Shown: positions 1-64,000 of the stretch, one piece after another
Layout of the letters: every line of letters begins with the position of its first letter
How positions within the stretch are numbered: position 1 is the first letter of the stretch
Assembly (NCBI GenBank): GCA_029781035.1
Contig: JAKOXK010000022.1
Coordinates: 1 to 64,000 of the forward strand
Reading direction: 5' to 3'
DNA length: 64,000 nucleotides
Source: Armatimonadota bacterium
Lineage (GTDB): Bacteria; Armatimonadota; Fimbriimonadia; Fimbriimonadales; Fimbriimonadaceae
Notes under the pieces: model-generated
Databases searched by the model: none
Told to the model about the DNA's origin: nothing
What the model saw: only the letters and a program-made list of their open reading frames with translations
Position numbers and translations under genes: made by a program

Positions 1-365
1 CTCGGGCTGATGTTGGCCTCGTCGAAAGCGCCCCACTTGCCGAAGACGACCGGGCTGTGTTCCGACACGGGCACGAGGTTCCAGCTTCCGCCATAGTCGA
101 AGTCGACCGTCGTGCTAGCGTCGGCCGACTGGGTCTGGCCTTGGAAGTCCGAGAAGCCCAGGACGTTGTTCCGCGCGCCGGTCTGGACCCAAGGCGTGTC
201 TTGCCAGGCGTTGCGAAGGGACTGGGTCCGCACGACGGGCGCGCCCGTGGGTTCGGGTTCCATGGCGAGCCGCTGGCTCAGCGGCAACCCGTCCCTTTGG
301 CAGTTCGCGCATCCCGGCGAGATTGACTGCGACACGGGACACGGCCCGAGTGCGCGACTCTCCAT
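1..365 (-). CDS. Unrecognised protein, 5' part only (runs off window start)
   Basis: Open minus-strand frame from an ATG at 363-365 to the window edge, about 121 codons, so only the N-terminus is visible. Stop codons lie just upstream in the same frame. Composition is protein-like: a CxxC pair in CANCQRDGLPLSQRL near residue 20, then Asp/Gly/Ser/aromatic-rich sequence including FDYGGSWNLVPVSEHS. No signal peptide or membrane helix is evident. An internal ATG at 261-263 is an alternative start. The gene is divergent from tuf. The C..C.R.GLPL pattern loosely recalls N-termini of some VasX/RHS-type secreted toxins, but that is too weak to name it. Confidence 0.5.
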   Translation of the reverse strand, partial: MESRALGPCPVSQSISPGCANCQRDGLPLSQRLAMEPEPTGAPVVRTQSLRNAWQDTPWVQTGARNNVLGFSDFQGQTQSADASTTVDFDYGGSWNLVPVSEHSPVVFGKWGAFDEANISP

Positions 366-402
366 GCTGATCGTCCGGTTTCAGGCTTAGCCCTAGTCCG
401 AC

Positions 403-431
403 TTGACGGCGAGCCTGAAACCTGTCAAAAT
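403..431 (+). promoter_or_regulatory. Probable tuf promoter (sigma70-type)
   Basis: TTGACG at 403-408, a 17-bp spacer, then CAAAAT at 426-431 matches the sigma70 pattern (5/6 and 4/6). Transcription would start near 438, giving a leader of about 125 nt before tuf. Confidence 0.55.
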
Positions 432-561
432 CCTCCCTTGCGCATGGCGTTCCCTATGGGCGCGCCTGCCAGCGTTCGAATCCGGCCTTGGCTCTATGTG
501 ACCTTGGTGGCTCTGCCTCGTGCGGAAAAAACCGGAAGAGAGAAAAACAGGAAAACATCAA

Positions 562-1770
562 ATGGCACGAGCTAAATTCGAAAGGAAGAAGCCGCACGTC
601 AACATCGGGACGATCGGCCACGTCGACCATGGCAAGACGACCCTGACCGCCGCCATCACTGGCGTCCTACAGGAAAAGGGACTCGCAAAAGCCACCAAGT
701 ACGACGAGATCGACTCGGCACCGGAAGAGAAAGCACGCGGCATCACCATCAACATCTCCCACCAGGAGTACGAGACTGAGAAGCGGCACTACGCGCACGT
801 CGACTGCCCTGGCCACGCCGACTTCATCAAGAACATGATCACCGGCGCCGCCCAGATGGATGGTGCCATCTTGGTCGTGGCTGGAACCGACGGCCCGATG
901 CAGCAGACGCGAGAGCACATCCTGCTCGCCCGACAGGTCGGCGTCCCTTACATCGTCGTCTACATCAACAAGACTGACCAGGTAGACGACGCTGAGTTGA
1001 TCGAGCTGGTCGAGATGGAAGTCCGCGAGCTCTTGAGTGCGTACGGATTCGACGGCGACAAGACCCCGATCATCAAGGGTTCCGCCCGCAAGGCCCTCGA
1101 CCTCGTCGAGGCCGGCAAGGTCGATTTTGGAGACCAGCACGTCCAGTCCATCATGAACCTGATGGACGCCGTGGACAACTACATCCCGACCCCTGAGCGA
1201 GACGTTGACAAGCCGTTCCTGATGGCCGTCGAGGACGTCTTCACGATCACGGGCCGCGGCACGGTCGCGACCGGGCGTGTCGAGCGCGGCACGTTGAACA
1301 TCAACACCGAAGTCGAGATCGTCGGTATCAAGGACACCCGCAAGACGGTGTGCACCGGCGTCGAGATGTTCCGGAAGCTGCTGGACAGCGCACAAGCTGG
1401 CGACAACGTCGGATTGCTGCTCCGCGGCATTGACCGCAAGGACATTGAGCGCGGCATGGTCATCTGCAAGCCAGGTTCGATCAAGCCGCACACGAAGTTC
1501 GACTCCGAGGTCTACGTCCTGTCGAAGGAAGAGGGCGGGCGTCACACCCCGTTCACCACGGGCTATCGACCGCAGTTCTACTTCCGCACGACCGACGTCA
1601 CCGGTACGCTCCACCTTCCTGATGGCGTGGCGATGGTGATGCCCGGCGAGAACATCAAGATGACCGTCGAGCTGATCGCACCGATCGCCATGGAGCAGGG
1701 CTCCAAGTTCGCGATCCGCGAAGGCGGCCGGACGGTCGGAGCAGGCACCATTTCGAAGGTGTACGAATAA
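562..1770 (+). CDS. tuf: Elongation factor Tu
   Basis: 402-residue GTPase that delivers aminoacyl-tRNA to the ribosomal A site. Visible G motifs: GHVDHGKTT (P-loop), the switch I stretch ending [13 protein letters not shown], and NKTDQVDD (NKxD), followed by EF-Tu domains 2 and 3 ([32 protein letters not shown]). The start is set at ATG 562 ([20 protein letters not shown]) because homology begins there and AGGAA lies 8 nt upstream; an earlier in-frame GTG at 520 would add 14 non-homologous residues. fusA, rpsG and rpsL are not upstream; a strong hairpin follows, so it is probably monocistronic. Confidence 0.98.
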
Positions 1771-1781
1771 GAAAGGAAAGC

Positions 1782-1807
1782 AGCCCCCGGTGACCCCACC
1801 GGGGGCT
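1782..1807 (+). terminator. Terminator hairpin after tuf
   Basis: A perfect 10-bp GC-rich stem (1782-1791 with 1798-1807) and a 6-nt loop, followed by CTTCTTGT. It lies 11 nt after the tuf stop and 19 nt before rpsJ, so it probably limits read-through. Confidence 0.75.
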
Positions 1808-1826
1808 CTTCTTGTGAAACAAGCCT

Positions 1827-2141
1827 ATGGCAGGAGCACCCACCATCCGAATCAGGGTCCGGGCCTACGACCACCGGATCCTTGACCAGAGCACCGAGAA
1901 GATCGCCGATTCGGCGAAACGCACGGGCGCCCGCATCAGCGGGCCGATTCCGCTTCCGACGAAGATACGGAAGTTCTGCGTGATCCGCGGTGCGCACATC
2001 GACAAAGAGTCGATGGAGCACTTCGAGCTCCGCGTCCACAACCGGCTCATCGACATCAAAGAGCCCACCAACAAGACGATCGATGCCCTGATGCGACTGG
2101 ACCTGCCCAGTGGCGTCGACATCGAGATCAAGACGGTCTGA
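1827..2141 (+). CDS. rpsJ: 30S ribosomal protein S10
   Basis: 104-residue S10 of the small-subunit head; it also acts in transcription antitermination as NusE in other bacteria. The sequence is typical from [16 protein letters not shown] through GPIPLPTK, the [21 protein letters not shown] segment and the C-terminal [10 protein letters not shown]. It sits 56 nt after tuf, in the normal tuf-rpsJ order, but it is followed by its own hairpin and then a large unrelated gene instead of rplC, so S10 is uncoupled from the rest of its operon. Confidence 0.98.
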
Positions 2142-2149
2142 AGGATTCA

Positions 2150-2176
2150 CGGCCCCGTGGCGTTGCCTCGGGGCCG
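2150..2176 (+). terminator. Hairpin after rpsJ
   Basis: Perfect 8-bp stem CGGCCCCG/CGGGGCCG (2150-2157 with 2169-2176) and an 11-nt loop, starting 8 nt after the rpsJ stop. It has no clear T-tract. It probably ends the tuf/rpsJ transcript. The rest of the gap to 2373 shows no gene. Confidence 0.55.
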
Positions 2177-2373
2177 CATTGTGTCTGGACCTCTTGAAGC
2201 TCTGTCGAGAACGTCCCATTTCATTGTCCCGGTGGCCAGATTCCCAGGTGTCTCGAATGTGACGGGTCGAAAACGTGAGAAGAGACGCAAGATTCACCGT
2301 ACTTTTCACAGGTTCTGTCGTACACTTCCTGTAGTCTTTGCTGGGTGCGTGTCTCAGCAGGCTTTGGATCACC

Positions 2374-5247
2374 ATGAGAATAGAGGAAACACCCGTTATT
2401 GCGGCCGTTGGCCCGCACTCAGTTGACACTCCGGACTACGGAACCGTCACCTTGGCAGCTTCACTCTACGAACGATGGAACACCGACGGCAAGGGAACCG
2501 TCGGATGGCCCGTCGCCGATTCCTTCACTTTGGCCGGAGGTGGAAACGCCGTCTATTGTGAGCGAGGCATGATCGTGGATCCGCCTCGGGGCGCGACCTT
2601 CATTGTTCAGGGCCGCATCTACGTCAAGTATCGCGCCCTCGGCGACGTTACAGGTTGGGTCGGGTTACCGACGTCAGACGAACAGGCTGCCCCCGGCAAC
2701 GGCAGGGTCTCCCACTTTCAGAACGCCGACATCTATTGGCGGTCAGACACGGGTGCCTACGAAGTGCATGGAGCGATCCGCGATCAGTTCCAGGCACAAG
2801 GGGGAACCGGAGGGTTCCTTGGATACCCACTGACGGACGAGAGCCCCGTCCTGCAAGGAGCCAGTGAGATTGGACGATTCAACCGGTTCCAGGGTGGCGT
2901 CATATATTGGAGCGGCCCGACAGGAGCATTTGAAGTCCACGGCGCCATTCGAGACCGTTGGGAGAACACCCACAAGGGGGCGACGGGCGATCTAGGACTC
3001 CCGTTGTCGAACGAACTGCGGACTCCGACCGACAGCTATCGTTATAGCAATTTCGAGCACGGCGTCATCGTGTTCCGCACTTCAGACGGTGCCTTGTTCA
3101 CGCTGACGCAGCTTGAGCTGTACCTCGCCAGGTTCGACAGCAAGGGCGACGACGGCTTTCTTCGGGGTTCCCAAGACGTGTACGTCCACGTGGACGTGAC
3201 CGCGAGCAGCGGCGAGGGCTATCACCAGAGGATGCCCTCCAGCGGCGACTACGGATCCGACGAGAACATCGAGCAAGTCATCATGACGATCGGTCGCATG
3301 CAGGGCGAAACCAGTGTCCACGTCAAGATGGACGGATGGGACTCGGACTGGCCCGATTCTGACGATCGCCTCGGCACAGTCGACCAAAACTACACCATCG
3401 AAAATCTGTGGGGCCTCGACGAGGACGCCACCCACTGGGTAGGCGACTTTATGGCCTCCTACAAGTTCAGGCAGATCGTCAACTACGATCCTACAAAGTT
3501 CAGGGAAAACCTGTATTGGCACTTCCACAATTTCGACACGGCAGAACTGTCGTGGCAGCAGTACGCGGCCACATTCAGCGACGTCAGCAACGACGAAAGC
3601 GTCGTGTGGCACCCGTTCGACCACGCTTATTACTCCTTGGTCTACAAAGGTGTGGCCAGTAGCGGCAACTGCTTCGGCATGTGCTGGGAATCGATCTTCG
3701 CCCAAGTCGGAAGGTCCATCTACCGTGAGCCGATCGCACTCGTGGCTCCGACGAACGGCAGCCGACCGGACCCGAACACCAACCACGAGGTCATCAACGA
3801 AGTCAATGTTAAGCACGGCTACCAAGTCAGCGGTGAGATGATCGACTGGTTCCTGGGGAAGTTCGTCCTCGGCCAGACTCACGACCCCGTCCGGGCGTTC
3901 AACGAGAGCCAGGCCCAGTTCGCGCAAGGTGACTACCCAGTCCTGGCCTTGACGAGCAAGAGCCTCTCCGTCGCCGGACATGTCGTCCGGCCTTATCGGT
4001 GGGACGATCTCGGCAACACGTTACGGATCTACATCGCCGATCCGAACAATCCGCTGACGGCCGCGACAGACGATCTGTCGTCGTTCATCGACATTGACAA
4101 GGCAAGCAACACGTTTACCTATCAGCACGGCGCCAACGATGTCTGGACGGGTGGCACGTGGTCAGGCGGGCGTATGTACTCGATCCCGTTTCACGTAGTC
4201 TGCCATCAGCCGAGAACGCCCTTCTGGGAAGTCCTCGGCCTGCTCGTGGCAGGAACAGTGATCATCCTGGGAGGTGACGCAGACACAGTACAGATTCGGG
4301 ATTCCAATGGCAAAACCTACTACGATCCGAACTTGACGGCTCCGCCGACGCTCCATGAACAAACGGCTAAAGACGAACAACGGATCCCCAACATGGCTCG
4401 GATCCATCTGACAGACGACGTGTCCGCGTTTCGGCGGCTCGTGACAAACCCGGGGCGGCTCTTCGTCACGCAAAAGAAGGCCCCTGAGGTGTACTACATG
4501 GCCCACACCCAGTCAAAACTCCACCTCGGGACTGAGCACACCCGTGAAACGCTGGGTTCGCGCGAGGTCATCGCGTCACTTGGTACAGAGGTCACCCCAT
4601 CACCGTCTCAACCAACGAACACGGAACACCTCCATTTCGAGCGCCCAGGCGGGAATCTGTCCGCCGCGAGCCGCTTTGCCGAGATCGCTGCGGTCCATCC
4701 TGGCAGTCCCCTGCCGACTGGAGCCTTGGAACACACGGTTCAGCAAGGAAGTGGGGCGTACACGTGGGGCGTGCGCAGCGCGCTGGGAGGAACGGTCGTC
4801 GAGGCACCTTGTATACAAGGCACTGCGGACCGGATCGTCGTGGAGAACGTTGGGACAGCCCAGCAGGCTTTGACACTCGATCCCGAGGGAGCCAAGACGG
4901 TCGCAATCCACGTCGCGGGCCGGTCAGACGTTCCGACAAGGGAGCGCTCGTTCACCGTGAGCGAAATGGCACTGAAGGCTGGACAGAAGATCCGGACGAT
5001 GATCGACGACGAAAGCGGCGCTCTTGTGATTGAGAACCCGGGCGATGCGACGCAAATGAACGTCGAGATTCGGTCGGGCGGACTCAACACGCAGCCGGCA
5101 GTCAGGACTGCCGTGCCCTTGGACGCCGCGAGCGTGACCAGGATCGCGCCGACCGCTTGGAGCCCGGCCACGATGGCGACGGTCAAGGTCAAGCTTGAGA
5201 AGCTTGACCGGATTGGCGGCGCACCCGTCAGCACCAGTGAGATCTGA
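2374..5247 (+). CDS. LGFP-repeat protein with papain-like cysteine peptidase domain
   Basis: 957 residues if started at ATG 2374; a TTG at 2338 is a weaker alternative. Residues about 40-250 hold at least four LGFP-type repeats (GWPVADSF, GWVGLPTSDEQ, GFLGYPLTDESP, GDLGLPLSNE), a module known from actinobacterial envelope proteins and thought to bind the cell wall. The middle carries what looks like a papain-fold triad: Cys433 in SGNCFGMCWES, His536 in AGHVVRPYRW, and Asp556/Asn558 in IADPNNP. The C-terminal ~300 residues look beta-rich and unassigned. No signal peptide is visible, which is odd for a wall-binding protein. The gene sits alone between rpsJ and rplC, with a terminator on each side. 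Peptidase activity is inferred from motifs. Confidence 0.75.
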   Translation: MRIEETPVIAAVGPHSVDTPDYGTVTLAASLYERWNTDGKGTVGWPVADSFTLAGGGNAVYCERGMIVDPPRGATFIVQGRIYVKYRALGDVTGWVGLPTSDEQAAPGNGRVSHFQNADIYWRSDTGAYEVHGAIRDQFQAQGGTGGFLGYPLTDESPVLQGASEIGRFNRFQGGVIYWSGPTGAFEVHGAIRDRWENTHKGATGDLGLPLSNELRTPTDSYRYSNFEHGVIVFRTSDGALFTLTQLELYLARFDSKGDDGFLRGSQDVYVHVDVTASSGEGYHQRMPSSGDYGSDENIEQVIMTIGRMQGETSVHVKMDGWDSDWPDSDDRLGTVDQNYTIENLWGLDEDATHWVGDFMASYKFRQIVNYDPTKFRENLYWHFHNFDTAELSWQQYAATFSDVSNDESVVWHPFDHAYYSLVYKGVASSGNCFGMCWESIFAQVGRSIYREPIALVAPTNGSRPDPNTNHEVINEVNVKHGYQVSGEMIDWFLGKFVLGQTHDPVRAFNESQAQFAQGDYPVLALTSKSLSVAGHVVRPYRWDDLGNTLRIYIADPNNPLTAATDDLSSFIDIDKASNTFTYQHGANDVWTGGTWSGGRMYSIPFHVVCHQPRTPFWEVLGLLVAGTVIILGGDADTVQIRDSNGKTYYDPNLTAPPTLHEQTAKDEQRIPNMARIHLTDDVSAFRRLVTNPGRLFVTQKKAPEVYYMAHTQSKLHLGTEHTRETLGSREVIASLGTEVTPSPSQPTNTEHLHFERPGGNLSAASRFAEIAAVHPGSPLPTGALEHTVQQGSGAYTWGVRSALGGTVVEAPCIQGTADRIVVENVGTAQQALTLDPEGAKTVAIHVAGRSDVPTRERSFTVSEMALKAGQKIRTMIDDESGALVIENPGDATQMNVEIRSGGLNTQPAVRTAVPLDAASVTRIAPTAWSPATMATVKVKLEKLDRIGGAPVSTSEI

Positions 5248-5263
5248 AGCCCTGGCTGGAAGC

Positions 5264-5295
5264 AAGGCCCCCGCCGCAAAGGCGGCGGGGGCCTT
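5264..5295 (+). terminator. Strong terminator after the LGFP-repeat gene
   Basis: Perfect 14-bp stem (5264-5277 with 5282-5295) around an AAAG tetraloop; the stem ends in CCTT then GTG. It lies 16 nt after the stop and cleanly separates this gene from the ribosomal operon. Confidence 0.85.
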
Positions 5296-5721
5296 GTGCG
5301 TATGTCGGGCCTTGGTCGAACCGAGTCCCTGATTCGATTTTGAGAAGCAAAACTAAGATCCTCACCTTTTCGGCGAACACTCAAGGCTTTGTGCGAGTCG
5401 TTGATTTGTTGGCCAGGCATGGCCCTGGCCGTAAAAGGTGGATGAGCGTGAGAAGGGGAATGACGGGGCATCCAAGTCCGGTGCCAGCCACGCATGACAG
5501 GACGGCTCGGCCTTGTTCGAGACGTGCACTTGTGGGCCCGCGCGCTGCCACTGAGACACGTCTTAGCCTCTCGCTTACCAAGGGGCGACGTCAGCTCGTC
5601 CATTTCTCCTGCGGTGTCCCCGCCTGTTTGGGGCCCCTCTTCTTCCAGGCGATTGGGGGAGATACTCGTGAACTGGTATGGGCCGTAGGTGCGACAGGAG
5701 CATACAGAAAGCCTGGGCCCG
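5296..5721 (+). other. Non-coding gap before the S10 operon promoter
   Basis: About 430 nt with no convincing gene on either strand. The plus frame that runs into rplC stays open through here, but its translation is rich in Arg, Ser, Pro and Gly, has no recognisable domain and contrasts sharply with the L3 sequence after 5973. A short near-palindrome around GGCCAGGCATGGCCCTGGCC (about 5411-5430) is the only structured element I noted. Confidence 0.5.
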
Positions 5722-5750
5722 GTGACCGTCCCATCGAGTTCTGGTATAGT
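5722..5750 (+). promoter_or_regulatory. Probable promoter of the rplC-rplE operon
   Basis: GTGACC (5722-5727), a 17-bp spacer and TATAGT (5745-5750) form a good sigma70-type promoter, with TGG immediately before the -10. It would give a leader of roughly 215 nt before rplC, consistent with rplC being the first gene of this transcript now that rpsJ is elsewhere. Confidence 0.6.
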
Positions 5751-5972
5751 CTCAGCGCTCGGACAACGAGCCTGAAGTCACGGCTTCAAGTGCCATCGCG
5801 CGGTAACCCAATTCGGGGCTCTGCCAAGGGTGCGGTCGGTACGCGGGAAGCTGGCGACAGGACAAGCCTGAGACAATTCGGTCGTCGGCCGGAGTGCCTG
5901 CCGCAGTGCGGGTTCTCTGACCGGCGTCTCAAACCCCTGGGAGACCAGGGCAGATCCAGTACGGAGGAAAGA
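5751..5972 (+). promoter_or_regulatory. Long leader of the rplC operon
   Basis: About 215 nt untranslated leader. It can form several hairpins, including CCCTGG/CCAGGG with a GAGA loop at 5935-5950, just before the ribosome binding site GGAGG at 5963-5967. In E. coli the S10 operon leader is bound by L4 for autoregulation; a similar role here is possible, but no sequence match to that leader was recognised. Confidence 0.4.
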
Positions 5973-6599
5973 TTGCTACCAGGGATCCTAGGTACGAAAG
6001 TTGGGATGACCCACGTCTTTGACGACGAGGGACGGTTCATTCCTGTCACGGTCATAGAGGCCGGTCCGGTCTACGTCACACAGGTCAAGACACCGGAGAA
6101 GGACGGCTATAGTGCCGTGCAAGTGGGTTTTGGCGATCAGAGCGACAAGCACCTGACCTTTCCCAAGTTCGGACATTTGAAGAAGGCCGGGCTGACGAAG
6201 AACGTCCGGCACTTGCGCGAGTTCCGAGTGGACGCTGTGGACGGGTTCGAGCCGGGCCAGGCGATCACAGCCGAAATCTTCAGCGCAGGCGAAGAGATCT
6301 CGGTGACAGGGACGAGCAAGGGTCGCGGCTTCGCGGGCGGCGTGAAGCGCCACCACTTCAAGGGCCAGCACATGACCCACGGTTACATGACCCACCGCAG
6401 GCCGTTGTCGAGCGGTGCCACGGGACCTCAGCGCGTGTTCAAAGGCACGAAGAAGCCCGGCCATATGGGCGACGAGAAGGTGACTCAGAAGGGTCTCAAG
6501 GTCGTCGCTGTGGATGCGGAGCGCAATCTGGTCTTGGTCAGCGGAAGCGTTCCCGGAGCGAACGGTTGCCTCGTGACGATCAACAAGGAGGCCAAATAA
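5973..6599 (+). CDS. rplC: 50S ribosomal protein L3
   Basis: 208-residue L3, an early-assembling large-subunit protein reaching toward the peptidyl transferase centre. Family sequence begins with LPGILGTKVGMTHVFDDEG and includes KGRGFAGGVKRHHFKG and RVFKGTKKPGHMG. The start is TTG 5973: GGAGG lies 5 nt upstream and homology begins exactly there. The open frame continues about 210 codons upstream, but that part does not look like protein. The central loop reads GYMTHRRPLSSGATGPQRV, slightly different from the usual SHGSHFHR-type sequence. First gene of the 13-gene operon. Confidence 0.96.
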   Translation: MLPGILGTKVGMTHVFDDEGRFIPVTVIEAGPVYVTQVKTPEKDGYSAVQVGFGDQSDKHLTFPKFGHLKKAGLTKNVRHLREFRVDAVDGFEPGQAITAEIFSAGEEISVTGTSKGRGFAGGVKRHHFKGQHMTHGYMTHRRPLSSGATGPQRVFKGTKKPGHMGDEKVTQKGLKVVAVDAERNLVLVSGSVPGANGCLVTINKEAK

Positions 6600-6602
6600 G
6601 AG

Positions 6603-7298
6603 ATGTCGAAGTTCCTAGACACCCTGAAAGAGCTGCAGGTCAGCCCAAACCTCTTGCACCGGGTGATCGTCTCGGAAGAGGCGAACGCCAGGCAGGGTAC
6701 GCAAAGCGCCAAGACCCGTAGTGAAGTCCGCGGTGGAGGCAAGAAGCCGTACCGGCAAAAGAAAACGGGCAACGCCCGACAAGGCACGATCCGAGCCCCA
6801 CACTATGCCCACGGTGGCATGGCACTGGCGGTAAAGCCACGCGGCTATGCCAAGAAGGTGAACCGCAAGGAGCGGCGCTTGGCCCTCCTCGGCGCCCTGG
6901 CCGACAAGGCGACTTCAGGTTCGCTCATTGTCGTGGACAAGATTGTGTTCTCGGCGCCCAAGACCAAGGATGCCGTCAGCTTCCTGGAGAAGAACGGTGT
7001 GGCCGATGTCAAGCGCGTCTTGATCGTGGTCGCCGAGCATGACGAAGCGACGGTCAAGAGCTTCCGAAACCTTCCCAACGTTGAGATCCGGACAGCGCCC
7101 CGCCGAGACGGCAAGGGTGAAGCGTTCAGTACACGAGACCTGCTGGTCGCCCACAAGGTCGTTATCAGCAAGGATGCTCTGGCCAACGTTGAGGCCGCTT
7201 ACAGCGGGTCCGAGGCGAAGTCCGAGGCCGCCACCGAGCCAAAGAAGCCGGCGGCCAGGAAGACGGCCGTAAAAGCCAAGAAGGAGGTTGAAGCGTGA
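6603..7298 (+). CDS. rplD: 50S ribosomal protein L4
   Basis: 231-residue L4, which lines the exit tunnel and in E. coli also represses its own operon. The conserved loop region is clear: ARQGTQSAKTRSEVRGGGKK then PYRQKKTGNARQGTIRAPH. The N-terminus is short: only about 20 residues precede the segment aligned with E. coli residue ~30, so the first beta strand of typical L4 is reduced. The C-terminus has a Lys/Ala/Glu-rich tail of about 30 residues. It starts 3 nt after rplC and its stop overlaps the rplW start. Confidence 0.96.
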   Translation: MSKFLDTLKELQVSPNLLHRVIVSEEANARQGTQSAKTRSEVRGGGKKPYRQKKTGNARQGTIRAPHYAHGGMALAVKPRGYAKKVNRKERRLALLGALADKATSGSLIVVDKIVFSAPKTKDAVSFLEKNGVADVKRVLIVVAEHDEATVKSFRNLPNVEIRTAPRRDGKGEAFSTRDLLVAHKVVISKDALANVEAAYSGSEAKSEAATEPKKPAARKTAVKAKKEVEA

Positions 7299-7642
7299 AA
7301 GACCCCCATACCATCATCATCCAGCCCCACATCACAGAAAAGTCGGTGGCCCTGAGCTACGGAGATCCACGCGTCAAGGACGACGGTCAGCTTCAGCGGA
7401 AGTACACGTTTCTCGTCGCCAACGATGCGAACAAGTTCGAGATCAAGATGGCTCTTGAGAGCATCTACAACGCAGGGAAGCGTGGAAAGGATGAGAAGAT
7501 CAAGGTCGAAAGCGTCCGCACTGTAAAGGTGTACGGCAAGACCAAGCGGCGCGGAATGCGGTCGAGTGGCCGGACGCCGGATCGCAAGAAGGCGATCGTA
7601 ACGCTCGCCAAGGGCCAGATCCTGGAGGACTACGGAGTCTAA
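7295..7642 (+). CDS. rplW: 50S ribosomal protein L23
   Basis: 115-residue L23, which sits at the tunnel exit and docks trigger factor and SRP. It begins [17 protein letters not shown] and contains the [20 protein letters not shown] core, the basic [19 protein letters not shown] loop and a final [14 protein letters not shown]. The start is GTG 7295 in a GTGA overlap with the rplD stop, implying translational coupling. It has a ~12-residue insertion after the first helix compared with E. coli L23. Confidence 0.96.
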
Positions 7643-7646
7643 AGCC

Positions 7647-8486
7647 ATGCCAGTCAAGAAGATGAAACCCACCTCGCCAGGTCGAAGGCACATGATTGCC
7701 TCGACTTACAGCGAGGTCACCAAGAAGAAGCCAGAGAAGTCGCTGACGGCCTCTCTGAACAAGTCTGGCGGGCGCAATCACACCGGCCGCATCACCTCGC
7801 ACCAGCGTGGTGGAGGCAACAAACGGCGCTACCGCATCATCGACTTCAAACGGGACAAGGACGGCGTCGAGGCCACGGTCATGGCGATCGAGTACGACCC
7901 GAACCGGACCTGTCGCATTGCTCTAATCCAGTACGAAACGGGCGACAAGGCGTATATCCTGGCCCCTAAGGGTCTTGCTATCGGGGCCAAGGTCAGCAGC
8001 GGGCCGGGATCGGACATCCTGCCCGGCAACTGCCTCCCGTTGAAGAACATCCCGCTCGGTACGATGGTCCACAACATCGAGCTGCAGCCGAACCGGGGTG
8101 GACAGATGGTCCGCAGCGCTGGTGGCGGGGCTCAGGTCATGGCCAAGGAGGGCAGCTACGTGACCCTTCGCTTGCCCAGTGGCGAGATGCGCATGGTTCA
8201 TATGGACTGCCGCGCGACTGTTGGCGAAGTCGGCAACGCTGAGCACGAGAACGAGCAACTCGGCAAAGCGGGCAAGAACCGCGGACGGGGCCGCAAGCCG
8301 CACGTCCGTGGCGTGGTCAAGAGTCCACGCGACCACCCGCACGGCGGTGGCGAGGCCAAGTCGCCGGTGGGCCGCAAGAAAGGCCCTGTCGACCGGTGGG
8401 GCAACAAGGCTCTCGGTCGCCGGACGCGCAAGAACAAACGCACCGACAAATTCATCGTGCGCAGGAGGCACGAAGCGAAGAAGTAA
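7647..8486 (+). CDS. rplB: 50S ribosomal protein L2
   Basis: 279-residue L2, essential for subunit association and peptidyl transferase assembly. Typical sequence throughout: [37 protein letters not shown], and the C-terminal [20 protein letters not shown] that includes the conserved His near the catalytic centre. Length is normal (E. coli 273). It starts 4 nt after rplW. Confidence 0.98.
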
Positions 8487-8490
8487 AAAC

Positions 8491-8512
8491 GGGTCGGGCT
8501 CCTGCCCGACCC
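8491..8512 (+). other. Intercistronic hairpin between rplB and rpsS
   Basis: Perfect 9-bp stem GGGTCGGGC/GCCCGACCC with a TCCT loop, 4 nt after the rplB stop and 16 nt before rpsS. No T-tract follows, so it is more likely an mRNA-stability or attenuation element than a full terminator. Confidence 0.6.
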
Positions 8513-8528
8513 ACACAAGGAACCACCT

Positions 8529-8816
8529 ATGGCGAGAAGTCTCAAAAAGGGTTACTTCATCGACGAGCACCTTGCAGAGAAGGTGCAGTCCATGAATGCG
8601 ACTGGCGAGAAGAAGCTGATCAAGACGTGGTCGAGGCGGTCGACCGTCACTCCCGACATGATCGGCCACACGATCGCGGTCCACGACGGACGCAAGCACA
8701 TCCCTGTCTTCGTGACCGAGAACATGATCGGCCACAAGCTCGGCGAATTTGCCCCGACACGGACATACAGGGGCCACGACGGATCGATCCCAGAGCGAGG
8801 GGTGCGGGTCAAGTAA
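8529..8816 (+). CDS. rpsS: 30S ribosomal protein S19
   Basis: 95-residue S19 of the small-subunit head. Clear family sequence: [18 protein letters not shown], the [20 protein letters not shown] core, and [16 protein letters not shown]. Normal length and no extensions. AAGGA precedes the ATG. A 137-nt gap follows before rplV, the largest gap inside this operon. Confidence 0.98.
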
Positions 8817-8953
8817 GTCCCGAAAATGGCTGCTTGGCATTCGGTACAATCCGATGCCTTGCAAGCTGACCAGCAAGGCGCCTTGAGTCGCGTCTGACGG
8901 TCGGTTCGGGCAAGATCCCCGCAGAGTTAGGAACAGTCTGAGTAAAGGACGAA

Positions 8954-9535
8954 ATGGAAGTACGAGCAGTCGCAAAGTATGTGAAGGTGCAACCGAGGAA
9001 GGTGCGCATCGTCGCCGACGAGGTCCGGGGTGTTCCGGCCCAAAAGGCGGCCGACGTCCTCCGGTTCCACTCTAGCAAGGGAGCGTTCCACCTGAGAAAG
9101 GTGATCGTGAGCGCGATCGCCAACGCCCAGGAAAACCATGGCGTTTCGCCTGAGAGCTTGAAGATCGCGACGGTCATGGTTGACGAAGGCCCGCGGATGA
9201 AGCGGATCACGGCCCGCTCGATGGGCCGAGCCAACCGGATCCTCAAGAAGACGAGCCACATCACGGTCGTCGTTGAGGAGTTCGAGCCGGCTGGTAGCGT
9301 GAAACCTCACGGTACTAAGCCCAAGGCAAGGCCGAAGTTCGAGGCGCCGAAACCGAAGAAGGCCAAGAAGGAAGCCAAGGTCGAAGAAGTTGTGACCGAA
9401 GAAATCGCGGCAGAGGAGACCCCGGTCGTGACCGCAGAGACGGTCGAACCCGCAGCAGCCGCACCTGAGACGGCGGATGAAGCCACTGCGGAAGCGCCAG
9501 CGGGCGAGGGCGCTGTCGAGGAGGAGTCGAACTAA
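8954..9535 (+). CDS. rplV: 50S ribosomal protein L22 with acidic C-terminal tail
   Basis: 193 residues against about 110 for typical L22. Residues 1-110 are canonical (EVRAVAKYVKVQPRKVRIVA, RMKRITARSMGRANRILKKT), including the hairpin that lines the exit tunnel. From about 111 a tail is added: first Lys/Pro-rich, then about 60 residues dominated by Glu, Ala, Val and Thr. The tail is strongly acidic, unusual for an RNA-binding ribosomal protein. The stop overlaps the rpsC start (TAATG). The 137 nt upstream contains an imperfect hairpin around TACAAT (8845-8850) but no convincing promoter. Confidence 0.96.
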   Translation: MEVRAVAKYVKVQPRKVRIVADEVRGVPAQKAADVLRFHSSKGAFHLRKVIVSAIANAQENHGVSPESLKIATVMVDEGPRMKRITARSMGRANRILKKTSHITVVVEEFEPAGSVKPHGTKPKARPKFEAPKPKKAKKEAKVEEVVTEEIAAEETPVVTAETVEPAAAAPETADEATAEAPAGEGAVEEESN

Positions 9536-10323
9536 TGGGTCAAAAAATCCATCCCGTCGGTTTTCGCTTGGGCGTCATCCGAGGACACGATAGTCATTGG
9601 ATCGCGCCGAAGCGCCAGTACCGCGAGCTCTTGGCGAGCGATCAGCGCGTCAGGCTTTACCTGAGGGAGAAACTGGGGAAAGGCATTGTGAGCCGCGTCG
9701 AGATTGAGCGGGCTGCCCAACGCGTCAAAGTCACGATCTTTACAAGCCGCCCTGGCGCGGTCATCGGACGAGGCGGCAAGGGCATCGACGAGATCAGCAA
9801 CGAGCTGAACCGCCGAATCCGGCGCGAAGACCCCACGAGTCAAGTGCAGGTCAATGTGGCCGAGGTTCGACAGCCCGAATTGGACGCCCAGTTGGTCGCA
9901 GAGAACATCGCAATCCAGTTGGAAAAGCGTATTAGCCACCGACGTGCGATGAGGCAGGCTATGACCCGGGCCGCCCGCATGAACGCGCGCGGCATGAAGG
10001 TGATCGTGAGCGGCCGACTCAACGGCGCCGAGATCGCCAGGGTGGAGCAAGAGAAGTTTGGAAAGGTCCCGCTCCACACGTTGCGGGCCGACATCGACTA
10101 CGGCTACTCCATCGCGTACACGATCTACGGCACTGTGGGAGTCCGGGTCTGGATCTACAAGGGCGAAGTCCTTCCGGAGAAGCAACTGATGGCCGCCATA
10201 GCGGCAGAAGCTGCCACGGAAATGCGCCGACCCCGCCGACAGCGTGAAGACCGGGGTGAGCGGACCGAACGACGGTCTGACGAAACGACAGGACCGGAGG
10301 TGAAAGACCATGTTGATGCCTAA
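9535..10323 (+). CDS. rpsC: 30S ribosomal protein S3
   Basis: 262-residue S3, part of the mRNA entry site. It starts [19 protein letters not shown], carries the KH motif [12 protein letters not shown] near residue 78, and the C-terminal domain [20 protein letters not shown]. It ends in an Arg/Glu-rich tail ([17 protein letters not shown]). The ATG overlaps the rplV stop by one base; the 3' end overlaps rplP by 14 nt. Confidence 0.98.
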
Positions 10324-10810
10324 GCGGACCAAGTACCGCAAACAGATGCGTGGCCGCATGTGCGGCAAAGCCAAGGGTGGCGACCAAATCAGCTTCGGCA
10401 CGTACGCGTTGGTGGCCGAAGACTGCGGTTGGATAACGGCACGGCAGATCGAAGCCAGTCGTATTGCCATGACCCGCCACATCAAGCGCGGTGGCCAAGT
10501 CTGGATCAGGGTTTTCCCGGACAAGCCTTTCACCAAAAAACCGCTTGAGCAGAGGATGGGCAAAGGAAAGGCCGGTGTCGAGGGCTGGGTTGCCGTCGTC
10601 AAGCCCGGCCGGGTGATGTTCGAGATGGCGGGCCCTTCGCCCGAGGTCGCCAAAGAGGCCATGCGATTAGCCCAGCACAAGTTGCCCATCAAGACGAAGT
10701 TCGTCATCAAGGAAGGGTTTGTCTGGACTCCTCCGGCCAAGGCCGTGAGGGAGACCGGGGCAGCCCCGGCATCCACAGGGGCCGTGGAGGCGGCAGCGAC
10801 CGAGGAGTGA
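10310..10810 (+). CDS. rplP: 50S ribosomal protein L16
   Basis: 166 residues; typical L16 is about 137. Core: [60 protein letters not shown], then an Ala/Thr/Glu-rich tail of about 25 residues. L16 contacts tRNA and organises the A-site region. ATG 10310 is chosen because GGAGG ends 9 nt upstream; ATG 10316 is an alternative. It overlaps the end of rpsC. Confidence 0.97.
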
Positions 10811-10817
10811 ATCAGCC

Positions 10818-11027
10818 ATGAAAGCATTGAAAGCAGCCGATCTTCGCGACAAGTCTGTCCCCGAACTGGAGGATCTAGTCAGCCAGGAAAGGGCGGCCCT
10901 CTACAAAGCCCGGAGGGAACTCGTGTTCCGACAAATCACGGACACGGCGAGCCTCAAGGTTCGGCGCCACAACATCGCGCGCCTTCTCACGATTATCGAA
11001 GAGAAGAAGCGCGGGGGTGACAAGTGA
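10818..11027 (+). CDS. rpmC: 50S ribosomal protein L29
   Basis: 69-residue helical L29 located near the exit tunnel next to L23. It shows the usual two-helix pattern: LRDKSVPELEDLVSQERAAL and the VRRHNIARLLTIIEEKKR motif. The start ATG is 7 nt after rplP; the stop overlaps the GTG start of rpsQ. Confidence 0.96.
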   Translation: MKALKAADLRDKSVPELEDLVSQERAALYKARRELVFRQITDTASLKVRRHNIARLLTIIEEKKRGGDK

Positions 11028-11281
11028 GCGCCACACGCAGTTTCCGTAAGGTTCGTAGGGGCGTGGTCTCCTCGAACAAGATGGAGAAGACCGTGGTCGT
11101 ACGGCTTGACCGTGCGTACCAGCACCCGATCTACGGCAAGACCGTGCGCGAGTCCAACAAGGTCAAGGCGCACGACGAGGTCGGTTGCGACATAGGAGAC
11201 ACTGTCGAGATCATGGAGACGAAGCCGATCAGCCGAGAGAAGCGGTGGCGGGTCGTCCGGATCATCGAAAAGGTCAAGTAA
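11024..11281 (+). CDS. rpsQ: 30S ribosomal protein S17
   Basis: 85-residue S17, a primary 16S rRNA binder. The OB-fold sequence is clear: RRGVVSSNKMEKTVVVRLDR, YGKTVRESNKVKAHDE, GDTVEIMETKPISREKRWRV. The GTG start overlaps the rpmC stop (GTGA), indicating coupling. A 111-nt gap with no gene follows before rplN. Confidence 0.97.
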   Translation: MSATRSFRKVRRGVVSSNKMEKTVVVRLDRAYQHPIYGKTVRESNKVKAHDEVGCDIGDTVEIMETKPISREKRWRVVRIIEKVK

Positions 11282-11392
11282 CCAGCGGACCGAGGGGCGC
11301 TCTCAAGGGCGTCAGCGGTCGGGTACAGGTCAAGGCTAGGCTCGCAGGAGGCGGGCCGTGCCCTCTGACAGAAGAGTTGATGGAGTGAGACT

Positions 11393-11764
11393 ATGGTTCA
11401 GCAGTTCACTAGGCTGAAGGTTGCGGACAACAGCGGCGCACGCGAGGTCATGTGCATTCGCGTGCTCAAAGGTTCGCAACCGAAATATGGAGGTGTTGGC
11501 GACGTCATCGTGGCGAGCGTCAAGAGCGCTACGCCAAACATGCCGGTCAAGAAGGGCGACGTCATCCGCGCTGTCATCGTGCGGACTAAGCGCCACATCC
11601 GACGGGCCGATGGAAGCACGTTGCGCTTCGACGACAACGCTTGCGTCGTGATCAACCCACAGAACATGGAGCCGAGGGGCACCCGCATTTTTGGCCCCGT
11701 GGCCCGCGAACTGCGTGACGGGAACTTCATGAAGATCGTCTCGCTCGCACCGGAGGTCATCTGA
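11393..11764 (+). CDS. rplN: 50S ribosomal protein L14
   Basis: 123-residue L14, part of an inter-subunit bridge. Canonical from [20 protein letters not shown] through the [20 protein letters not shown] strand and [20 protein letters not shown]. Normal length. GGAG lies 8 nt before the ATG; rplX follows one base after the stop. Confidence 0.98.
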
Positions 11765-11765
11765 C

Positions 11766-12176
11766 ATGACGAAAGCCGAGATCAAAGCGAAGAAACAGCA
11801 CGTCAAGCCGCGCGTGCGGACCGGCGACAAGGTCGTCATCATCGCGGGCAAGGACAAGGGCCAGACTGGCTTTGTCGCTGCCGTCAGCGCTGAGAAAATG
11901 AAGGCGATCGTTCTCCAAGAGAACGAAGAGAACGCCGAGCAGCCCCTACCGCTGAACGCGGCCGTCAAGCACTTCAAGGCCAAGATGCAGGGCCAGAAAT
12001 CAGCGAGGATCAGGATTCCCGTACCGATCCATATCAGCAACCTGATGGTTCTGGATCCCGAGACGAACGAAGCCACCCGGATCGGCAGGCGCAAAGAGGA
12101 CGGCAAGATCGTCCGCTACTCCAAGAAGAGCGGCAAGACGATCAAAGACGAGCCGAACATCGAAAAGAAAGACTGA
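11766..12176 (+). CDS. rplX: 50S ribosomal protein L24
   Basis: 136 residues, longer than the usual ~105. The KOW motif is clear ([20 protein letters not shown]), then a lengthened middle section and [20 protein letters not shown]. Extra length is spread over a basic N-terminus, the middle and a Lys/Glu-rich C-terminus. L24 initiates 50S assembly. It starts one base after rplN; a 59-nt spacer precedes rplE. Confidence 0.96.
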
Positions 12177-12235
12177 CGCATTGACCCAGCACGCGAACTG
12201 GGAACCTGAAAGGACGAAAGCACACGAGAACGAAA

Positions 12236-12832
12236 ATGGCGAAGGAAAAGAAGACAGAGACAGGCACGCAAGGGGCGCTCCCGCCCGCCCGGTTGCGGAA
12301 GATCTATCGGGAGCAGGTCATCCCGAGCATGATGGACCAGTTCAAGTTCTCAAGCGTCATGGAGGCGCCGCGACTCGTCAAGGTCGTCGTCAACATGGGA
12401 TTCAAGTCCGATGCCGGCAAAGAGAACACCAAGGAACTCGAGTCGTGCATCCGGGACATGCAGACGGTCACTGGCCAGAAGCCGGTCGCGACGAAGGCAC
12501 GGAAGTCCGTGTCCAACTTCAAGATCAGGGACGGGATGATCGTGGGCTGCCGGGTGACCCTCCGTGGTGACCGTGCCTACCACTTCCTCGACAAACTATG
12601 CACCGTCGCGCTTCCTCGCATCCGGGACTTCCAAGGGCTTTCACCGAAGTCGTTCGACGGGCGCGGAAACTACTCGCTCGGTTTGAAGGAGCAGTTGGTC
12701 TTCCCTGAGATCGATTACGATTCGTTCGACAAGATTCGGGGTATGGACATAACCATCTGTACCACGGCGAGGAACGACGAGGAAGGGAGAGCCTTCCTCA
12801 AGGCGATGGGTCTGCCGCTTCGCGAGAAGTAA
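12236..12832 (+). CDS. rplE: 50S ribosomal protein L5
   Basis: 198-residue L5 of the central protuberance, which binds 5S rRNA. Features: [80 protein letters not shown] and [20 protein letters not shown]. It has a charged N-terminal extension of about 15 residues. It is the last gene of the operon: a strong terminator follows, and rpsN, rpsH, rplF, rplR, rpsE and secY, which normally come next, are not in this window. Confidence 0.98.
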
Positions 12833-12858
12833 GCGACATCGTCCCCGTCAGTTCTGGT

Positions 12859-12888
12859 CGGCCCATGACGATGGGCCGATTTCCTTTT
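12859..12888 (+). terminator. Intrinsic terminator of the rplC-rplE operon
   Basis: Perfect 8-bp stem CGGCCCAT/ATGGGCCG (12859-12866 with 12871-12878), GACG loop, then ATTTCCTTTT. It lies 26 nt after the rplE stop and marks a real operon end. Confidence 0.9.
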
Positions 12889-12922
12889 GCCTCGCCTGTT
12901 TTCACGGCTGAGCAGGAATCAG

Positions 12923-12928
12923 TACAAT
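12923..12928 (+). promoter_or_regulatory. -10 box for the VOC gene (leaderless type)
   Basis: TACAAT sits 6 nt before the ATG at 12935, so transcription should start at or next to the start codon. TTCACG at 12901-12906 (spacer 16) is a possible -35. Confidence 0.55.
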
Positions 12929-12934
12929 CGCGGC

Positions 12935-13315
12935 ATGGTAACGGGACCACACACGACGTGGTGTCAAGTCGGCGATATGGACCGGGCGGTCCGCTTTTAT
13001 CGGGACACGCTTGGACTTGTGCCTTCCTACGAAAGCCCGTGGTGGACGCAGTTCTCTATCGGGTCCCTTCAACTCGGGCTGCATGGCCCTTTGGAGGGAT
13101 CGAGGCCTCCCTATGGCATCAAGGGGAAGGGTTGGATTCTGGGTCTAGCATCGGACGACCTGAATCGCGTGAAATCGGCCGTGGAACAGTCAGAAGGTTC
13201 TGTGACCGAAGGCTACCACGAGGTTCCGAATGGAGTCGTACTGACGATCGCTGACCCCGACGGCAATCCGATCCAACTCATTCAAGAAGGCGCTTCCCTG
13301 TCCGACTTCGACTGA
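12935..13315 (+). CDS. VOC (glyoxalase/bleomycin-resistance) family protein
   Basis: 126 residues with the vicinal-oxygen-chelate fold: TTWCQVGDMDRAVRFYRDTL and GLVPSYESPWW at the N-terminus, and VLTIADPDGNPIQLIQEG at the C-terminus, where the last-strand Gln replaces the usual metal-ligand Glu. It probably forms a dimer or acts on a small molecule; the substrate cannot be read from sequence. The start is set at ATG 12935 because a TACAAT box lies 6 nt upstream; an in-frame upstream start exists but lacks homology. It lies just after the ribosomal operon terminator. Confidence 0.85.
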   Translation: MVTGPHTTWCQVGDMDRAVRFYRDTLGLVPSYESPWWTQFSIGSLQLGLHGPLEGSRPPYGIKGKGWILGLASDDLNRVKSAVEQSEGSVTEGYHEVPNGVVLTIADPDGNPIQLIQEGASLSDFD

Positions 13316-13386
13316 TCCCGATTGACAGACGCGCCTCCCGCCACCCTTCTGACGCTGGGTCCGCGAGATCCAGCGGGAAGGAGAAG

Positions 13387-13914
13387 GTGAGCACCAAGCC
13401 AGACAATGTCTCTTGGCTGACGGAGGCGGAATACGAGTCGATGCCTGATTGGGAGAGAGCGCTCGTGTGGGCTGCGTCCCAAGTCGGTGTCGAAGAGGAG
13501 CCGCGAGGATCGAACCGCGGCCCTCAAGTCGAAGCCTATCTGGCGAGCTGCGGGCTGGAGCCAGGTAACCCCTGGTGTGACGCCTTCGTCAAATGGTGTC
13601 TGCTCAAGGCCGTTGCCGAACCGGACCGGCTGACTGGCGTGACCGGCAGCGTGCGGCGTACGTTCGAACATGCACAACGGCTGGGTGCCCTCCGCCACCG
13701 GCCCTTACGCGGGTTTCTGGGTGGACACCTGAATCCCGATGGTACCGGCCACATTTACTTCATCACGGGGGTGAACAGTGACGGGACTTGGCAGACGATC
13801 GAAGGCAACACGAACACTGGAGGCAGCCGTGAAGGCTACGGTGTGTTCCGCCGGCGGCGAAGCATGACTCCCTCCACCTTCTTCGTCAGCGTGGACGCCC
13901 TCCTGAATCCGTAG
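13387..13914 (+). CDS. CHAP-like amidase/peptidase domain protein
   Basis: 175 residues resembling CHAP-type cell-wall hydrolases often found in phage and bacterial lysins. Key features: EEPRGSNRGPQVEAYLASCG, the putative nucleophile Cys in GNPWCDAFVKWC (about residue 64), a His in GTGHIYFITGV and the IEGNTNTGG segment. No signal peptide is visible. The start GTG 13387 has GGAAGGAGAAG just before it. A short hairpin (CGCTGG/CCAGCG, 13353-13375) lies upstream. Its 3' end overlaps the convergent mannosidase gene by 29 nt. Confidence 0.8.
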   Translation: MSTKPDNVSWLTEAEYESMPDWERALVWAASQVGVEEEPRGSNRGPQVEAYLASCGLEPGNPWCDAFVKWCLLKAVAEPDRLTGVTGSVRRTFEHAQRLGALRHRPLRGFLGGHLNPDGTGHIYFITGVNSDGTWQTIEGNTNTGGSREGYGVFRRRRSMTPSTFFVSVDALLNP

Positions 13915-16900
13915 CCTGTTTCTTGTTGAGCTTGAGTCTGAAGCACTGAATCTCGAACTTGTGGAGCGCGAGCGGGATGCTGTCAGACACAGGCTTGGCG
14001 TCACCGAGCTTGTCCTCGATGAAGTTCACGCTGGAGGCGCCCGCGACGGGAACGTTCACGTGAAGCGAACCCTTCGCTCCCTGCCCTCCGGCATCATAGA
14101 GGTGGACGATCAGATCGTCGCTACCTTCCGCTCTCTTGACGCCAGTCACAAGGACGTTGAGGTCGCTGACTCCGAGCAGCGACCACTGGCGAGGGGCATT
14201 TCCGTGCCCGTCGAAGGGAACCGTGGCCGTCATGAGCGGCGCTTGGAATTCATCACCAAGTCGAGGGAGGGAAGCGGTCCGGTAGTCTCCCTTGTGCGGC
14301 ACAATCGCGTATCGCCAGTGGAAGTGGCCAGGGTTGGGGTCAGGATCCGGACCGGTGCTGGAGCGGATCATGCTGAGACGCAAGACGTTGCCTTGGCACG
14401 AGTAACCGCTCTTCGAGTCGTTCAGCACGGCGATTCCGTTGTTCCCGTCACTGACGTCGGCCCAGTTAAGGGCCGCGCACTCCTGGCCGTCCGTTGGCCG
14501 GGTCAGAGCCCCAAAGGGGACTTCGTAGGTGGCCGTCGGATTCCTCAGGCCGGTGTCAAAGGCGACACGGAGCAGAGGCGCGCCGTACTCGCTGGTCCCG
14601 ACAGCCTGCCAGTTGCAGTCCACGTCCACGATGATCTCGCGGCCCTCGAGGTGGAAGGTCTGTTTGAGGGTGCTCTCCCCAGTCTTTGTGCCGCCCCACG
14701 GAATGGAGTGCGTGAAGGAGACCCAGCCCGGACCCGATCCATGGCTCACGACCGGACAGTTTTGGACGTTCTGAACCTTTCCCAGCACCCACGCGCTCAT
14801 GCCGTCGTCGTGCTCGGTGTTGAGCTCAGGAAGGCCAAAGGTGCCGACAAAGTCCATGGTTCGAGTACCGGCACTGACCTCTCGAATCCTCGTGACCGCA
14901 CCTGTTTCTTTGTTGAAGGCGATGCCGAGCCTGTCGTTCACAAGGTCGAGGCCGCTCTCGAAGCTGGGATCGTCCGACGGATCGTGGGGGATCGCTTGGA
15001 TATGCGACGGCAGGCTTCTGCCTTGTTGCGGACCATTGTGAATGTGGAAGACCTTCCATCCAAAGGCAGGCACGTCCGTCGCTTCGAACTCTGCCAAGTG
15101 ACTGATTGGGTCGAGCTCCTTGACGGGTACAGACTTACCAGTCGGATCGTCAGCGACGCAGTTCTTCGTGTCGAGTCCACGTCCAGACCAGCCGCTGGTC
15201 ACCAGCCATGTCCGGACCATTCCTGACCGTGCCCAGCCGCTCGGGTTGAAGACCATCAGACTGATCCCGTCGGCGTATGGCGTTTGCCGGATCGACAGCG
15301 TCTCAAGAGCGCGCGTCTCGATATCCCTGTCGTCGGCGAGAACGCGGCCCAAAACGGTCTTTGTCCGTTCGTAAGGGGCATGAATGCCGGAGCCGGGCAA
15401 CGTGTCGTGGTGGTGGTTGAAGCAGATGTCGGTCCAATTCTGCTTGAACGCCTCGTGCGGATAGGCGTAACCGAACAGCGAAGCCACTGTGGCCACCGCC
15501 TCGGCCGAACCCGTCGTGTACTCAGCGTGTCGGTTGAGTTGCTTGACCTCGGCGTGTGAGGTGTAACAGCCGTCGAAGACGGGATTGAGCTCTTGGTTGA
15601 CGACCGGGATCTTGGTCAGGTCGTACGTACGCAGCTTGTCGAAGAACTGAGTCGCGGTCGAGAACTTGACCTTTGGCTTCGCCGGATCCTTCATCCAGCT
15701 CAGTGCTGTCTCGATGTACTCGCGCGAGGGCCCACCGCCGTGGTTGCCGATCCCATAGACCCAGAGCATGTCTTTGGAACCCGTATTGTCCTGGAAGTCC
15801 AGCATCTCCTGGAACTGCTTGTAACTGAGGTCAGAGTTGTACCAAGAGCCGCTGGCGGGCTCGTCAAAGCTCAGCATTTTCGTTCCGTCCAAGCCTTCCC
15901 ACCAGAAGAGGGGCTTGCCCTTGCCGCCCCGGCAGAAGTAGTACGAGGTACAGCCGCCCAACTTCAGGATCTGGGGCATCTGGATGGTGTGTCCGAAGGT
16001 GTCCGGTTCCCAGCCGACCGTCGCGGTCTTGCCAAAGTTCTCGCGAAAGTAAGTCTGCCCATAGAGGAACTGACGGATGTGCGATTCCGGAGAGATCATG
16101 TTCGTGTCTCCTTCGCAGACACGTCCGCCGACGATCTCCCACTGTCCGGCCTTCACCTTCTGCTGGATCTTCTTGAAAAGGTCGGGCCAGTTCTCTTGGA
16201 TTGTCTCGTAGAGACACGACGAGCTTTGACTGAAGGTGAAGCCAGGAAACTCATCCATGAACTTGGTCGCTTGGTTGAACGTGTCGTAGGCAGCAACCAT
16301 GCCCTCCTGCCATTCCCAGAGCCATTGGAGGTCAATGTGGGCGTGCCCGACCAAGTGTCCGGTGTACTTCTCCATTTCGGGGTGGGCGTGCGACATCGCG
16401 TGTTGCGCTGTATGGAGGATCTGCTCGATGGTGTCCGGGCCGACCTCTTCGGACTGCATCTTGGTCAGCATCGATTCCGCCTCGTCGAGATGTACTTGAA
16501 GTTCAGGGTTGGGGTTGCGCTTCAGGAATTTGCGGACGAAGTCGAGGTCGTGTTGGATCGAAGCGACCTTCTGCTGCTGCTTTCCCAGGTTCACTGCCTT
16601 TTGCACGGCTGCCTTTGTGTCGTTCGTAACTAGATCCACTGGCACCTGTACGAGCGAAGGGTTTTCGGTGTACCCGTTGTGGCTCTCGACGTCCATCATG
16701 GGGATCGCGCCCCCACCATAGACGACCTCCTTGCTCCCGTCCTTGTGCTCGACCACAAGGTCACGCAGGAACTGGCAATACTGCCCGTCCTTGTCCCCCT
16801 CCTCGTCCATCTGCCAGGCCGTCGCCGTTCGCCCTGCGACGGCATCCATCGGGAAATGCCGCGTGTACCACTTGCCGATCGCTTGTGGTAGCTCTCCGTC

Positions 16901-17218
16901 GCCGTGCCCGCGAATTCCGTTCTGATCGACGATCCCCAACTCCCGAAAGTCGTCGCCACGGTCGAACTTGATGTCGATTCCGCCCTTGGGCATCGGGTTG
17001 GCCGGATCCAAGAGGATTGTGTAAGCAAGAGTATCGCCCGCTCGGAACGTGACCCTCTTGTTGGCGAACGTGACATAGGTGTACCAGTTCCCATTGCCCT
17101 TAGCGAGGTTGGTCGTGACGAAAGCAAGGCACGTCGCGTCTTGACCGGACTGCGGACGACTCATGACGATGGCCAAAAGCAACGGCGTGAGCGAAAGGCA
17201 CGCGGGAACGCGGAGCAT
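13886..17218 (-). CDS. Secreted GH38 alpha-mannosidase-like glycosidase
   Basis: 1110 residues with an N-terminal hydrophobic signal (about 1-25). After a ~260-residue N-terminal region comes a GH38 catalytic domain: HLVGHAHIDLQWLWEWQEG (metal-binding His and Asp), then VGWEPDTFGHTIQMPQIL, in which Asp406 is the expected nucleophile, and YYFCRGGKGKPLFWWEG. The remaining part matches the beta-sandwich domains of the family. It likely hydrolyses alpha-mannosides outside the cytoplasm; exact specificity is unknown. It overlaps the CHAP gene tail-to-tail. A CATACT box lies 7 nt upstream of the ATG. Confidence 0.9.
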   Translation of the reverse strand: MLRVPACLSLTPLLLAIVMSRPQSGQDATCLAFVTTNLAKGNGNWYTYVTFANKRVTFRAGDTLAYTILLDPANPMPKGGIDIKFDRGDDFRELGIVDQNGIRGHGDGELPQAIGKWYTRHFPMDAVAGRTATAWQMDEEGDKDGQYCQFLRDLVVEHKDGSKEVVYGGGAIPMMDVESHNGYTENPSLVQVPVDLVTNDTKAAVQKAVNLGKQQQKVASIQHDLDFVRKFLKRNPNPELQVHLDEAESMLTKMQSEEVGPDTIEQILHTAQHAMSHAHPEMEKYTGHLVGHAHIDLQWLWEWQEGMVAAYDTFNQATKFMDEFPGFTFSQSSSCLYETIQENWPDLFKKIQQKVKAGQWEIVGGRVCEGDTNMISPESHIRQFLYGQTYFRENFGKTATVGWEPDTFGHTIQMPQILKLGGCTSYYFCRGGKGKPLFWWEGLDGTKMLSFDEPASGSWYNSDLSYKQFQEMLDFQDNTGSKDMLWVYGIGNHGGGPSREYIETALSWMKDPAKPKVKFSTATQFFDKLRTYDLTKIPVVNQELNPVFDGCYTSHAEVKQLNRHAEYTTGSAEAVATVASLFGYAYPHEAFKQNWTDICFNHHHDTLPGSGIHAPYERTKTVLGRVLADDRDIETRALETLSIRQTPYADGISLMVFNPSGWARSGMVRTWLVTSGWSGRGLDTKNCVADDPTGKSVPVKELDPISHLAEFEATDVPAFGWKVFHIHNGPQQGRSLPSHIQAIPHDPSDDPSFESGLDLVNDRLGIAFNKETGAVTRIREVSAGTRTMDFVGTFGLPELNTEHDDGMSAWVLGKVQNVQNCPVVSHGSGPGWVSFTHSIPWGGTKTGESTLKQTFHLEGREIIVDVDCNWQAVGTSEYGAPLLRVAFDTGLRNPTATYEVPFGALTRPTDGQECAALNWADVSDGNNGIAVLNDSKSGYSCQGNVLRLSMIRSSTGPDPDPNPGHFHWRYAIVPHKGDYRTASLPRLGDEFQAPLMTATVPFDGHGNAPRQWSLLGVSDLNVLVTGVKRAEGSDDLIVHLYDAGGQGAKGSLHVNVPVAGASSVNFIEDKLGDAKPVSDSIPLALHKFEIQCFRLKLNKKQATDSGGRPR

Positions 17219-17225
17219 GGATGGG

Positions 17226-17231
17226 AGTATG
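17226..17231 (-). promoter_or_regulatory. -10 box for the mannosidase gene (leaderless type)
   Basis: CATACT on the minus strand, 7 nt before the ATG at 17218. No clear -35. The same layout recurs in the window. Confidence 0.45.
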
Positions 17232-17314
17232 CACGGACCCAGTGACGATGAGGGCCGCTCCCGATCATCACGATGGAACGAAGCGGCCCGTAGTGTTGGA
17301 GGGTCGCGTAAGTC

Positions 17315-18397
17315 CTAGCCCTTTTTGATGGACTCCAGAGTCTTCTCCATCATTTCGATGGCTTTTTCCGGCGTGCCAGGGTCTTTCCTGGCGAGCGCGA
17401 TCGCCTTTTCGAGCGTTGTGACCGCTTCGGCCTTGTTGCCCTTCTTCGAGTAGGCCTGTGCAAGTCCCATCAAGGTCGAGGGAGCGACTTTGTCGCCTTG
17501 AGCCTGGCTCACTTTGGCAAGCGCCTGAATCGCGAGGTCATAGTCAGGGTTCTTCAAGGGAATGTAGCCCATGGCGATGTACATCCCGATGGCCTCGCAC
17601 GTGTCCATGTCGTCCTTGTACGTTTCGGTCACGTACTTCTTGCCCAACGCTTGGCCCTTGGCCTCGTCAGCCTCGCACAGCACTTGAAACCGGCTGATGG
17701 GGAGGTACTTTTTGTACGCAGGCTCAATATCGCCGATGGCGTCCAACTTGGCGAACCCCTCGTCGACCTTTCCCGCGACCACGAGGTCATGGGCTTCCTT
17801 GAAAGCGTCTTGGATCTGCTTGGCCTTGGCCGCCTCTTCCTCGCGCATCTTAGCGGCTGCTTCGGGCGTGAACTTGCCGTCCGTCACCATCGCCAAAACT
17901 TTGTCGAGGCCAGCCATTGGGTGGCCGATCCAGGCGATCGTGCCCTTCTGGTCGACGACAAAGGCGGCCGGAATGCCGTTCTGGCCAGCAGCCTTCATCC
18001 AAGTGTTGGACATCGTGTCGTCCACGTCGTCCACGCACACGTTGTAGTCCATCTCGTTGCCTTTCGCTTTGACCCACTTGGCGACCCGGTCGACGTAGGT
18101 CGTGGCCTTAGGGTCATCATCCTTGTCCCAAACGTCTACTCCGATGAACGTGACCTTGCCTTTGAACTGGTGCGCGAGCTCGGTCAAGTGGGGAATGGAC
18201 TCCTTACAAGGCCCGCACCAAGTCGCCCAAAACTCGACGACGTAGACTTTGCCCGCCTCGAAGTTCTTGACGGGTCCGCCTTTGACCCACTTCGCAGGAG
18301 ACAGAACAGGTGCAGCAGAGCCCTCTTTGAGCTCCGAAGCCAAGGAAAGGCACCCGAGAAGAGCAGCCGAAACGGTCAGTAGGAGTCTTGCGGACAT
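17315..18397 (-). CDS. TlpA/thioredoxin-fold protein with TPR-like C-terminus
   Basis: 360 residues. N-terminal signal peptide (LLLTVSAALLGCLSLAS); a Cys at residue 16 may or may not be a lipobox. A thioredoxin-like domain follows, with the redox motif WCGPC (Cys61, Cys64) in VVEFWATWCGPCKESIPHL and cis-Pro in NGIPAAFVVD. It probably acts as an extracytoplasmic thiol-disulfide reductase. Residues about 230-355 are helical, with TPR character (LMGLAQAYSKKGNKAEAVTT). The start ATG 18397 is chosen for the signal peptide and the TATCAT box 9 nt upstream. It ends 96 nt before the mannosidase promoter. Confidence 0.9.
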   Translation of the reverse strand: MSARLLLTVSAALLGCLSLASELKEGSAAPVLSPAKWVKGGPVKNFEAGKVYVVEFWATWCGPCKESIPHLTELAHQFKGKVTFIGVDVWDKDDDPKATTYVDRVAKWVKAKGNEMDYNVCVDDVDDTMSNTWMKAAGQNGIPAAFVVDQKGTIAWIGHPMAGLDKVLAMVTDGKFTPEAAAKMREEEAAKAKQIQDAFKEAHDLVVAGKVDEGFAKLDAIGDIEPAYKKYLPISRFQVLCEADEAKGQALGKKYVTETYKDDMDTCEAIGMYIAMGYIPLKNPDYDLAIQALAKVSQAQGDKVAPSTLMGLAQAYSKKGNKAEAVTTLEKAIALARKDPGTPEKAIEMMEKTLESIKKG

Positions 18398-18406
18398 CAC
18401 AGGACT

Positions 18407-18412
18407 ATGATA
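18407..18412 (-). promoter_or_regulatory. -10 box for the TlpA-like gene
   Basis: TATCAT on the minus strand, 9 nt before the ATG at 18397, inside the small palindrome GACTATGATAGTC (18404-18416). Near-leaderless start. Confidence 0.45.
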
Positions 18413-18425
18413 GTCGCTCTGTCCA

Positions 18426-19208
18426 CTAAATGGTTCCCCTATGGAGCGGCCGCTCGGCTGGAAAAGCCTTGCCCTCCTTGCTGATCCGCTGCCGGATGAC
18501 CTCGATCCGGTTGGCCAGGGCCGGGTGGTCACTGTACCATTCGGACGATTTGCCTCCACCTGACTGTTTCTCAAGGATCTCAAAAACGTCGATCATGCCC
18601 TGGGGGTTGTAGCCGGCCTTGACCATGAGGTCGTATCCGATCCGATCGGCTTCCGACTCGTGCTTGCGGGAATAGGGCAGGGTGAACAGCAGTTCGTCGC
18701 TGACTCCCGCAATATTGAAGGCCGTGCTGTTGGCATTCAGGACAGTGAGAAGAATGGTCAGACCGAGTTGCCGCTTTTGGTTGTCAGCGTAGGCGCTGGC
18801 CCAGTGCTCGTTCCGGACGTGAGTGAGCTCATGGGCGATGATCCCCGCGATCTCGTCCTGCGTCGTGAGCTTATCGACTAAGCCGCTGTAGACGAACACC
18901 GGACCGCCAGGCAAGGCAAAAGCGTTGAGATCTTTACTGTCCACGACGTCGAACGAGTACTCGAACGGCTTCTTCTTGAGCTCTGCAGCCGGAATGAACG
19001 AAAGCAGTTTCTTGCCGATCGCCCGGACTTCGACGACGCGAGGGTCGTCGTCCTTGAGGACTTTCTCGTTCTTGCGGATGTCTTCTGCCGCCCGCTTGCC
19101 GAGGGCGATCTGATCTTTGACGCCCGGTTTGAACATGTCGGCACTGGCTGGAACCGCGACCAGAATGAGGCTCAGGGACAGCAACACCGTGGGACTGAGC
19201 CGGTTCAT
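18426..19208 (-). CDS. Secreted M48-family zinc metalloprotease
   Basis: 260 residues with an N-terminal signal sequence (about 1-23). The zinc motif HELTH is at 126-130 (GIIAHELTHVRNEHW) and the third-ligand motif ESEAD at 184-188 (SRKHESEADRIGYDLM), typical of BepA/LoiP-type periplasmic M48 proteases that act in outer-membrane quality control. Conserved NAFALPGGPVFVYSGL precedes it, and SDHPALANRIEVI is near the end. The start ATG 19208 fits the signal peptide. It lies upstream of the TlpA-like gene on the same strand, with that gene's -10 box just before this stop. Confidence 0.9.
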   Translation of the reverse strand: MNRLSPTVLLSLSLILVAVPASADMFKPGVKDQIALGKRAAEDIRKNEKVLKDDDPRVVEVRAIGKKLLSFIPAAELKKKPFEYSFDVVDSKDLNAFALPGGPVFVYSGLVDKLTTQDEIAGIIAHELTHVRNEHWASAYADNQKRQLGLTILLTVLNANSTAFNIAGVSDELLFTLPYSRKHESEADRIGYDLMVKAGYNPQGMIDVFEILEKQSGGGKSSEWYSDHPALANRIEVIRQRISKEGKAFPAERPLHRGTI

Positions 19209-19382
19209 AGAACAAGAGACGGTTCCTGAGCCAGTCGAGTTTCCCAAACCAGGTCAAAGGAACCGATCGGGCAACAGGCAAGAACCCTTGGGCAATCGGT
19301 CGGCTCGGATGGAAAGTGAGCATTGGAGGCACTATGCGCCTATGAAAACCCGCTCTAGACCACAGAAAGGAGCCACGGATCG

Positions 19383-19742
19383 GTGAAAAGACGCAGGAAG
19401 CGCGGTGGCTTCACCCTTGTCGAGATCATGATCGTCGTCCTGATCATCGGCATTCTGTTGACAATAGCCATTCCCAACTTCGTCTTTGCTCGCCAAGCGA
19501 GTCGGGCCGAAGCGATCATCGCAAGTCTCAAGAAGATCGATGCAGCCAAGGATCAGTGCGCCATGGATCGTGGCCTGGTTCCTGGAGACGATTGCGCGGA
19601 CACCGCGATGGCCACTTATCTCGAGTCGTATCCGCCCAAGTTCCCCGTGACCGGCTCCTTTGTGAAAGGCACGATTGGCGTTGAACCCACGTTCAACGGA
19701 CGAACGGCGGAAGGCTGGGAGAGCGACAAGTCGGGACTTTGA
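19383..19742 (+). CDS. Type IV pilin-like protein, copy 1
   Basis: 119-residue prepilin. Basic leader MKRRRKRGG, then the cleavage and N-methylation motif GFTLVEIMIVVLIIGILL with Glu at mature position 5. The short globular part holds two Cys (DQCAMD, DDCADT), likely a disulfide, and ends with FVKGTIGVEPTFNGRTAEG. The start is GTG 19383 with GGAG 10 nt upstream. It is closely similar to the gene at 19917, so this is a tandem duplication. It would be processed by a prepilin peptidase, not seen here, and assembled into a pilus or pseudopilus. Confidence 0.9.
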   Translation: MKRRRKRGGFTLVEIMIVVLIIGILLTIAIPNFVFARQASRAEAIIASLKKIDAAKDQCAMDRGLVPGDDCADTAMATYLESYPPKFPVTGSFVKGTIGVEPTFNGRTAEGWESDKSGL

Positions 19743-19819
19743 CCATGACTGACCACGGCACTTCCATGTTCTTCTACCGGTCTCCCGCCCAGCGTGAGAT
19801 CGGAAATCCAGCACTCGTA

Positions 19820-19837
19820 CTAGGCTGCACAGCCTAG
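19820..19837 (+). other. Hairpin between the two pilin genes
   Basis: Perfect 7-bp stem CTAGGCT/AGCCTAG with a GCAC loop, in the 174-nt spacer between pilin copies. No T-tract; it may stabilise or process the mRNA. Confidence 0.5.
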
Positions 19838-19916
19838 AGGAGATGGAACGAAGGATTCAGGAGGGCCGGGTGCCCAACCAAGAGAAAACCCTGTCTGTCC
19901 GGAGGATCGAACTCAA

Positions 19917-20282
19917 ATGAAGCGAATCAACAAGAAGCGCAAAGGCTTCACCCTGGTCGAAATCATGATCGTCGTGTTGATCATCGGCATCCTGCTCGCA
20001 ATCGCGGTGCCGAACTTCCTCACGGCGCGCCAGAACAGCCGTGCGCAAACGATTGTCGCCGACCTCAAGCAGGTCGAAGCCGCCAAGGACCAGTGTGCCA
20101 TGGACAAAGGCCTGACGACTGGCGACGATTGTACTGACACCGACATGGCCAACTACATGAAGGTCTATCCACCGAAGTGGCCTGTCGCCGGCGGCACCTT
20201 TGTCAAGGGCACCATCGGCACCGACCCCACGTTCAACGGCAAGACCGCCGATCAGTGGTCCGACGACCACTCTGGCCTCTAA
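19917..20282 (+). CDS. Type IV pilin-like protein, copy 2
   Basis: 121-residue prepilin paralog of the preceding gene. Leader MKRINKKRK, then GFTLVEIMIVVLIIGILLAI. The same two Cys positions (DQCAMD, DDCTDT) and the same C-terminal layout (FVKGTIGTDPTFNGKTADQW). The ATG is preceded by GGAGG and GGAGGATCG-type sequence. Two near-copies suggest a major and a minor subunit, or gene dosage for an abundant pilin. A hairpin follows at 20310. Confidence 0.92.
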   Translation: MKRINKKRKGFTLVEIMIVVLIIGILLAIAVPNFLTARQNSRAQTIVADLKQVEAAKDQCAMDKGLTTGDDCTDTDMANYMKVYPPKWPVAGGTFVKGTIGTDPTFNGKTADQWSDDHSGL

Positions 20283-20309
20283 GTCGCAACTCGCGACCGA
20301 CGTACTTTT

Positions 20310-20338
20310 GGGGTGGGGCGGCTCGACCGAACCACCCC
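20310..20338 (+). terminator. Hairpin after pilin copy 2 (possible attenuator)
   Basis: Perfect 7-bp stem GGGGTGG/CCACCCC with an inner CGG/CCG stem, followed by CCTTGATGTTT. No strong T-tract, so it may only partly stop transcription and keep pilin mRNA above that of the downstream minor-pilin genes (inference). Confidence 0.5.
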
Positions 20339-20377
20339 CTTGATGTTTCCGCCGATTGAGCGGCGACCCTATTCACC

Positions 20378-20842
20378 GTGAAACGCCACCACCGAGCCCG
20401 CAAGATTCGAGGCGCCATGTTGATCGAAGCGCTGTTCGCCCTTTTCGTGGCGGTGACATGCGCCCTTATCTACTCGGCCTCCGTCCCTGCAGCCAACAAC
20501 TGCCGAGCCAAGGCTGACTACTCCAACGTTGCTGTGGGACTTGCTCAGAAGGAGCTCGAGGCTCTCAAATCGGTCGATCCGAACCTGGATCCATCAATCC
20601 TGGCAAGCAAGGGGCTGATCGACAGCTCCACACCGATCGGCACGAACGAGTATTCCTTCACGAACTGCGACAGCGCCTATTCGGACAGTCCGGCCCGCGT
20701 CCTTCCAGACGGCCAAGGGGCCATTACTATCGAACTCATCGACCTCGAACTCCGAAGAGTGACCGTTGTGGTCACATGGACCGAGTTGGGTCGAGAGCGT
20801 TCGGTGACTGTCGGAACTTGGGTCGCCAAGCTGAACGGATGA
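20378..20842 (+). CDS. Prepilin-like protein (PilV/GspI-like)
   Basis: 154 residues. Basic leader MKRHHRARKIRG, then AMLIEALFALFVAVTCALI: a class III signal with Glu at mature position 5 but Ala-Met-Leu-Ile in place of Phe-Thr-Leu-Val. The rest is a small globular domain with two Cys (NNCRAK, TNCDSA) and ends VTVGTWVAKLNG. GTG start. Position and size suggest a minor pilin. It is followed 3 nt later by the next pseudopilin gene. Confidence 0.8.
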   Translation: MKRHHRARKIRGAMLIEALFALFVAVTCALIYSASVPAANNCRAKADYSNVAVGLAQKELEALKSVDPNLDPSILASKGLIDSSTPIGTNEYSFTNCDSAYSDSPARVLPDGQGAITIELIDLELRRVTVVVTWTELGRERSVTVGTWVAKLNG

Positions 20843-20845
20843 TCC

Positions 20846-21424
20846 ATGCGTAGAAGAAAGAACCAAGGCACGACACTCGTCGAGACTGTCGCCGCTGCCT
20901 TTGCCACGGTGCTGGCGGTCGGAGCAGCAGGCTCGATCTGGTTCTCCGGCGCGGCAACGTGGTACCGGGGAGCCGGGAAGATCGATGCAGAGACACAGAG
21001 CCGTAAGGCAGTGCGACTGATCTCCAACGAACTGGCCGAAGCCATGACCGTCACAATCGACGCCAACGGAATGGGGCTTTCCTTCCAGAGGCCGAAGAAG
21101 GACGCCAACGGCGACTACATGTCCGACGTTCAAGGACAACCCATGTCGGACGGTATTGTCCGTCGGATCTTCCTTACCGGCGGGCGGATCGTCTACACCG
21201 ACGGCGTCGGTTCGCGCACGCTCGGCCGGAGCATCATTTCGACTGACCCGTACAGCGGCGACGGACACACGCCCTACAAGATTTTCACCCCTGGCCAGGG
21301 AGCTATCGTGCGCCAGGTCACCGTCATGATCGTCTCGCAAACGACCGGCGCCAACAAAGAACTGGTCGTTGGCCGCAAGCGCGAGACCGTTTTCCTTCGC
21401 AACATCTACGACACCACTCGGTAA
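20846..21424 (+). CDS. Prepilin-like protein (PilW/GspJ-like)
   Basis: 192 residues with the prepilin motif QGTTLVETVAAAFATVLAV (Glu at mature position 5) after leader MRRRKN. A long N-terminal helix is followed by a beta-rich domain with TQSRKAVRLISNELAEAMTV, typical of GspJ/PilW minor pilins that form the tip complex. It sits between the GspI-like and PilX-like genes, matching the usual minor-pilin gene order. Confidence 0.8.
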   Translation: MRRRKNQGTTLVETVAAAFATVLAVGAAGSIWFSGAATWYRGAGKIDAETQSRKAVRLISNELAEAMTVTIDANGMGLSFQRPKKDANGDYMSDVQGQPMSDGIVRRIFLTGGRIVYTDGVGSRTLGRSIISTDPYSGDGHTPYKIFTPGQGAIVRQVTVMIVSQTTGANKELVVGRKRETVFLRNIYDTTR

Positions 21425-21436
21425 GGAGCCATTGCA

Positions 21437-23368
21437 TTGCCAACCCTTTCAATGAGAAGGTCACGAAAGCGCGGAGCGGCCCTGGTCCTGACGCTAGGAG
21501 TCATGACCCTTGTCGCCCTTGCAGCCGCGTCCTACCTCAGCATCGCGACCCAAACCATCCGGGACGCCGGACACAATCTGCGAGACATTCAGACCACGCA
21601 CTTGTGTGAAGCAGGTCTCCAGGCGGTTCAGAGGACACTTTGGAGGCCGTTCCGGCAGTCACAGAAGTTCACTGACATGGTCAATGCCTGTCAGGGTGCC
21701 GACGTCGGCAACGAGAAAGTGGTCACGACGGGCGAAGTGCCTGGCGTGGGCCGGTTTTCGGCTGCCGTGATCGGCTTCAGCCAGCCCAATACGTACCTGG
21801 CGGTGGTCAAGATCCGTTCGATCGGCTTCATTGACCGCAATAGCAACGGAGTCCTGGACAACGGCGAATCTTTCCGCCAAGTGGACACCGTGGCGCGGTT
21901 CGAGCTGTCACGGAGCCAAGTCTTCGACTACACGTACTTCATCAACAACTACGGGTGGTGGGACGGATTTGGCGCGAACGACGCCATCATCAACGGGGAC
22001 ATGCGGGCAAACGGGAACTTCGACTTCACGAACGGCTCGCCAACCGTCAACGGCACGGTGATCGCCTGCGCCAACGACAAACTCGACCCGAAAGTCAACG
22101 GCATCATCAACACGCCACCGGTCAAGTGGTCAGACTCGACTTACTCGTCAGCGTGGAACAACGTCAATACGTCGTCCCGCGAGCGCTGGCGACCGCCGTA
22201 TGACGCGTCCAAGTACGGGAACGTCGGCACTTCGACCTTCACGAACTGGCGAGACATGGTGTTCGAATCAAACGCTCAGTGGGTCAACGGATACACGAGC
22301 GGGAACACCTTCATTCCGCCGAGCTCGTTCGGCGCCGTCCAGGCTGACTCGCGCGGAATGAGTAGCTGGGACCGACAGTCCTCGAACGGAACTGTCACGA
22401 CGAACCTGCTTGACACGAAGCCGACGACCGAAGTGGTCATGCCGGACTTGAGCGACATCAGCCAGTACCAGCAGTTGAGCGCGAACTTCGGGGCCGATCC
22501 CGGCAACTATCAGAAGAAGTTCTACGCTGACGGAACGGCAAACCCGAACTACGGCTCACCTGCGTTCGTAGACGTCTGGAACACGGCGCAGAACAAGTAC
22601 GTCCGCCTCAGCGACTCTAGCGGCCAGATCAGCGGAAGTGCCGTTCTTGTCGGCACTTCGACCCACCCGATCAAGCTGTATGGGCCGGTGACGGTGAGTC
22701 AGGACGTCGTGATCAAGGGCTACGTCGCTGGTCAGGGCACGCTCTATGCCGGTCGCAACGTCCAGATCGTCGGTAGCGTGCGGTACTCCAGTCCACCGAG
22801 CTGGCTCGGTAGCGACCCGCAGGCGAACGACTACGCCAACGAAAAGAAGGACATGCTCGGACTCGCCGCCCGTGGTTCCGTCATTATGGGCGACCCGACG
22901 ACCTTCTCGTACCCGTACCCGCTCTACTACATGATGCCGCCCTTCACTCACGGTCGGTACGACGACAACGGGAACTACATTCCCGCGTTCGACGCCACGA
23001 AGACCGATTCGACGGGCCGGAAGCTGTATCAGAGCGTCGTGTCGGACACGATCATCCATGGAATGGCCGAAGGTGTCAACCAGATCGACGCCATCCTCTA
23101 CACGAACTTCGTTGGTGGTGGAAACGTCGGAACCGGCGGACAAGGCATCAACTTCAACGGGACGATCGTCAGCAAAGACGAGTCGATCGTCACCTGGAGC
23201 CTACCGATCCGGATGAACTACGATACGCGGATCCGCGAGCGCGGCCCTGACAACCCTCCGTTGATCGACCTACAGATGCCGCGACAGCCAACGCTCATGC
23301 GCAGCACGTGGCAAGACAAAGGGTTCTACGACTTCGGCAGTGGTCAGGGAACCGGAGGCCAGCAGTAA
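21437..23368 (+). CDS. Large PilX/GspK-like pilus-associated protein
   Basis: 643 residues. The N-terminus SRKRGAALVLTLGVMTLVAL is the basic-plus-hydrophobic segment of PilX N-terminal-domain proteins; Glu5 is absent, as in GspK. The rest is a large exported region rich in Asn, Gly, Ser, Thr and Tyr with long beta stretches. The TTG at 21437 is taken as start because AAGGAG lies 8 nt upstream; ATG 21452 is possible. The stop overlaps the next ATG (TAATG). It may be a tip or adhesin-type subunit of the pilus encoded here. Confidence 0.75.
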   Translation: MPTLSMRRSRKRGAALVLTLGVMTLVALAAASYLSIATQTIRDAGHNLRDIQTTHLCEAGLQAVQRTLWRPFRQSQKFTDMVNACQGADVGNEKVVTTGEVPGVGRFSAAVIGFSQPNTYLAVVKIRSIGFIDRNSNGVLDNGESFRQVDTVARFELSRSQVFDYTYFINNYGWWDGFGANDAIINGDMRANGNFDFTNGSPTVNGTVIACANDKLDPKVNGIINTPPVKWSDSTYSSAWNNVNTSSRERWRPPYDASKYGNVGTSTFTNWRDMVFESNAQWVNGYTSGNTFIPPSSFGAVQADSRGMSSWDRQSSNGTVTTNLLDTKPTTEVVMPDLSDISQYQQLSANFGADPGNYQKKFYADGTANPNYGSPAFVDVWNTAQNKYVRLSDSSGQISGSAVLVGTSTHPIKLYGPVTVSQDVVIKGYVAGQGTLYAGRNVQIVGSVRYSSPPSWLGSDPQANDYANEKKDMLGLAARGSVIMGDPTTFSYPYPLYYMMPPFTHGRYDDNGNYIPAFDATKTDSTGRKLYQSVVSDTIIHGMAEGVNQIDAILYTNFVGGGNVGTGGQGINFNGTIVSKDESIVTWSLPIRMNYDTRIRERGPDNPPLIDLQMPRQPTLMRSTWQDKGFYDFGSGQGTGGQQ

Positions 23369-23802
23369 TGAAAAAGCTCATCGCGACACTGGTGTGCCTT
23401 CTCGCCGCAGCCACCATGGCCCTGGCCATCAACGAGGACAAGCCCAAAGGCAGCCAGTTCTTCCAGGAACAGAACCAAGACCAGGTGGCACAGGAACAGT
23501 CCTACCAGGGCGTCGTGGGCCCTTCTGGAACCGTAGAACGCGACACCCGGGGCCCAACGCCTGAAGGCTCGCTCGGCTCGAACGACACCCGTGACACATT
23601 CGCGGCTGCCGAAGCGGTGAGGGCGAAACAGTCCCTTCGCAATGCCGACAACATGGTCAAACAGGCGAGCCACAGGAGCAGTCCGCTGGGCCTAGCCTTC
23701 ATCGCACTAGGTATCGGCTTCCTGGTCGCAATCGGGGCGAAGACTTACCTGGACAAGACCTGCCCAGGCCCAAGTCCAGCCAAGAAGAACGCTCAGTTCT
23801 AG
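23368..23802 (+). CDS. Small exported/membrane protein of the pilus operon
   Basis: 144 residues, not recognised. Signal peptide MKKLIATLVCLLAAATMALA, a polar Gln/Asp/Glu/Gly-rich middle (about 21-100), one transmembrane helix LGLAFIALGIGFLVAIGA (about 107-125) and a short tail with a Cys. The ATG overlaps the previous stop and GGAGG lies 9 nt upstream, so it is translationally coupled to the PilX-like gene and probably serves the same apparatus. Confidence 0.8.
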   Translation: MKKLIATLVCLLAAATMALAINEDKPKGSQFFQEQNQDQVAQEQSYQGVVGPSGTVERDTRGPTPEGSLGSNDTRDTFAAAEAVRAKQSLRNADNMVKQASHRSSPLGLAFIALGIGFLVAIGAKTYLDKTCPGPSPAKKNAQF

Positions 23803-23818
23803 CCTTCTGGCCGTCCCG

Positions 23819-23866
23819 TCAATCGGCCCGCTCCCTGGAGGAATCCAGGGGGCGGGCGCTGATTGA
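23819..23866 (+). terminator. Terminator of the pilus operon
   Basis: Long imperfect hairpin: TCAATC/GATTGA outer arms and a GC-rich inner stem (GCCCGC, CCCTGGA with TCCAGGG, GCGGGC) around a GGAA loop at 23840-23843. It follows the last gene by 16 nt. There is no T-tract, but the structure is very stable. Confidence 0.7.
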
Positions 23867-23904
23867 TGCAACGGCCGCTTGGATCATTACGTCATGGTTG
23901 ACGC

Positions 23905-24606
23905 ATGAGACACGTTCTCGCTGCCGCTCGGTTGTTGCGGGAGAACAAGAGTCTGTGGGCGCCAGCCATCGCCCCGCTCAGTGCCGCTTGCATCGCTTAC
24001 GTGGTCGTGCTCGTCGGTGGGTTCTGGGCTGTCGTTCCCTGGATGACCGACCTCGGAAGTCAGATCGGAATCCCCGATCCGGTCGGCTGGTTGGCGGGTA
24101 GTTCGGTCTACGCCGTCCTGTGGCTGCTGGTCTCCGGCCCGCTCTTCCTCGTCGTTTTTGGTGTGGCGTCGATTCCCGCTTGGGACCGGTTGAGCCACAG
24201 GACCGAGACGATCGCCCTCGGAAGCGCGGCAAGAGCCCCTTTGAAACCTTCGGTCCTCCTGCTCGACGGGTTCGTCCGACTTATTCTCACAGGAGCAGCG
24301 TTGCTCCTCATGGCCCTCTGTGGGTGGTTCGGCATGGGTCTTGCCGCAGCCGTCGTTTCCGGGAGTTGTCTTTTGTTCGACCTGACCGCACCCTCGTGTC
24401 TGAGGCGGGGCTTCGCCCTGAACCGGCAGGCACAACTCGTCCTGCGCGGAAGCCAGTGGCCAGGGCTGTTGGTGCTGTTGACCGCTGCCTCGTTCATTCC
24501 TGTTATCAGTCTCCTCCTGATGCCGCTCTTTGTCGTCGCTGGCTCATTGATGGTCGCCGAGAACCAGTCAAAAGCCTCCGCTCCATTTTTTGAACCCGTA
24601 GAATAG
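23905..24606 (+). CDS. EI24/CysZ-like integral membrane protein
   Basis: 233 residues with about five hydrophobic segments ([68 protein letters not shown]). The layout, and the pairing of [19 protein letters not shown] with the final helices, fit the EI24 domain family, which includes the sulfate transporter CysZ; function here is unknown. Its stop codon overlaps the -10 box of trpB. Confidence 0.7.
24599..24604 (+). promoter_or_regulatory. -10 box for trpB (leaderless type)
   Basis: TAGAAT overlaps the stop region of the upstream gene and lies 7 nt before the GTG start at 24612. No clear -35. Confidence 0.5.
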
Positions 24607-24611
24607 GCTTC

Positions 24612-25790
24612 GTGGTGAACCAAGAGCCCCAGCCCGGCCGGTTCGGACAGTTCGGAGGCCGCTACGTCCCGGAGACCCTCGTACCGGCCCTCGAGGAACT
24701 GGCAGCCGAGTTTGAGCTCGCCTGGAGCGATCCGGAGTTCCGGTCTACGTTCGAATCGCTTTCCCGTGACTACGTGGGGCGGCCAACCCCGTTGACCGAG
24801 GCGAACCGGCTCTCAGAGTCTACGGGCCTCCAGGTCAGTGTCAAGAGAGAGGATCTGTGCCACACCGGCGCCCACAAGATCAACAACGCTTTGGGCCAGT
24901 GCCTCTTGGCCCAAAGGATGGGCAAGAAGCGGATCATCGCCGAAACCGGAGCTGGACAGCACGGCGTGGCGACAGCCACGGTGTGCGCCCTGTTCGGGTT
25001 GGAGTGCGAGGTCTACATGGGCGAAGAGGACTGTGCGCGACAGGAACTCAACGTCTTTCGGATGAAGCTCCTCGGGGCCAAGGTCGTCCCCGTGAGGAGC
25101 GGCACGAAAACCCTGAAAGACGCGCTCAACGAAGCGATGAGGGACTGGGTCACCAACGTGCGGTCGACTCACTACGTGATCGGCACCGCCGCTGGGCCGC
25201 ACCCCTATCCCCACATGGTGCGCGAGTTTCAGAGCGTGATCGGTTCCGAGACACGGACGCAGTACCAGGAGCGCCATGGAAGACTTCCCGACGTGGGCAT
25301 TGCTTGTGTCGGTGGCGGTTCCAATGCCATCGGATTCTTCCATGCATTCCTAGGGGACGACGTCCGCCTCATCGGTGTGGAGGCAGGCGGACTTGGATTG
25401 CCTACGGGTCATCACGCCGCGCCCCTCTCGGCCGGATCTCCCGGCGTGCTTCACGGTTCCTATAGCTACATGATGCAAGACGACGACGGTCAAGTCCTGC
25501 CGACCCACTCCGTGTCGGCTGGCCTCGACTATCCCGGCGTCGGCGCCGAGCACTCGTATCTGAAGGACACCGCCCGTGTGGAGTATGTTGTGGCCACCGA
25601 CGAGGAAGCTCTTGCAGCTTTTCGGCGGGTCGCTGAACTCGAGGGGCTGATTCCGGCTTTTGAGACGGCGCACGCTTTTGCTGCTTTGTGGCAGGCCGGT
25701 CTTTTGCAGCCAGGCTCTCGGGTCGTCGTCAACATGAGCGGACGAGGCGACAAAGACATGGAGCGCGCTTCCAGACTGTTGGGCCTCTGA
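24612..25790 (+). CDS. trpB: Tryptophan synthase beta chain
   Basis: 392-residue PLP enzyme that condenses indole with serine to give tryptophan. Clear TrpB1-type sequence: [23 protein letters not shown] lysine Lys89 in [32 protein letters not shown], and the phosphate-binding [12 protein letters not shown]. The start is GTG 24612 (or GTG 24615). No trpA, trpC or trpF is adjacent, so the partner alpha chain must be elsewhere. The gene is probably transcribed from its own leaderless-type promoter. Confidence 0.97.
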
Positions 25791-25879
25791 CCGGTCGATA
25801 GGTCAAGAGTCCGTCCTGAATGACCCATTAGCGGGTTTGTCCCGTGACAGGATCCGTCACCCGTGGTATCCCCTCGTGA

Positions 25880-26905
25880 ATGAGCGACGGACTGAACGTA
25901 GCGGTGCTTGGCGCCACTGGCGCTGTGGGCAGGGAATTCCTTGACCTGTTCGAAAAGAGGGCGTTCCCCGTCAAGTCGTTGCGGCTCCTGGCAAGCGAAC
26001 GCTCGGCAGGCGTGGCCATTCCGTTTCGGGGTACGGACGTCAAGGTCGAGACCGTCAACGAGAAGTCGTTCTCTGGTGTCGACGTCGCGTTCTTTTCCGC
26101 GGGAGCCGGTCGTTCAAGACAGTGGGCACCGGTGGCCATTGACGCGGGAGCTGTCGTCGTGGACAACTCAAGCGCCTTTAGGATGGATCCTACGGTCCCT
26201 TTGGTCGTTCCCGAAATCAACTTTGACTCGGTGCGTCCAGAGAACAGGCTGATCGCCAATCCGAACTGCAGTGCGATCATCTTGCTGATGGCAGTTGCGC
26301 CGCTCAGGAAGCTGGGGACGATTGGGCGCCTGATCGTCAGCACCTACCAAAGTGCGAGCGGTGGCGGTGCCGCTATGATGCAAGATCTGCTGGACCAGTC
26401 CAAGGCCTACCTTGAGGGCAGGCCCGTGATCCCCAAAGTGACCCCCCATCCGTACGCGTTCAACCTGTTCAGCCACAACACAGCGATCGATGCCACCGGC
26501 GCAAACGAAGAAGAGTCCAAGGTCGTCGCGGAGAGTCAGAAGATCCTCGAGATGCCTGAGCTCAAGATCAACGTGACCTGCGTCAGGGTGCCAGTCCTTC
26601 GAGCACACAGTGAGTCGGTGACCGTCGAATTCGTAGACAAGGCGCCGAGCGAGGAACTTGTCCGGCAGACGTTGGCGCAGACTGAGGGTGTCCGCGTGGT
26701 CGACGACCGAGCTTCCAACCACTTTCCCATGCCCTGGGAGTCGAGTGGCCAGGGTGACGTGCTTGTCGGCAGGATCCGCCAAGACCCGAGCCATCCCAGC
26801 GCCGTATGCCTCTTCGTGTCGGGCGACCAATTGCTCAAGGGTGCTGCGCTCAACGCCGTTCAAATCGCTGAGAAGATCTTCGCCAAAGCCTCAGTGTCGG
26901 TCTAG
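25880..26905 (+). CDS. asd: Aspartate-semialdehyde dehydrogenase
   Basis: 341 residues; reduces aspartyl phosphate to the semialdehyde for lysine/DAP, threonine and methionine synthesis. N-terminal Rossmann motif LNVAVLGATGAVGREFLDLF, catalytic Cys130 in IANPNCSAIILLMAV, and the substrate-binding region VSTYQSASGGGAAMMQDLL. The C-terminal CVRVPVLRAHSESVTVEF carries the active-site His. The 89-nt spacer after trpB contains a GTGAC/GTCAC inverted pair (25844-25860) and TATCCC 7 nt before the ATG. Confidence 0.97.
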   Translation: MSDGLNVAVLGATGAVGREFLDLFEKRAFPVKSLRLLASERSAGVAIPFRGTDVKVETVNEKSFSGVDVAFFSAGAGRSRQWAPVAIDAGAVVVDNSSAFRMDPTVPLVVPEINFDSVRPENRLIANPNCSAIILLMAVAPLRKLGTIGRLIVSTYQSASGGGAAMMQDLLDQSKAYLEGRPVIPKVTPHPYAFNLFSHNTAIDATGANEEESKVVAESQKILEMPELKINVTCVRVPVLRAHSESVTVEFVDKAPSEELVRQTLAQTEGVRVVDDRASNHFPMPWESSGQGDVLVGRIRQDPSHPSAVCLFVSGDQLLKGAALNAVQIAEKIFAKASVSV

Positions 26906-26913
26906 GGAAGGGT

Positions 26914-26990
26914 TGGTAGCGACGGACAGACTCGAACTGTCGACCTGACGGGTATGAACCGTCTGCTCTAACCAACTGAGCTACGTCGCC
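26914..26990 (-). tRNA. tRNA-Met (CAU), elongator type
   Basis: 77 nt on the minus strand with encoded CCA (26914-26916). It folds as a cloverleaf: acceptor GGCGACG/CGUCGCU (G1-U72 wobble), D arm GCUC/GAGC, anticodon stem GACGG/CCGUC with loop UUCAUAC (anticodon CAU), T arm GACAG/CUGUC with UUCGAGU. The 5' half closely matches bacterial elongator tRNA-Met. Initiator features (C1-A72 mismatch, three G-C pairs) are absent. A modified tRNA-Ile(CAU) is less likely. Confidence 0.93.
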
Positions 26991-27037
26991 GGACAGTCGC
27001 CATTATGGCACCAGCCGTTGGCGACGATAAGGGACGA

Positions 27038-28966
27038 TCAGACAGGGAACTCGACGTCAAAGGCCTCAGCCCACTCGACCATGTTCGCCCACCTCCACAC
27101 TGCCGGCGAATAGGGAGCGTATCCTTCTTGGATCTGACGCCACAGTTCGAGTGCCTTGTCGACGTACAGGGGGGCGACTGACCTCGCTCTGTCTGACCGT
27201 AGAACCCGGTCGATCCACGGTGAGAGAGTCTTCATCCAGGCGTTCTCGGGTGTTTGGAACGCGATCTTGTCCTTCCTGTCCAGGACGGAGTCAGGGACAA
27301 GCCCCCTCATAGACTGCCGCAGGATGGCCTTGGTGATGCCTTCTGGAGAGACCAGCCATTCCTCTGGCAGGCTAAGTGCGAACTCGACCAACGGCTTTGA
27401 CAAAAACGGGACTCGGCTCTCGACGCTGAACGCCATTGAATTGCGGTCCTCGTAACGGAGCAGGTGGCTGAGGCCCGCCCTTGATAGACTTGCGCCCAAG
27501 GTCTCTCGGAGGCATTCGCTCGAACGAACCGTCCGATAGCTGTGTGGGAAGGCTCCGTGTCGGCCGCACCATCCTGAGTCGAGCCAGGATGGTGTCTCGC
27601 CACGGCCAACGAGCTTGCGCCAAATCTTGTCTTGGCCTGAGGACAACAGGTAACCAGCCATGTTCGCGACGTGATGGCCCACACCCAGGCTGTGGGTCGG
27701 CCCTGCCTTTTGAGCGAACCTCCACGCCTTGGCCCACTTCCTTTGCCGAACGAGTGAGGCCAAACGGGCACCGATGTGGTATCCATATCCGCCGAACAAC
27801 TCGTCTGCGCCTTGCCCGTCCAGTGAGACCTTGATGCCGGACCGATGGATCGCTTCGAATACTTTGTACTGGGCAAAAATGCTGGTCGACGTGAAGGGAG
27901 CTTGTTGGGCACGGATCAGGCTGGTCAGATCCTCGATGAGTTCGGACGGGCTTGTCTGCACCTTGTGCTGGACCGCGTCCACCCGCTGGCTCACGTCGTC
28001 CATCCACCTTTGTTCGTCGAACGACGTGCCTGGCACGATGTGGCTAAAGGTGTGGATCTCGATCGAAGGTCCGCCCAACTCGCGCATGAGGCAGACCAGG
28101 GACGAAGAGTCAATCCCCCCTGAAAGGCACGATGCGATTGGGACGTCTGATCGAAGGTGCAATTCGACGCTATGGGCGAGCAGGTCTCTCAAGTGGGCCG
28201 CAGACTCCTGGAATCCATGATGTGACCCGTCACGAGGACTGGCCCTCCAGTAAGTGCGCTTGGCCAACTCATTGGGTCGGCGCGGATCCACTGAACAGAC
28301 CTCTCCGGGCATCACCTGCCGCACGGGGGACACAAGAGTCTGTTCCAAGTGGTCGGTGAACCCGTAGCGAAGATAGTCCACCGCACCTTGCGGGTCTACC
28401 GTCCGCTTCAGACCAGGCCACTTAAGGAGTGGACCGACTTCGGAGCAGAAGGCGAGGCCCTGGGGGCTCTGAACCATGTATAGCGGCTTGATCCCAAAGG
28501 GATCCCTTGCCAGAACGAGGCGGTTCTCAGTTCGATCGAGGATGGCAAACGCAAACATGCCGACGAACAAGTCGAGACTCGCCTCCCCCCAGTGTGCCCA
28601 GGATTGAAGCAAGACCTCGGTGTCAGACTCGCTCGTGAAGCAGACACCGTGATTCGCCTCCAACGTCCGACGGATCTCTCGGTAGTTGTAGATCTCGCCG
28701 TTGAAGACGATCGTGTACCGCCCGTCGTGGGTCGACATGGGCTGATGCCCCCTATGCGAGAGGTCGATGATGGCAAGACGGTTGTGGACGAGTCCGACTG
28801 CGGGACGATCGGGGATTTCTCCCTGTGTTCGGAGAGTTCCAGGTTCCCAAAAGGCTGAACCACAGTCGTCGGGTCCCCGGTGGCGTAATGCGGACTGAGC
28901 TTGCCGAGCCCAAGCGACTGCCATTTCTTCCCCGTTCACTACCGCGAAGCCGGCGAATCCACACAT
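27038..28966 (-). CDS. asnB: Asparagine synthase (glutamine-hydrolysing)
   Basis: 642 residues. The N-terminal class II glutaminase begins with the nucleophile Cys2 (MCGFAGF) and has RHRGPDD and FNGEIYNYREIR. The C-terminal ATP-pyrophosphatase domain has the SGGIDSS loop at 282-288 and YEDRNSMAFSVESRVPFLSK. It makes asparagine, or amidates a related substrate: AsnB-like enzymes also occur in cell-surface polysaccharide gene sets, and the length (642) is above the ~550 of E. coli AsnB. Divergent from the M1-like peptidase. Confidence 0.92.
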   Translation of the reverse strand: MCGFAGFAVVNGEEMAVAWARQAQSALRHRGPDDCGSAFWEPGTLRTQGEIPDRPAVGLVHNRLAIIDLSHRGHQPMSTHDGRYTIVFNGEIYNYREIRRTLEANHGVCFTSESDTEVLLQSWAHWGEASLDLFVGMFAFAILDRTENRLVLARDPFGIKPLYMVQSPQGLAFCSEVGPLLKWPGLKRTVDPQGAVDYLRYGFTDHLEQTLVSPVRQVMPGEVCSVDPRRPNELAKRTYWRASPRDGSHHGFQESAAHLRDLLAHSVELHLRSDVPIASCLSGGIDSSSLVCLMRELGGPSIEIHTFSHIVPGTSFDEQRWMDDVSQRVDAVQHKVQTSPSELIEDLTSLIRAQQAPFTSTSIFAQYKVFEAIHRSGIKVSLDGQGADELFGGYGYHIGARLASLVRQRKWAKAWRFAQKAGPTHSLGVGHHVANMAGYLLSSGQDKIWRKLVGRGETPSWLDSGWCGRHGAFPHSYRTVRSSECLRETLGASLSRAGLSHLLRYEDRNSMAFSVESRVPFLSKPLVEFALSLPEEWLVSPEGITKAILRQSMRGLVPDSVLDRKDKIAFQTPENAWMKTLSPWIDRVLRSDRARSVAPLYVDKALELWRQIQEGYAPYSPAVWRWANMVEWAEAFDVEFPV

Positions 28967-29028
28967 GTCACACTTGAGTGCCCAGCAGTTTCAGCAGGAA
29001 GATACCATCGGCAATGCCAGTTCGAATG

Positions 29029-29034
29029 TAGAAT
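29029..29034 (+). promoter_or_regulatory. -10 box for the M1-like peptidase gene (leaderless type)
   Basis: TAGAAT lies 6 nt before the ATG at 29041. No clear -35. Transcription probably begins at the start codon. Confidence 0.5.
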
Positions 29035-29040
29035 TCGCAC

Positions 29041-31206
29041 ATGTTGGGCCCCTTGCTTCTCGCCCTTGTAACAAAGGACCCTTACGTTGAAATAAACAGA
29101 CTCGTAGAGGCACGAGACGTTTCCGGATTGGCAAGTTGGACGTCCCAAGAGCTTACGAAACAAGGGGTCTTTGGATTCCTCAAAACAGGAGGTGCCTACG
29201 GGGTCGGAAGATCTGCCTGGCACGCTCTAAGGCTCGACGAAGTCTCGGGAGGAAAACACCTTGTTGTCGTCTCCACGAACTTGACCTGTGAAGACATGGG
29301 TGCCCAAGTGTTCGAGCTCAAGAACGGCGTACTGTCCTCTCGGATCCCCGAAAGCGACGACAACGGCGTGCGGATCAAGCGATGGGACTTCGACGTGCGC
29401 TTCGATCTCCCTACCAAGAAGGCGATCATTCGTGCTGTCACCTCGTTTCATTCAGATCATGACGGTCCGTTTCTCGTCCGGCTGTCACCACAGTACGAAG
29501 TGTCAAAGGTGACCGACGCCTCGGGGCACAGCGTTCCTTTTGCCGAGGCAGGCGGCGTCGTGTCCTTGCCCAGGCCCCAGCAGCACGAGTTCGTTTACAC
29601 ATTGGACTATGAGGGCGTCGTCGACCAGCCTCGATATGCAGGTGCGGTGACGAAAGACGAGGCCGTGCTGACTCAAGACTACTGGTATCCGATGGTCGCC
29701 CGGCAACCGGCTCCCTTTCGGGTGACGGTCCACGCCCCCAAAGAGTGGATCGTCGTCGCTCAAGGCGATAAGGTTGGCGAAAATGATGCCGGGGCAGAGA
29801 AGGCCGTGACGTTCCAGATGGATCTTCCCGTGTCCTACCTGAGCTTGTGCGCGGGGGCCTATCGCGAAGTGTCGAAGACCGTGAACGGGCGGCGCTACCA
29901 TGTCTGGTCGCGCACTATGCCTGAACCTGACATGCAGACTCAACTCGACATGCTCCCAGCCGTCATTGAGTTCTACGACAGGAACCTGGCCCCCTATCCG
30001 TTCAAGAGCTTCGGCGACGTCATTACACCCCTCTATGGGGGTGGAGCGCTGGAAGCGTACTCCTTTGCCACTTATGGTTCAGGCTGGCTTCCAGCAAACG
30101 AAGGGCACGAGCCTTCCCACACCTGGTTCGGAGGGATGCTCGACAACACCTACCTCGGAAGCCTGTGGGACGAGAGCTTTGCCGACTGGTGCGACGGGCT
30201 CTACCACCGTCGTTCCCCAATCGGCGTCACTGCAGAGACGGAGACCGCCCAGATGCCGAGCCCAGAGCCCAGTGCCGAGTACGACCACGGAGCCTGTTTC
30301 AACACGGGTGCGGAGTCCGGTCCAGTCGCCTCATCCTTGGGATACGGTAAGGGAGCCGCCGTCCTCCTTCAAATGGAGCAGGAGTTCCCTCAGACTCTCG
30401 AGTGGGCTCGGGAGTGGCTCAAGAGAAGACCTTCCGCGCGGGCCTCCGATTGGGCTGACTTTGAAGCGGTCTGTGGCCCGTCGACCCAGTGGTTTTTCGA
30501 TCAGTGGATCAAGCGAACCGGATGGCCACACTTTTCAATCCAGAACGTCCGGTATTCGCAAGGCGCGGTCCGAGGGGAAGTCGACTTCGATGGCGCACCG
30601 TACCGCCTGACTGTCGACGTGTTCGTCAGGGACAAGGACGGCGAACACACCCGAAAGGTCGTCTTAAACCCAAAATCGTTGGCGCGCAGTCAGTTCGAGA
30701 TAGAAGTTCCTCGCAAGCCTACGCTGGTGTCGTTCGACCCCTGGGAGCGGCTCTTGATCCGGCACGACGGCGAGCGCGAGGAATTGAGCCAGTTCCTCGC
30801 GAAATCGGAACGATACGTGGCACCTGGATACGATGAATGGGCCCGTTCTTGGCGTGACTTGGCGCCCTCGAATGCGCTCAAGACGCTTCCAGCCAAGCTC
30901 GACGGATTGACGATTATCGGGGGCGTAAAGGTCTCGCCCTTGATCGCAAAGGCACTTCGCAGTGAAGGGCTTGAGGTCAGTGGCGATAAGCTGACCTACC
31001 GAGGGACAACCGTCGACTTGTCGCACGGTGCCGCGGCCTGTCTGGTCGACCTGCCCGACGGAGGACGGTGTGCCGTCCTCCTGGGAAAGACGCGGGTGAC
31101 GCCCGAAATCGGGCATGCCCGACTGGGACTGTGGGACGAATATGGTCGGATGTTGCGGGCTCGGACGAGCCCAGTGACCTCAGGGCCGCTCGCCTTTCGA
31201 ATTTGA
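29041..31206 (+). CDS. M1-family-like metallopeptidase
   Basis: 721 residues. A short hydrophobic N-terminus (MLGPLLLALV) may be a weak signal. Middle region: the GAMEN-type segment reads GGALEAYSFATYG and the zinc motif HEPSH lies in NEGHEPSHTWFGGML, with a downstream Glu in SLWDESFADW. Spacing from HExxH to this Glu is 17 residues, one less than the usual 18 of M1 aminopeptidases. Probably a zinc peptidase; substrate unknown. The TGA stop overlaps a TTG start of the next gene, suggesting coupling. Confidence 0.8.
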   Translation: MLGPLLLALVTKDPYVEINRLVEARDVSGLASWTSQELTKQGVFGFLKTGGAYGVGRSAWHALRLDEVSGGKHLVVVSTNLTCEDMGAQVFELKNGVLSSRIPESDDNGVRIKRWDFDVRFDLPTKKAIIRAVTSFHSDHDGPFLVRLSPQYEVSKVTDASGHSVPFAEAGGVVSLPRPQQHEFVYTLDYEGVVDQPRYAGAVTKDEAVLTQDYWYPMVARQPAPFRVTVHAPKEWIVVAQGDKVGENDAGAEKAVTFQMDLPVSYLSLCAGAYREVSKTVNGRRYHVWSRTMPEPDMQTQLDMLPAVIEFYDRNLAPYPFKSFGDVITPLYGGGALEAYSFATYGSGWLPANEGHEPSHTWFGGMLDNTYLGSLWDESFADWCDGLYHRRSPIGVTAETETAQMPSPEPSAEYDHGACFNTGAESGPVASSLGYGKGAAVLLQMEQEFPQTLEWAREWLKRRPSARASDWADFEAVCGPSTQWFFDQWIKRTGWPHFSIQNVRYSQGAVRGEVDFDGAPYRLTVDVFVRDKDGEHTRKVVLNPKSLARSQFEIEVPRKPTLVSFDPWERLLIRHDGEREELSQFLAKSERYVAPGYDEWARSWRDLAPSNALKTLPAKLDGLTIIGGVKVSPLIAKALRSEGLEVSGDKLTYRGTTVDLSHGAAACLVDLPDGGRCAVLLGKTRVTPEIGHARLGLWDEYGRMLRARTSPVTSGPLAFRI

Positions 31207-32294
31207 AGACATTGGACAGGAATCACCATCCGTTGCCTGACCGTAGTCTTGCACTCGACGCGTTCCGGGGGCTCTGTGTTGTCATCATGCTGCTCGTCAA
31301 CAATGCCGCATGGGACACGCAGACCCCCCTACAACTCATGCATGCGGACTGGGGCGCTGGCGTCCATCTGGCCGACTTTGTCTTCCCCTGGTTCCTTCTT
31401 TGCGTTGGCGTTTCAATTCCGTTTTCGGTCGCGTCGGCCAAGGTGAAGAAGGCTCCGCCGTCCCGGCTCCGGGCGCGCGTGTTTCGCCGCGTTCTCTTCT
31501 TGCTGGGTGCTGGTGTCTTGATCCAGAGCCTGGTCTACAACACTCTGGCCCTCTCCCTCGACGTACTCCACTTGATCGCCCTGTCGTATGGACTCGCCTT
31601 CTGGGTCTACCGCTTGCGGCCATACCAGCGTTTTCTGCTTGCTATGGTCGGACTCGTCGTGTACGGGATAGCATTCCGACACTGTCCTTATCCAGGCTCG
31701 ACCGACGGCTTCGGGCCCGATCAAAACGTCGTCGCGTGGCTCAACGTTCGCGCACTGTCCCAGATCCATCTCGACGGCCTTCTTTCCGTTATTCCGGCCG
31801 GGTCGCTCGTAGTTCTCGGTTCTCTGGTCGGCGACAGAATGCGGGCCGTTTACGATCCTAGCTCGGAGTTCCTCTCTGGAATCGCGTTCGCAGTCATGGG
31901 GTGGCTCTGGTCCTTCGACCTACCTTTGAGCAAGACGTATTGGACATCGAGCTACATCTTGGTGTGCGGAGGTGCCGGCGTGGCTGCCTTGGCCCTCCTC
32001 AGGTCCATGGAAAGACGAGGGTGGTTTGGACGCTGGACCGCGTTTCTGCGTGCTTTCGGCTCAAACGCTCTGGTCGCGTACGTCGCGCCCATCTTGATCA
32101 AGCTGACGATCCTGAAATGGATCGTTGTGCCATACAAGGGGAACAGACTTGCCCTGATCGACGCCTGGCTGGTTTGGTCTCGAGATGCCTTTGGGTTCAT
32201 TGCCGGAGGCTGGTTCTACACACTGACGTACATCGCGCTCGTTTGGCTCGGAGTCATGTGGTTGAACCGGCGAGGTCGACTGATCCGGCTATGA
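31203..32294 (+). CDS. HGSNAT-like membrane acyltransferase (DUF5009 type)
   Basis: About 363 residues with roughly ten transmembrane segments. N-terminal RSLALDAFRGLCVVIMLLVN, then HADWGAGVHLADFVFPWFL and LCVGVSIPFS, the signature of bacterial relatives of heparan-alpha-glucosaminide N-acetyltransferase, which moves acetyl groups across membranes onto sugars. The start is taken as TTG 31203, overlapping the upstream stop (TTGA); TTG 31212 is an alternative. It ends 2 nt from the convergent parB. The substrate is unknown; a role in surface glycan acetylation is inference. Confidence 0.8.
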   Translation: MKTLDRNHHPLPDRSLALDAFRGLCVVIMLLVNNAAWDTQTPLQLMHADWGAGVHLADFVFPWFLLCVGVSIPFSVASAKVKKAPPSRLRARVFRRVLFLLGAGVLIQSLVYNTLALSLDVLHLIALSYGLAFWVYRLRPYQRFLLAMVGLVVYGIAFRHCPYPGSTDGFGPDQNVVAWLNVRALSQIHLDGLLSVIPAGSLVVLGSLVGDRMRAVYDPSSEFLSGIAFAVMGWLWSFDLPLSKTYWTSSYILVCGGAGVAALALLRSMERRGWFGRWTAFLRAFGSNALVAYVAPILIKLTILKWIVVPYKGNRLALIDAWLVWSRDAFGFIAGGWFYTLTYIALVWLGVMWLNRRGRLIRL

Positions 32295-32295
32295 C

Positions 32296-33141
32296 CTAGA
32301 GCCGAATGCCGATCTTAGCGAGGAGGCCCTCAAGCTCGTCCTCGGAGTAGAAGTCGATGCTCAGACGCCCCCCAGACCCCTTCCTGGCCAAGTTCACTTT
32401 GGCACCAAAGTGCTCGGACAGACGGCGCTCGACGGCCATCCAGTCAGGGTCAGGTTCGGGATGAGGAGACTCTGGCTTGTGTCCAACGGGTGTCCTGGGT
32501 GCGCCCTTTGCCATCCGCTCCAGCTCACGCACCGACAGACCTTCGTCCACACACCGTTCGAACAGCTGCATCAAACGCCCTGGGCTATCGACCATCAAGA
32601 GCGCCCTTGCGTGACCCTCCGAGATCACTCCTTCAGAAATCGCCTCCTGAACCGCCTCCGGCAGCCTGAGGATCCTGAGCGAGTTCGCCACTGAGACGCG
32701 TGATTTGCCGACCCGAGCCGCAACCTGCTCCTGAGTGAGCCCGAACTCATCGGAAAGGCGTTTGTAGGCCCGGGCACAGTCAAGCGGGTTGATGTCTTCA
32801 CGCTGGACGTTTTCGATCAGGGCCATCTCAAGCGAGGACTGTGCACTTGCCGTCCGGACCAGAACAGGAACGACCTTGAGACCGATGGACTTGGCCGCCC
32901 TTAAGCGTCGCTCGCCTGCGATGAGTTCAAATCGCCCCCCAGCGAGAGCTCGGACGACCAGAGGCTGCAGGAGGCCGTGCTCCTTGATTGACGAGGCCAA
33001 CTCTTGAAGCGACTCGTCTTCGAACCGTTGCCGCGGCTGTCGAGGATTGGCGACAATGTCGGCGACCGACACTTCCGTCGGTGGAGTGTCGCTCGTCTCA
33101 CCCAGCATCTGGGTCAGGCCTTTACCTAGGGCACGGCGCAT
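32296..33141 (-). CDS. parB: ParB-family chromosome partitioning protein
   Basis: 281 residues. N-terminal nuclease/CTPase-like domain with IVANPRQPRQRFEDESLQEL, LIAGERRLRAAKSIGL (GERRxRA motif) and IENVQREDINPLDCARAYKR; then a helix-turn-helix GLTQEQVAARVGKSRVSVAN and a C-terminal dimerisation domain. ParB binds parS and spreads using CTP. No parA is adjacent on either side, unlike the usual parAB pair; a ParA/MinD relative at 54714 looks different. The ATG has GGAG 9 nt upstream and follows a long leader hairpin. Confidence 0.95.
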   Translation of the reverse strand: MRRALGKGLTQMLGETSDTPPTEVSVADIVANPRQPRQRFEDESLQELASSIKEHGLLQPLVVRALAGGRFELIAGERRLRAAKSIGLKVVPVLVRTASAQSSLEMALIENVQREDINPLDCARAYKRLSDEFGLTQEQVAARVGKSRVSVANSLRILRLPEAVQEAISEGVISEGHARALLMVDSPGRLMQLFERCVDEGLSVRELERMAKGAPRTPVGHKPESPHPEPDPDWMAVERRLSEHFGAKVNLARKGSGGRLSIDFYSEDELEGLLAKIGIRL

Positions 33142-33151
33142 CAGGGTTCTC

Positions 33152-33201
33152 CGTCTGATCGTTGGGCAGCCACCGGCCCGGGGCCGCGGCGCGATCAGAC
33201 G
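33152..33201 (-). promoter_or_regulatory. Long hairpin in the parB leader
   Basis: Perfect 10-bp inverted repeat CGTCTGATCG (33152-33161) and CGATCAGACG (33192-33201) enclosing 30 GC-rich nt. It ends just before the parB ribosome binding site. A TATCGT -10-like box (minus, 33199-33204) overlaps the distal arm. It could be an operator, an mRNA structure or a flagellin terminator. Confidence 0.5.
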
Positions 33202-33225
33202 ATACCCTGTCGGGCTAGGCTGACC

Positions 33226-34683
33226 CTAGCCTCCCTTGAGGAGCTGAAGGATCGACTGGGGCGCCTGGTTCGCCTGGGCGAGCACGGCGATTCCGCTCTG
33301 CTGGAGCACCTGCAGCTTTGTGTACTCCGACATCTCGTACGCCACGTCAGCGTCGCGGATCTGGCTCTCACTGGCGGTCAGGTTCTCTTGGGCCACAGAC
33401 AACGATCGCTGCGTCGACTGGAGGAAGTTGCTCTGGAACGATCCGATGTTGCCGCGTAGGGAAGCGACTTGCTGGACAGCGTCGTCGATGATCTTCATCG
33501 CGTTCGTGGCGCCCTGCTGGCTCGTGACGTCGATCGTGGAAAGGTTCTGTCCTGCGACAGCGTTTGTACCGAGGTCAGAGGCGAAGACGCTCGGGATCGA
33601 GAACAAGGTGGCTTGGTCCGGGTTGGCTCCTATCTGGAACCGCATCGAGCCGACCGTCAGTTGCCCGATCGTCTGCGCGCCGGCGGTCGCGTTGCCCGTA
33701 GGCGTGAGCACCATCCGGTTGCCGCTGGGTGACGTCAGGGTCAGGCCGTCGACTCCGGGGCCGATCCCGCCGGTGAACGTCTCGGTCTGGGCACCGTTGA
33801 CGGTCGGTGCCGTCACGGAGTAGACAGCGTCCGTACCGACAGCGGGCACCGCCCCGGCGCCGCCATTGAGAATGTTGGCGCCCTCAAGGTAGTTGATAGG
33901 GAACTGGGATCCGTATTTGGTTGACGTCAACTGGACAGCAACATTGCCACCGCTCGGCACGAGCGTGGCAGTCACACCTGTGTCACTGGACGACTGGTTG
34001 ATCATCTGAACCACGGAGTCGACGGTTGTTCCCGTGTCGACAGTGAAGGTGTGGCCGTTGATCGTGAAGGTACCTGGATTCACCGTGGCCGAACCGTTGG
34101 CGAAAGTTGTCGCGAGAGCTCCAGTCGTCGTCTGGGTCGCCTGAGTCGTCTGCGTGATGCTGACCGTGCCGGTCTGGACGGCATATCCGTTGAACTCGGG
34201 CCCGATGTAGAGGCTTGAGGCCAAGTCCGTTCTGGTGATGCTGGATTGGACACCCGCCGCTCCGTTCAGGAGCTTCTTGCTGCCCCATGACGTCTGCTGT
34301 GCAATCCGGTTGATGGAGTCGATGATGTTCCGGATCTGACCCTGGTTAGCTGCCAGTTGCGTGGCATCCACCGTTGCCGTGTTGCTCGAGTTGACGGCCA
34401 GAGCGCGCATGTCCAAGAGCAGTCCCGAGACCTCGTTCAACGACGATTCGGCGGTCTTCGTCATGTTGATCGCGTCCTGGACGTTACGACCGGCTTGATC
34501 GATGCCTTTGATCTGACTGCGAAGGCCCTCACTGATAATGAGTCCGGCGGGATCGTCAGCGGCGCTGTTGATCCGCAGTCCCGTACTGAGGCGAGACACG
34601 GAGCCTTCCAACATGCTCTGCGTGTCCTCTAAGTGTCGCATCGCCGTCAGGGCGGAGATGTTCGTGTTGATCCTCAGGCTCAA
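33226..34683 (-). CDS. Flagellin
   Basis: 485 residues, the filament subunit. The conserved N-terminal D0/D1 is SLRINTNISALTAMRHLE with LSTGLRINSAADDPAGLIIS; the C-terminal D1/D0 is DVAYEMSEYTKLQVLQQSG through ANQAPQSILQLL. The middle (about 150-370) is a Thr/Gly/Val/Ala-rich variable insert. The start codon is TTG 34683 with ACGGAG 8 nt upstream. No other flagellar gene is nearby, so this is an isolated flagellin locus. Confidence 0.96.
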   Translation of the reverse strand: MSLRINTNISALTAMRHLEDTQSMLEGSVSRLSTGLRINSAADDPAGLIISEGLRSQIKGIDQAGRNVQDAINMTKTAESSLNEVSGLLLDMRALAVNSSNTATVDATQLAANQGQIRNIIDSINRIAQQTSWGSKKLLNGAAGVQSSITRTDLASSLYIGPEFNGYAVQTGTVSITQTTQATQTTTGALATTFANGSATVNPGTFTINGHTFTVDTGTTVDSVVQMINQSSSDTGVTATLVPSGGNVAVQLTSTKYGSQFPINYLEGANILNGGAGAVPAVGTDAVYSVTAPTVNGAQTETFTGGIGPGVDGLTLTSPSGNRMVLTPTGNATAGAQTIGQLTVGSMRFQIGANPDQATLFSIPSVFASDLGTNAVAGQNLSTIDVTSQQGATNAMKIIDDAVQQVASLRGNIGSFQSNFLQSTQRSLSVAQENLTASESQIRDADVAYEMSEYTKLQVLQQSGIAVLAQANQAPQSILQLLKGG

Positions 34684-34737
34684 GTCTTGTGCTCCGTGTC
34701 CGGTTTAGAGAACAAACTGGTGATTCTCTGTGTGAAA

Positions 34738-34765
34738 TCGTCGGCAGAATGTGGAACGTTCTCTA
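34738..34765 (-). promoter_or_regulatory. Possible sigma28-type flagellin promoter
   Basis: On the minus strand TAGAGAAC (34758-34765), 12 nt, then GCCGACGA (34738-34745), partly matching the sigma28 consensus TAAAGTTT-N11-GCCGATAA. It lies about 55 nt before the flagellin start. Confidence 0.35.
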
Positions 34766-34779
34766 GCCCAAGCGAACGT

Positions 34780-34807
34780 GCCCGCTTCCGAACGAATGGA
34801 AGCGGGC
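34780..34807 (-). terminator. Hairpin after the Gly/Ser-rich protein gene
   Basis: Perfect 10-bp stem GCCCGCTTCC/GGAAGCGGGC (34780-34789 with 34798-34807), 22 nt after the stop of the minus-strand gene above it. No T-tract. It separates that gene from the flagellin promoter region. Confidence 0.65.
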
Positions 34808-34828
34808 CCGTTGGTCCTGCGTTGGAGG

Positions 34829-36433
34829 TCAGAGCGGCTGTTCGCTGTGGAAGTACGTGATCACGTAGCCAGAGCGAGTGCGCTCGAGGCCCCACTCGTG
34901 GCGGACTGATTCACGGTTGCCCCACGAGTCGATGAACTCGTGGACGGCGAACACGGTTGCCCGATCCCCGTCGTGACGCACGTCCTTGATCTCGTAATCG
35001 GTCGTTTGAGTGCCTTCCACGACGTCGCGGAGCATGTCGTAGAAGTCGCTCCCACCGACCGAGTACGCATCTTGCCCGCTCATATCGATCTCGATCCGTC
35101 CCTGGTCGGGGATCAAGTGGGTGAGATAGCGCATGGAGCGACCCTCAAACGACCTCTGAAGGTCAGCGACCGAGGCGTCGAGCGCAGAATAGGATCCTAC
35201 ATAGTCGCCGTAAAGGTCGTACCGGGGTGTGTGCCAGTAGTAGCTGGTTGTGCACCGGATCCAGGTGATCGGTCCAAAGTGGATGCGGGTGCAGTCAACG
35301 TAGCCGGGCACATTCCAGTACCAATAGAACGGGGACGGGGCGTAGTTGCAGCCTTCGTACCAGTTGAACCCGTACCACGGATACCAGAAGTCGGTGTCAC
35401 ACCAACCACGGTCGTACTGCCAATACCCGCTGCGGTACCGACCGTCGCCAATGTGAACCCGGTTTTCGCGGTTCACTTCGTGGTCGATGCGTTGGTGGGA
35501 TCCAAGCACCGGGATCTGGATCTTGAAGGAAGGCCTAGACTTGACGCCGTTGTAGTTGTGGGCACCGTCGTAGTTGACTTGTCCACTGCGCGAGTTGCCG
35601 TTGCGTTTGCCGAGGACGCCACGACCGATGCCGGACAGGCCGCCGTTACCGCTACCATGAGAGCTCCCGGAACCGTAGCCACCGTTCTGGGAGCCACCGT
35701 TGCCCAGGCCGCCATAGCCGCCGGAATTGCCGCCACCATTACCGCCGGATCCGCCGCCGTGTCGGGGAGGAGGATCGCCTTTGCCGACGCCGTTGCCGCC
35801 ATTGTTTCCGCCTCCGCCGTTGTTTCCGCCACCTTTGCCGCCACCCTTTTTGCCAAGACCTTCGTCTTGGCGGTAGAAGCTGGCGTAACTGCTAGATCCC
35901 GAGCGAGGGTCCGGACGACCTAGGATGGAGCTCCTACCGGACCGATCGTCCTCGTTACTCGATCTTGACCTGTATCCCGAACCACGTGTACTCCACGACG
36001 AATGGCTCTGGTTCACGGAAGATCCGGAACTCGAAGAGTTGTTGAATCCGTGGAACCCACTCCCGGCATAGGATCCGCCCTGGCTGCCCGAGTTGGGCCG
36101 TCCGAGGCTGGCGTTGTTACTGCCGGTGGGACGTCCCTGCGACGACCGGTTGATCACGCCCGAAGAGGGTCCTATCCCTGAAGAGCGCGAGGACTGCTGG
36201 TTGCGAACAGTGGAGCCGCCTGAAGTGGGCCGTGGATGGCTGTTTCTGTTCCTGGCCGTGTCTCCGCTGGTCCTGACCGGCGTCACGCGCACCGACGAGC
36301 CAGACGACTTCGAACTGCTGTGTGAGGCAGTCGCATGACCGCCTTCGCCTTTCTTGCCCAGGCCACCGCTCTGCGCTGTGGCCAGCGAACAGACTGTGAC
36401 CAGGGCAAGGAAAATGAGTGAACGCCGTTTCAT
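34829..36433 (-). CDS. Secreted Gly/Ser/Asn-rich protein with aromatic C-terminal domain
   Basis: 534 residues from ATG 36433. Signal peptide MKRRSLIFLALVTVCSLATA. Residues about 22-300 are low-complexity Ser/Gly/Asn/Arg-rich sequence, including long GGNNGG-type runs. The C-terminal ~230 residues are a distinct domain full of Tyr and Trp with six Cys (RGWCDTDFWYPWYGFNWYEG, then YAPSPFYWYWNVPGYVDC), ending in DVRHDGDRATVFAVHEFIDS. Not recognised. Composition suggests an extracellular matrix, adhesin or surface-layer-like protein. AGGAAAGA precedes the ATG. Confidence 0.85.
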   Translation of the reverse strand: MKRRSLIFLALVTVCSLATAQSGGLGKKGEGGHATASHSSSKSSGSSVRVTPVRTSGDTARNRNSHPRPTSGGSTVRNQQSSRSSGIGPSSGVINRSSQGRPTGSNNASLGRPNSGSQGGSYAGSGFHGFNNSSSSGSSVNQSHSSWSTRGSGYRSRSSNEDDRSGRSSILGRPDPRSGSSSYASFYRQDEGLGKKGGGKGGGNNGGGGNNGGNGVGKGDPPPRHGGGSGGNGGGNSGGYGGLGNGGSQNGGYGSGSSHGSGNGGLSGIGRGVLGKRNGNSRSGQVNYDGAHNYNGVKSRPSFKIQIPVLGSHQRIDHEVNRENRVHIGDGRYRSGYWQYDRGWCDTDFWYPWYGFNWYEGCNYAPSPFYWYWNVPGYVDCTRIHFGPITWIRCTTSYYWHTPRYDLYGDYVGSYSALDASVADLQRSFEGRSMRYLTHLIPDQGRIEIDMSGQDAYSVGGSDFYDMLRDVVEGTQTTDYEIKDVRHDGDRATVFAVHEFIDSWGNRESVRHEWGLERTRSGYVITYFHSEQPL

Positions 36434-36452
36434 GGTCTTTCCTGTGCTTTTC

Positions 36453-36458
36453 ATAATA
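36453..36458 (-). promoter_or_regulatory. -10 box for the Gly/Ser-rich protein gene
   Basis: TATTAT on the minus strand, 19 nt before the ATG; a short leader with AGGAAAGA follows. No convincing -35 was found. Confidence 0.45.
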
Positions 36459-36550
36459 CAGGACGTGCCGCTCATGAAACTCTTACGAGACCAGAAGACT
36501 TTGCGAGCTCAGGCCGTGACAGGGCAGTGTCCACGTGGCAGGTCGACACG

Positions 36551-37471
36551 ATGAGCGCGACCCCCGAGGCCGTCCGTCCCAAGCGGATTCTCGTCCTTGG
36601 CGGATCGGGCATGTTGGGCACCGACACGGTCCGTTGCTTCTCAGACAAAGGATGGTCTGTGCGGTCTCCAGGGCCCGTCGAGCTCGACCTGACGAGCGCC
36701 GCTGCCCTCGAGAAGCTGCGAAAGCATGATTGGGGCGACTTCGACTGGGTGGTCAACTGCGCGGCTTATACGGACGTGGACAAGGCGGAGGGATCGATCA
36801 TGGCCGCCATGGCCGTGAACGCGGTCGCGCCAGGTGCATTGGCCGCCGTCTGCCAGTCGAACGGTTGGAGGCTCCTCCATGTCAGCACCGACTTTGTCTT
36901 CGACGGTCAGGCAGACACGCCCTACCGGGAGGACTCGGTCACCAATCCGCTCGGAATCTATGGCAAGAGCAAACTCATGGGTGAGCACAACGCGATCAAG
37001 GAGTGCCCGGGCACGGTCATCGTGCGCACTTCATGGCTGTTCGGCCCCAATGGTCGGTCTTTTCCCCGCACGATGATCGAAGCGTGGCTCGCTGAAAAGC
37101 CGTTGCGAGTCGTCAACGATCAGTTCGGCAATCCAACGTACACAGTCGATCTCGCGAGGGCCATGGCCGAAGTGATCGAGATCGGGCCAGCAGGCGGCAT
37201 TCTGCACGCGACAGGCCCGGACACGACGAATTGGCATGGGTTCGCGGTGGATGCCATTGAAGCCTTTCGATCGGCAAAAGGGAGCGACCGTCCCGTCGAG
37301 GTGCAGGAGATCGCGACCGACGATTGGCCGACACTCGCCAAGAGACCGCCATACAGCGTCCTTGACTGCACCAAGATCTTTGGCATCGGGGTCGCACCGA
37401 TGCGTCCGACACAAGAGGCGCTGGCCGAATTCAGCCAGCGCCTCCGGTTGGTCGGTTCAGCGACCGGTTAG
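36551..37471 (+). CDS. rfbD: dTDP-4-dehydrorhamnose reductase-like (RmlD)
   Basis: 306 residues from ATG 36551; a GTG at 36527 would add 8. Extended SDR with the NAD(P)-binding motif ILVLGGSGMLGTDTV, the HVSTDFVFDG strand and catalytic YxxxK in NPLGIYGKSKLMGEHNA. It contains RTSWLFGPNGRSFPRTMIEA and QFGNPTYTVDLARAM, typical of RmlD, the last step of dTDP-rhamnose synthesis for cell-surface glycans. rmlABC are not adjacent. Its 3' end overlaps the convergent YHS gene by 4 nt. Confidence 0.9.
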   Translation: MSATPEAVRPKRILVLGGSGMLGTDTVRCFSDKGWSVRSPGPVELDLTSAAALEKLRKHDWGDFDWVVNCAAYTDVDKAEGSIMAAMAVNAVAPGALAAVCQSNGWRLLHVSTDFVFDGQADTPYREDSVTNPLGIYGKSKLMGEHNAIKECPGTVIVRTSWLFGPNGRSFPRTMIEAWLAEKPLRVVNDQFGNPTYTVDLARAMAEVIEIGPAGGILHATGPDTTNWHGFAVDAIEAFRSAKGSDRPVEVQEIATDDWPTLAKRPPYSVLDCTKIFGIGVAPMRPTQEALAEFSQRLRLVGSATG

Positions 37472-38073
37472 CCGCCGCCGTGGGTCTCAGGTTTGGCGTT
37501 TGTCGCCGTCATGGCCACGGGTGTGGTGACCTTTGCCTTGCCGGCTTCGAGCACCTTGGCGATGTCTTTCTTCATGGCGGGCAGGCAGTTCGAGCAACAC
37601 GCATAGTATCGGACGCCTTGGTAGTCGACATATCCTGCTGCAGCCGAATAGGACGCGATCTTCTCACCGGAAACAGGACAAACCAGGCTCTCCTTCGGAG
37701 GTACCTTGACATACTTCTCAGGATTGGCCTTGAACTCCGTCGGGCAGCTGTCGCAACAGAACCCGTAGCGGATGCCCTTGTAGTCCATAGTCGCTTTGAC
37801 CTTGTCCAAGTCGAGCCGCTCGCCGGAAACAGGGCAGAACATCGAGATTCCGATGGCCCCGGACTCCTTGGCTGCCTTGGCGATGTACTTGGCCGGCTCC
37901 TTCGTAAAGGCCTCAGGGCAACCTCCGCAGCAGAACGGGAATCGGATGCCTTCGTACTCGACAGCCTTTGACTTTGCGGTTGTCGGCGAGCCGAGGACAG
38001 CACACTTAAGGGGCGAATCGTCGAAGTGGGCCACACCCAGGACAAGCGTGGCGGCGATCGTTGCGACAAACAT
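37468..38073 (-). CDS. Exported protein with three YHS/TRASH-like Cys domains
   Basis: 201 residues. A hydrophobic N-terminus (MFVATIAATLVLGVAHF) suggests export. Then three repeats of about 50 residues, each with a C-P-V-S-G-E or similar start and an FCCGGCPEAF, FCCDSCPTEF or ACCSNCLPAM centre. This matches YHS/TRASH-type metal-binding motifs (paired Cys with CxxC), which bind copper, zinc or other metals. A periplasmic metal-binding role is inference. No metal transporter is adjacent. A TAGAAT box and a GAGG site precede the ATG. Confidence 0.85.
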   Translation of the reverse strand: MFVATIAATLVLGVAHFDDSPLKCAVLGSPTTAKSKAVEYEGIRFPFCCGGCPEAFTKEPAKYIAKAAKESGAIGISMFCPVSGERLDLDKVKATMDYKGIRYGFCCDSCPTEFKANPEKYVKVPPKESLVCPVSGEKIASYSAAAGYVDYQGVRYYACCSNCLPAMKKDIAKVLEAGKAKVTTPVAMTATNAKPETHGGG

Positions 38074-38094
38074 AGCTCGGTGACCTCAAGGTTC

Positions 38095-38100
38095 ATTCTA
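38095..38100 (-). promoter_or_regulatory. -10 box for the YHS-type protein gene
   Basis: TAGAAT on the minus strand, 21 nt before the ATG at 38073, giving a short leader that contains GAGG. Confidence 0.4.
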
Positions 38101-38278
38101 CACCGAACCTTCCAACTCGTTCAGCGGTTTGGCAGGCTCGCCAGGATGATGCGGTGCGAGACGGCGGTTTTTGAACTAAGCATGCAAGTGAATTAGAAAA
38201 TCATTTCCTCAACCCGGTATCGTCCGAAGGGAGACACATTTGACCGTAGGGTTACCAGGTCTGTGTCCGGTGGACGAC

Positions 38279-38704
38279 ATGCTGAAAGAGTTTAAAGAGT
38301 TCGCGATGAAGGGGAACATGTTGGATCTTGCGATCGGCGTAGTGCTTGGCGCCGCTTTCGGCAAGATCGTCGACTCGCTTGTGGGGGACCTCCTCAAGCC
38401 CCTCCTCGGCCTTTTCGGGCAGCCAGACTTCTCGAACAACTTCGTCGTGCTCAAGGCGGGCAAAGACGGAGCGACGACCTTTGCCACTATCAAGGCGGCC
38501 CAAGAGGCCGGTGCTGGCGTGCTGGCATGGGGCAACTTCCTGACCGCAGTCATCAACTTCGTGATCGTAGCCTTCGCTTTGTTCCTCGTTGTCAAAGGCG
38601 TCAACCGGATGCGGCGCGCGGAGCCCGCTCCCGAGCCAGCTCCCGAAGTGACTCCGGCTGATGTCCAGCTGCTGACTGAGATCCGTGATCTGCTGAAGAA
38701 GTGA
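38279..38704 (+). CDS. mscL: Large-conductance mechanosensitive channel
   Basis: 141 residues from ATG 38279. MscL N-terminal helix and TM1: [42 protein letters not shown]2: [21 protein letters not shown]-terminal bundle [10 protein letters not shown]. It opens under hypo-osmotic stress. An in-frame TTG at 38240 has a strong AAGGGAG site 6 nt upstream and a TATCGT box before it, so translation may start there, adding 13 residues; homology favours 38279. Confidence 0.96.
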
Positions 38705-38716
38705 TGCCGACGACCG

Positions 38717-39433
38717 TCAGCTCGTTCCCAAGCCGCCAAACTTGCGGAACCGAGCTTGATAAGCACGCAGGGCTTTGAGGAGTTCGGCCTCGTCGAATTC
38801 GGGCCAGGACGTCTGTGTCACATATAATTCGGCGTAGGCCGCCTCCCAGATCAAGAAGTTGCTCCAACGCATCTCGCCGGCAGTCCGGATCAGGAGGTCT
38901 GGCTCTGGGATGTCCGGTGCGTACATCCGGGCAGAGAGGGCCTCTTCCGTCACGTTGGCCGCGTCGAGACCGTCGTCGATGACTCTCTTGACGGCGTCGA
39001 CGATCTCAGCCCTGCCGCCGTAATTGACCGCGAGGCTGAAGATGATCCCCGTGTTGTCCTTTGTTGTTTGAACCAAGGCGGCAAGGGCGTTTCGAGTTCC
39101 TTCGGGCAGCTCATCGAGCCTGCCCAGGACGCGGCAACGGACGTTGTTCGCGACGAGCCCCTGAAGTTCTGTTCGGGCGGCGTCCTCGATCAACTTCATC
39201 AGGCCCGTGACCTCCTCGAACGGCCTTCGCCAGTTCTCAGCCGAGAAAGCGTAGGTCGTGAGTGCCTCGATCCCAAGCTCGCTGCAATTCAGCAATACGT
39301 CTTTGAGTACTCGGTACCCTTTTCGGTGCCCCAGCAGTCGCTTCAGACCCTGACTTTGAGCCCACCGTCCATTCCCGTCCATGATGATGGCGACATGGCG
39401 GGGCAAACGATCGAGGTCGATCCCCAGGGCCAT
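38717..39433 (-). CDS. uppS: Isoprenyl transferase (undecaprenyl diphosphate synthase)
   Basis: 238 residues from ATG 39433. Cis-prenyltransferase motifs: HVAIIMDGNGRWAQ (catalytic Asp), GHRKGYRVLKDVL, LTTYAFSAENWRRP and DLLIRTAGEMRWSNFL with the following Glu-rich region. It makes the C55 lipid carrier for peptidoglycan and other glycans. A TTG at 39526 would give a 31-residue longer, unconserved N-terminus. Last gene of the minus-strand pyrH-frr-uppS run. Confidence 0.96.
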   Translation of the reverse strand: MALGIDLDRLPRHVAIIMDGNGRWAQSQGLKRLLGHRKGYRVLKDVLLNCSELGIEALTTYAFSAENWRRPFEEVTGLMKLIEDAARTELQGLVANNVRCRVLGRLDELPEGTRNALAALVQTTKDNTGIIFSLAVNYGGRAEIVDAVKRVIDDGLDAANVTEEALSARMYAPDIPEPDLLIRTAGEMRWSNFLIWEAAYAELYVTQTSWPEFDEAELLKALRAYQARFRKFGGLGTS

Positions 39434-39581
39434 GGCACGCGACTGGATCGGGCTTGCCTGTGCGTCGGCTTGTGAGCCGCCCAGGCTCTTTTCCGCTCGG
39501 GAGGTTTGTCGGTTTCGGGTTCTCAACAGCTTCGCAGGTGCCGTCCGGGCCGTGTCACGATAGGGGAGCCCCTTGGAGGGG

Positions 39582-40142
39582 TCAGATCTCCATCAGCTCG
39601 GCGTCTTTCTTCTTTTGTATCTCGTGGACCTCGGCGACGAACTTGTCGGTCATGTCCTGAATCTTCTTCTCGAAGCCCTTCAAGTCGTCTTCTGAAATCT
39701 CTTTGTTCTTCTGGGCTGTCTGCAGGTGGTGCAGAACGTCGCGGCGCACGTTGCGGACAGCCACGCAGCCCTCTTCGGCCCGGTGGTGCACCTGCTTCGT
39801 GAGGTCTTTACGCCGCTCTTCTGTCATCTGAGGCAAGATCAGACGGATGTTCTGTCCGTCGTTGTTGGGAGTCAGCCCTAGATCGCTCTTCAAGATCGCT
39901 TTCTCGATCGGTCCGAGCATGTTCTTGTCGTACGGCGTTATCAGCAACTGTCGCGGCTCAGGGATGGAGATGTTGGCGCACTGGCTGACGGGCGTTTCGC
40001 TGCCGTAATAGTCGACGTGGACGGCCTCGAGGATGATGGGATTGGCTCGTCCCGTTCTGATGCGCTGGAAGTCGTGAGCCGTGACCTCGACGGCGCTTTT
40101 CATACGGTGTTCGGCGTCAGTGATGAGCTCTTGGGCTGTCAT
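39582..40142 (-). CDS. frr: Ribosome recycling factor
   Basis: 186 residues, normal length. It splits post-termination ribosomes with EF-G. Family sequence: DFQRIRTGRANPIILEAVHV, YYGSETPVSQCANISIPEPR, LPQMTEERRKDLTKQVHHRA and RRDVLHHLQTAQKNKEISED. It starts 7 nt after pyrH with AAGGAGAAT upstream, so it is cotranscribed. Confidence 0.98.
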   Translation of the reverse strand: MTAQELITDAEHRMKSAVEVTAHDFQRIRTGRANPIILEAVHVDYYGSETPVSQCANISIPEPRQLLITPYDKNMLGPIEKAILKSDLGLTPNNDGQNIRLILPQMTEERRKDLTKQVHHRAEEGCVAVRNVRRDVLHHLQTAQKNKEISEDDLKGFEKKIQDMTDKFVAEVHEIQKKKDAELMEI

Positions 40143-40149
40143 AGTCGTC

Positions 40150-40869
40150 TTATTCTCCTTCTACCAGCGTCCCGACCGGTTCTCCCTTCACCGCGCGGAC
40201 CATGGTGCCAGTGGCGTGCATATCTAACACGATCACAGGCAGGTTGTGTTCCCGGCAGAGCGTGAAGGCTGTTGGATCCATCACCGCCAGGCGCTTGTCG
40301 ATGGCCTCGTTGTACCCAAGCGACTTGTACTTCACGGCGTCTGGATACTTCTTCGGGTCCTTATCGTAGACTCCGTCCACCTTGGTCGCCTTGATCAGGC
40401 AGCGGGCTTGGACCTCGAGCGCGCGGAGGGCGGCCGCCGTGTCGGTAGAGAAGTAGGGGTTGCCCGTACCTCCGGCAAAGACGACGATTCGGCCCTTCTC
40501 CAGATGACGTTCGGCACGACGTTTGATGAACGGCTCGCAGACCGCCCTGACTTCGATGGCACTCTGGACCCGCGTCGCGACACCCGCTTTCTCAAGGGCC
40601 GACTGGAGTGCAAGCCCGTTCATGATCGTTCCCAGCATCCCCATCTGATCGGCCGTCGTCCGATCGATCCCGCCCGTTTCGCTGAACACCTCTCCGCGGA
40701 AGAAGTTGCCGCCGCCACAGACCACGGCGACTTGGACTCCGAGTTCATGGACATGGACGATCTCGTTGGCCAAGTAAGCCAGGACATTGGCGTCGAGTCC
40801 TACTTTCGCCGTGCCGGCAAGGGCTTCGCCACTGACCTTCAAGAGAACCCGGGGGTACACAATGTCCAC
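40150..40869 (-). CDS. pyrH: UMP kinase
   Basis: 239 residues; hexameric kinase making UDP from UMP. Motifs: RVLLKVSGEALAG, VVCGGGNFFRGE, DQMGMLGTIMNGLALQSAL, FAGGTGNPYFSTDTAAALRA and KVDGVYDKDPKKYPDAVKY. The start is GTG 40869. Upstream genes rpsB-tsf are on the same strand but about 2.4 kb away, split from it by three unrelated genes. Divergent from the EEP gene. Confidence 0.98.
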   Translation of the reverse strand: MDIVYPRVLLKVSGEALAGTAKVGLDANVLAYLANEIVHVHELGVQVAVVCGGGNFFRGEVFSETGGIDRTTADQMGMLGTIMNGLALQSALEKAGVATRVQSAIEVRAVCEPFIKRRAERHLEKGRIVVFAGGTGNPYFSTDTAAALRALEVQARCLIKATKVDGVYDKDPKKYPDAVKYKSLGYNEAIDKRLAVMDPTAFTLCREHNLPVIVLDMHATGTMVRAVKGEPVGTLVEGE

Positions 40870-40926
40870 AAACTCTCACGATGCCACGGATGAGTGCCTT
40901 CGTGCAAGGGGGCGGGGACGGTTGGG

Positions 40927-41970
40927 ATGCCGGAAGCGTACCAAAGACCAAACGCCGACGAAAAACCGTCTTCAAATTGGATGAAGTCGGCGGATCGGGC
41001 AAATCGACGCAAAGCCGGCGTTACCAGGAACCGGAGAGATTGGCTCCCCTTGGTGCCGCTGACCCTTCTCGTCGGCTTGGTCGTCCTGTACACCACCAGG
41101 GTGGACGCGCTGGCAGCTCTCACCATCTGGCCTATCTGGGCGTGGTTCCTTCCGGCGGGGCTGCTTTTGCTGATGGGCGTGCGACGCGGGCGGGCCCGCA
41201 ACCGGTTATGGGTCGGACTGGCCTGGCTCGCTGCCTGGGCCGCGATCGGAGATGAACCTTTGGCGATTACCCGTGCGGCGGTAGCGTCCTCTCCGTCATC
41301 AAGCCTTCGTGTCGTCACACTGAACTGTGCCGGAGGCAACGAAGAAGCGGCCCGTGAAGCCGTCAATCAGCCTGCCGATGTCGTACTCCTGCAAGAGTCG
41401 CCTACACAAACGGCACTGGAGCGGATTCGAAGGGGGTTAGGGAAGGATTGGTCGCTGCTTGCTGGAGTCGACGGGAGCATCTTGGTTCACGGTCGACTGA
41501 CACCCGTCCCGCTCCCGCGTGGAACGGGAGACTTCGTCGCCGCTTGGGCCCGGTTAAGAGAACGGTCGTCTGAGGTACTCATTGTCTCCTTGCGGCTCAC
41601 TCCCCCTGTCTTTCGCCTTGACTATTGGAATCCGGCTTGTTGGCGTGACTACGCGGAGAACAGGAGTATCCGACGTGTAGAGGTTAGGGGGATCGCGCGG
41701 TTTGTCGCGAGCGTCAAGGGTCAGGCCCCGTTGATCTTGGCTGGCGACTTCAACACGCCGCCCGACCCGTCCGTCACGTCGCCCCTCGATCCTCTGGCGC
41801 GAGACACGTTCCGGATTGCTGGGCGTGGATGGGGGGCGACGGCCGTGAACGACTACCCCGTGGTGCGGATCGACCAGGTCTGGGTCTCGCGCGGATTCGA
41901 ACCTGTCCAAGTTTATGCAAAGAAGACTATGAACTCCGACCACCGTTTGGTGGTCGCAGACCTCAAGTGA
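40927..41970 (+). CDS. Membrane-anchored endonuclease/exonuclease/phosphatase (EEP) family protein
   Basis: About 347 residues from ATG 40927; GTG 40894 or ATG 40981 are alternatives. Three hydrophobic helices (PLVPLTLLVGLVVLYTT, LTIWPIWAWFLPAGLLLLM, LWVGLAWLAAWAAIG) precede an EEP domain: VVTLNCAGGNEEAA, VLLQESPTQ (catalytic Glu), LILAGDFNTPPDP, IDQVWVS and the terminal NSDHRLVVADLK. Probably a metal-dependent phosphodiesterase acting on the outer face. It lies on the opposite strand inside the tsf-pyrH gap. Confidence 0.85.
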   Translation: MPEAYQRPNADEKPSSNWMKSADRANRRKAGVTRNRRDWLPLVPLTLLVGLVVLYTTRVDALAALTIWPIWAWFLPAGLLLLMGVRRGRARNRLWVGLAWLAAWAAIGDEPLAITRAAVASSPSSSLRVVTLNCAGGNEEAAREAVNQPADVVLLQESPTQTALERIRRGLGKDWSLLAGVDGSILVHGRLTPVPLPRGTGDFVAAWARLRERSSEVLIVSLRLTPPVFRLDYWNPACWRDYAENRSIRRVEVRGIARFVASVKGQAPLILAGDFNTPPDPSVTSPLDPLARDTFRIAGRGWGATAVNDYPVVRIDQVWVSRGFEPVQVYAKKTMNSDHRLVVADLK

Positions 41971-41981
41971 CTTGGTACCGT

Positions 41982-42761
41982 CTAGTATTCAAGGGCTTCT
42001 AGTTGCGAGCCGAGCTTGGGAGCCGCTTGCTTGGGGTTCCACATTTGACAGTCGCAGTCGTGTTCACGGACCAACGTCACCGCCATCCATTTGCCGTTGA
42101 GCGTGCTGAGCTTGGTGCCTGCATAGACGCCGTCGGCTGCACCCTTGTTCACGGTCACATGCTTCGCGTCGAGTACCTTGGTCACTAACGCGCAGAACTC
42201 GTCATCAAGGTACTTCCGGAACCTTTCCGGGACAGCCGGGGGCGAACCCAAAGGCGCTAGTTCTCCTGCCCTGGCCGCGTCCACACCGTTCCTCATGTAA
42301 AACGACGGATTCCGGCCGTCGTAGCTGCCGCCCCGCCACCCGTGCTGGTATTTCCCACAAAAGCCCAGCATCTGCTCCTCGGAGATCAAGTACAGCCGGT
42401 CGCCCCAGGGGACAGGGAAGAACCTTGTGTGAGTGCCAGAGAATCCCTCACGCTTGTTCGGCTTCTCTGGCCTGAGTACGAGGACGTCTCCGTTCCATTC
42501 GTACGGCCCGCTGTTGGAATCATAAAGCCCCAAACACCCGTTCCAGGTGAAAGAGAACTCTCCATTTGCCTTGAGGTCCAGGACACAGTTGACCCCCAGA
42601 CCGTCGCCGAAGTAGTAGGAGCCGACGACATTCAGCGCTGGCTTTGGCTTGGACACAACCCTGTCGGGGGGCACTGGTGAACTGGAATCCGTGTGCGAAC
42701 CAGTCATGCATGCGCCTCCGAGCAACAGGGCGACGATCGCAAGCGGGCCCACGACTTTCAC
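41982..42761 (-). CDS. Lipoprotein of unknown function
   Basis: 259 residues from GTG 42761. Lipoprotein signal KVVGPLAIVALLLGGAC, with Cys18 as the lipobox Cys (LGGAC). The mature part has a beta-rich N-terminal half (VVGSYYFGDGLGVNCVLDLK, FSFTWNGCLGLYDSNSGPYE) resembling small lipocalin-like or copper-resistance-type barrels, then a C-terminal domain with a Cys cluster (REHDCDCQMWNPKQAA). Not assigned. The start is fixed by the lipobox and a TACACT box 7 nt upstream; an earlier ATG at 42833 lacks a signal. Confidence 0.8.
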   Translation of the reverse strand: MKVVGPLAIVALLLGGACMTGSHTDSSSPVPPDRVVSKPKPALNVVGSYYFGDGLGVNCVLDLKANGEFSFTWNGCLGLYDSNSGPYEWNGDVLVLRPEKPNKREGFSGTHTRFFPVPWGDRLYLISEEQMLGFCGKYQHGWRGGSYDGRNPSFYMRNGVDAARAGELAPLGSPPAVPERFRKYLDDEFCALVTKVLDAKHVTVNKGAADGVYAGTKLSTLNGKWMAVTLVREHDCDCQMWNPKQAAPKLGSQLEALEY

Positions 42762-42768
42762 AGTGATG

Positions 42769-42774
42769 AGTGTA
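42769..42774 (-). promoter_or_regulatory. -10 box for the lipoprotein gene (leaderless type)
   Basis: TACACT on the minus strand, 7 nt before the GTG at 42761. TTGAAC (plus 42791-42796) gives a plausible -35 with a 16-nt spacer. Confidence 0.55.
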
Positions 42775-42872
42775 CAGCCGGGTCGCAAGGGTTCAAGGCG
42801 AAAACTGGACAGTCCTCCATGTCCTGAATGCAAGGAGCGACTGTAGTCCTTCCGCCCTCGACAGGCTCATGT

Positions 42873-43181
42873 TCATCGCCAGATGATCTCGGCCCGAACC
42901 AGCCGCGGCGTCCTCGAAGAGCAGTTCCAGGTGGTCCGGAGTCCCAGCCGATCCCGAAGGCGACCGCCCCACCAGTAGTGCGATGTTGGGCCCGAGCCAA
43001 TCTGCTCCCACACAGTTCGGTCCAATCCTAGTGTCCGCTCGACTTGGTCTTCCGTCATTCCGGGCCTGAGGTCGGGCACACGACGACACACGAGGAATGC
43101 ATGAAACCAGGAAAGTTCGTGGGAAGCGGGCATGAGAACAACGCCAGCCAAGACGATCAGGCCGATGACCGCTAGTTCCAT
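42873..43181 (-). CDS. Small membrane-anchored hypothetical protein
   Basis: 102 residues from ATG 43181. One N-terminal membrane helix (ELAVIGLIVLAGVVLM), then a small soluble part with LRPGMTEDQVERTLGLDR, a motif style of SmpA/BamE-like lipoproteins, and RLVRAEIIWR at the end. The function is unknown. The alternative reading frame over the same DNA also looks partly protein-like, so a frameshift cannot be excluded. AAGGTGG precedes the ATG. Confidence 0.55.
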   Translation of the reverse strand: MELAVIGLIVLAGVVLMPASHELSWFHAFLVCRRVPDLRPGMTEDQVERTLGLDRTVWEQIGSGPTSHYWWGGRLRDRLGLRTTWNCSSRTPRLVRAEIIWR

Positions 43182-43260
43182 GGCCACCTTATGAGGCCGC
43201 AATCTCCTCTTCACCGCACCCTTTTCTACGGCATCGGGCTCGTGACCGTTACAAGACAGT

Positions 43261-43294
43261 AGAAAGCCCCGCAACGATAGTCACGGGGCTTTCT
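43261..43294 (-). terminator. Terminator after tsf
   Basis: 11-bp stem AGAAAGCCCCG/CGGGGCTTTCT (43261-43271 with 43284-43294) with a 12-nt loop, 17 nt after the tsf stop. The symmetrical A/T ends could let it serve both strands. It explains why rpsB-tsf is no longer cotranscribed with pyrH. Confidence 0.8.
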
Positions 43295-43311
43295 GGGGCG
43301 GGGCGCTTGCG

Positions 43312-44157
43312 CTATTCCTGCCCAACCTGGAGCCGGACGAACTGCAGCACGCTGATCGGCCCGCCGCCGACCTTGCCTTCCTCGGCGAGGTAGGCCGAGA
43401 CCGACTTCTTCGCGTCGGTGTACATCGGCTGCTCGAGCAGCACCTGCTGCTGGTAGAACTCCTTGTTCACGCGGCCCATGGCGGCCTTCTCGGCGATCTC
43501 GGGGCTCTTGCCTTCGTTGATCGCACGCTCGGTCTCGATGCGGATCTCGTTTTCGATGACGTCCTTGGGCACGTCGTCCTTCTTGAGATAGGCCGGGCTG
43601 AACGCGACCGTCTGGATGGCGACTTGGAAGCCCGCGTCCTGCAGGTTGCTGGCGCTCCCGCTCACTTCCACCGCCGAGGCCTTCTTGGCGTCGTGATGGT
43701 TGTAGACAGCGATCACGCCTTCCTTGGCCTGGACGAAAACCGCCTTCTTCAGTTGGATGTTCTCGCGGATGACGGCGATCGCCTCTTCGATGTGGGTAGC
43801 GACGGACTTGCCGTCGACCGTCACGTCGGGCCCCGCGGATCCCGCGGCGAGCATGCCGTCGGCCAGCTTGCCCACGAGAGCGATGAAGTTCTCGTTCTTG
43901 GCCACGAAGTCTGTCTCGCATTCGACGACGAGTCCGACTGCGGACTTTCCGCCGGCGGCCGCGACGAATTTGGCGATGCCTTCACTCGTGGAGCGGCCCG
44001 CCCGCTTGGCGGCGGCGGCTTGCCCCTTCTCGCGAAGGATCTCCTTGGCCTTGGCGAAGTCGCCACCCGCTTCGTCGAGGGCGGCCTTGCACTCCATCAT
44101 GGGGGCGTCGGTCTCCTCGCGGAGCTTCTTGACGTCGGCTGCGCTGATTTGGCTCAT
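43312..44157 (-). CDS. tsf: Elongation factor Ts
   Basis: 281 residues; nucleotide exchange factor for EF-Tu. N-terminal UBA-like region: [20 protein letters not shown] with [20 protein letters not shown]; the core has [18 protein letters not shown], the conserved Tu-contacting TDFV segment. The C-terminal part has the usual repeated dimerisation subdomain. The ATG overlaps the rpsB stop by 4 nt (ATGA), indicating coupling. A terminator follows. Confidence 0.98.
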
Positions 44158-45116
44158 TCTGTTGCTAACTCCTCACTGGCGGGGGCAGGTTCCTCGGTCG
44201 TGGGCACTTCGGCCGGCGCCTCCGGGGCCGCGACGGGCTCGGGCTCAGGCTCCGTGGCAACGGGTGCCGCCGCTTCGACGGGCTTGCTGGAGCCAGCGCC
44301 CGGGACAGCGTAGTCGGGATCTTCGCCGAAACCGCGAAGGAACTCTTCCTCGATCTCGCCCATAGCGATCGGCACGGCTTCCTCCTCGATCTCGGTGGCT
44401 TCTTCCTCGATGCCAGCCGTGGCACCCTCGTCAAGGAACGGTCTGACTTCGTTGATGGCCTCGCTAAACTTCTGAGTCACAAGGCGGATGGCTCGAATCG
44501 CGTCGTCGTTGCCTGGGATCACATAGTCAGCGGCGTCCGGGTCGCAGTTTGTGTCCACGATCGCCACCACCGGGATGTTGAGCTTCTTGGCTTCTTTGAC
44601 GGCGATGGACTCTTTGTTGAGGTCCACCACGAACATGCAGGCCGGAGGCTCCTCCATCGAGCGGATGCCTTCGAGGTAGCGGTTGAGCTTGTCCCGCTCT
44701 TCCATGCGCTTGAGTTGCTCCTTCTTCGGCAACCGGGCGGCATAGCCCTCGTCGAACATTCGGTCCAGTTCCTTGAGGCGCTGGATGCGCTGCTGGATCG
44801 TGTCCCAGTTCGTGAGCATTCCGCCCAGCCACCTCTCCGTGACCCAGTACTGGCCCGACCGGTGTGCGGCCTCGCGCACGGCGGCCTGAGCCTGCTTCTT
44901 GGTGCCGACGAAGAGGATGCTGCCACCGTCCGTCACGATGCGTTGGACGTAGTTGAGCGCGTCCTCGAACATCTTGATGGTCTGGTGCAGGTCGACGATG
45001 TAGATTCCGTTGCGAGCGCCGTAGATGTAGCGTTTCATCTTCGGGTTCCAGCGCCGTGTCTGGTGACCGAAGTGAACGCCGGCTTCCAGCAGCTCTTTCA
45101 TGCTGAGTTGCGGCAT
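44154..45116 (-). CDS. rpsB: 30S ribosomal protein S2 with acidic C-terminal extension
   Basis: 320 residues against about 240 for most S2. Residues 1-225 are canonical: [66 protein letters not shown] and [20 protein letters not shown]. From about 232 comes a tail rich in Glu, Ala and Pro, strongly acidic. The start ATG 45116 has AGGAAAA 8 nt upstream, the same style as tuf; the frame is open further upstream but without homology. It precedes tsf by a 4-nt overlap. Confidence 0.97.
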
Positions 45117-45231
45117 ATGTTGTTTTCCTGGGTTGTCCTCCGGCCTCGGTAGGGAACCGCCTCTTGCCCCAGCGGGGACCCAGTGGCGCACCGAGTGCCG
45201 TGCGAATTGGCCTTGGCCGGGGGAGATGATA
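45117..45231 (-). promoter_or_regulatory. rpsB leader and putative promoter
   Basis: On the minus strand TATCAT (45226-45231) can serve as a -10, giving a leader of about 105 nt. The leader is GC-rich and foldable, with CACGGCACTCGGTGCG-type pairing. In other bacteria S2 represses rpsB-tsf through a leader structure; that is only a possibility here. No clear -35. Confidence 0.4.
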
Positions 45232-45311
45232 CCTCCGGGGGGTTGGGGACTGGGGACCGGGAGGCTCGCTGCCTCCAGGCTCGCTGACCGACCGCCACCA
45301 ACCGACACGGC

Positions 45312-45448
45312 CCAAGTCTGGAGGCTATGGTGCCCCGTCCAAGTGTTCCAGGCACGCCGCGAGGCACCCCTCCTTGTCCCGGGTTTCTGTAATGCTTGTC
45401 ACTTCCCACTCGCGCTTTGGATTGTGGCGGACAAGCCTCCAGACTTGG
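45312..45448 (+). repeat. 137-bp element with 15-bp perfect terminal inverted repeats
   Basis: CCAAGTCTGGAGGCT at 45312-45326 and its exact reverse complement at 45434-45448 flank 107 nt with no gene. This is far more than chance expects in a short intergenic region. Layout fits a MITE-like element or a foldable repeat; no clear target-site duplication is visible at the edges. A shorter GGAGGC/GCCTCC hairpin lies just before it. Confidence 0.7.
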
Positions 45449-45496
45449 CAAGAGGTACGGCGGAGCTACGGGGAGGGCGAGCCTTGAGGCAGCAAG

Positions 45497-45727
45497 AGCA
45501 TCTTCTGCCCTCGGCAGGGCATCTTCTGCCCTCGGCAGGGCATCTTCTGCCCTCGGCAGAGCATCTTCTGCCCTCGGCAGAGCATCTTCTGCCTTCGACA
45601 GAGCATCTTCTGCCCTCGGCAGGGCATCTTCTGCCTTCGACAGAGCATCTTCTGCCCTCGACAGAGCATCTTCAGCCCTCGGCAGAGCATCTTCTGCCCT
45701 CGGCAGAGCATCTTCTGCCCTCGACAG
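45497..45727 (+). repeat. 21-bp tandem repeat, 11 copies (minisatellite)
   Basis: Eleven contiguous 21-bp units of consensus RGCATCTTCTGCCCTCGGCA + G, with small variations (CTTCGACAG in units 5 and 7, CTCGACAG in units 8 and 11, TTCAGCC in unit 9). In most units CTGCC-CTC-GGCAG can form a 5-6 bp hairpin. Being a multiple of 3, it leaves several frames open on both strands, but none has a ribosome binding site or recognisable protein. No spacers, so not CRISPR. Confidence 0.95.
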
Positions 45728-45778
45728 GGCTCGTTCTCGAGTCGGCGACTCCGGAACAAGGCGCCAACTGAAAGGGTG

Positions 45779-46210
45779 TCAGTGCATCAGGTGGGCGTAG
45801 ATCGCCAAGCTGTCCCAGTCGGGCTGGACCTCGAGGCGGAGCCGACAGAGCTGACCCACGTGATAGTAGTCGTGGCTGGACGTGAAAACAACCGCTGTCT
45901 GCAGAGCCTTTTCGTCGGGCGAGCCGATCGCCAACTCGCGCACCGTTTCACGCTGAGCGAAGAGTTCCTGGACCAACGCGGAGTTGTCGTCGCTGACCGC
46001 CCGATATTGGCCCCATTTGAACTCGGCGCCCTTCAAGCTGGCTTGGCAGGCCATGTAAGCCTCGGTCAGGTGCACGACCGTCTCCCGAAGCGAGTACGCG
46101 CCCCCGGCGCCCGAAGTGTCCCAGGCTTCGGCCGGAAAGCCGTCGATCACGGCATGCAGCTGTTTTTCGGGGTCGTCAAAGACGAAATTGAAGAGCGACA
46201 GTGCGTCCAT
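45779..46210 (-). CDS. DinB-superfamily protein
   Basis: 143 residues, four-helix-bundle type. The metal-binding His pattern is visible: an N-terminal His in ETVVHLTEAYMA (about residue 47) and HDYYHVGQL near residue 112-118. DinB/YfiT-like proteins are often thiol-dependent transferases or hydrolases; the substrate here is unknown. It lies between the minisatellite and a divergent methyltransferase. A CATAAT box sits 6 nt before the ATG. Confidence 0.85.
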   Translation of the reverse strand: MDALSLFNFVFDDPEKQLHAVIDGFPAEAWDTSGAGGAYSLRETVVHLTEAYMACQASLKGAEFKWGQYRAVSDDNSALVQELFAQRETVRELAIGSPDEKALQTAVVFTSSHDYYHVGQLCRLRLEVQPDWDSLAIYAHLMH

Positions 46211-46216
46211 GGCCGG

Positions 46217-46222
46217 ATTATG
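46217..46222 (-). promoter_or_regulatory. -10 box for the DinB-like gene (leaderless type)
   Basis: CATAAT on the minus strand, 6 nt before the ATG at 46210. GTGTCA (plus 46240-46245) lies 17 nt further, a plausible -35. Confidence 0.55.
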
Positions 46223-46251
46223 GTCTTGGCGCTCGGGTATGACACCGCACG

Positions 46252-46968
46252 ATGGTCACCGACCGAGACTACTGGCAGAACTCCGCCGGGGCTTGGATCG
46301 CCCGGGTGACAGAAGGCGACGCCAACCGGACGCACCTGCTCGACCCGGTCATGACGGCCCTGTGTGCCGTGGGAGTCGGGCAGACCGTCCTGGATCTGGG
46401 CTGTGGTGAGGGTCGGTTCGCTCGCCACTTGAGCGCTCAGGGAGCTCATGTTGTGGGTTTGGATCCGACCGAGGGCCTGCTGCAAGAGGCGGCGCGCCAG
46501 TCCGGTCCGGCCTATGTCAGGGGAGTGGGCGAGGCTTTGCCTTTTCGGGACGGCACGTTCGACTGGGTCGTCTCCTATCTCAGCTTGTGCGACATTCCGG
46601 ACTATCGCGCCTCGATCAGCGACATCGTGCGGGTGATGAAGCCGGGCGGTCAGTTTGTGGCGTGCAACGTGAACACGATCGTTGGCCCGGCTTGCGCTTG
46701 GATCAAGGACGACAGCGGCGAGAAGCGTCACTGGCCGCTCGACAACTACGCGTTCGAATCGGGCTCAGTCGTCAGTTGGTGCGGCATCACCATCGTCAAC
46801 TACCACCGCCCGCTCTCCGCCTATATGTCGTCATTACTTGGGAACGGACTTCGGCTCGAGACGTTTCTGGAGCCGGTCCCGACGCCGGAGGCCCTTGCTG
46901 AGCGGCCGCAACTGAGGGACGGACTGCGCGTGCCGAATTTTTGGATCATGGTCTGGTCGAAAGTCTAA
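46252..46968 (+). CDS. Class I SAM-dependent methyltransferase
   Basis: 238 residues. Motif I VLDLGCGEGRFARHLSAQG, motif II VVGLDPTEGLL, then GEALPFRDGTFDWVVSYLSL and VRVMKPGGQFVACN, the usual type 11 methyltransferase pattern. The substrate is not predictable. ATG 46252 has TATGAC 8 nt upstream, a weak leaderless-type start. The 3' end overlaps the convergent holA by 4 nt. Confidence 0.9.
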   Translation: MVTDRDYWQNSAGAWIARVTEGDANRTHLLDPVMTALCAVGVGQTVLDLGCGEGRFARHLSAQGAHVVGLDPTEGLLQEAARQSGPAYVRGVGEALPFRDGTFDWVVSYLSLCDIPDYRASISDIVRVMKPGGQFVACNVNTIVGPACAWIKDDSGEKRHWPLDNYAFESGSVVSWCGITIVNYHRPLSAYMSSLLGNGLRLETFLEPVPTPEALAERPQLRDGLRVPNFWIMVWSKV

Positions 46969-48041
46969 GACTTACGACCACAGATGCGGCACAGCCGAAG
47001 GGTCATCTGTTCGAGGCTGTCAGGCGCCGAAAGGCTGGGCAGCTGTCCTTTGACCTCTGCTTCGACCTGCAGCAACTGCCGAAAGCACTCGCGGATCTGG
47101 CCGGCGTCTAACCGCGCTGCCGCCTCCCGGGCACGCCTCTGCCTCCAGTCCTTTTCGTCAGCCAGACTCTTGGCCGGCACCCATTCCGAGCGCTCCGACT
47201 CGCCTTTGCTCTCGGACGAGGCTCGGGCTTGCCAGATCAGACGGAACTGGCCGACGAGGGTCGGCAGGACGCGGGGGAAGAGCTGACCTCCAATGTCGGG
47301 CGTCTGCTCGAAGAGGGTCCGCAGTTGGGCGACCGCTTGGCGGGCGTCTGATGCGACTATCGCGTCTGCGAGTTTGAAGACGTTGTACTCGGCGTCCGGC
47401 AAGACCGCGGCTTGAACATCGCTCCGCCTGATTTCGGGCGAGTCTCCCGCGTAGAGGGCGGCCTTCTCCAACTCGGACAGGGCCAGCTCCGGCTTGCCAC
47501 CCACCATTTCGGAAAGGAGGTTGGCGGCGACGGGCGAGATCGTCTTACCGAGTTCCTTCGCTCGTGCACGGACCAGCTCGGGGGTTTTGCTTGTGTCCAC
47601 TTTGAACACAAAGGCCACTCCGCCGCCGAACTCCAAAAGTTTCATCCACTGGTTCGCGTGGGTGACGAACCGCTGTTGACGGCTATCGTCGCCGATTTCG
47701 TCGTCGTGCACGAGGACGAGGAGTGCAGTTTCCGGTAGGCCCTTGAACTCGGTCACCGCGGGATGGTCCTTCTTGAGTTCGTCGTCCCAGAACCTGGAGG
47801 GCTCGCATCGTCCCACGCTCCTCACGACCAGGACGCGGCGTTCGCCAAAGAACGGCACGGTCGAGCTCTTGCCGAACCATTCGAGCGGAGTGACCGAGTC
47901 CCCCAGGATCGACTCCGTCTCGGACGGATCGGCACTGACTGCGCCGAGGATCTTCTCGAGTGCCTCTGCCCGAGACAGGCTGTCGTCTCCGCCGACAAAG
48001 ACGGCCCGGCTCTTGACAGCGACGGACGGATCAAACCTCAC
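46965..48041 (-). CDS. holA: DNA polymerase III delta subunit
   Basis: 358 residues from GTG 48041. Delta opens the sliding clamp in the clamp loader. Sequence shows the family pattern: N-terminal AVFVGGDDSLSRAEALEKIL, FFGERRVLVVRSVGRCEPSR, LLSEMVGGKPELALSELEKA and FKLADAIVASDARQAVAQLR, with a C-terminal helical collar domain ending in Cys residues (LCRICGRKS). The frame is open upstream into tgpA, but homology begins at MRFDPSVAVKSRAVFVG and a CATAAT box lies 7 nt before this GTG. Confidence 0.9.
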   Translation of the reverse strand: MRFDPSVAVKSRAVFVGGDDSLSRAEALEKILGAVSADPSETESILGDSVTPLEWFGKSSTVPFFGERRVLVVRSVGRCEPSRFWDDELKKDHPAVTEFKGLPETALLVLVHDDEIGDDSRQQRFVTHANQWMKLLEFGGGVAFVFKVDTSKTPELVRARAKELGKTISPVAANLLSEMVGGKPELALSELEKAALYAGDSPEIRRSDVQAAVLPDAEYNVFKLADAIVASDARQAVAQLRTLFEQTPDIGGQLFPRVLPTLVGQFRLIWQARASSESKGESERSEWVPAKSLADEKDWRQRRAREAAARLDAGQIRECFRQLLQVEAEVKGQLPSLSAPDSLEQMTLRLCRICGRKS

Positions 48042-48048
48042 TGGGCAG

Positions 48049-48054
48049 ATTATG
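48049..48054 (-). promoter_or_regulatory. -10 box for holA (leaderless type)
   Basis: CATAAT on the minus strand, overlapping the last codons of tgpA and 7 nt before the holA GTG. No clear -35. Confidence 0.45.
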
Positions 48055-50134
48055 GACGGACACGTTGCCGCTTGGTTCGGCGGATCGATTTGAGACGTGC
48101 TGAAATGTCGGCGAGCTCCAGCTTGGACGGTTCCTGTGGCCCGAAGCAGGCCGCTTCCAGCGCTCCCACGACGGTCACGGCTTCTGGGTAGACGGTTCCG
48201 AGCCTTTCGCGAGTCGCTTCGACGTATTCCCGCGTCGTTTGGCTGAACCGGCGGACGGTCCCTGTGTGGCGCCTCAAGGCGCGGTCGAACTCCTGGTGCA
48301 GCCTGCTGGCGTGGGCACGGGTAGGGAGCGAAGACTTGAAACCGAGAGCCGCCAGGAATCGCGAAGCGCTGACCGGTCCCTTGGCGTTCCATAGGTAGAC
48401 GGCAAGGCCGGCCAACAGCAGCAGGCCGACGCCGGCGGTCGTCGCGGCGGCTGGAGAGTGCAGCCAGTCCCCGCCTTTGTTCTGAGACCCACCCTCCTCC
48501 GAGTTCGTGTTCTCGGTGGCGTCGAACTTGACCCACCCGTACCCCTTGAGAAACACCTCAGACCAAGCATGGGCGTCACGGCTGTGAATGTCGTAGAAAC
48601 CGTTGGCGTCTGGTTCGGGCTTGTTGACGATGAACCCAGTGACGAAGCGTGCCGGCAGGCCGACAGCTCGCGCGCAAACGGTCATTGCGGTTGCATAAAG
48701 GTCGCAGTACCCCTTACGAGTTTCGAAGAGAAACTGGGCGACGGCGTCCTTTGACGAGACCAGCGGAGGAGCCTTCAGCGAATAGGTGGCCGTTTTGGCG
48801 ATGGCTGCCGCGATCTGGCTGGCCTTGGCATAGTCGTTAGGGGCACCTTTGGCCGCCTCCCGAGCGAATTCAATGACGGTGGGCGGAGCCGTGCCCGTGT
48901 CGAGAAAGTACTTTTCGATCGGCTTGACCGCTTCGGGGAAGGTTGCTGGGCCAGGCGTGACACCCGGGTTGGGCTCCAAATAAGCAATGTCCACCGACTT
49001 GCTGTTCCTGAACTCGCCGCGTCTGAATACGGTTCCTTGCGCTGTGAACACGAGGCTGGTGGCTCCAGGAACCTTCGCTCGGGTGATGGGGCCGGGCGCC
49101 ATGATGGCGGCGTTGTCATCCCCCGCTGCGGCAATGGTGAGAACCTTTTCAATGGGTGACGCGATCGGCTCCATCGGTGGCGGGCCGGTGAAACCGGTCA
49201 CCCAGGTGTCAGACGAGTCCAGCACCTTGGGGGACAGAGCATCCAAGCCGGCGAGCTCGGAGACGCCGCGGAGCCGCGACCACCCGTTGCCCCCGTAGAC
49301 GGTGTAGATCGACGATCGAAGGTAGCCAGGGTGGTCCATTCGGACCTTGAGAATCACGCTGTTGTCGAGGAAGACAGGCCCACGTCCAACCATCATTTCG
49401 GAGTTGGAGGAAGCGTTGGCGTTCGTGGCTGGAGTTGGTGGCGCAGGCGGAAGAGCTACTTTGACGGAACCCGCCACGGGTTCCAGTGTGAACTTGAGTA
49501 TTGGCCCAAAGACCAGGCTGAACACGACAATGATCCCGGCCGAGGCGAGCGCCCATTCGGGGCCCGCCATCCACCTCCATGAGTCCCGATGCAGAAGTCG
49601 AGGATCCTCCTGTCCCGCTTGTTTGGCGCGTTTGATCATCGAACGCTGATGGATCCGCGCATAGAGCAGGCTGGAACTCACCAGAAAGACGAAGAACAGC
49701 AGCGTGGCCGGCGCAAAGGTGTCGAACGTCCCGACGAGCGCAAAGGCCGACAGGCACGGAAGGTTGAGGAACAGCAGTGTCTGGTCGCGCCAGGAAGCGA
49801 CGCCGCACAGGATCACGAGCCAGGAAAGCCAGGAGCCCGCAAAGAGGACGAAGGGAAATCCCTCTTCGGGGAGGAGTTGGTTGAGGGGACGGGCCAGGAA
49901 CGTTGCCGCAATCGCCAGGGCACACCAAATGTAGCCGTCCCAATCTTTGACCTTGGACACAAACCGGGATCGTGAGATGAGGAACCCGATGAAGATCGAG
50001 ACAATGCTGGCGATGGCGAGGAAGACGGACAGGGAGTGGCGCGAAAGGCTTTCTCCCAGCGCAAGCAGAGAGATGGAGCAAGACGTCATGACGAGCAAGT
50101 AGTCGAAGATTCCCAGTTCAACTTTCTTGTTCAC
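48050..50134 (-). CDS. Transglutaminase-like membrane protein (TgpA type)
   Basis: 694 residues. The N-terminal ~200 residues have six or more membrane helices (LLVMTSCSISLLALGES, WLSWLVILCGVA, FVFLVSSSLLYA and others); then a DUF3488-type region and a transglutaminase-like domain with triad Cys477 (TRKGYCDLYATAM), His522 (SRDAHAWSEVFL) and Asp538 (KFDATEN). A further helix and a cytoplasmic tail follow. TgpA acts with DUF58 and MoxR proteins in an unknown envelope process. The GTG start overlaps the DUF58 stop (GTGA). Confidence 0.92.
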   Translation of the reverse strand: MNKKVELGIFDYLLVMTSCSISLLALGESLSRHSLSVFLAIASIVSIFIGFLISRSRFVSKVKDWDGYIWCALAIAATFLARPLNQLLPEEGFPFVLFAGSWLSWLVILCGVASWRDQTLLFLNLPCLSAFALVGTFDTFAPATLLFFVFLVSSSLLYARIHQRSMIKRAKQAGQEDPRLLHRDSWRWMAGPEWALASAGIIVVFSLVFGPILKFTLEPVAGSVKVALPPAPPTPATNANASSNSEMMVGRGPVFLDNSVILKVRMDHPGYLRSSIYTVYGGNGWSRLRGVSELAGLDALSPKVLDSSDTWVTGFTGPPPMEPIASPIEKVLTIAAAGDDNAAIMAPGPITRAKVPGATSLVFTAQGTVFRRGEFRNSKSVDIAYLEPNPGVTPGPATFPEAVKPIEKYFLDTGTAPPTVIEFAREAAKGAPNDYAKASQIAAAIAKTATYSLKAPPLVSSKDAVAQFLFETRKGYCDLYATAMTVCARAVGLPARFVTGFIVNKPEPDANGFYDIHSRDAHAWSEVFLKGYGWVKFDATENTNSEEGGSQNKGGDWLHSPAAATTAGVGLLLLAGLAVYLWNAKGPVSASRFLAALGFKSSLPTRAHASRLHQEFDRALRRHTGTVRRFSQTTREYVEATRERLGTVYPEAVTVVGALEAACFGPQEPSKLELADISARLKSIRRTKRQRVRP

Positions 50135-51315
50135 AGTGCCGCCTCCACGTTGGGCATCAGCATGACCTCCGTGCCCGTCGCCTCTAGCTGATTAAGATAA
50201 GCCGGTTCGACGGCAGAACGTGCCTTGGCGCCCTTTTCAAACTCATTGCAGTCATAAACGAGACACACCTTGCGGATGGGCCCGAGTCCGAGAAGGGCGG
50301 CGGGCAGTCCTGGATCCTGCACGCTCAGGAACACCACGACGGTCGTGCCTTCTCGGAAGTGCTCCTGGGACACGTGTTGGCTTACTGGAGTCCCCGAAGT
50401 CGCTTGGACGTCGGTCAAGATGTCGCGGACGGCCCGTGTCCTGGCGTCGGGATGAGCCAAAGCTGCGTCGGGACTCTCAAGACCAGGGAACCAGACCATC
50501 GCGCCCGCCTCGGCGTACTTGGTCGCCAAGAACAGAGCATGGCCGCACGTTGCCTCGAAGGTCGATCCGCCTGTCGGGCCGACGTCCGAACCCAGGCTTC
50601 GCTGCAACACAAAAGCAAGGCTAAGCCCCGATCCAGTGTCGAACTCCTTGACCATCAGTCGGCCCGTTCGCGCGCTCGACCGCCAGTGCACGTGCCTGAG
50701 GGGGTCACCATAAGCGTACTCCCGGATCCCTCGCGTCTCGATGCCACTACCGCGGACGAGGCCCGACTCAATATCGGACGTGCCCCACCCTGTCGTCGGC
50801 CGAATCTCGATGGCCACAGGCAGTGGGACTGGATAGACGGTAAGTTCGACGGGATCCGCCACGTAGGTTTTGTCCATGGTCACCAGCCCGAGCGCGTCTG
50901 TCCCGCGTACCTGCAGGTTCTTCCAGTGGTATCGGCCTCGGCGCATGGGCCGAAACGAAAACCGTGTTTTGATCGGTTGGTCGAAAGCTGGTGCAACGGG
51001 CAGTGCCGGAGTGCGGTCAGCAATCTTCATGCTTTCGGGCAAGACATCCTCCACGGTGACGAGCGGACGCCGTATCTTCCGGTCGCTCCACACGATGGTT
51101 TCGACAGTGACCACTTCGCCGATGCTCACGGAAGGGGGGACAGCCCGTTCAAAGCGCAGTCCACGCACGGCCAACCAGGCCTGAAGACGTGAGGCTGCCA
51201 AAGTCGCGAAGACCGCCACGGTCATGTAGAACAAGGGCGGCGAGTTGACCAAGATGGCCATCACCACCAGGAACATCCCTGCTATCGTCAATGCAAAGGC
51301 GGTCAGTCGGTTCAA
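50131..51315 (-). CDS. DUF58 domain-containing membrane protein
   Basis: 394 residues. Two N-terminal helices (FALTIAGMFLVVMAILVNS, FYMTVAVFATLAASRLQAWL) and a beta region, then the DUF58 motif GIREYAYGDPLRHVHWRSSA and RTGRLMVKEFD, followed by a vWA-like domain. Regularly found with MoxR ATPases and TgpA, as here. The start is TTG 51315, 3 nt after moxR ends; the stop overlaps tgpA. Confidence 0.92.
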   Translation of the reverse strand: MNRLTAFALTIAGMFLVVMAILVNSPPLFYMTVAVFATLAASRLQAWLAVRGLRFERAVPPSVSIGEVVTVETIVWSDRKIRRPLVTVEDVLPESMKIADRTPALPVAPAFDQPIKTRFSFRPMRRGRYHWKNLQVRGTDALGLVTMDKTYVADPVELTVYPVPLPVAIEIRPTTGWGTSDIESGLVRGSGIETRGIREYAYGDPLRHVHWRSSARTGRLMVKEFDTGSGLSLAFVLQRSLGSDVGPTGGSTFEATCGHALFLATKYAEAGAMVWFPGLESPDAALAHPDARTRAVRDILTDVQATSGTPVSQHVSQEHFREGTTVVVFLSVQDPGLPAALLGLGPIRKVCLVYDCNEFEKGAKARSAVEPAYLNQLEATGTEVMLMPNVEAAL

Positions 51316-51318
51316 GTC

Positions 51319-52269
51319 TTAGCCCACGGATATCGGAACGGGAACAGTGCCCAGAATCTGTTCGACCACGTCGTCACCGGACACGCCGCGCGCCTTGATC
51401 TCGCCTCGGACGATCAGCCGGTGACCCAGCACTTGGGCCGCACAGGCTTTGACGTCATCGGGCCGCACGAAGTCCTCTCCCGCCATGGCTGCTTTGGCCT
51501 GGGCCGCATGCATCAAGTAGAGCGATCCCCGAGGCGAGCTGCCAAGGTGCAGTTGGCTCGACTCTCGCGTCGCGCGAACGATGTCCACGACGTAATCTCG
51601 GATCGAGTCGTGCACAAAAACCTCGCGCACCGTGTGTTGCGCCTGCAACAGCGACTCCAACGAACCGACCTGTTGCAGGCTGTCCACGGGATGAACGATC
51701 TGCTGGCGGCTCAAGACCTCCTTTTCGTAGTCGCGGCTGGGATAGCCGAGTGCCACCCGGGCGAAGAAGCGGTCGAGCTGTGCCTCAGGCAGGGGATAGG
51801 TGCCCGTCATCTCGATGTTGTTCTGCGTGGCCATGACGAAGAACGGGCGTGGAAGGCCGCGGGTGACGCCGTCTGAAGTCACCTGGATCTCCTCCATGGC
51901 TTCGAGAAGTGCCGACTGGGTCTTGGGTGTCGCCCGGTTCACCTCGTCGACCAGCACCACGTTGGCGAACAAGGGTCCTGGTCTGAACTCGAACACGCGC
52001 TCGGCCTGATTGAAGATGCTCGATCCCGTAATGTCGCTCGGTAGGAGGTCGGGGGTGAACTGGATCCTGTGGAAGTCGCCGCCTATGGCTTTGGCCAGTG
52101 CCTTGGCCAGCGTCGTCTTACCGACTCCGGGCACGTCTTCAATCAGAAGATGGCCCTCGCACAACATCGTCAAAACGCTGGCTTCGACGGTGTCTCTTTT
52201 GCCAACGATGGCCCGCTCGACCTCGTCGATGATGGTTACTGCAAGTCTGGATACTTCAGAGACTGTCAA
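51319..52269 (-). CDS. MoxR-family AAA+ ATPase
   Basis: 316 residues from TTG 52269. Walker A IEDVPGVGKTTLAKALAKAI, Walker B VVLVDEVNRATPKTQSALLE, sensor FFVMATQNNIEMTGTYPLPE and the C-terminal RPDDVKACAAQVLGHRLIVR. It probably acts as a chaperone-like ATPase for the DUF58 and TgpA proteins encoded next. A TAGAGT box and GGTGA precede this start; the frame is open far upstream but not homologous. Divergent from the ROK gene. Confidence 0.93.
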   Translation of the reverse strand: MTVSEVSRLAVTIIDEVERAIVGKRDTVEASVLTMLCEGHLLIEDVPGVGKTTLAKALAKAIGGDFHRIQFTPDLLPSDITGSSIFNQAERVFEFRPGPLFANVVLVDEVNRATPKTQSALLEAMEEIQVTSDGVTRGLPRPFFVMATQNNIEMTGTYPLPEAQLDRFFARVALGYPSRDYEKEVLSRQQIVHPVDSLQQVGSLESLLQAQHTVREVFVHDSIRDYVVDIVRATRESSQLHLGSSPRGSLYLMHAAQAKAAMAGEDFVRPDDVKACAAQVLGHRLIVRGEIKARGVSGDDVVEQILGTVPVPISVG

Positions 52270-52288
52270 ATCGTCACCACTGCTCGTT

Positions 52289-52294
52289 ACTCTA
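52289..52294 (-). promoter_or_regulatory. -10 box for the moxR operon
   Basis: TAGAGT on the minus strand, 19 nt before the TTG start, with GGTGA in the short leader. Confidence 0.45.
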
Positions 52295-52389
52295 CACAAT
52301 GACGCAAACGCCTGCCTGGTTCGTTTCACGCCCGAGAGGGAAGTGATGGCTCCGTGGGGCAGTGTCTGGCATTGGGGCGCGTTCGGCGG

Positions 52390-52395
52390 CATAAT
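52390..52395 (+). promoter_or_regulatory. -10 box for the ROK gene (leaderless type)
   Basis: CATAAT 8 nt before the GTG at 52404. CTGGCA at 52366-52371 (18-nt spacer) may be the -35. Confidence 0.5.
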
Positions 52396-52403
52396 CATGT
52401 CCC

Positions 52404-53426
52404 GTGAGTCAGAAGTACGTTGTGGGCGTGGACCTGGGCGGTACGAACGTCCGGGCCGCTGTAGTGGACACGGATGGCAAGGTCGTGGGCGAAAGGATCG
52501 AGAGGCCCTCTCAGGCCCAGGACGGCACGGACGCCATTCTGGAGGCGTTGACTGGTGCGATCGGTGAGTCCGTGCGGAGTTCCAAGGTCGAGGCGACTTC
52601 GGTGGGTCTGGCTGTACCGGGCCACATTGACAACGCCGCGGGCATCGTTCGATGGGCTCCAAACTTCGGCTCAAGCGTGGACGGGGTGTTCCAGTATTGG
52701 AAGGACGTGCCGCTGGGTGACAAGCTCAGGTCGTTGACCGGCCTTTCGGTAGTCATGGGTAACGATGCGAACTGCGCTGCCCTGGGGGAGTACCACTACG
52801 GCTCAGGCCATGGCTCGGCCGCTTGTCTTGTGCTGCTGACCATCGGTACCGGCATAGGCGGCGGCGTCGTGATGTCGCCGCAGTCTGTGGACGGCAAAGC
52901 CAGCGGTCCGCTCCTACTGCTCGGTGGCAACAAAGGCGGTGCCGAACTCGGACATGTGACGGTGGCCCACGGAGGACTGGACTGCAACGCCGGCACCTAT
53001 GGCGCCGTCGAAGCCTACTGCCAGCGTGACTCCATCGTCAGGCGCGCCCAACACAAGATGAGAAGGGGTCGTGCAACGATGGTCACCGACATGGTTCAAG
53101 GCGATGTAGCTGCCGTCACACCCAAGGTGCTCGGGGAGGCCGCTGACCAAGGCGATGCCATGTCTCAGGAGGTGTGGCGGGAGGTTGGCGTGTACCTCGG
53201 TGCCGCCATTGGAAGCTTCATCAACATCTTCGCCCCTGACGTCCTGGCGATCGGCGGCCAAATCAGCAAGGCGGGCCGTTGGCTGCTGGATCCGGCGATC
53301 GCGGAAGCGCGCAACGTGGCCATCCCTTCGTTGTTCGCGGACTGCCACATCCTGGAAGCCGTGCAGACAGACGATGCTGGCCTCTTGGGGGCTGCGGCCC
53401 TTGCCCGGCAGGGCTTTGGCGACTGA
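52404..53426 (+). CDS. ROK-family sugar kinase (glucokinase-like)
   Basis: 340 residues. ATP-binding motif VVGVDLGGTNVRAAVVD, catalytic Asp in MGNDANCAALGEYHYG, and LTIGTGIGGGVV; GAELGHVTVAHGG carries the ExGH motif. ROK proteins normally have a zinc motif CxCGxxGCxE; here it reads CNAGTYGAVE, with two of three Cys replaced by Ala. The enzyme probably phosphorylates glucose or a related sugar without structural zinc. The start is GTG 52404. Confidence 0.9.
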   Translation: MSQKYVVGVDLGGTNVRAAVVDTDGKVVGERIERPSQAQDGTDAILEALTGAIGESVRSSKVEATSVGLAVPGHIDNAAGIVRWAPNFGSSVDGVFQYWKDVPLGDKLRSLTGLSVVMGNDANCAALGEYHYGSGHGSAACLVLLTIGTGIGGGVVMSPQSVDGKASGPLLLLGGNKGGAELGHVTVAHGGLDCNAGTYGAVEAYCQRDSIVRRAQHKMRRGRATMVTDMVQGDVAAVTPKVLGEAADQGDAMSQEVWREVGVYLGAAIGSFINIFAPDVLAIGGQISKAGRWLLDPAIAEARNVAIPSLFADCHILEAVQTDDAGLLGAAALARQGFGD

Positions 53427-53489
53427 CTGAAGGTATCCTCTTTCGACTAGCTCGACGACGTTGTCGGCACCCACCCAAGGTCAAAGAAC

Positions 53490-54701
53490 ATGACGGAAGT
53501 GATCATGCCCAAGATGGGCGACGGCATGGAAGAAGGGACGCTCGTCGAGTGGCTAAAGAAGGACGGCGAAACAGTCAAAGCCGGTGAAGCCATCGCCAAC
53601 ATCCAGACGGACAAGGCCACACTGGAGATGGAGACACCGGACTCAGGTCAGCTCGCCGGTGTGTTGCTCGGTGAGGGCCAAACGGTTCCTGTGGGCACCC
53701 CGATCGCTGCGATTCTCGGCAAAGGCGAGTCATTGCCTTCCGGTTGGGGTGCAGGCAAGGCCAAGCCGAGGGCAACGGAAACCGAACCGCCGACAGCCTC
53801 GGAGAAGGCTTCCAGTACAGAGACCGTGACTCTGAGCACGAACGGAGACCGCATCAAAGCCAGCCCGCTGGCCCGTAAGATCGCCTCAGAGTCGGGCATC
53901 GACCTCTCCTCGGTCATCGGGACAGGCCCCGGGGGCCGCATCGTGGAAAAGGACGTCAGGGACTTGGTTCAAGAGACGCCAAGGAAGTCGCCGGCGCCTG
54001 TCCTGATCGCTGTGCCGGGTGACCAGCGAGTGCCGCTCTCGAACCTTCGACGGATCACCGCTCAGCGGACTCGGCAGAGCATGGACGAAGCGCCTCACTA
54101 CTATGTCACTGTCGAGGTCGACGTTGAAAAGATCATGGCTTTGCGCGACTTCTTCAAAGAAGAGGACAGCGGCGCCGTGAGCGTGAACGACTTTGTCGTC
54201 CTGGCAGTCGCCAGGGCTTGCCGCGAAATGCCGGAAGTCAACGCGAGCTTTGGTGGCGATCACGTCTTACTCCACGGTGCCGTCAACGTCGGAATGGCTG
54301 TCGCCGTTGACGACGGCTTGACCGTTGCTGTGACCAAGAACACGGATCAAATGACGTTGCGTCAAGTCGCGGCGACGACGCGGGATCTGGCTGGGAAGGC
54401 CAGAGACAACAAGCTTTCGCTGGATGAACTGTCGGGCTCGACGATTTCAGTCAGCAACATGGGAATGCTCGACGTAGACGTCTTCGCCGCGATCATCAAT
54501 GGGCCGAACGCCGCGATCTTGGCCGTGAGCACGGCCAAGCGAAAGCCGGTAGTTGTCAACGATAACGACGAAGTCGAAGTCCGATGGCGCATGAACGTCA
54601 CCGGCTCGTTCGACCATCGGGTCGTCGACGGGGCTTCTGGCGCCAGGTTCATGAACGCGGTACGAAGGCTCTTGGAGAACCCGACGCACCTGCTTTCCTG
54701 A
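53490..54701 (+). CDS. Dihydrolipoamide acyltransferase (E2 component)
   Basis: 403 residues. Lipoyl domain 1-80 with Lys42 in QTDKATLEMETP, a linker, the peripheral subunit-binding domain near residue 125-160 (KASPLARKIASESGIDLSSV), then the catalytic domain ending with SFDHRVVDGASGARF (His and Asp active site). It carries acetyl or other acyl groups between E1 and CoA in a 2-oxoacid dehydrogenase. E1 and E3 genes are not adjacent, so the exact complex (pyruvate or other) is not fixed. Confidence 0.95.
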   Translation: MTEVIMPKMGDGMEEGTLVEWLKKDGETVKAGEAIANIQTDKATLEMETPDSGQLAGVLLGEGQTVPVGTPIAAILGKGESLPSGWGAGKAKPRATETEPPTASEKASSTETVTLSTNGDRIKASPLARKIASESGIDLSSVIGTGPGGRIVEKDVRDLVQETPRKSPAPVLIAVPGDQRVPLSNLRRITAQRTRQSMDEAPHYYVTVEVDVEKIMALRDFFKEEDSGAVSVNDFVVLAVARACREMPEVNASFGGDHVLLHGAVNVGMAVAVDDGLTVAVTKNTDQMTLRQVAATTRDLAGKARDNKLSLDELSGSTISVSNMGMLDVDVFAAIINGPNAAILAVSTAKRKPVVVNDNDEVEVRWRMNVTGSFDHRVVDGASGARFMNAVRRLLENPTHLLS

Positions 54702-54713
54702 AGCTAACCTTGG

Positions 54714-55859
54714 CTAAGCCGCGAACAACGAACGGAGGCGCTCGACGAGTCCGGGGCTCCGTTCCTGGTCGGCAGGCAGGCCCGCTATCTTCCGCGCCAG
54801 GTTTCTCACGTCTTGCGCCGAGTTCGATTTCGGATGGGCCAAGACGAATGGGACGCGCTCCCTGCTGGCCCCGGCTGCGACAGAATCGGACCTCACGTAG
54901 CCGGCAAACTGTGCCCTTGCGCCATTGTCCAATCCGAGGAAGGTGTTGAACTTGGCAAAGACGAGTTTGGCGTGCGTCGCGTCCGTAACTTCATTGACAA
55001 CGCACCTGAGGACAATGTCTTGGTTCAACTCCAACAGACTCGTCGCGACAACGTAAGCGTCCAGCACACTGGCCGGGTCGGGAGTCAGAACGAGCCAAGC
55101 CTCGTCGGCGGTCAGGGCTTGGTCTAGGGTCGCTTGGGAGGCGCCGGCCGCGGTGTCGATGAAGACATAGTCGAACCGTCCACGAAGGTCAAGTGCCTTT
55201 TCTACCGAACAGTTGGACTCGCTCGCCCCCGGCTTGCCAGCCAGTAGGCAGACACCGCTCGACGTGTTCTCCAGCGCTTCGTGCAGGCCACATTTGCCCA
55301 GGTTCACGTCTGCAAGGGTGTGTCGTGGTCGGCTGCCAAAGAGTACGTGGAGGTTCGCCAGAGTGTCACCATCGACGGCAGCAACCCGGAAACCCTGGCC
55401 CGCCAAGGCAGCGGCAAGGTTGGCGGTCAAGGTCGTCTTGCCGACTCCACCTTTGCCACCAGTGATGGCCAGGAACTTTGTGTTGCCTCCGTGGACAGGT
55501 GCGCTTGGAACGTCCAAACCAAAGGTCTTGCCTAGCCGAGGTGCCTGGCTGACAGCCTCGATGAGGTCGGAGTCCTGACCTTCGGGCTTGGAGCCATAGA
55601 CGGCGACGAACGCACTGTCCCAAGTCTCTTTGGCAACCAAGAGTGTCGACACGTCGTGCCCACACTCGTTCTTGAGCTGGTGCAAAGCCTCAGGCGACAT
55701 GTTCCAAGTGCAAAGGCAGCGCAGAACGCCATCTTCCATCTTGAATGGCACAACGCCGAACGCCTCGGCCGTACGCCGACTGAGCGCGGCGGCGTGTGAC
55801 CGCTGAGCGGATGTGGTGTTTCCCTCCATGACCTTGTTCCGGGAGTCGGATTCCACCAT
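54714..55859 (-). CDS. MinD/FlhG-type ATPase with MshEN-like N-terminal domain
   Basis: 381 residues from ATG 55859, or 371 from ATG 55829. Residues about 25-90 (SRRTAEAFGVVPFKMEDGVL, then RCLCTWNMSPEALHQLKNE) resemble the MshEN/T2SSE N-terminal module, which in other proteins binds c-di-GMP. A SIMIBI ATPase follows, with deviant Walker A GGKGGVGKTT at 135-143, VAAVDGDTLANLHVLFG and DYVFIDTAAGASQ. The last residues (GLVERLRSLFAA) look like a MinD-style amphipathic membrane helix. It may position flagella or pili (inference). It ends convergent to the E2 gene. Confidence 0.8.
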   Translation of the reverse strand: MVESDSRNKVMEGNTTSAQRSHAAALSRRTAEAFGVVPFKMEDGVLRCLCTWNMSPEALHQLKNECGHDVSTLLVAKETWDSAFVAVYGSKPEGQDSDLIEAVSQAPRLGKTFGLDVPSAPVHGGNTKFLAITGGKGGVGKTTLTANLAAALAGQGFRVAAVDGDTLANLHVLFGSRPRHTLADVNLGKCGLHEALENTSSGVCLLAGKPGASESNCSVEKALDLRGRFDYVFIDTAAGASQATLDQALTADEAWLVLTPDPASVLDAYVVATSLLELNQDIVLRCVVNEVTDATHAKLVFAKFNTFLGLDNGARAQFAGYVRSDSVAAGASRERVPFVLAHPKSNSAQDVRNLARKIAGLPADQERSPGLVERLRSLFAA

Positions 55860-56027
55860 CGGTCGGCAGAACCGCTCGTATTACCGCTAGCTTCGTGCGG
55901 GTTTTTGCCTGGCTCCTAAGAGTCAGTAAGAAGAGAGGCATCTATCCTTCGAAACGAAAGCAAGTACTGACTAATAACGCTGAGCGCAAAAGAATACAAG
56001 CTGGCATTGTCGCGAGGAACCAATCCC

Positions 56028-56735
56028 TTAGCCCTTGAACGGGGTGCCTTTGAGGTTGGACCAATCCTTCTTTTGACCATCGGTCAGTGTCTTGGCAACG
56101 AGATCCTCGAACGACTTCTTGAGGCGGATCAGGTCAGGCTGTATCTTGAGGTTCGCGTCAGCCATCTCTTTTTCAAACCCTTGTTTGGCCGCTTCCTTTT
56201 CGGCGTCTGTCTTGGGATCCATCTTCCGGTACTTGTCCACAATCGGTTCGCGGGCCTGACGTTCGACCTCGGCGACGTCCTTCCCCAACTGGTTCCAGGC
56301 ATCGGTCAGGATCTTGGTCTGTGCCTGGCTGATCCCGAGGCGTCGCGCCAAGTTCTCGTCGAAGACGGCCGGGACGCCTATCTTCTGTAGTGAGATCTGA
56401 CCGAGTCGATCGATCTGGGCCGGGGTCAACACTGTCATGACGCCTTTTCGAAGTTGATCCTGGGCTTCGGCGAGCTTTGACCGGAACTGCTCGTCTGTGA
56501 GTTTGCCATCGGAGCGCATCTTGACAAGGGCATCGGCGGTGCCGTTGTACACCGAAGCATGATCGTTGAGAGACGTGTGCTGGGCTTCCGTCACTTTGAG
56601 TTCTGCTTGAACAGTCTTGGACATCAGAACCTGGATGCTGGCCAGCTTCTGGTAGAGGGCATGATCGTCCGCCAGCGCGAAGCCGCTTACGTTGAGCAAG
56701 CAGATCAGCGCGGTGGCGAAGCGAATGCGTGGCAC
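56028..56735 (-). CDS. Secreted helical protein (Spy/CpxP-like)
   Basis: 235 residues. Signal peptide about 1-22 (IRFATALICLLNVSGFALA). The mature part is almost all helical and charged, with LTDEQFRSKLAEAQDQLRKG, VLTPAQIDRLGQISLQKIG and LTDGQKKDWSNLKGTPF, recalling Spy/LTXXQ-type periplasmic chaperones. Function not proven. GTG start 56735, 6 nt after dnaE ends, so probably cotranscribed with it. The 168 nt to the MinD-like gene is AT-richer with no gene. Confidence 0.7.
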   Translation of the reverse strand: MPRIRFATALICLLNVSGFALADDHALYQKLASIQVLMSKTVQAELKVTEAQHTSLNDHASVYNGTADALVKMRSDGKLTDEQFRSKLAEAQDQLRKGVMTVLTPAQIDRLGQISLQKIGVPAVFDENLARRLGISQAQTKILTDAWNQLGKDVAEVERQAREPIVDKYRKMDPKTDAEKEAAKQGFEKEMADANLKIQPDLIRLKKSFEDLVAKTLTDGQKKDWSNLKGTPFKG

Positions 56736-56741
56736 AAGAGT

Positions 56742-59700
56742 CTAACGGGCGGAAACGGGCACCGGTTCCTCACTTTGCGTGCGTCCCAGGAAAAGTGCGT
56801 CGTGCGAGACTACTTCGACGTGGGCTCCGGCCAAGGTTCGTTGGGCCCGTTTCAAGAACTCGGCGTTCGGGTCGACGCGGTGCATCAAGAGGACGGGCTG
56901 AGCTTCGACGTTGTCGCCAAACTGGATAACAGTCTCATAGGCGCCTGGGTTCTCCTCGACGAGGGACTTGAAGGCGCACAATTGCTTGCGGGTCGCCCGC
57001 TGAACACGCACGAACACGGTCCCTTCGAGCTGTTCGTCCGGTTCGCAGGAGACTTCCGGGGCCGGGAGAAAGGCCATTTCGTCAACTAGGACTTCGATCT
57101 GCTTCTCCCCTCCACTGCCCGGACGTTCACGGTGGGAGACTTGGCCCTTGATCCGAACGACAGTGTCCTTTTGTGCGAGGCCCTTGAATTTCGCATAAGT
57201 GGCGGGGAAGAGGGTGCACGATGTCTGGCCACTGAGATCCTCCAAGACGATCGTCGCCATACGTTCCCCCTTTGCCCGAGTCACGATCTCCCGGACTCCG
57301 GCCACCACGCCAGCGAGGCGCACGGTCGCTTGCTCGTCTTGCTCCAGAACCGAGGCACACGTGTGGGTGGCGTTCTGGGCCAGGGCTCGCTCGTAGCCAC
57401 GAAGGGGATGATCGCTCAAGTAGACGCCCATCACCTCTTTCTCCATGGCAAGGACTTGGCTCTTTTCGAGCGGAGTCGCAGCCGGCAGTGCCGGGTACGA
57501 GAGGCGGCCCTCTTCGGGGCCGTCGCCGAACAGATTGTCCTGTCCCACGGACCGCTCCCGCATGGCCATGTCTCCAAAAGCCAACGCGCCGTCCATGTTC
57601 TCGAGCAAGACAGAGCGGTTCGGCTCAATCGAATCGAGTGCCCCGGCCTTGATGAGAGCCTCGAAGGAGGTCCGGTTCAGCCCGTGGGGCCGGACTCGTT
57701 CGGCAAACTCATAGAGGTGGGAGAAATGGGTGGATTCCCGTTCTTCGATGATCTTTCGGACCAGACCTTCTCCAACGCCTTTGATCGCAGCCAGTCCAAA
57801 CCGGATCGTGCTCCCATTGGTGCCAGCCTCTATCGTGAAGTCGATCCCGGAACGGTTCACGTCGGGAGGCAGGACATAGATGCGTTGTCGTCGGCACTCT
57901 TCGATGAAGTTGGTGACCCGGTCTTCTTTGTCCCGGTAGACGGCCAACAGGCCGGACATGTACTCGACTGGATAGTTCGCCTTGAGGTACGCCGTTTGAT
58001 AGGCCAAGATCGCATAACAGACCGCGTGGGCCTTGTTGAAGGCATAGCCGGCGAATGGAAGCAGCAACTCCCAGACCTTGCCCGCTGCCTCCTTGGAAAC
58101 CCCCCGGGCGTCGCAACCGGCCATGAACTCGCCCTTCATGGAGTCCATGACCTGCTTGTCCTTCTTACCCATGGCCCGCCGCAGAACATCGGCTTTGCCG
58201 AGGCTGAAACCGGCAAGGGCCTGAACGAGTTTGAGGACTTGGTCTTGGTAGACGATGACGCCGAAGGTCTCCTCCAGGATCGGTCTCATCCTCTCGTCGA
58301 GGTATGCGACGTCCTTGCGCCCGAACTTCTGGTCGATGTAGCGAGGGATGTGCTCCATGGGCCCTGGTCGGTAGAGAGCAACCATGGCGGCCAGCTCGCG
58401 CACGTTGCGAGGCTTGAGTTCGATGATGTTGCGGCGCATACCGCCGGATTCCAGCTGGAAGACGCCGACGGTTTCGCCCCTTCCCAACATCTCGTACGTC
58501 CTCTCGTCGTCGAGCGGGATCGACTGGACGTTTACGCCGTCCCATCCCCCGATCGGATCGAGCGATCCTGAAGTTTCGATGTTTTCGATCGTCCGGGCGA
58601 GGACGGTCAGGTTGCTCAGTCCCAGAAAGTCCATCTTGAGCAGCCCGATCTTCTCAAGGATGCCCATTTCATAGGCGGTCACCGGCAAGCCGTCGGCCGA
58701 CCGATAGAGTGGGACGGTCTCCGTGAGCGGATCCCGCGAGATGACGACTCCAGCCGCGTGGACTCCAGCATGTCGGGCCAGACCTTCGACCGTACTGGCA
58801 GCCTCCACAAGTTTTTTGACCTTGGGATCGCTCTCGACGGCGGCTTTGAAGTCCGCTACCTCGGCTAGCGCCTTCTGGATCGACCAGCCCGGACCCGTCG
58901 GGATGAGCTTCGTCACCCTGTCTGTTTCGGACGGGGCGTAGCCCATGACGCGCCCGGCGTCTTTGATCGCAGCTTTGGCGCCGAGCGTCCCAAACGTGAC
59001 GATCTGGGCCACGCGGTCCACACCATACCGGTCTGTCACCCAACGGATCACTTCGTCCCGGCGGGCGTCCTCGAAGTCCATGTCAATATCGGGCATCGAC
59101 ACGCGTTCGGGGTTGAGGAAGCGCTCGAACGTGAGGTCGTATTCAACGGGGTTGACGTCGGTGATCCCCAGGGTGTAGCTGACAAGAGAGCCGGCCGCCG
59201 ATCCCCTCACCCCAAACTGGATTCCGTTGTCGCGTGTGAACGATGCGAACTCGCGGACGAGGAGGAAATACGCCTCAAAGCCAGTCTGATCGATGACCGT
59301 GAGCTCGTAGTTCAGCCTTTCCCAGGATTCGTCGGTCACGTTGCTCACGCGCTCGGCGAGACCCTTTTCGGCAAGTTCACGCAAATAGCTCTTGGCGGTG
59401 TGGCCCTGCGGCATGACCGGTTCGGGCATGAGGTTCCTCGTCTTGCCGAGCTCCAGCTCGCAAAGCGACGCGAAGTTCAGCGTGTTCTCGACGGCTTCCG
59501 GGTGGTCTGTCCAGAGCGAGGACATCTCTTCAGGAGTCTTGATGTACTCGTTACCGGAAAACCGGATCCGGTTCTCGTCGTCTCGAAGTTTGCCGAGCCC
59601 GATGCACAGCAGGACGTCATGGGGTTCTGCGTCGCTTTGGCAGAGGAAGTGGGCATCGTTCGTCGCGACAAGAGGCAGTTTCAACTCCTGGGCGATGCGG

Positions 59701-60269
59701 AGAAGCCCCTCGTTCATTTGGCGCTGCTCGGGAAGGCCGTGGTCCTGCAGCTCGACGAAGAACGAACCCTCGTCGAAGATCTCCTTGTACATTCCCGCCC
59801 GGTGCTGGGCCTCGTCGTACTTGCCGGCTAAGAGAAGTTGGTTGACTTCCGACCCAATGCACGTTGTCGAGCCGATCAGTCCTTTGGCATGCTGTCTGAG
59901 GAGATCGTGATCGATCCGGGGTCGGTAATAGAATCCCTCCAACGCGGCCACCGTGTGAAGCCGGCACAGGTTCCTGTAACCCTCTTCGTTCCGAGCCAAG
60001 AGCAGGAGGTGGTACGAGTCCTTGTCCTCGCGCGCTCCTCGGTTCCGAATGCCGTTGGGTGCGACGTAGGCTTCCATGCCCAGGATGGGCTTGACCCCTT
60101 GTTTCAAGCACTCCCAGTAGAACTCCATGCACCCGAACATCACACCATGGTCGGAGATCGCGACCGCCGGCATCCCGAGTTCCTTGACCCGCTTCACGAC
60201 CTGAGGAATCCGGTTCGCGCCGTCCAGGAGCGAGTACTCGGTGTGGTTGTGAAGGTGGACGAACGACAT
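56742..60269 (-). CDS. dnaE: DNA polymerase III alpha subunit
   Basis: 1175 residues from ATG 60269. PHP domain at the N-terminus (FVHLHNHTEYSLLDGANRIP), the polymerase palm with catalytic Asp396 and Asp398 in PDIDMDFEDARRDEVIRW, FGTLGAKAAIKDAGRVMG, fingers GVIVYQDQVLKLVQALAG and AFNKAHAVCYAILAYQTAYL, then an OB-fold (VRLAGVVAGVREIVTRAKGE). This is the replicative polymerase. The start is set where homology begins; an upstream in-frame start adds 24 residues. A structured leader precedes it. Confidence 0.97.
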   Translation of the reverse strand: MSFVHLHNHTEYSLLDGANRIPQVVKRVKELGMPAVAISDHGVMFGCMEFYWECLKQGVKPILGMEAYVAPNGIRNRGAREDKDSYHLLLLARNEEGYRNLCRLHTVAALEGFYYRPRIDHDLLRQHAKGLIGSTTCIGSEVNQLLLAGKYDEAQHRAGMYKEIFDEGSFFVELQDHGLPEQRQMNEGLLRIAQELKLPLVATNDAHFLCQSDAEPHDVLLCIGLGKLRDDENRIRFSGNEYIKTPEEMSSLWTDHPEAVENTLNFASLCELELGKTRNLMPEPVMPQGHTAKSYLRELAEKGLAERVSNVTDESWERLNYELTVIDQTGFEAYFLLVREFASFTRDNGIQFGVRGSAAGSLVSYTLGITDVNPVEYDLTFERFLNPERVSMPDIDMDFEDARRDEVIRWVTDRYGVDRVAQIVTFGTLGAKAAIKDAGRVMGYAPSETDRVTKLIPTGPGWSIQKALAEVADFKAAVESDPKVKKLVEAASTVEGLARHAGVHAAGVVISRDPLTETVPLYRSADGLPVTAYEMGILEKIGLLKMDFLGLSNLTVLARTIENIETSGSLDPIGGWDGVNVQSIPLDDERTYEMLGRGETVGVFQLESGGMRRNIIELKPRNVRELAAMVALYRPGPMEHIPRYIDQKFGRKDVAYLDERMRPILEETFGVIVYQDQVLKLVQALAGFSLGKADVLRRAMGKKDKQVMDSMKGEFMAGCDARGVSKEAAGKVWELLLPFAGYAFNKAHAVCYAILAYQTAYLKANYPVEYMSGLLAVYRDKEDRVTNFIEECRRQRIYVLPPDVNRSGIDFTIEAGTNGSTIRFGLAAIKGVGEGLVRKIIEERESTHFSHLYEFAERVRPHGLNRTSFEALIKAGALDSIEPNRSVLLENMDGALAFGDMAMRERSVGQDNLFGDGPEEGRLSYPALPAATPLEKSQVLAMEKEVMGVYLSDHPLRGYERALAQNATHTCASVLEQDEQATVRLAGVVAGVREIVTRAKGERMATIVLEDLSGQTSCTLFPATYAKFKGLAQKDTVVRIKGQVSHRERPGSGGEKQIEVLVDEMAFLPAPEVSCEPDEQLEGTVFVRVQRATRKQLCAFKSLVEENPGAYETVIQFGDNVEAQPVLLMHRVDPNAEFLKRAQRTLAGAHVEVVSHDALFLGRTQSEEPVPVSAR

Positions 60270-60365
60270 GGCCCTTGACTGTGGGAAGGGTGCGTCCGAA
60301 GGGAAGAATCCAACGGACGGCAATACATTCTGACGGGTCAACGGCCCTCAAAGGAGCCAGTCCGG

Positions 60366-60400
60366 ACAAAAAGAGCCGGACCTTGCGATGAAGATCCGGC
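60366..60400 (-). terminator. Intrinsic terminator in the dnaE leader
   Basis: On the minus strand, stem GCCGGATCTT/AAGGTCCGGC (one G-T pair; 60391-60400 with 60375-60384), loop CATCGC, then TCTTTTTG. It lies 97 nt before dnaE, so either it ends the upstream transcript or it is the terminator part of an attenuator. Confidence 0.8.
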
Positions 60401-60568
60401 GGAGAGAAGAACTTGGCTCTTGTCCTGGCCCGTGCCTGCCACCCTCGTTCATTGGAGCGGCTTTTCGCGGCTTGGGCCTGTGCCGTCGTACGGGGCATCC
60501 CGGCTCCCGAGTTCCCAGGCCATCCGATCCCTCGTGAATTCAGCAAGCCAAGCAAAGTCGCTTGCTGG
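60401..60568 (-). promoter_or_regulatory. Structured region before dnaE, possible T-box-like leader
   Basis: About 170 nt with no gene. On the minus strand AATGAACGAGGGTGGCA (60437-60453) resembles the start of a T-box antiterminator (AGGGTGG...), about 37 nt before the terminator. The rest of the T-box consensus (ACCGCG) is altered and no specifier hairpin was confirmed. An 8-bp inverted repeat CAGCAAGC/GCTTGCTG (60541-60567) next to the upstream stop is probably that gene's terminator. Confidence 0.3.
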
Positions 60569-62659
60569 CTAGGGTAATTCAGAACGGGGATCCTGACCAG
60601 CGGCTTGTCGGTCGATGAAGTCCGACAGGTGGTGGCAAGCCCGCAGAACTTCGGCGACGCTCCAGGCCTGCCAAGGACAACCGCCGGGATATTGAGGCGA
60701 ATCGCCGTCGAAGACTTCGGCAATTCCGCCCATACCGAAGGTCTGTAGCCAAACTCGGGCACTGCTCAATGAACTGCGGGCTTCTTCGACGTCACCAGAC
60801 ACGCGCAAAACAGCCGACGCGTATTGCCCCACGAGCCATGGCCACGAGGTTCCTTGGTGGTAAGCGGCGTCGCGTTCTGGCAAAGAACCTTCATAGCGTC
60901 CACGGTAGCCTGGTTCATGAGGACTCAGAGTCCGGATGCCGTTCGGGGTCCAAAGCTCGTTCCTGATCTTGGCGAGGGCCTGCTCGGCACTCGGGCCACG
61001 CGCTGGCCCAAAGGGGAGGGCCATGCAGATCAACTGGTTGGGGCGCAGGCTCCCGTCGTCCGGTTCGACCGTGTCGAGGTAGTGGCCGAGGGTCGGCTTC
61101 CAGAACTTGGCCTGAAAGCTTGCCTCAGCCTGGACAGCCAGAGCGACCGTCTCCGAATTGTCTTGTCCGAGCTTTTCACAAAGCCAGGCCATCACCCGCA
61201 GCGCGTTGATCCACAGGCCGTTCACTTCGACCGGCTTTCCGTGCCGGGGCGTGACGACCCAGTCACCCACTTTGGCGTCCATCCAGGTCAGTTGAACGCC
61301 GGGTGCCCCTTGCCTCAACAGGCCATCGGCCCGGTCTACCTGGATCCCGTACAAAGTGCCTTCGTAGTGCCAGCGTCGGATCTCCTGGAACCAGCCTGCG
61401 GCTTCCTCGGCCAGTTCCTGGTCCCACTCCTTGCGGAGAGTCAGATAGACCGCATTCACGAACCAGAGAGTGCCGTCCACCGTGTTGTACTCAGGCTCGT
61501 CCGAGATGTCAGCGAACCGGTTGGGGATCAGCCCTTGGCGCATGGCTGCGGCATACGACCGGAGAATCGACTTGGCCAACTCGACCCTGCCCGTGCAGAG
61601 ACATATGCCTGGAAGAGAGATCATGGTGTCGCGGCCCCAATCGGTGAACCACGGGTAACCGGCGATCATGGTTGGCCGCGGACCCTTGTCCACGATGAAA
61701 AGGCTCGCGGCTTGCTCCAGGAGCAGCGAAGTGTCTTCGTCCGAAGCGAAACGCTCGTCGGGGAATTCGAGCGGAGACTCACCCTCCTCGGTCGATGCGA
61801 CAAGGGTTGCGGACTGACCCGGACCAAGCATGTATCGCAGTTCACAAGGACAGTAGAGGTCGTCGATTGGGTCGAGCCCACGCTCAGACTCTCGGGGATG
61901 CTCGAACCTGTAGTACCAGCCTGTTGTCGGGGTCCGGTCCGCATCCGAGTGTTCCAGGCAGAGCTGAACCTCGTTGTGGACCAAGATCGTCCGGCCTTCG
62001 GGGAAAACGAGGAACTGGGGATAGAAGTCGGTGACTCGAAAGTTGTCGTGATAGAACTTGTGGCAGACGAGGGGTCGGAGAGTGAGCTGGACGGGTTGGG
62101 TGCACAGGTTCGTGTACTCGACAGTGCAAGAGTTCCTGCCAGGGTGCATGCGCAACCTCTTGCAAATGCGGTTCCCGCCAGCGTTGAACACCCATTCGAC
62201 GGCCTCACCGGCGGAGAACGATTCGATCAAGGAGTACCCGAGAGGGTGGACCGCTCCCACGTACTGGTTGGTGGAGAGTCCGAAGGTCTGTCCAGCGATA
62301 GTAGCATAGGCCTCGATCGCGGCCAGGAGCACAAATCTCTCGGTCGGTGGCTTGGTGGCCGCGACCAGGTGTCCATGGTAACGCCGACTGTTCGATCCGG
62401 CCACCGTTCCCATGGCGTAGCCACCCAGACCGTTCGGCAGGATCCACTCGAGCCGGGACGAGACTGAAAAGTCCCGACAAGTGGCGCGGTCGAGCGTGTA
62501 CTTCACTTTCCGAATATTGGGAGTGTCTTGCCAAGGCCGGTAGGCCCGAGCCGGAAACCAGGGCTCTTCTCGGGTTTCTTTAGGAACCCCTAGCGTTGCG
62601 GGTTGATCGGGACGAGAGGCATGGAACGAAGCCACTGGCGGGAGTCGGGTCATTCCCAT
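60569..62659 (-). CDS. Glycogen debranching-type enzyme (amylo-alpha-1,6-glucosidase)
   Basis: 696 residues from ATG 62659 (GTG 62683 and ATG 62653 are alternatives). The N-terminal bacterial GDE domain starts EWILPNGLGGYAMGTVAGSN and contains RRYHGHLVAATKPPTERFVL. The C-terminal (alpha/alpha)6 GH133-type catalytic domain has AGYPWFTDWGRDTMISLPG, EYNTVDGTLWFVNAVYLTL, NGLWINALRVMAWL and YHQGTSWPWLVGQYASAVL. It removes alpha-1,6 branches from glycogen-like glucan. Convergent with nothing, divergent from the small gene at 62687. Confidence 0.92.
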   Translation of the reverse strand: MGMTRLPPVASFHASRPDQPATLGVPKETREEPWFPARAYRPWQDTPNIRKVKYTLDRATCRDFSVSSRLEWILPNGLGGYAMGTVAGSNSRRYHGHLVAATKPPTERFVLLAAIEAYATIAGQTFGLSTNQYVGAVHPLGYSLIESFSAGEAVEWVFNAGGNRICKRLRMHPGRNSCTVEYTNLCTQPVQLTLRPLVCHKFYHDNFRVTDFYPQFLVFPEGRTILVHNEVQLCLEHSDADRTPTTGWYYRFEHPRESERGLDPIDDLYCPCELRYMLGPGQSATLVASTEEGESPLEFPDERFASDEDTSLLLEQAASLFIVDKGPRPTMIAGYPWFTDWGRDTMISLPGICLCTGRVELAKSILRSYAAAMRQGLIPNRFADISDEPEYNTVDGTLWFVNAVYLTLRKEWDQELAEEAAGWFQEIRRWHYEGTLYGIQVDRADGLLRQGAPGVQLTWMDAKVGDWVVTPRHGKPVEVNGLWINALRVMAWLCEKLGQDNSETVALAVQAEASFQAKFWKPTLGHYLDTVEPDDGSLRPNQLICMALPFGPARGPSAEQALAKIRNELWTPNGIRTLSPHEPGYRGRYEGSLPERDAAYHQGTSWPWLVGQYASAVLRVSGDVEEARSSLSSARVWLQTFGMGGIAEVFDGDSPQYPGGCPWQAWSVAEVLRACHHLSDFIDRQAAGQDPRSELP

Positions 62660-62686
62660 CCCGAGTGAAAGTCCAAGGAGCACCCT

Positions 62687-62896
62687 ATGCTACTGTCCGA
62701 GGCCAAGCGTTTTGTAGGTCAGTTCGTCACACTCACTTGCCGTGAGCGATCGGGAGAGACCGTCGACATCGATGCCGAGGTTTACGACATCGGATTCGTC
62801 CCGCTCTATGGACCGTGCTTGATCACGGATGTCGGAGAGATCCGGTTGGACCGCTTGATTTCCGGCAGACCCATGGAAAAGCAGATGGCTGCGTAG
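62687..62896 (+). CDS. Small conserved-looking protein, 69 residues
   Basis: 69 residues, not recognised. Sequence FVGQFVTLTCRERSGETVDI followed by YDIGFVPLYGPCLITDVGEI is beta-rich, with one small barrel-like pattern (SH3 or ROF-like?), two Cys, and a charged C-terminus. AAGGAG lies 6 nt before the ATG. It is squeezed between two minus-strand genes. Coding is likely from the clean start site and protein-like sequence, but function is unknown. Confidence 0.65.
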   Translation: MLLSEAKRFVGQFVTLTCRERSGETVDIDAEVYDIGFVPLYGPCLITDVGEIRLDRLISGRPMEKQMAA

Positions 62897-62902
62897 GACG
62901 GA

Positions 62903-64000
62903 TCACCGGTTTTGGTGCCGCCTCATAAGGCGGTCACGGAGTCGATCGATCCGGAACCGGATTCCGAACCGAGTGTCGCTGGGAAACTGGCGGAAGACGA
63001 TGTAGGGTTCGAACTCTCGCGCAGCGAGAGAGACCTCGTACTCGCGGTCGTACCAGACGTCCTTGTCGTCGTCGTACTTGGCCAGATACCGGAATGTGTA
63101 CGGGCCGACCACGTAGTCGGCCCTCAGGTTGAGGCTGTGGTTCGTCCAGAGACCGTCGAACGGAAAGTCTGGCGTACCCGCGGAACCGCCGACTGAATAC
63201 GAAGCCCCCATGGTCAGTTGCTGGATCGGCCGGTAGACCAAGCCTGCTTCCACGCGTCCCCACCCGTACGTACCTGCGTCGCTGAGAGTCCCAAATCCGT
63301 CTGCTCGGGCCAAAGCTGCGAGCCCGGGAAGGACTCGGTACTGGGGCGAGAGCGCGGTCGACTGCACCACAGCCCGTTCTTTGAATGGGTCGGTCGATGA
63401 CGAGCGGATGCTCTGGAGACGGACGGTCGTCCGTGAACCGAAGCCCGAGAACTCGCCACCCGCGTCGAACACGGCTTCATAGCGTTTGCTGACGTTGTCT
63501 TGATCGACTGGGCGGCCCGTCGTGCTCTGGTTCCAGAACGACCCGATCGCAAAGGTCTTGCGCTTGAACCGCAGATCACTCTCCTCGTCGTCGAGCGATT
63601 TGACCCCAATGTTCTCGAACCAAGCATCGCCGAACCGCTCGCCGAGGTCTCCTTCAGGAGTGATCAAGGTTGGCGAATCTGGGGAAACGGCGCTGTAGGC
63701 ATACTGGAGCCCAAAGCCCGGTTCGTTGCGGGGAAACGCTCCCCAGAAGCCGCTGGCAGCACCATGGTCTCCGACTGCGATCGATGCGTCCCACGAAACA
63801 CCGAGCCCGGCCCCTTTCTTGTTCGTGATCGAAGGGATACCTATGCCCTTGACCCGGCGGTTCAGGCTGAACGACATGCGGGGCACGGGGCCGATCTTCG
63901 CTCCATAGGCCAACAGATAGACGCCACGGGCCACCCCACCGTGTCCAGGGTCGATCGTGACGCTCCGGGCCAGGAAAGATACGGGTGCTGTCCCCACCCT
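62903..64000 (-). CDS. Outer-membrane beta-barrel protein, LptD-like, C-terminal part (runs off window)
   Basis: At least 365 residues; the frame stays open to the window edge, so the N-terminus is missing. The sequence alternates polar and aromatic/aliphatic residues as in a large beta-barrel (FGLQYAYSAVSP, LGVSWDASIAVGDHGAA, MGASYSVGGSAGTPDF). The C-terminal YDREYEVSLAAREFEPYIVF, then RQFPSDTRFGIRFRIDRL, resembles the end of LptD, which inserts lipopolysaccharide in the outer membrane. Its presence supports a diderm cell. The LptD call is tentative. Confidence 0.6.
   Translation of the reverse strand, partial: RVGTAPVSFLARSVTIDPGHGGVARGVYLLAYGAKIGPVPRMSFSLNRRVKGIGIPSITNKKGAGLGVSWDASIAVGDHGAASGFWGAFPRNEPGFGLQYAYSAVSPDSPTLITPEGDLGERFGDAWFENIGVKSLDDEESDLRFKRKTFAIGSFWNQSTTGRPVDQDNVSKRYEAVFDAGGEFSGFGSRTTVRLQSIRSSSTDPFKERAVVQSTALSPQYRVLPGLAALARADGFGTLSDAGTYGWGRVEAGLVYRPIQQLTMGASYSVGGSAGTPDFPFDGLWTNHSLNLRADYVVGPYTFRYLAKYDDDKDVWYDREYEVSLAAREFEPYIVFRQFPSDTRFGIRFRIDRLRDRLMRRHQNR

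What the first reader, a model, noticed from the sequence alone, without database searches (positions are those of the whole stretch)
2374..5247. LGFP repeats fused to a papain-like triad in one protein
Residues Cys433 (GNCFGM), His536 (GHVVRPY) and Asp556/Asn558 (DPNNP) look like a papain-fold catalytic set placed after several LGFP wall-binding-type repeats. LGFP modules are best known from actinobacteria. No signal peptide is visible, so how it leaves the cytoplasm is unclear. This could be a toxin, a wall peptidase or a secreted effector.
Basis: partly seen in the sequence, partly recalled or inferred. Interest (0 to 1): 0.6.

Follow-up and report, generated by a model that had tools for sequence, protein, structure and literature searches.

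The report
Wall-binding cysteine enzyme without export signal
A bacterial gene makes a large protein that joins sugar- or wall-binding repeats, a membrane-binding-type domain and a predicted papain-like cutting enzyme, belongs to an unnamed family scattered over about eight bacterial phyla, and has no visible signal for leaving the cell.

Summary
Window 2374-5247 (+) encodes a 957-residue protein with LGFP repeats (Pfam E 7.8e-42) fused to a domain with the papain order Cys433-His536-Asp556/Asn558. Cys433, His536 and Asn558 are invariant in 38 of 38 aligned sequences; position 556 is Asp in 34 and Asn in 4. The catalytic domain alone aligns best with papain-like enzymes (18 of the top 20 rows), but weakly (best Z 7.2), and has no Pfam, NCBIfam or PDB sequence match. 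One genome-collection scan found 40 related loci. All 23 full-length proteins tested carry LGFP and none has an evident signal peptide, whereas a sister branch without LGFP does. The gene is lone and accessory, in a gap between rpsJ and rplC. Best reading: a cytoplasm-stored, surface-targeted cysteine hydrolase that acts on other cells after release, working like fungal papain-like chimerolectins; this last step is inference. New family within a known fold; moderate interest.

The parts
2374..5247 (+). LGFP-C2-papain-like protein, 957 aa (alternative TTG start at 2338 adds 12 aa)
   Evidence: full-length homologues
2440..3108 (+). LGFP repeat domain, residues 23-245; motif-like sites at residues 43, 96, 149, 207
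   Evidence: PF08310; VIA-align 2 to 6swz Z 23.1, 212 aligned, rmsd 2.2
3109..3486 (+). C2 domain, residues 246-371, with acidic residues D260, D268, D323, D325, D330, D331
   Evidence: (3jzy Z 10.1, 111 aligned, rmsd 3.5); no Pfam C2 match
3487..4311 (+). papain-like catalytic domain, residues 372-646
3670..3672 (+). Cys433, predicted nucleophile
   Evidence: invariant 38 of 38
3979..3981 (+). His536, predicted catalytic base
   Evidence: invariant 38 of 38
4039..4047 (+). Asp556-Pro557-Asn558, predicted third catalytic residue
   Evidence: 556: D 34, N 4 of 38; N558 38 of 38
4219..4275 (+). hydrophobic segment, residues 616-634, shared by the LGFP branch; modelled as helix 617-626 then strand 627-634
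4348..4707 (+). mostly low-confidence linker, residues 659-778
   Evidence: much of it under pLDDT 50
4714..5244 (+). C-terminal beta-rich region, residues 781-957, function unknown
   Evidence: 28% identity to the L102 homologue
5263..5296 (.). perfect 15-bp inverted repeat, 4-nt loop, just after the stop: possible hairpin without a T run
   Evidence: not called by the terminator scan
1827..2141 (+). rpsJ (S10), upstream flank
5742..5873 (+). DNA also found upstream of rplC in a same-genus genome (G001): right edge of the accessory stretch
   Evidence: a sigma-70-like site at 5722-5750 overlaps it
5973..6599 (+). rplC (L3), downstream flank (TTG start read by eye)

Best explanation
An accessory, horizontally moving multidomain cysteine hydrolase (protease or amidase). 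SHOWN by sequence or model: LGFP domain, C2 domain, papain-like catalytic domain with invariant Cys/His/Asn, variable C-terminal beta region, no evident signal peptide, no conserved partner gene. INFERRED: the protein is made and kept in the cytoplasm and gets out when the cell lyses, is eaten, or by an unknown non-Sec route; the LGFP part (and, in 13 of 23 members, an added LamG/concanavalin-like domain) holds sugar or wall of another cell; the C2 domain holds membrane lipid when calcium is present, so that binding is switched on outside the cell; the cysteine domain then cuts protein or peptidoglycan there. It would work like the fungal lectin-protease MOA, an intracellular defence protein, without being a relative of MOA's lectin.
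For: LGFP in 23 of 23 aligned full-length members, Laminin_G_3 in 13. LGFP fold Z 23.1, C2 fold Z 10.1. Motif invariance. For the domain model 18 of the top 20 rows are papain-like enzymes by name: staphopain (Z 7.2), IdeS/Mac-1 (6.0), C39 peptidase of PCAT1 (5.9), phytochelatin synthase (5.8), AvrPphB (5.2); the tied top row is a Bacteroides T6SS effector domain (7.2) that I did not classify, row 20 a lysin. Acidic residues at 260, 268, 323, 325, 330, 331 in 19 to 23 of 23. Best 10-residue hydropathy mean in the first 45 residues 0.18-1.77 in 23 of 23 LGFP members, against 2.8-3.6 in 14 of 19 frames of the sister branch. No Pfam family recurs in more than 3 of 91 neighbour proteins. Patchy: full-length match in 2 of 113 genomes of the class, none in the 3 same-genus genomes. 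MOA listed as intracellular and nematode-directed in PMC6126850 (passages).
Against: The fold match of the catalytic domain lies under the Z 8 that the tool treats as clear, and Foldseek gave no hit under E 1e-3 (best 9e-3). No curated papain-like family matches any of 38 members. Four members (L101, L103, L104, L105) lack several C2 acidic residues and have Asn at 556, so calcium dependence cannot be universal. LGFP in the only structurally studied case binds corynebacterial wall (PMC11299179, passages), not eukaryotic sugar. Nothing shows release, target or activity; the hydropathy test is crude.
Confidence: 0.42

Rival explanations
1. Cargo of a contractile injection system (eCIS or T6SS): the missing signal peptide is explained by direct loading into a phage-tail-like machine.
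For: Pvc16_N (PF14065; eCIS role recalled) is in 11 of 24 genomes that hold the family (25 handles given, L119 not held), including G009. One top fold match is a T6SS effector domain.
Against: The own genome has neither PF14065 nor a Phage_sheath_1 match. Background is high: 11 of 101 in the sample of the window's relatives and 22 of 58 in relatives of Algoriphagus, centre included. No injection genes among the neighbour families listed.
Confidence: 0.15
2. Wall hydrolase acting on an envelope, its own or another's, the LGFP part anchoring it to peptidoglycan as in phage lysins and MytA.
For: LGFP of MytA binds peptidoglycan-arabinogalactan (PMC11299179). LGFP stretches of actinophage lysins match (phrog_2998 endolysin). 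Glutathionylspermidine amidase and the T6SS amidase Tae1 are in the fold list.
Against: No export signal. In phages only the LGFP end matches (query residues 1-309 in the 20 of 90 rows shown); no relative in viral contigs with the pattern used. The C2 domain suits membranes.
Confidence: 0.2
3. Internal protease of the producer, calpain-like in logic (C2 plus papain-like), acting on its own proteins.
For: No signal peptide; C2 domain; calpain-5 core appears low in the fold list (Z 3.1).
Against: LamG and LGFP are surface- or sugar-binding types; the gene is accessory and scattered over phyla, unlike a housekeeping regulator.
Confidence: 0.15
4. Non-enzymatic protein with a papain-like fold.
For: Position 556 is Asn in 4 of 38; weak fold match.
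Against: Cys, His and Asn invariant in 38 of 38 over two deeply separated branches.
Confidence: 0.08

Closest known systems
MytA/PS1 of Corynebacterium glutamicum, LGFP domain (PDB 6swz, 6sx4)
   Same: LGFP fold over residues 23-245: Z 23.1, 212 aligned, rmsd 2.2, 25% identity
   Different: MytA carries a mycoloyltransferase in a mycolic-acid bacterium; here C2 and cysteine domains in an Armatimonadota-type genome
MOA / PSL1a, fungal papain-like chimerolectins (link to PF18021/PF18022 recalled; those families named in PMC10318531)
   Same: lectin-type module plus papain-like cysteine domain; MOA intracellular (PMC6126850 table); PSL1a with Ca2+-dependent proteolysis (PMC5256987, abstract start in search listing)
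   Different: beta-trefoil lectin there, LGFP/LamG here; no Pfam match; calcium would act through a C2 domain here (inference)
Staphopain (C47), IdeS, C39 peptidase of PCAT1, AvrPphB (C58), phytochelatin synthase
   Same: papain-like fold in the domain comparison, Z 5.2-7.2
   Different: about 7-14% identity; no HMM match for any of 38 members; LGFP and C2 not part of them (recalled)
BtaeB C-terminal domain, T6SS effector of Bacteroides fragilis (PDB 9jdd)
   Same: first row in Foldseek (E 9e-3) and tied first in VIA-align 2 (Z 7.2)
   Different: solved with an immunity partner; no recurring small partner here; no paper on it found
Actinophage lysin A proteins with LGFP repeats
   Same: LGFP stretch
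   Different: catalytic part not shared
Signal-peptide-bearing Armatimonadota/Zipacnadia proteins (L031-L048, L125-L139)
   Same: same catalytic domain, Cys/His/Asn kept
   Different: no LGFP in 8 of 8 tested; clear N-terminal hydrophobic segment

Membership tests
LGFP repeat (PF08310) | matches the profile above the curated cut-off | tested here: met
   141.9 bits against 22
LGFP repeat (PF08310) | fold of the MytA LGFP domain | tested here: met
   Z 23.1 to 6swz
Papain-like cysteine peptidase superfamily | Cys-His-Asn/Asp in this order, Cys at the start of a helix, His and Asn/Asp with the following strands | tested here: met
Papain-like cysteine peptidase superfamily | fold similarity to solved members | tested here: inconclusive
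   18 of the top 20 rows papain-like but best Z 7.2; Foldseek E 9e-3
Papain-like cysteine peptidase superfamily | match to a curated papain-like family model | tested here: not met
   none for P0001 or any of 38 domain members
Papain-like cysteine peptidase superfamily | Cys-His distance and hydrolytic activity | not testable with these tools
   model coordinates not exposed; no bench
C2 domain | C2 fold | tested here: met
   nearly all of rows 3-50 are C2 domains or C2-bearing proteins by title, best Z 10.1
C2 domain | Pfam C2 profile match | tested here: not met
   no such match to P0001 at E up to 10
C2 domain | acidic calcium ligands in the loops | tested here: met
   acidic at 260, 268, 323, 325, 330, 331 in the window protein; partly lost in L101, L103, L104, L105; role as ligands recalled, not measured
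MOA-type papain-like chimerolectins | beta-trefoil lectin and PF18021/PF18022 match | tested here: not met
   only LGFP matches in Pfam
eCIS cargo | producer has an eCIS | tested here: not met
   PF14065 and PF04984 not found in the own genome, 96% complete
Phage endolysin | lysin catalytic domain shared | tested here: not met
   phage matches confined to query residues 1-309 in the 20 of 90 rows shown

The most novel reading that the evidence does not exclude
Bacteria of many phyla share, by gene transfer, a signal-less 'store and release' protein built like fungal chimerolectins: sugar-binding LamG/LGFP modules, a calcium-switched C2 domain and a new papain-like protease, kept idle in the low-calcium cytoplasm and active when a grazer or rival opens the cell.
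Probability: 0.2. Interest if true: 0.75.

Novelty: new variant of a known kind. Interest (0 to 1): 0.5.

Why it matters
It adds a cysteine-hydrolase family that Pfam and NCBIfam do not model, spread over eight phyla by record title, with a repeated design (LamG/LGFP + C2 + papain-like) and no export signal. If the release-and-bind reading is right, it would be a bacterial counterpart of fungal lectin-protease defence, testable in cultured carriers such as Algoriphagus chordae or Luteimicrobium xylanilyticum. If it is an ordinary wall hydrolase, it still carries LGFP binding far beyond mycolic-acid bacteria.

Tried and rejected
eCIS link: looked promising at 11 of 24 genomes; set aside after the background searches and the empty own genome. 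Four eCIS regions were fetched (L151-L154) and not analysed.

Viral origin: the viral-contig scan found 5 pattern matches, none a relative; phage and plasmid tblastn hits cover only the LGFP end in the rows shown. Defence system: no PADLOC match for 4 proteins.

Conserved neighbour or immunity gene: none (91 of the 130 neighbour ORFs were scanned, chosen by eye; frames that looked like antisense or noise were dropped).

Chimeric assembly: not excluded, but GC by codon position of the gene (0.602, 0.465, 0.735) fits neighbours and DNA upstream of rplC is shared with a same-genus genome.

The first genome-contig scan with the single protein found nothing; alignment A1 was needed. Its pattern, [GA]xGGNC[YF]GM, does not match the window protein itself (SSGNCFGM), so counts are lower bounds.

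Family names C58, C39, C47, NlpC/P60: considered (likeness of the DPN motif to C58 is recalled, not tested by alignment); no HMM support, so not filed there. Families absent from the VIA-align list are not excluded. A literature lead, the Ruminococcus cellulosome module PDB 4EYZ (PMC3573020, abstract and passages), has Cys109/His215/Gln230; our profile did not match it at E up to 10.

Not found in print: 'LGFP' with 'extracellular contractile injection' (0 papers); 'LGFP repeat' with 'papain' (2 mycobacteriophage lysin papers, listing only); 'LGFP' with 'C2 domain' and 'cysteine protease'; 'LGFP' with 'Armatimonadetes'; 'LGFP repeat' alone (11 papers, listing only except one passage of PMC2447325). 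The papain-like survey PMC10318531 does not hold the word LGFP in its main text.

Full report
What was claimed and what is there. The finding names a protein at window 2374-5247 with LGFP repeats and a papain-like residue set. The frame is open and 957 residues long. Pfam finds LGFP at E 7.8e-42 and nothing else at E up to 10; NCBIfam finds nothing of note (best E 0.078, far under its cut-off). The window is the start of an 86-kb contig of a 3.42-Mb, 98-contig genome. Its family-mate G009 is 'Armatimonadetes bacterium 55-13' by record title (same contig as L102).

Relatives. The single protein found one full-length homologue among 61 genomes searched, G009, 47% identical. A phylum search with residues 243-957 matched 21 of 291 genomes, mostly over residues ~373-655. 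An alignment of 20 such domains (A1) then found 40 loci in genome contigs: 24 close ones (L101-L124), 15 distant ones (L125-L139) and one partial (L140). By title the 24 close loci lie in Actinomycetota, Armatimonadota, Acidobacteriota, Pseudomonadota, Chloroflexota, Bacteroidota, Cyanobacteriota and Nitrospirota. Several are not labelled MAG (Gilvibacter, Parapedobacter, Algoriphagus, Luteimicrobium, Nodosilinea), so the spread is not only mis-binning. A further sample of 96 genomes around a cyanobacterial carrier held the domain in 11. In the tree of 38 domains the window groups with rows labelled Armatimonadota, Actinomycetota, Acidobacteriota, Chloroflexota and Pseudomonadota (89/95, not starred), and the 23-row LGFP branch is parted from the distant branch (100/100); the mixing of phyla suggests gene transfer.

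Architecture. Of 23 full-length proteins (window plus 22 of the 24 close loci; L117 and L119 dropped because their N-terminal frame is broken) all 23 have LGFP and 13 also Laminin_G_3. AlphaFold2 on this alignment gave mean pLDDT 76.5, pTM 0.58. Against the PDB, residues 23-245 match the MytA LGFP domain (Z 23.1) and residues 246-371 match C2 domains (best Z 10.1; nearly all further rows shown are C2 domains or C2-bearing proteins by title). The window protein has acidic residues at 260, 268, 323, 325, 330 and 331; these columns are acidic in 19, 19, 23, 19, 22 and 19 of 23. That such residues bind calcium in C2 domains is recalled knowledge.

Catalytic domain. Cys433 begins helix 433-444, His536 lies in strand 535-545 and Asp556 follows strand 549-555 (the same order in the domain model, pLDDT 79.6, pTM 0.76). 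Over 38 sequences N386, G431, N432, C433, G435, M436, H536 and N558 never vary; 556 is D in 34 and N in 4. In the second-look comparison 18 of the top 20 rows are papain-like enzymes by name, the other two being a T6SS effector domain (9jdd) and a lysin (22oc) that I did not classify; best Z 7.2 over 138-151 residues. This is consistent but weak: the tool counts under 8 as possibly a common arrangement, and Foldseek found nothing under E 1e-3 in the PDB or among viral proteins. No family model matches and the profile matches no PDB sequence beyond chance. I call it papain-like by motif and, tentatively, by fold, and an unmodelled family.

Export. In the LGFP branch the best 10-residue hydropathy mean within the first 45 residues is 0.18-1.77 (23 of 23, of which L101 is cut by the contig end and L109 lacks a sure start). 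In the sister branch it is 2.8-3.6 in 14 of 19 frames; the other five are cut by the contig end (L035, L039, L047, L048) or longer than the span tested (L034). None of eight sister proteins tested has LGFP. So the two branches differ both in LGFP and in export signal, and the LGFP form has no visible way out. A hydrophobic stretch after the catalytic domain (616-634) recurs in most LGFP members and is modelled as helix plus strand, not as a clear membrane span.

Contractile injection was tested as a way out. PF14065 occurs in 11 of 24 carrier genomes searched, but in 11 of 101 genomes around the window's own and in 22 of 58 around one Bacteroidota carrier, and the own genome has neither PF14065 nor a sheath gene. 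I do not count it as support.

Setting. The gene lies between rpsJ and rplC. In 21 loci compared (20 relatives and the window), both genes were on the stretch in 9: gaps of 354, 359, 414, 1,325, 1,339, 2,007, 2,359 and 2,668 bases in eight relatives and 3,838 in the window; in the other 12 rplC was not found on the stretch, some of which end early. So this junction is loose in the family and the place itself is not remarkable. DNA just after rpsJ (to about window 2144) and upstream of rplC (5742-5873 and from 5961) is shared with same-genus genomes, which bounds the accessory stretch. A perfect 15-bp inverted repeat follows the stop. No sigma-70-like promoter was seen upstream of the gene.

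Reading. The domains say: hold a surface, hold a membrane when calcium is there, cut. Lack of a signal, a lone accessory gene and mixing of phyla fit a protein that works on other cells after release. The nearest working model is fungal MOA, an intracellular lectin-protease directed at nematodes (PMC6126850, passages; PMC13324453, abstract, outline and reference passages). This is likeness of design; membership in the MOA family is not met. Protease versus amidase cannot be decided: both kinds are in the fold list.

Score. Firm for LGFP and C2, good for the papain-like reading, open for function. Interest 0.5.

Noticed in passing
window 2142-5972 and loci L081-L100: In this family the rpsJ-rplC junction of the S10 cluster is loose: gaps of 354 to 3,838 bases with different ORFs inside, or rplC not on the same stretch. 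tuf-rpsJ is also apart in some.
   Followed up: partly
L101, L103, L104, L105: The same four proteins that have Asn instead of Asp at position 556 also lack several acidic C2 residues: a linked change, or shared descent.
   Followed up: no
L031-L048, L125-L139: A second, signal-peptide-bearing branch of the same catalytic family in Armatimonadota/Zipacnadia/WS1 has no Pfam match along its length (8 of 8 tested).
   Followed up: partly
L140:3921-5678: A Ruminococcus protein with List_Bact repeats and GGNCYGM/GHAV/YD motifs: the family may extend to Bacillota surface proteins.
   Followed up: no
window 13886-17218 (-): Glycoside hydrolase family 38 alpha-mannosidase.
   Followed up: no
window 21437-23368 (+), 29041-31206 (+), 34829-36475 (-): Long ORFs of 643, 721 and 548 aa without any Pfam match at 1e-5.
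   Followed up: no

Follow-up and report, generated by a model that had tools for sequence, protein, structure and literature searches.

The feature under study is a minus-strand gene in the window, by which is meant the whole 64,000-nucleotide stretch of DNA that was analysed. The gene is real and is correctly read as encoding a protein of two domains. The features are as follows:

54714..55859, minus strand: fusion gene, 381 aa, MshEN_C-MinD (ORF 55859..54714, Pfam, structure model)
55803..55859, minus strand: residues 1-19, disordered tail (pLDDT < 50 over residues 1-16)
55587..55802, minus strand: residues 20-91, GSPII second subdomain, MshEN_C / ND1 (Pfam, profile, structural alignment)
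55488..55586, minus strand: residues 92-124, low-confidence linker (pLDDT < 50 for residues 92-104 and 106-124)
54774..55487, minus strand: residues 125-362, MinD/FleN-type SIMIBI ATPase domain (phmmer, structural alignment to FleN)
55431..55457, minus strand: deviant Walker A GKGGVGKTT, with signature Lys136 and P-loop Lys141 (sequence, alignment)
55353..55373, minus strand: switch I DGDTLAN (alignment)
54717..54749, minus strand: residues 371-381, putative membrane-targeting helix LVERLRSLFAA (model, family pattern)

Ahead of the ATG the frame stays open for only about 7 more codons (388 versus 381 aa), and Met11 is a possible alternative start, with AAGG lying just 5' of this second ATG. 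The neighbouring genes, as read from their translations, encode a dihydrolipoamide-acyltransferase-like protein, a secreted protein and a dnaE-like protein. Elsewhere in the window, a pilin/pseudopilin-like gene cluster occupies positions 19383-23368, and a flagellin gene then a ParB-like gene are found at 32296-34683, in the same order as beside the fused gene of a related genome (G060, L056 5252-9433). The architecture of MshEN_C plus a MinD-type ATPase in one protein is regarded as practically certain. The first-pass annotation had read the gene as an MshEN-like domain joined to a MinD-type ATPase, and this was borne out by the agreement of Pfam, profile and structure comparisons; both domain folds are established at the level of prediction and profile.

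The Pfam MshEN model (PF05157) matched residues 17-91 at 23.3 bits, with a cut-off of 23.1. Since this score was marginal, the N-domain was tested in three further ways. A profile built from 12 fused homologues, using their N-terminal parts, matched type IV pilus motors in the PDB, namely PilF (3e-13), PilB (8e-11) and MshE (0.04). The family profile was required for this, as phmmer with the N-domain sequence of the window protein alone as query gave no matches. The fold search with the full-length model was dominated by the ATPase domain and gives no test of the N-domain, which was therefore modelled and searched separately. The AlphaFold model of the isolated domain had a pLDDT of about 84-90 across residues 31-90, and the top 23 ranks of the Foldseek search were all N-domains of pilus/secretion ATPases (E 1e-4, probability 1.00). 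In VIA-align the best unrelated fold reached a Z of 4.9, compared to 9.2 for MshE (5htl, residues 71-145), 9.3 for PilF GSPII-B, 7.6 for EpsE ND1 (14-81) and 7.8 for GspE (12-78). A structural match to MshEN, which had been set as a test of the annotation, was thus found. The proposal that the first ~90 residues resemble MshEN holds for the second subdomain, corresponding to MshE residues 71-145, while the complete module is absent.

The missing subdomain is the one that binds the messenger. The c-di-GMP site is MshEN_N, residues 9-61 of VcMshE, in which two 24-residue motifs start at residues 9 and 38, and the isolated residues 1-62 bind c-di-GMP slightly better than the whole module (PMC5013675). 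MshEN_C supplies one dispensable contact, D108 (PMC5013675, PMC12002112). The Pfam MshEN model itself covers the second subdomain and begins at residue 60-69 in the complete sister proteins, after the motifs. MshEN_N with its two RLGxx..G..L...L..Q motifs (start spacing 29) is absent from the fusion protein and occurs complete, with the double motif, in paired sister genes. The double-motif score over the window ORFs had a maximum of 13/22, which is background, compared to 18-22 for intact proteins, and the fused homologues also scored at background level. The supply of MshEN_N from a longer start or an upstream ORF was considered and rejected, as the open frame holds only 388 codons and the window is without a double motif. 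With MshEN_N absent, the tail disordered, the frame short and the window motif-free, direct sensing is unlikely, and from the sequence it is deduced that the fusion very probably does not bind c-di-GMP directly. The second-messenger sensing that had been ascribed to the N-domain was accordingly given up, and the tie of the fusion to c-di-GMP survives only in trans, via paralogous two-gene pairs.

The remainder of the protein was matched by the Pfam MinD/ParA families from residue 128 and by phmmer to FleN (E 3e-26). The ATPase domain superimposed on FleN 5j1j with a Z of 32.5 and an rmsd of 1.9 over 238 residues, and on FlhG with a Z of 31.4; scores for MinD were about 30 (range for MinD and FleN, 28-32). 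The assignment to the SIMIBI positioning-type ATPases is well supported by the match to FleN. A deviant Walker A (KGGxGKT/S) with the signature lysine and a MinD fold are both present, and the alignment showed an intact Walker A together with D163, D165 and D235. The cut-offs of the NCBIfam septum-site MinD models were not reached (99.5 versus 201.75 bits and 91 versus 212.9 bits). The switch I, DGDTLAN, is one residue shorter than the DCDFGLSN of the other fused members, the window protein has an 8-residue deletion after residue 215 relative to homologues, and it lies on a long branch (1.36-1.4). The shortened switch I and the long branch suggest that its ATPase may be weak.

The C-terminal amphipathic helix of the first-pass annotation was retained in part. 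A helix is predicted at residues 371-380 with modest confidence (pLDDT about 62-66), but in a shuffle test its amphipathicity was no better than that of shuffled sequences (p 0.57). Most members with an intact Walker A have a C-terminal phi-phi-x-R-phi pattern (two hydrophobics, x, R, hydrophobic), and it is from this family-wide pattern, rather than from the significance test on a single sequence, that membrane targeting by the C terminus is suggested.

Six MshEN domains in the window genome scored above the Pfam cut-off, and three of these are linked to a MinD/ParA-type ATPase: the fusion and two gene pairs, on contigs C7 and C76. In the C7 pair (G000:C7) a 208-residue MshEN gene (L044 7955-8581) overlaps a 252-residue MinD gene (8578-9336). 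Motif I of this MshEN has H in place of R and K in place of Q, for which reason its affinity for c-di-GMP may be reduced. In the C76 pair (G000:C76) a gene for an acidic protein of 407 residues with MshEN_C at its end (L045 9913-8690) overlaps a 226-residue ParA-like gene (L045 8693-8013). This third architecture, a long acidic protein ending in MshEN_C with an overlapping or adjacent ParA/MinD gene, was also observed at L055:6929-9310 (G050:C7). Among the unfused same-order loci (drawn from L002 and L015-L036 plus the genome's own C7), a complete MshEN gene lies directly upstream of the MinD gene in 18 of 21, and in those 18 the MshEN carries a near-consensus double c-di-GMP motif with the canonical spacing of 29. 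The aligned profile of the paired MshEN proteins covers MshE residues 8-145 at 3.5e-28. MshEN and MinD proteins are thus partnered throughout the bacterial order of the window genome. At named MinD/FlhG loci from elsewhere the MshEN neighbour was missing in 79 of 80, the sole exception being L100 (JADZEW010000035.1, labelled Methanoregulaceae archaeon), whose pair is nearly identical to that of relative G041; this contig was probably mis-binned into an archaeal MAG. No description of an MshEN-MinD fusion or pair was found in the part of the published literature that was covered, and the conserved two-gene operon is probably of more interest than the fusion itself.

Across the phylum, the search of 291 genomes returned 17 fused genes; these belong to 16 genomes, each from the same family as the window genome. 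Among the matches listed for 395 genomes of another phylum, none was N-terminally extended, and the full-alignment contig scan gave no fused homologue at the 80 named loci because its search patterns lay in the P-loop. Fused ATPase domains whose motifs are intact group in a single clade (support 100/100), and the branch joining fused and paired MinD domains had support of 44/89. In a profile comparison the fused N-domain matched the paired MshEN with 98.4% probability, aligned only behind the motif region. Between the fused orthologues of two related genomes, dN/dS was 0.09 for ND1, 0.14 for MinD, 0.22 for the linker and 0.35 for the tail, making ND1 the most constrained segment, though the values are rough as dS was near saturation (1.5-2.2). 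Some fused members have kept the N-domain with the ATPase motifs gone. Seven members of one genus (L054, L056, L077, L079-L082) have lost both the lysine of Walker A and the C-terminal helix and are apparent pseudo-ATPases; the joint loss was probably one event, and another member of that genus (G032) retains both. A gene with a cyclic-nucleotide-binding domain was seen near the fused gene at L050:9257-9703, L053:7286-7738, L054:8972-9580 and L079-L082, and not in the window.

A function for the retained half is suggested by secretion and pilus motors. The second subdomain of MshEN equals ND1 of PilB. EpsL/GspL are reported to bind EpsE/GspE at ND1, and the same surface has been proposed for PilM on PilB (PMC8389850). 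Since the c-di-GMP half is absent and ND1 is the partner-binding part of GspE/EpsE, a docking role is more likely than one in sensing the messenger. Besides a PilM homologue, three other motor-type ATPases with an MshEN domain are encoded in the window genome. We hypothesized that the fusion is a membrane ATPase of the MinD kind whose N-domain is a docking domain of the pilus-motor type, and that it is related to a system of c-di-GMP receptor plus MinD; we assign this reading a rough probability of 0.5. ATP-bound dimers would sit on the inner membrane via the C-terminal helix and would be released upon ATP hydrolysis, as in the MinD cycle. ND1, on its flexible linker, would dock the ATPase onto an envelope machine, for which the type IV pilus with its PilM ring is, by analogy with EpsE/GspE, the most plausible candidate; where that machine works, or whether it works at all, would depend on this docking. 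The MshEN partners still carry c-di-GMP motifs, so any messenger input would be expected to arrive through them and not through the fusion. We infer the ATPase activity, the membrane cycling, the PilM partner and the positioning role from these comparisons. The docking to a pilus-type machine in particular is put at somewhat below an even chance. No pilus gene lies beside the fusion in the window, nor consistently at the other fused loci, and in G050 and G060 (L054, L056) the immediate neighbour of the fused gene is flagellin and not a pilus gene, which was counted against pilus docking. The seven members without the Walker A lysine and helix further indicate that a membrane cycle is not essential everywhere. 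A broader and distinctly tentative proposal is that these proteins form a lineage of positioning systems of the MinD type that serves type IV pili or a related envelope machine. In most of its members a separate MshEN would read c-di-GMP and control MinD, and a single family would have joined the docking half of MshEN directly to the ATPase, giving a version independent of the messenger.

Those flagellin neighbours bear on the reading of the fusion as the FlhG of this genome, which would have an unusual N terminus and would govern the number or placement of flagella. Of the solved structures, FleN and FlhG come closest, and the window genome has FliG and four flagellins, one of them in the window (33226-34683). 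FlhA, present in 82 of 101 genomes of the same set, was not detected in it, which may reflect an assembly gap or a reduced flagellum. In a third genome, G182, flagellin lies inside the 4 kb locus of the fused gene. However, the fused copies of G050, G060 and G182 all have a degenerate Walker A, so that the flagellin-adjacent copies of G050 and G060 are without a working one. The FlhG motif DQAxxLR was found at 5/5 FlhG loci of the phylum and 7/12 named loci, but at 0/8 fused and 0/13 paired loci, and it is absent from the window protein. No flhF, flhA or fliA neighbour was found at the locus, and the fused genes form their own clade. A pair or fusion was present in 36 of 52 FlhA-positive and 5 of 9 FlhA-negative family genomes (Fisher p 0.46, from a small sample with incomplete genomes among the FlhA-negative ones), leaving 16 FlhA-positive genomes with neither. 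A specifically flagellar role thus found no support. With DQAxxLR and a flagellar gene context both absent, FlhG identity was rejected, and with no DQAxxLR and no FlhA association the fusion was not filed as FlhG; this reading is considered unlikely.

An equally unlikely reading is that of a signalling adaptor acting off the membrane, in which the nucleotide state of the ATPase would decide whether a partner is held, on the model of FleN and FleQ. FleN was the best structural match, the MinD-like FleQ-FleN system is known to be linked to c-di-GMP (PMC10723142), the C-terminal helix is weak in the window sequence, and certain fused members retained the N-domain after losing their ATPase motifs. 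The MinD-like phi-phi-x-R-phi end kept in most intact members argues against such an adaptor, and no transcription-factor partner is nearby. Decay of the paralogue to no important role in the window organism is more improbable still. It would account for the long branch, the shortened switch I and the 8-residue deletion, and the active site was clearly lost in one genus; against this, the frame and Walker A are intact, both domains model well, and the orthologues are under purifying selection. The least probable reading has the N-domain itself as the c-di-GMP receptor, linking the messenger directly to positioning at the membrane, as the Pfam label, the 9 GGDEF domains of the genome (by which c-di-GMP is probably made) and the coupling of MinD to complete MshEN in sister genes would favour, and it was dismissed because MshEN_N is missing, the structural match starts only at MshE residue 71, the motif scores are background in the fusion and its homologues, and MshEN_C would add a single dispensable contact.

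MinD-like ATPases position many structures in bacteria, but little is understood of how they identify the machines of type IV pili or of how c-di-GMP might steer this. The recurrent pairing, together with a fusion that keeps only the docking half, points to a PilM-like partner, and the fusion and the pairs would offer matched messenger-blind and messenger-responsive versions for comparison.

Among known systems, the CpaE/TadZ pilus-placing ATPases, some of which are inactive as ATPases, have a small receiver-like N-domain followed by a MinD-like domain. The fusion likewise has a small N-domain ahead of a MinD-like domain, but no receiver-like domain of that type was seen in it, its N-domain instead matching GSPII domains (ND1), and it scored 24.5 against a cut-off of 154.45 with the CpaE/TadZ model TIGR03815. 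MshE, PilF and PilB share the fold of their second subdomain with the fusion N-domain; the fusion is without their first, c-di-GMP-binding subdomain and without their motor ATPase, having a MinD-type ATPase instead. EpsE and GspE (2bh1, 4pht) have, like the fusion, an ND1-only N-domain of about 70 residues, but there ND1 serves a hexameric secretion motor and binds EpsL/GspL. FleN and FlhG are the best structural matches of the ATPase domain, and the fusion differs from them in its extra N-domain, its separate clade, and its lack of DQAxxLR and of a flagellar operon. Lastly, FleQ-FleN, in which a c-di-GMP receptor is partnered with a MinD-like ATPase, follows a logic comparable to that of the MshEN/MinD pairs, with the difference that FleQ, unlike MshEN, is a transcription factor and has another c-di-GMP site (PMC10723142).
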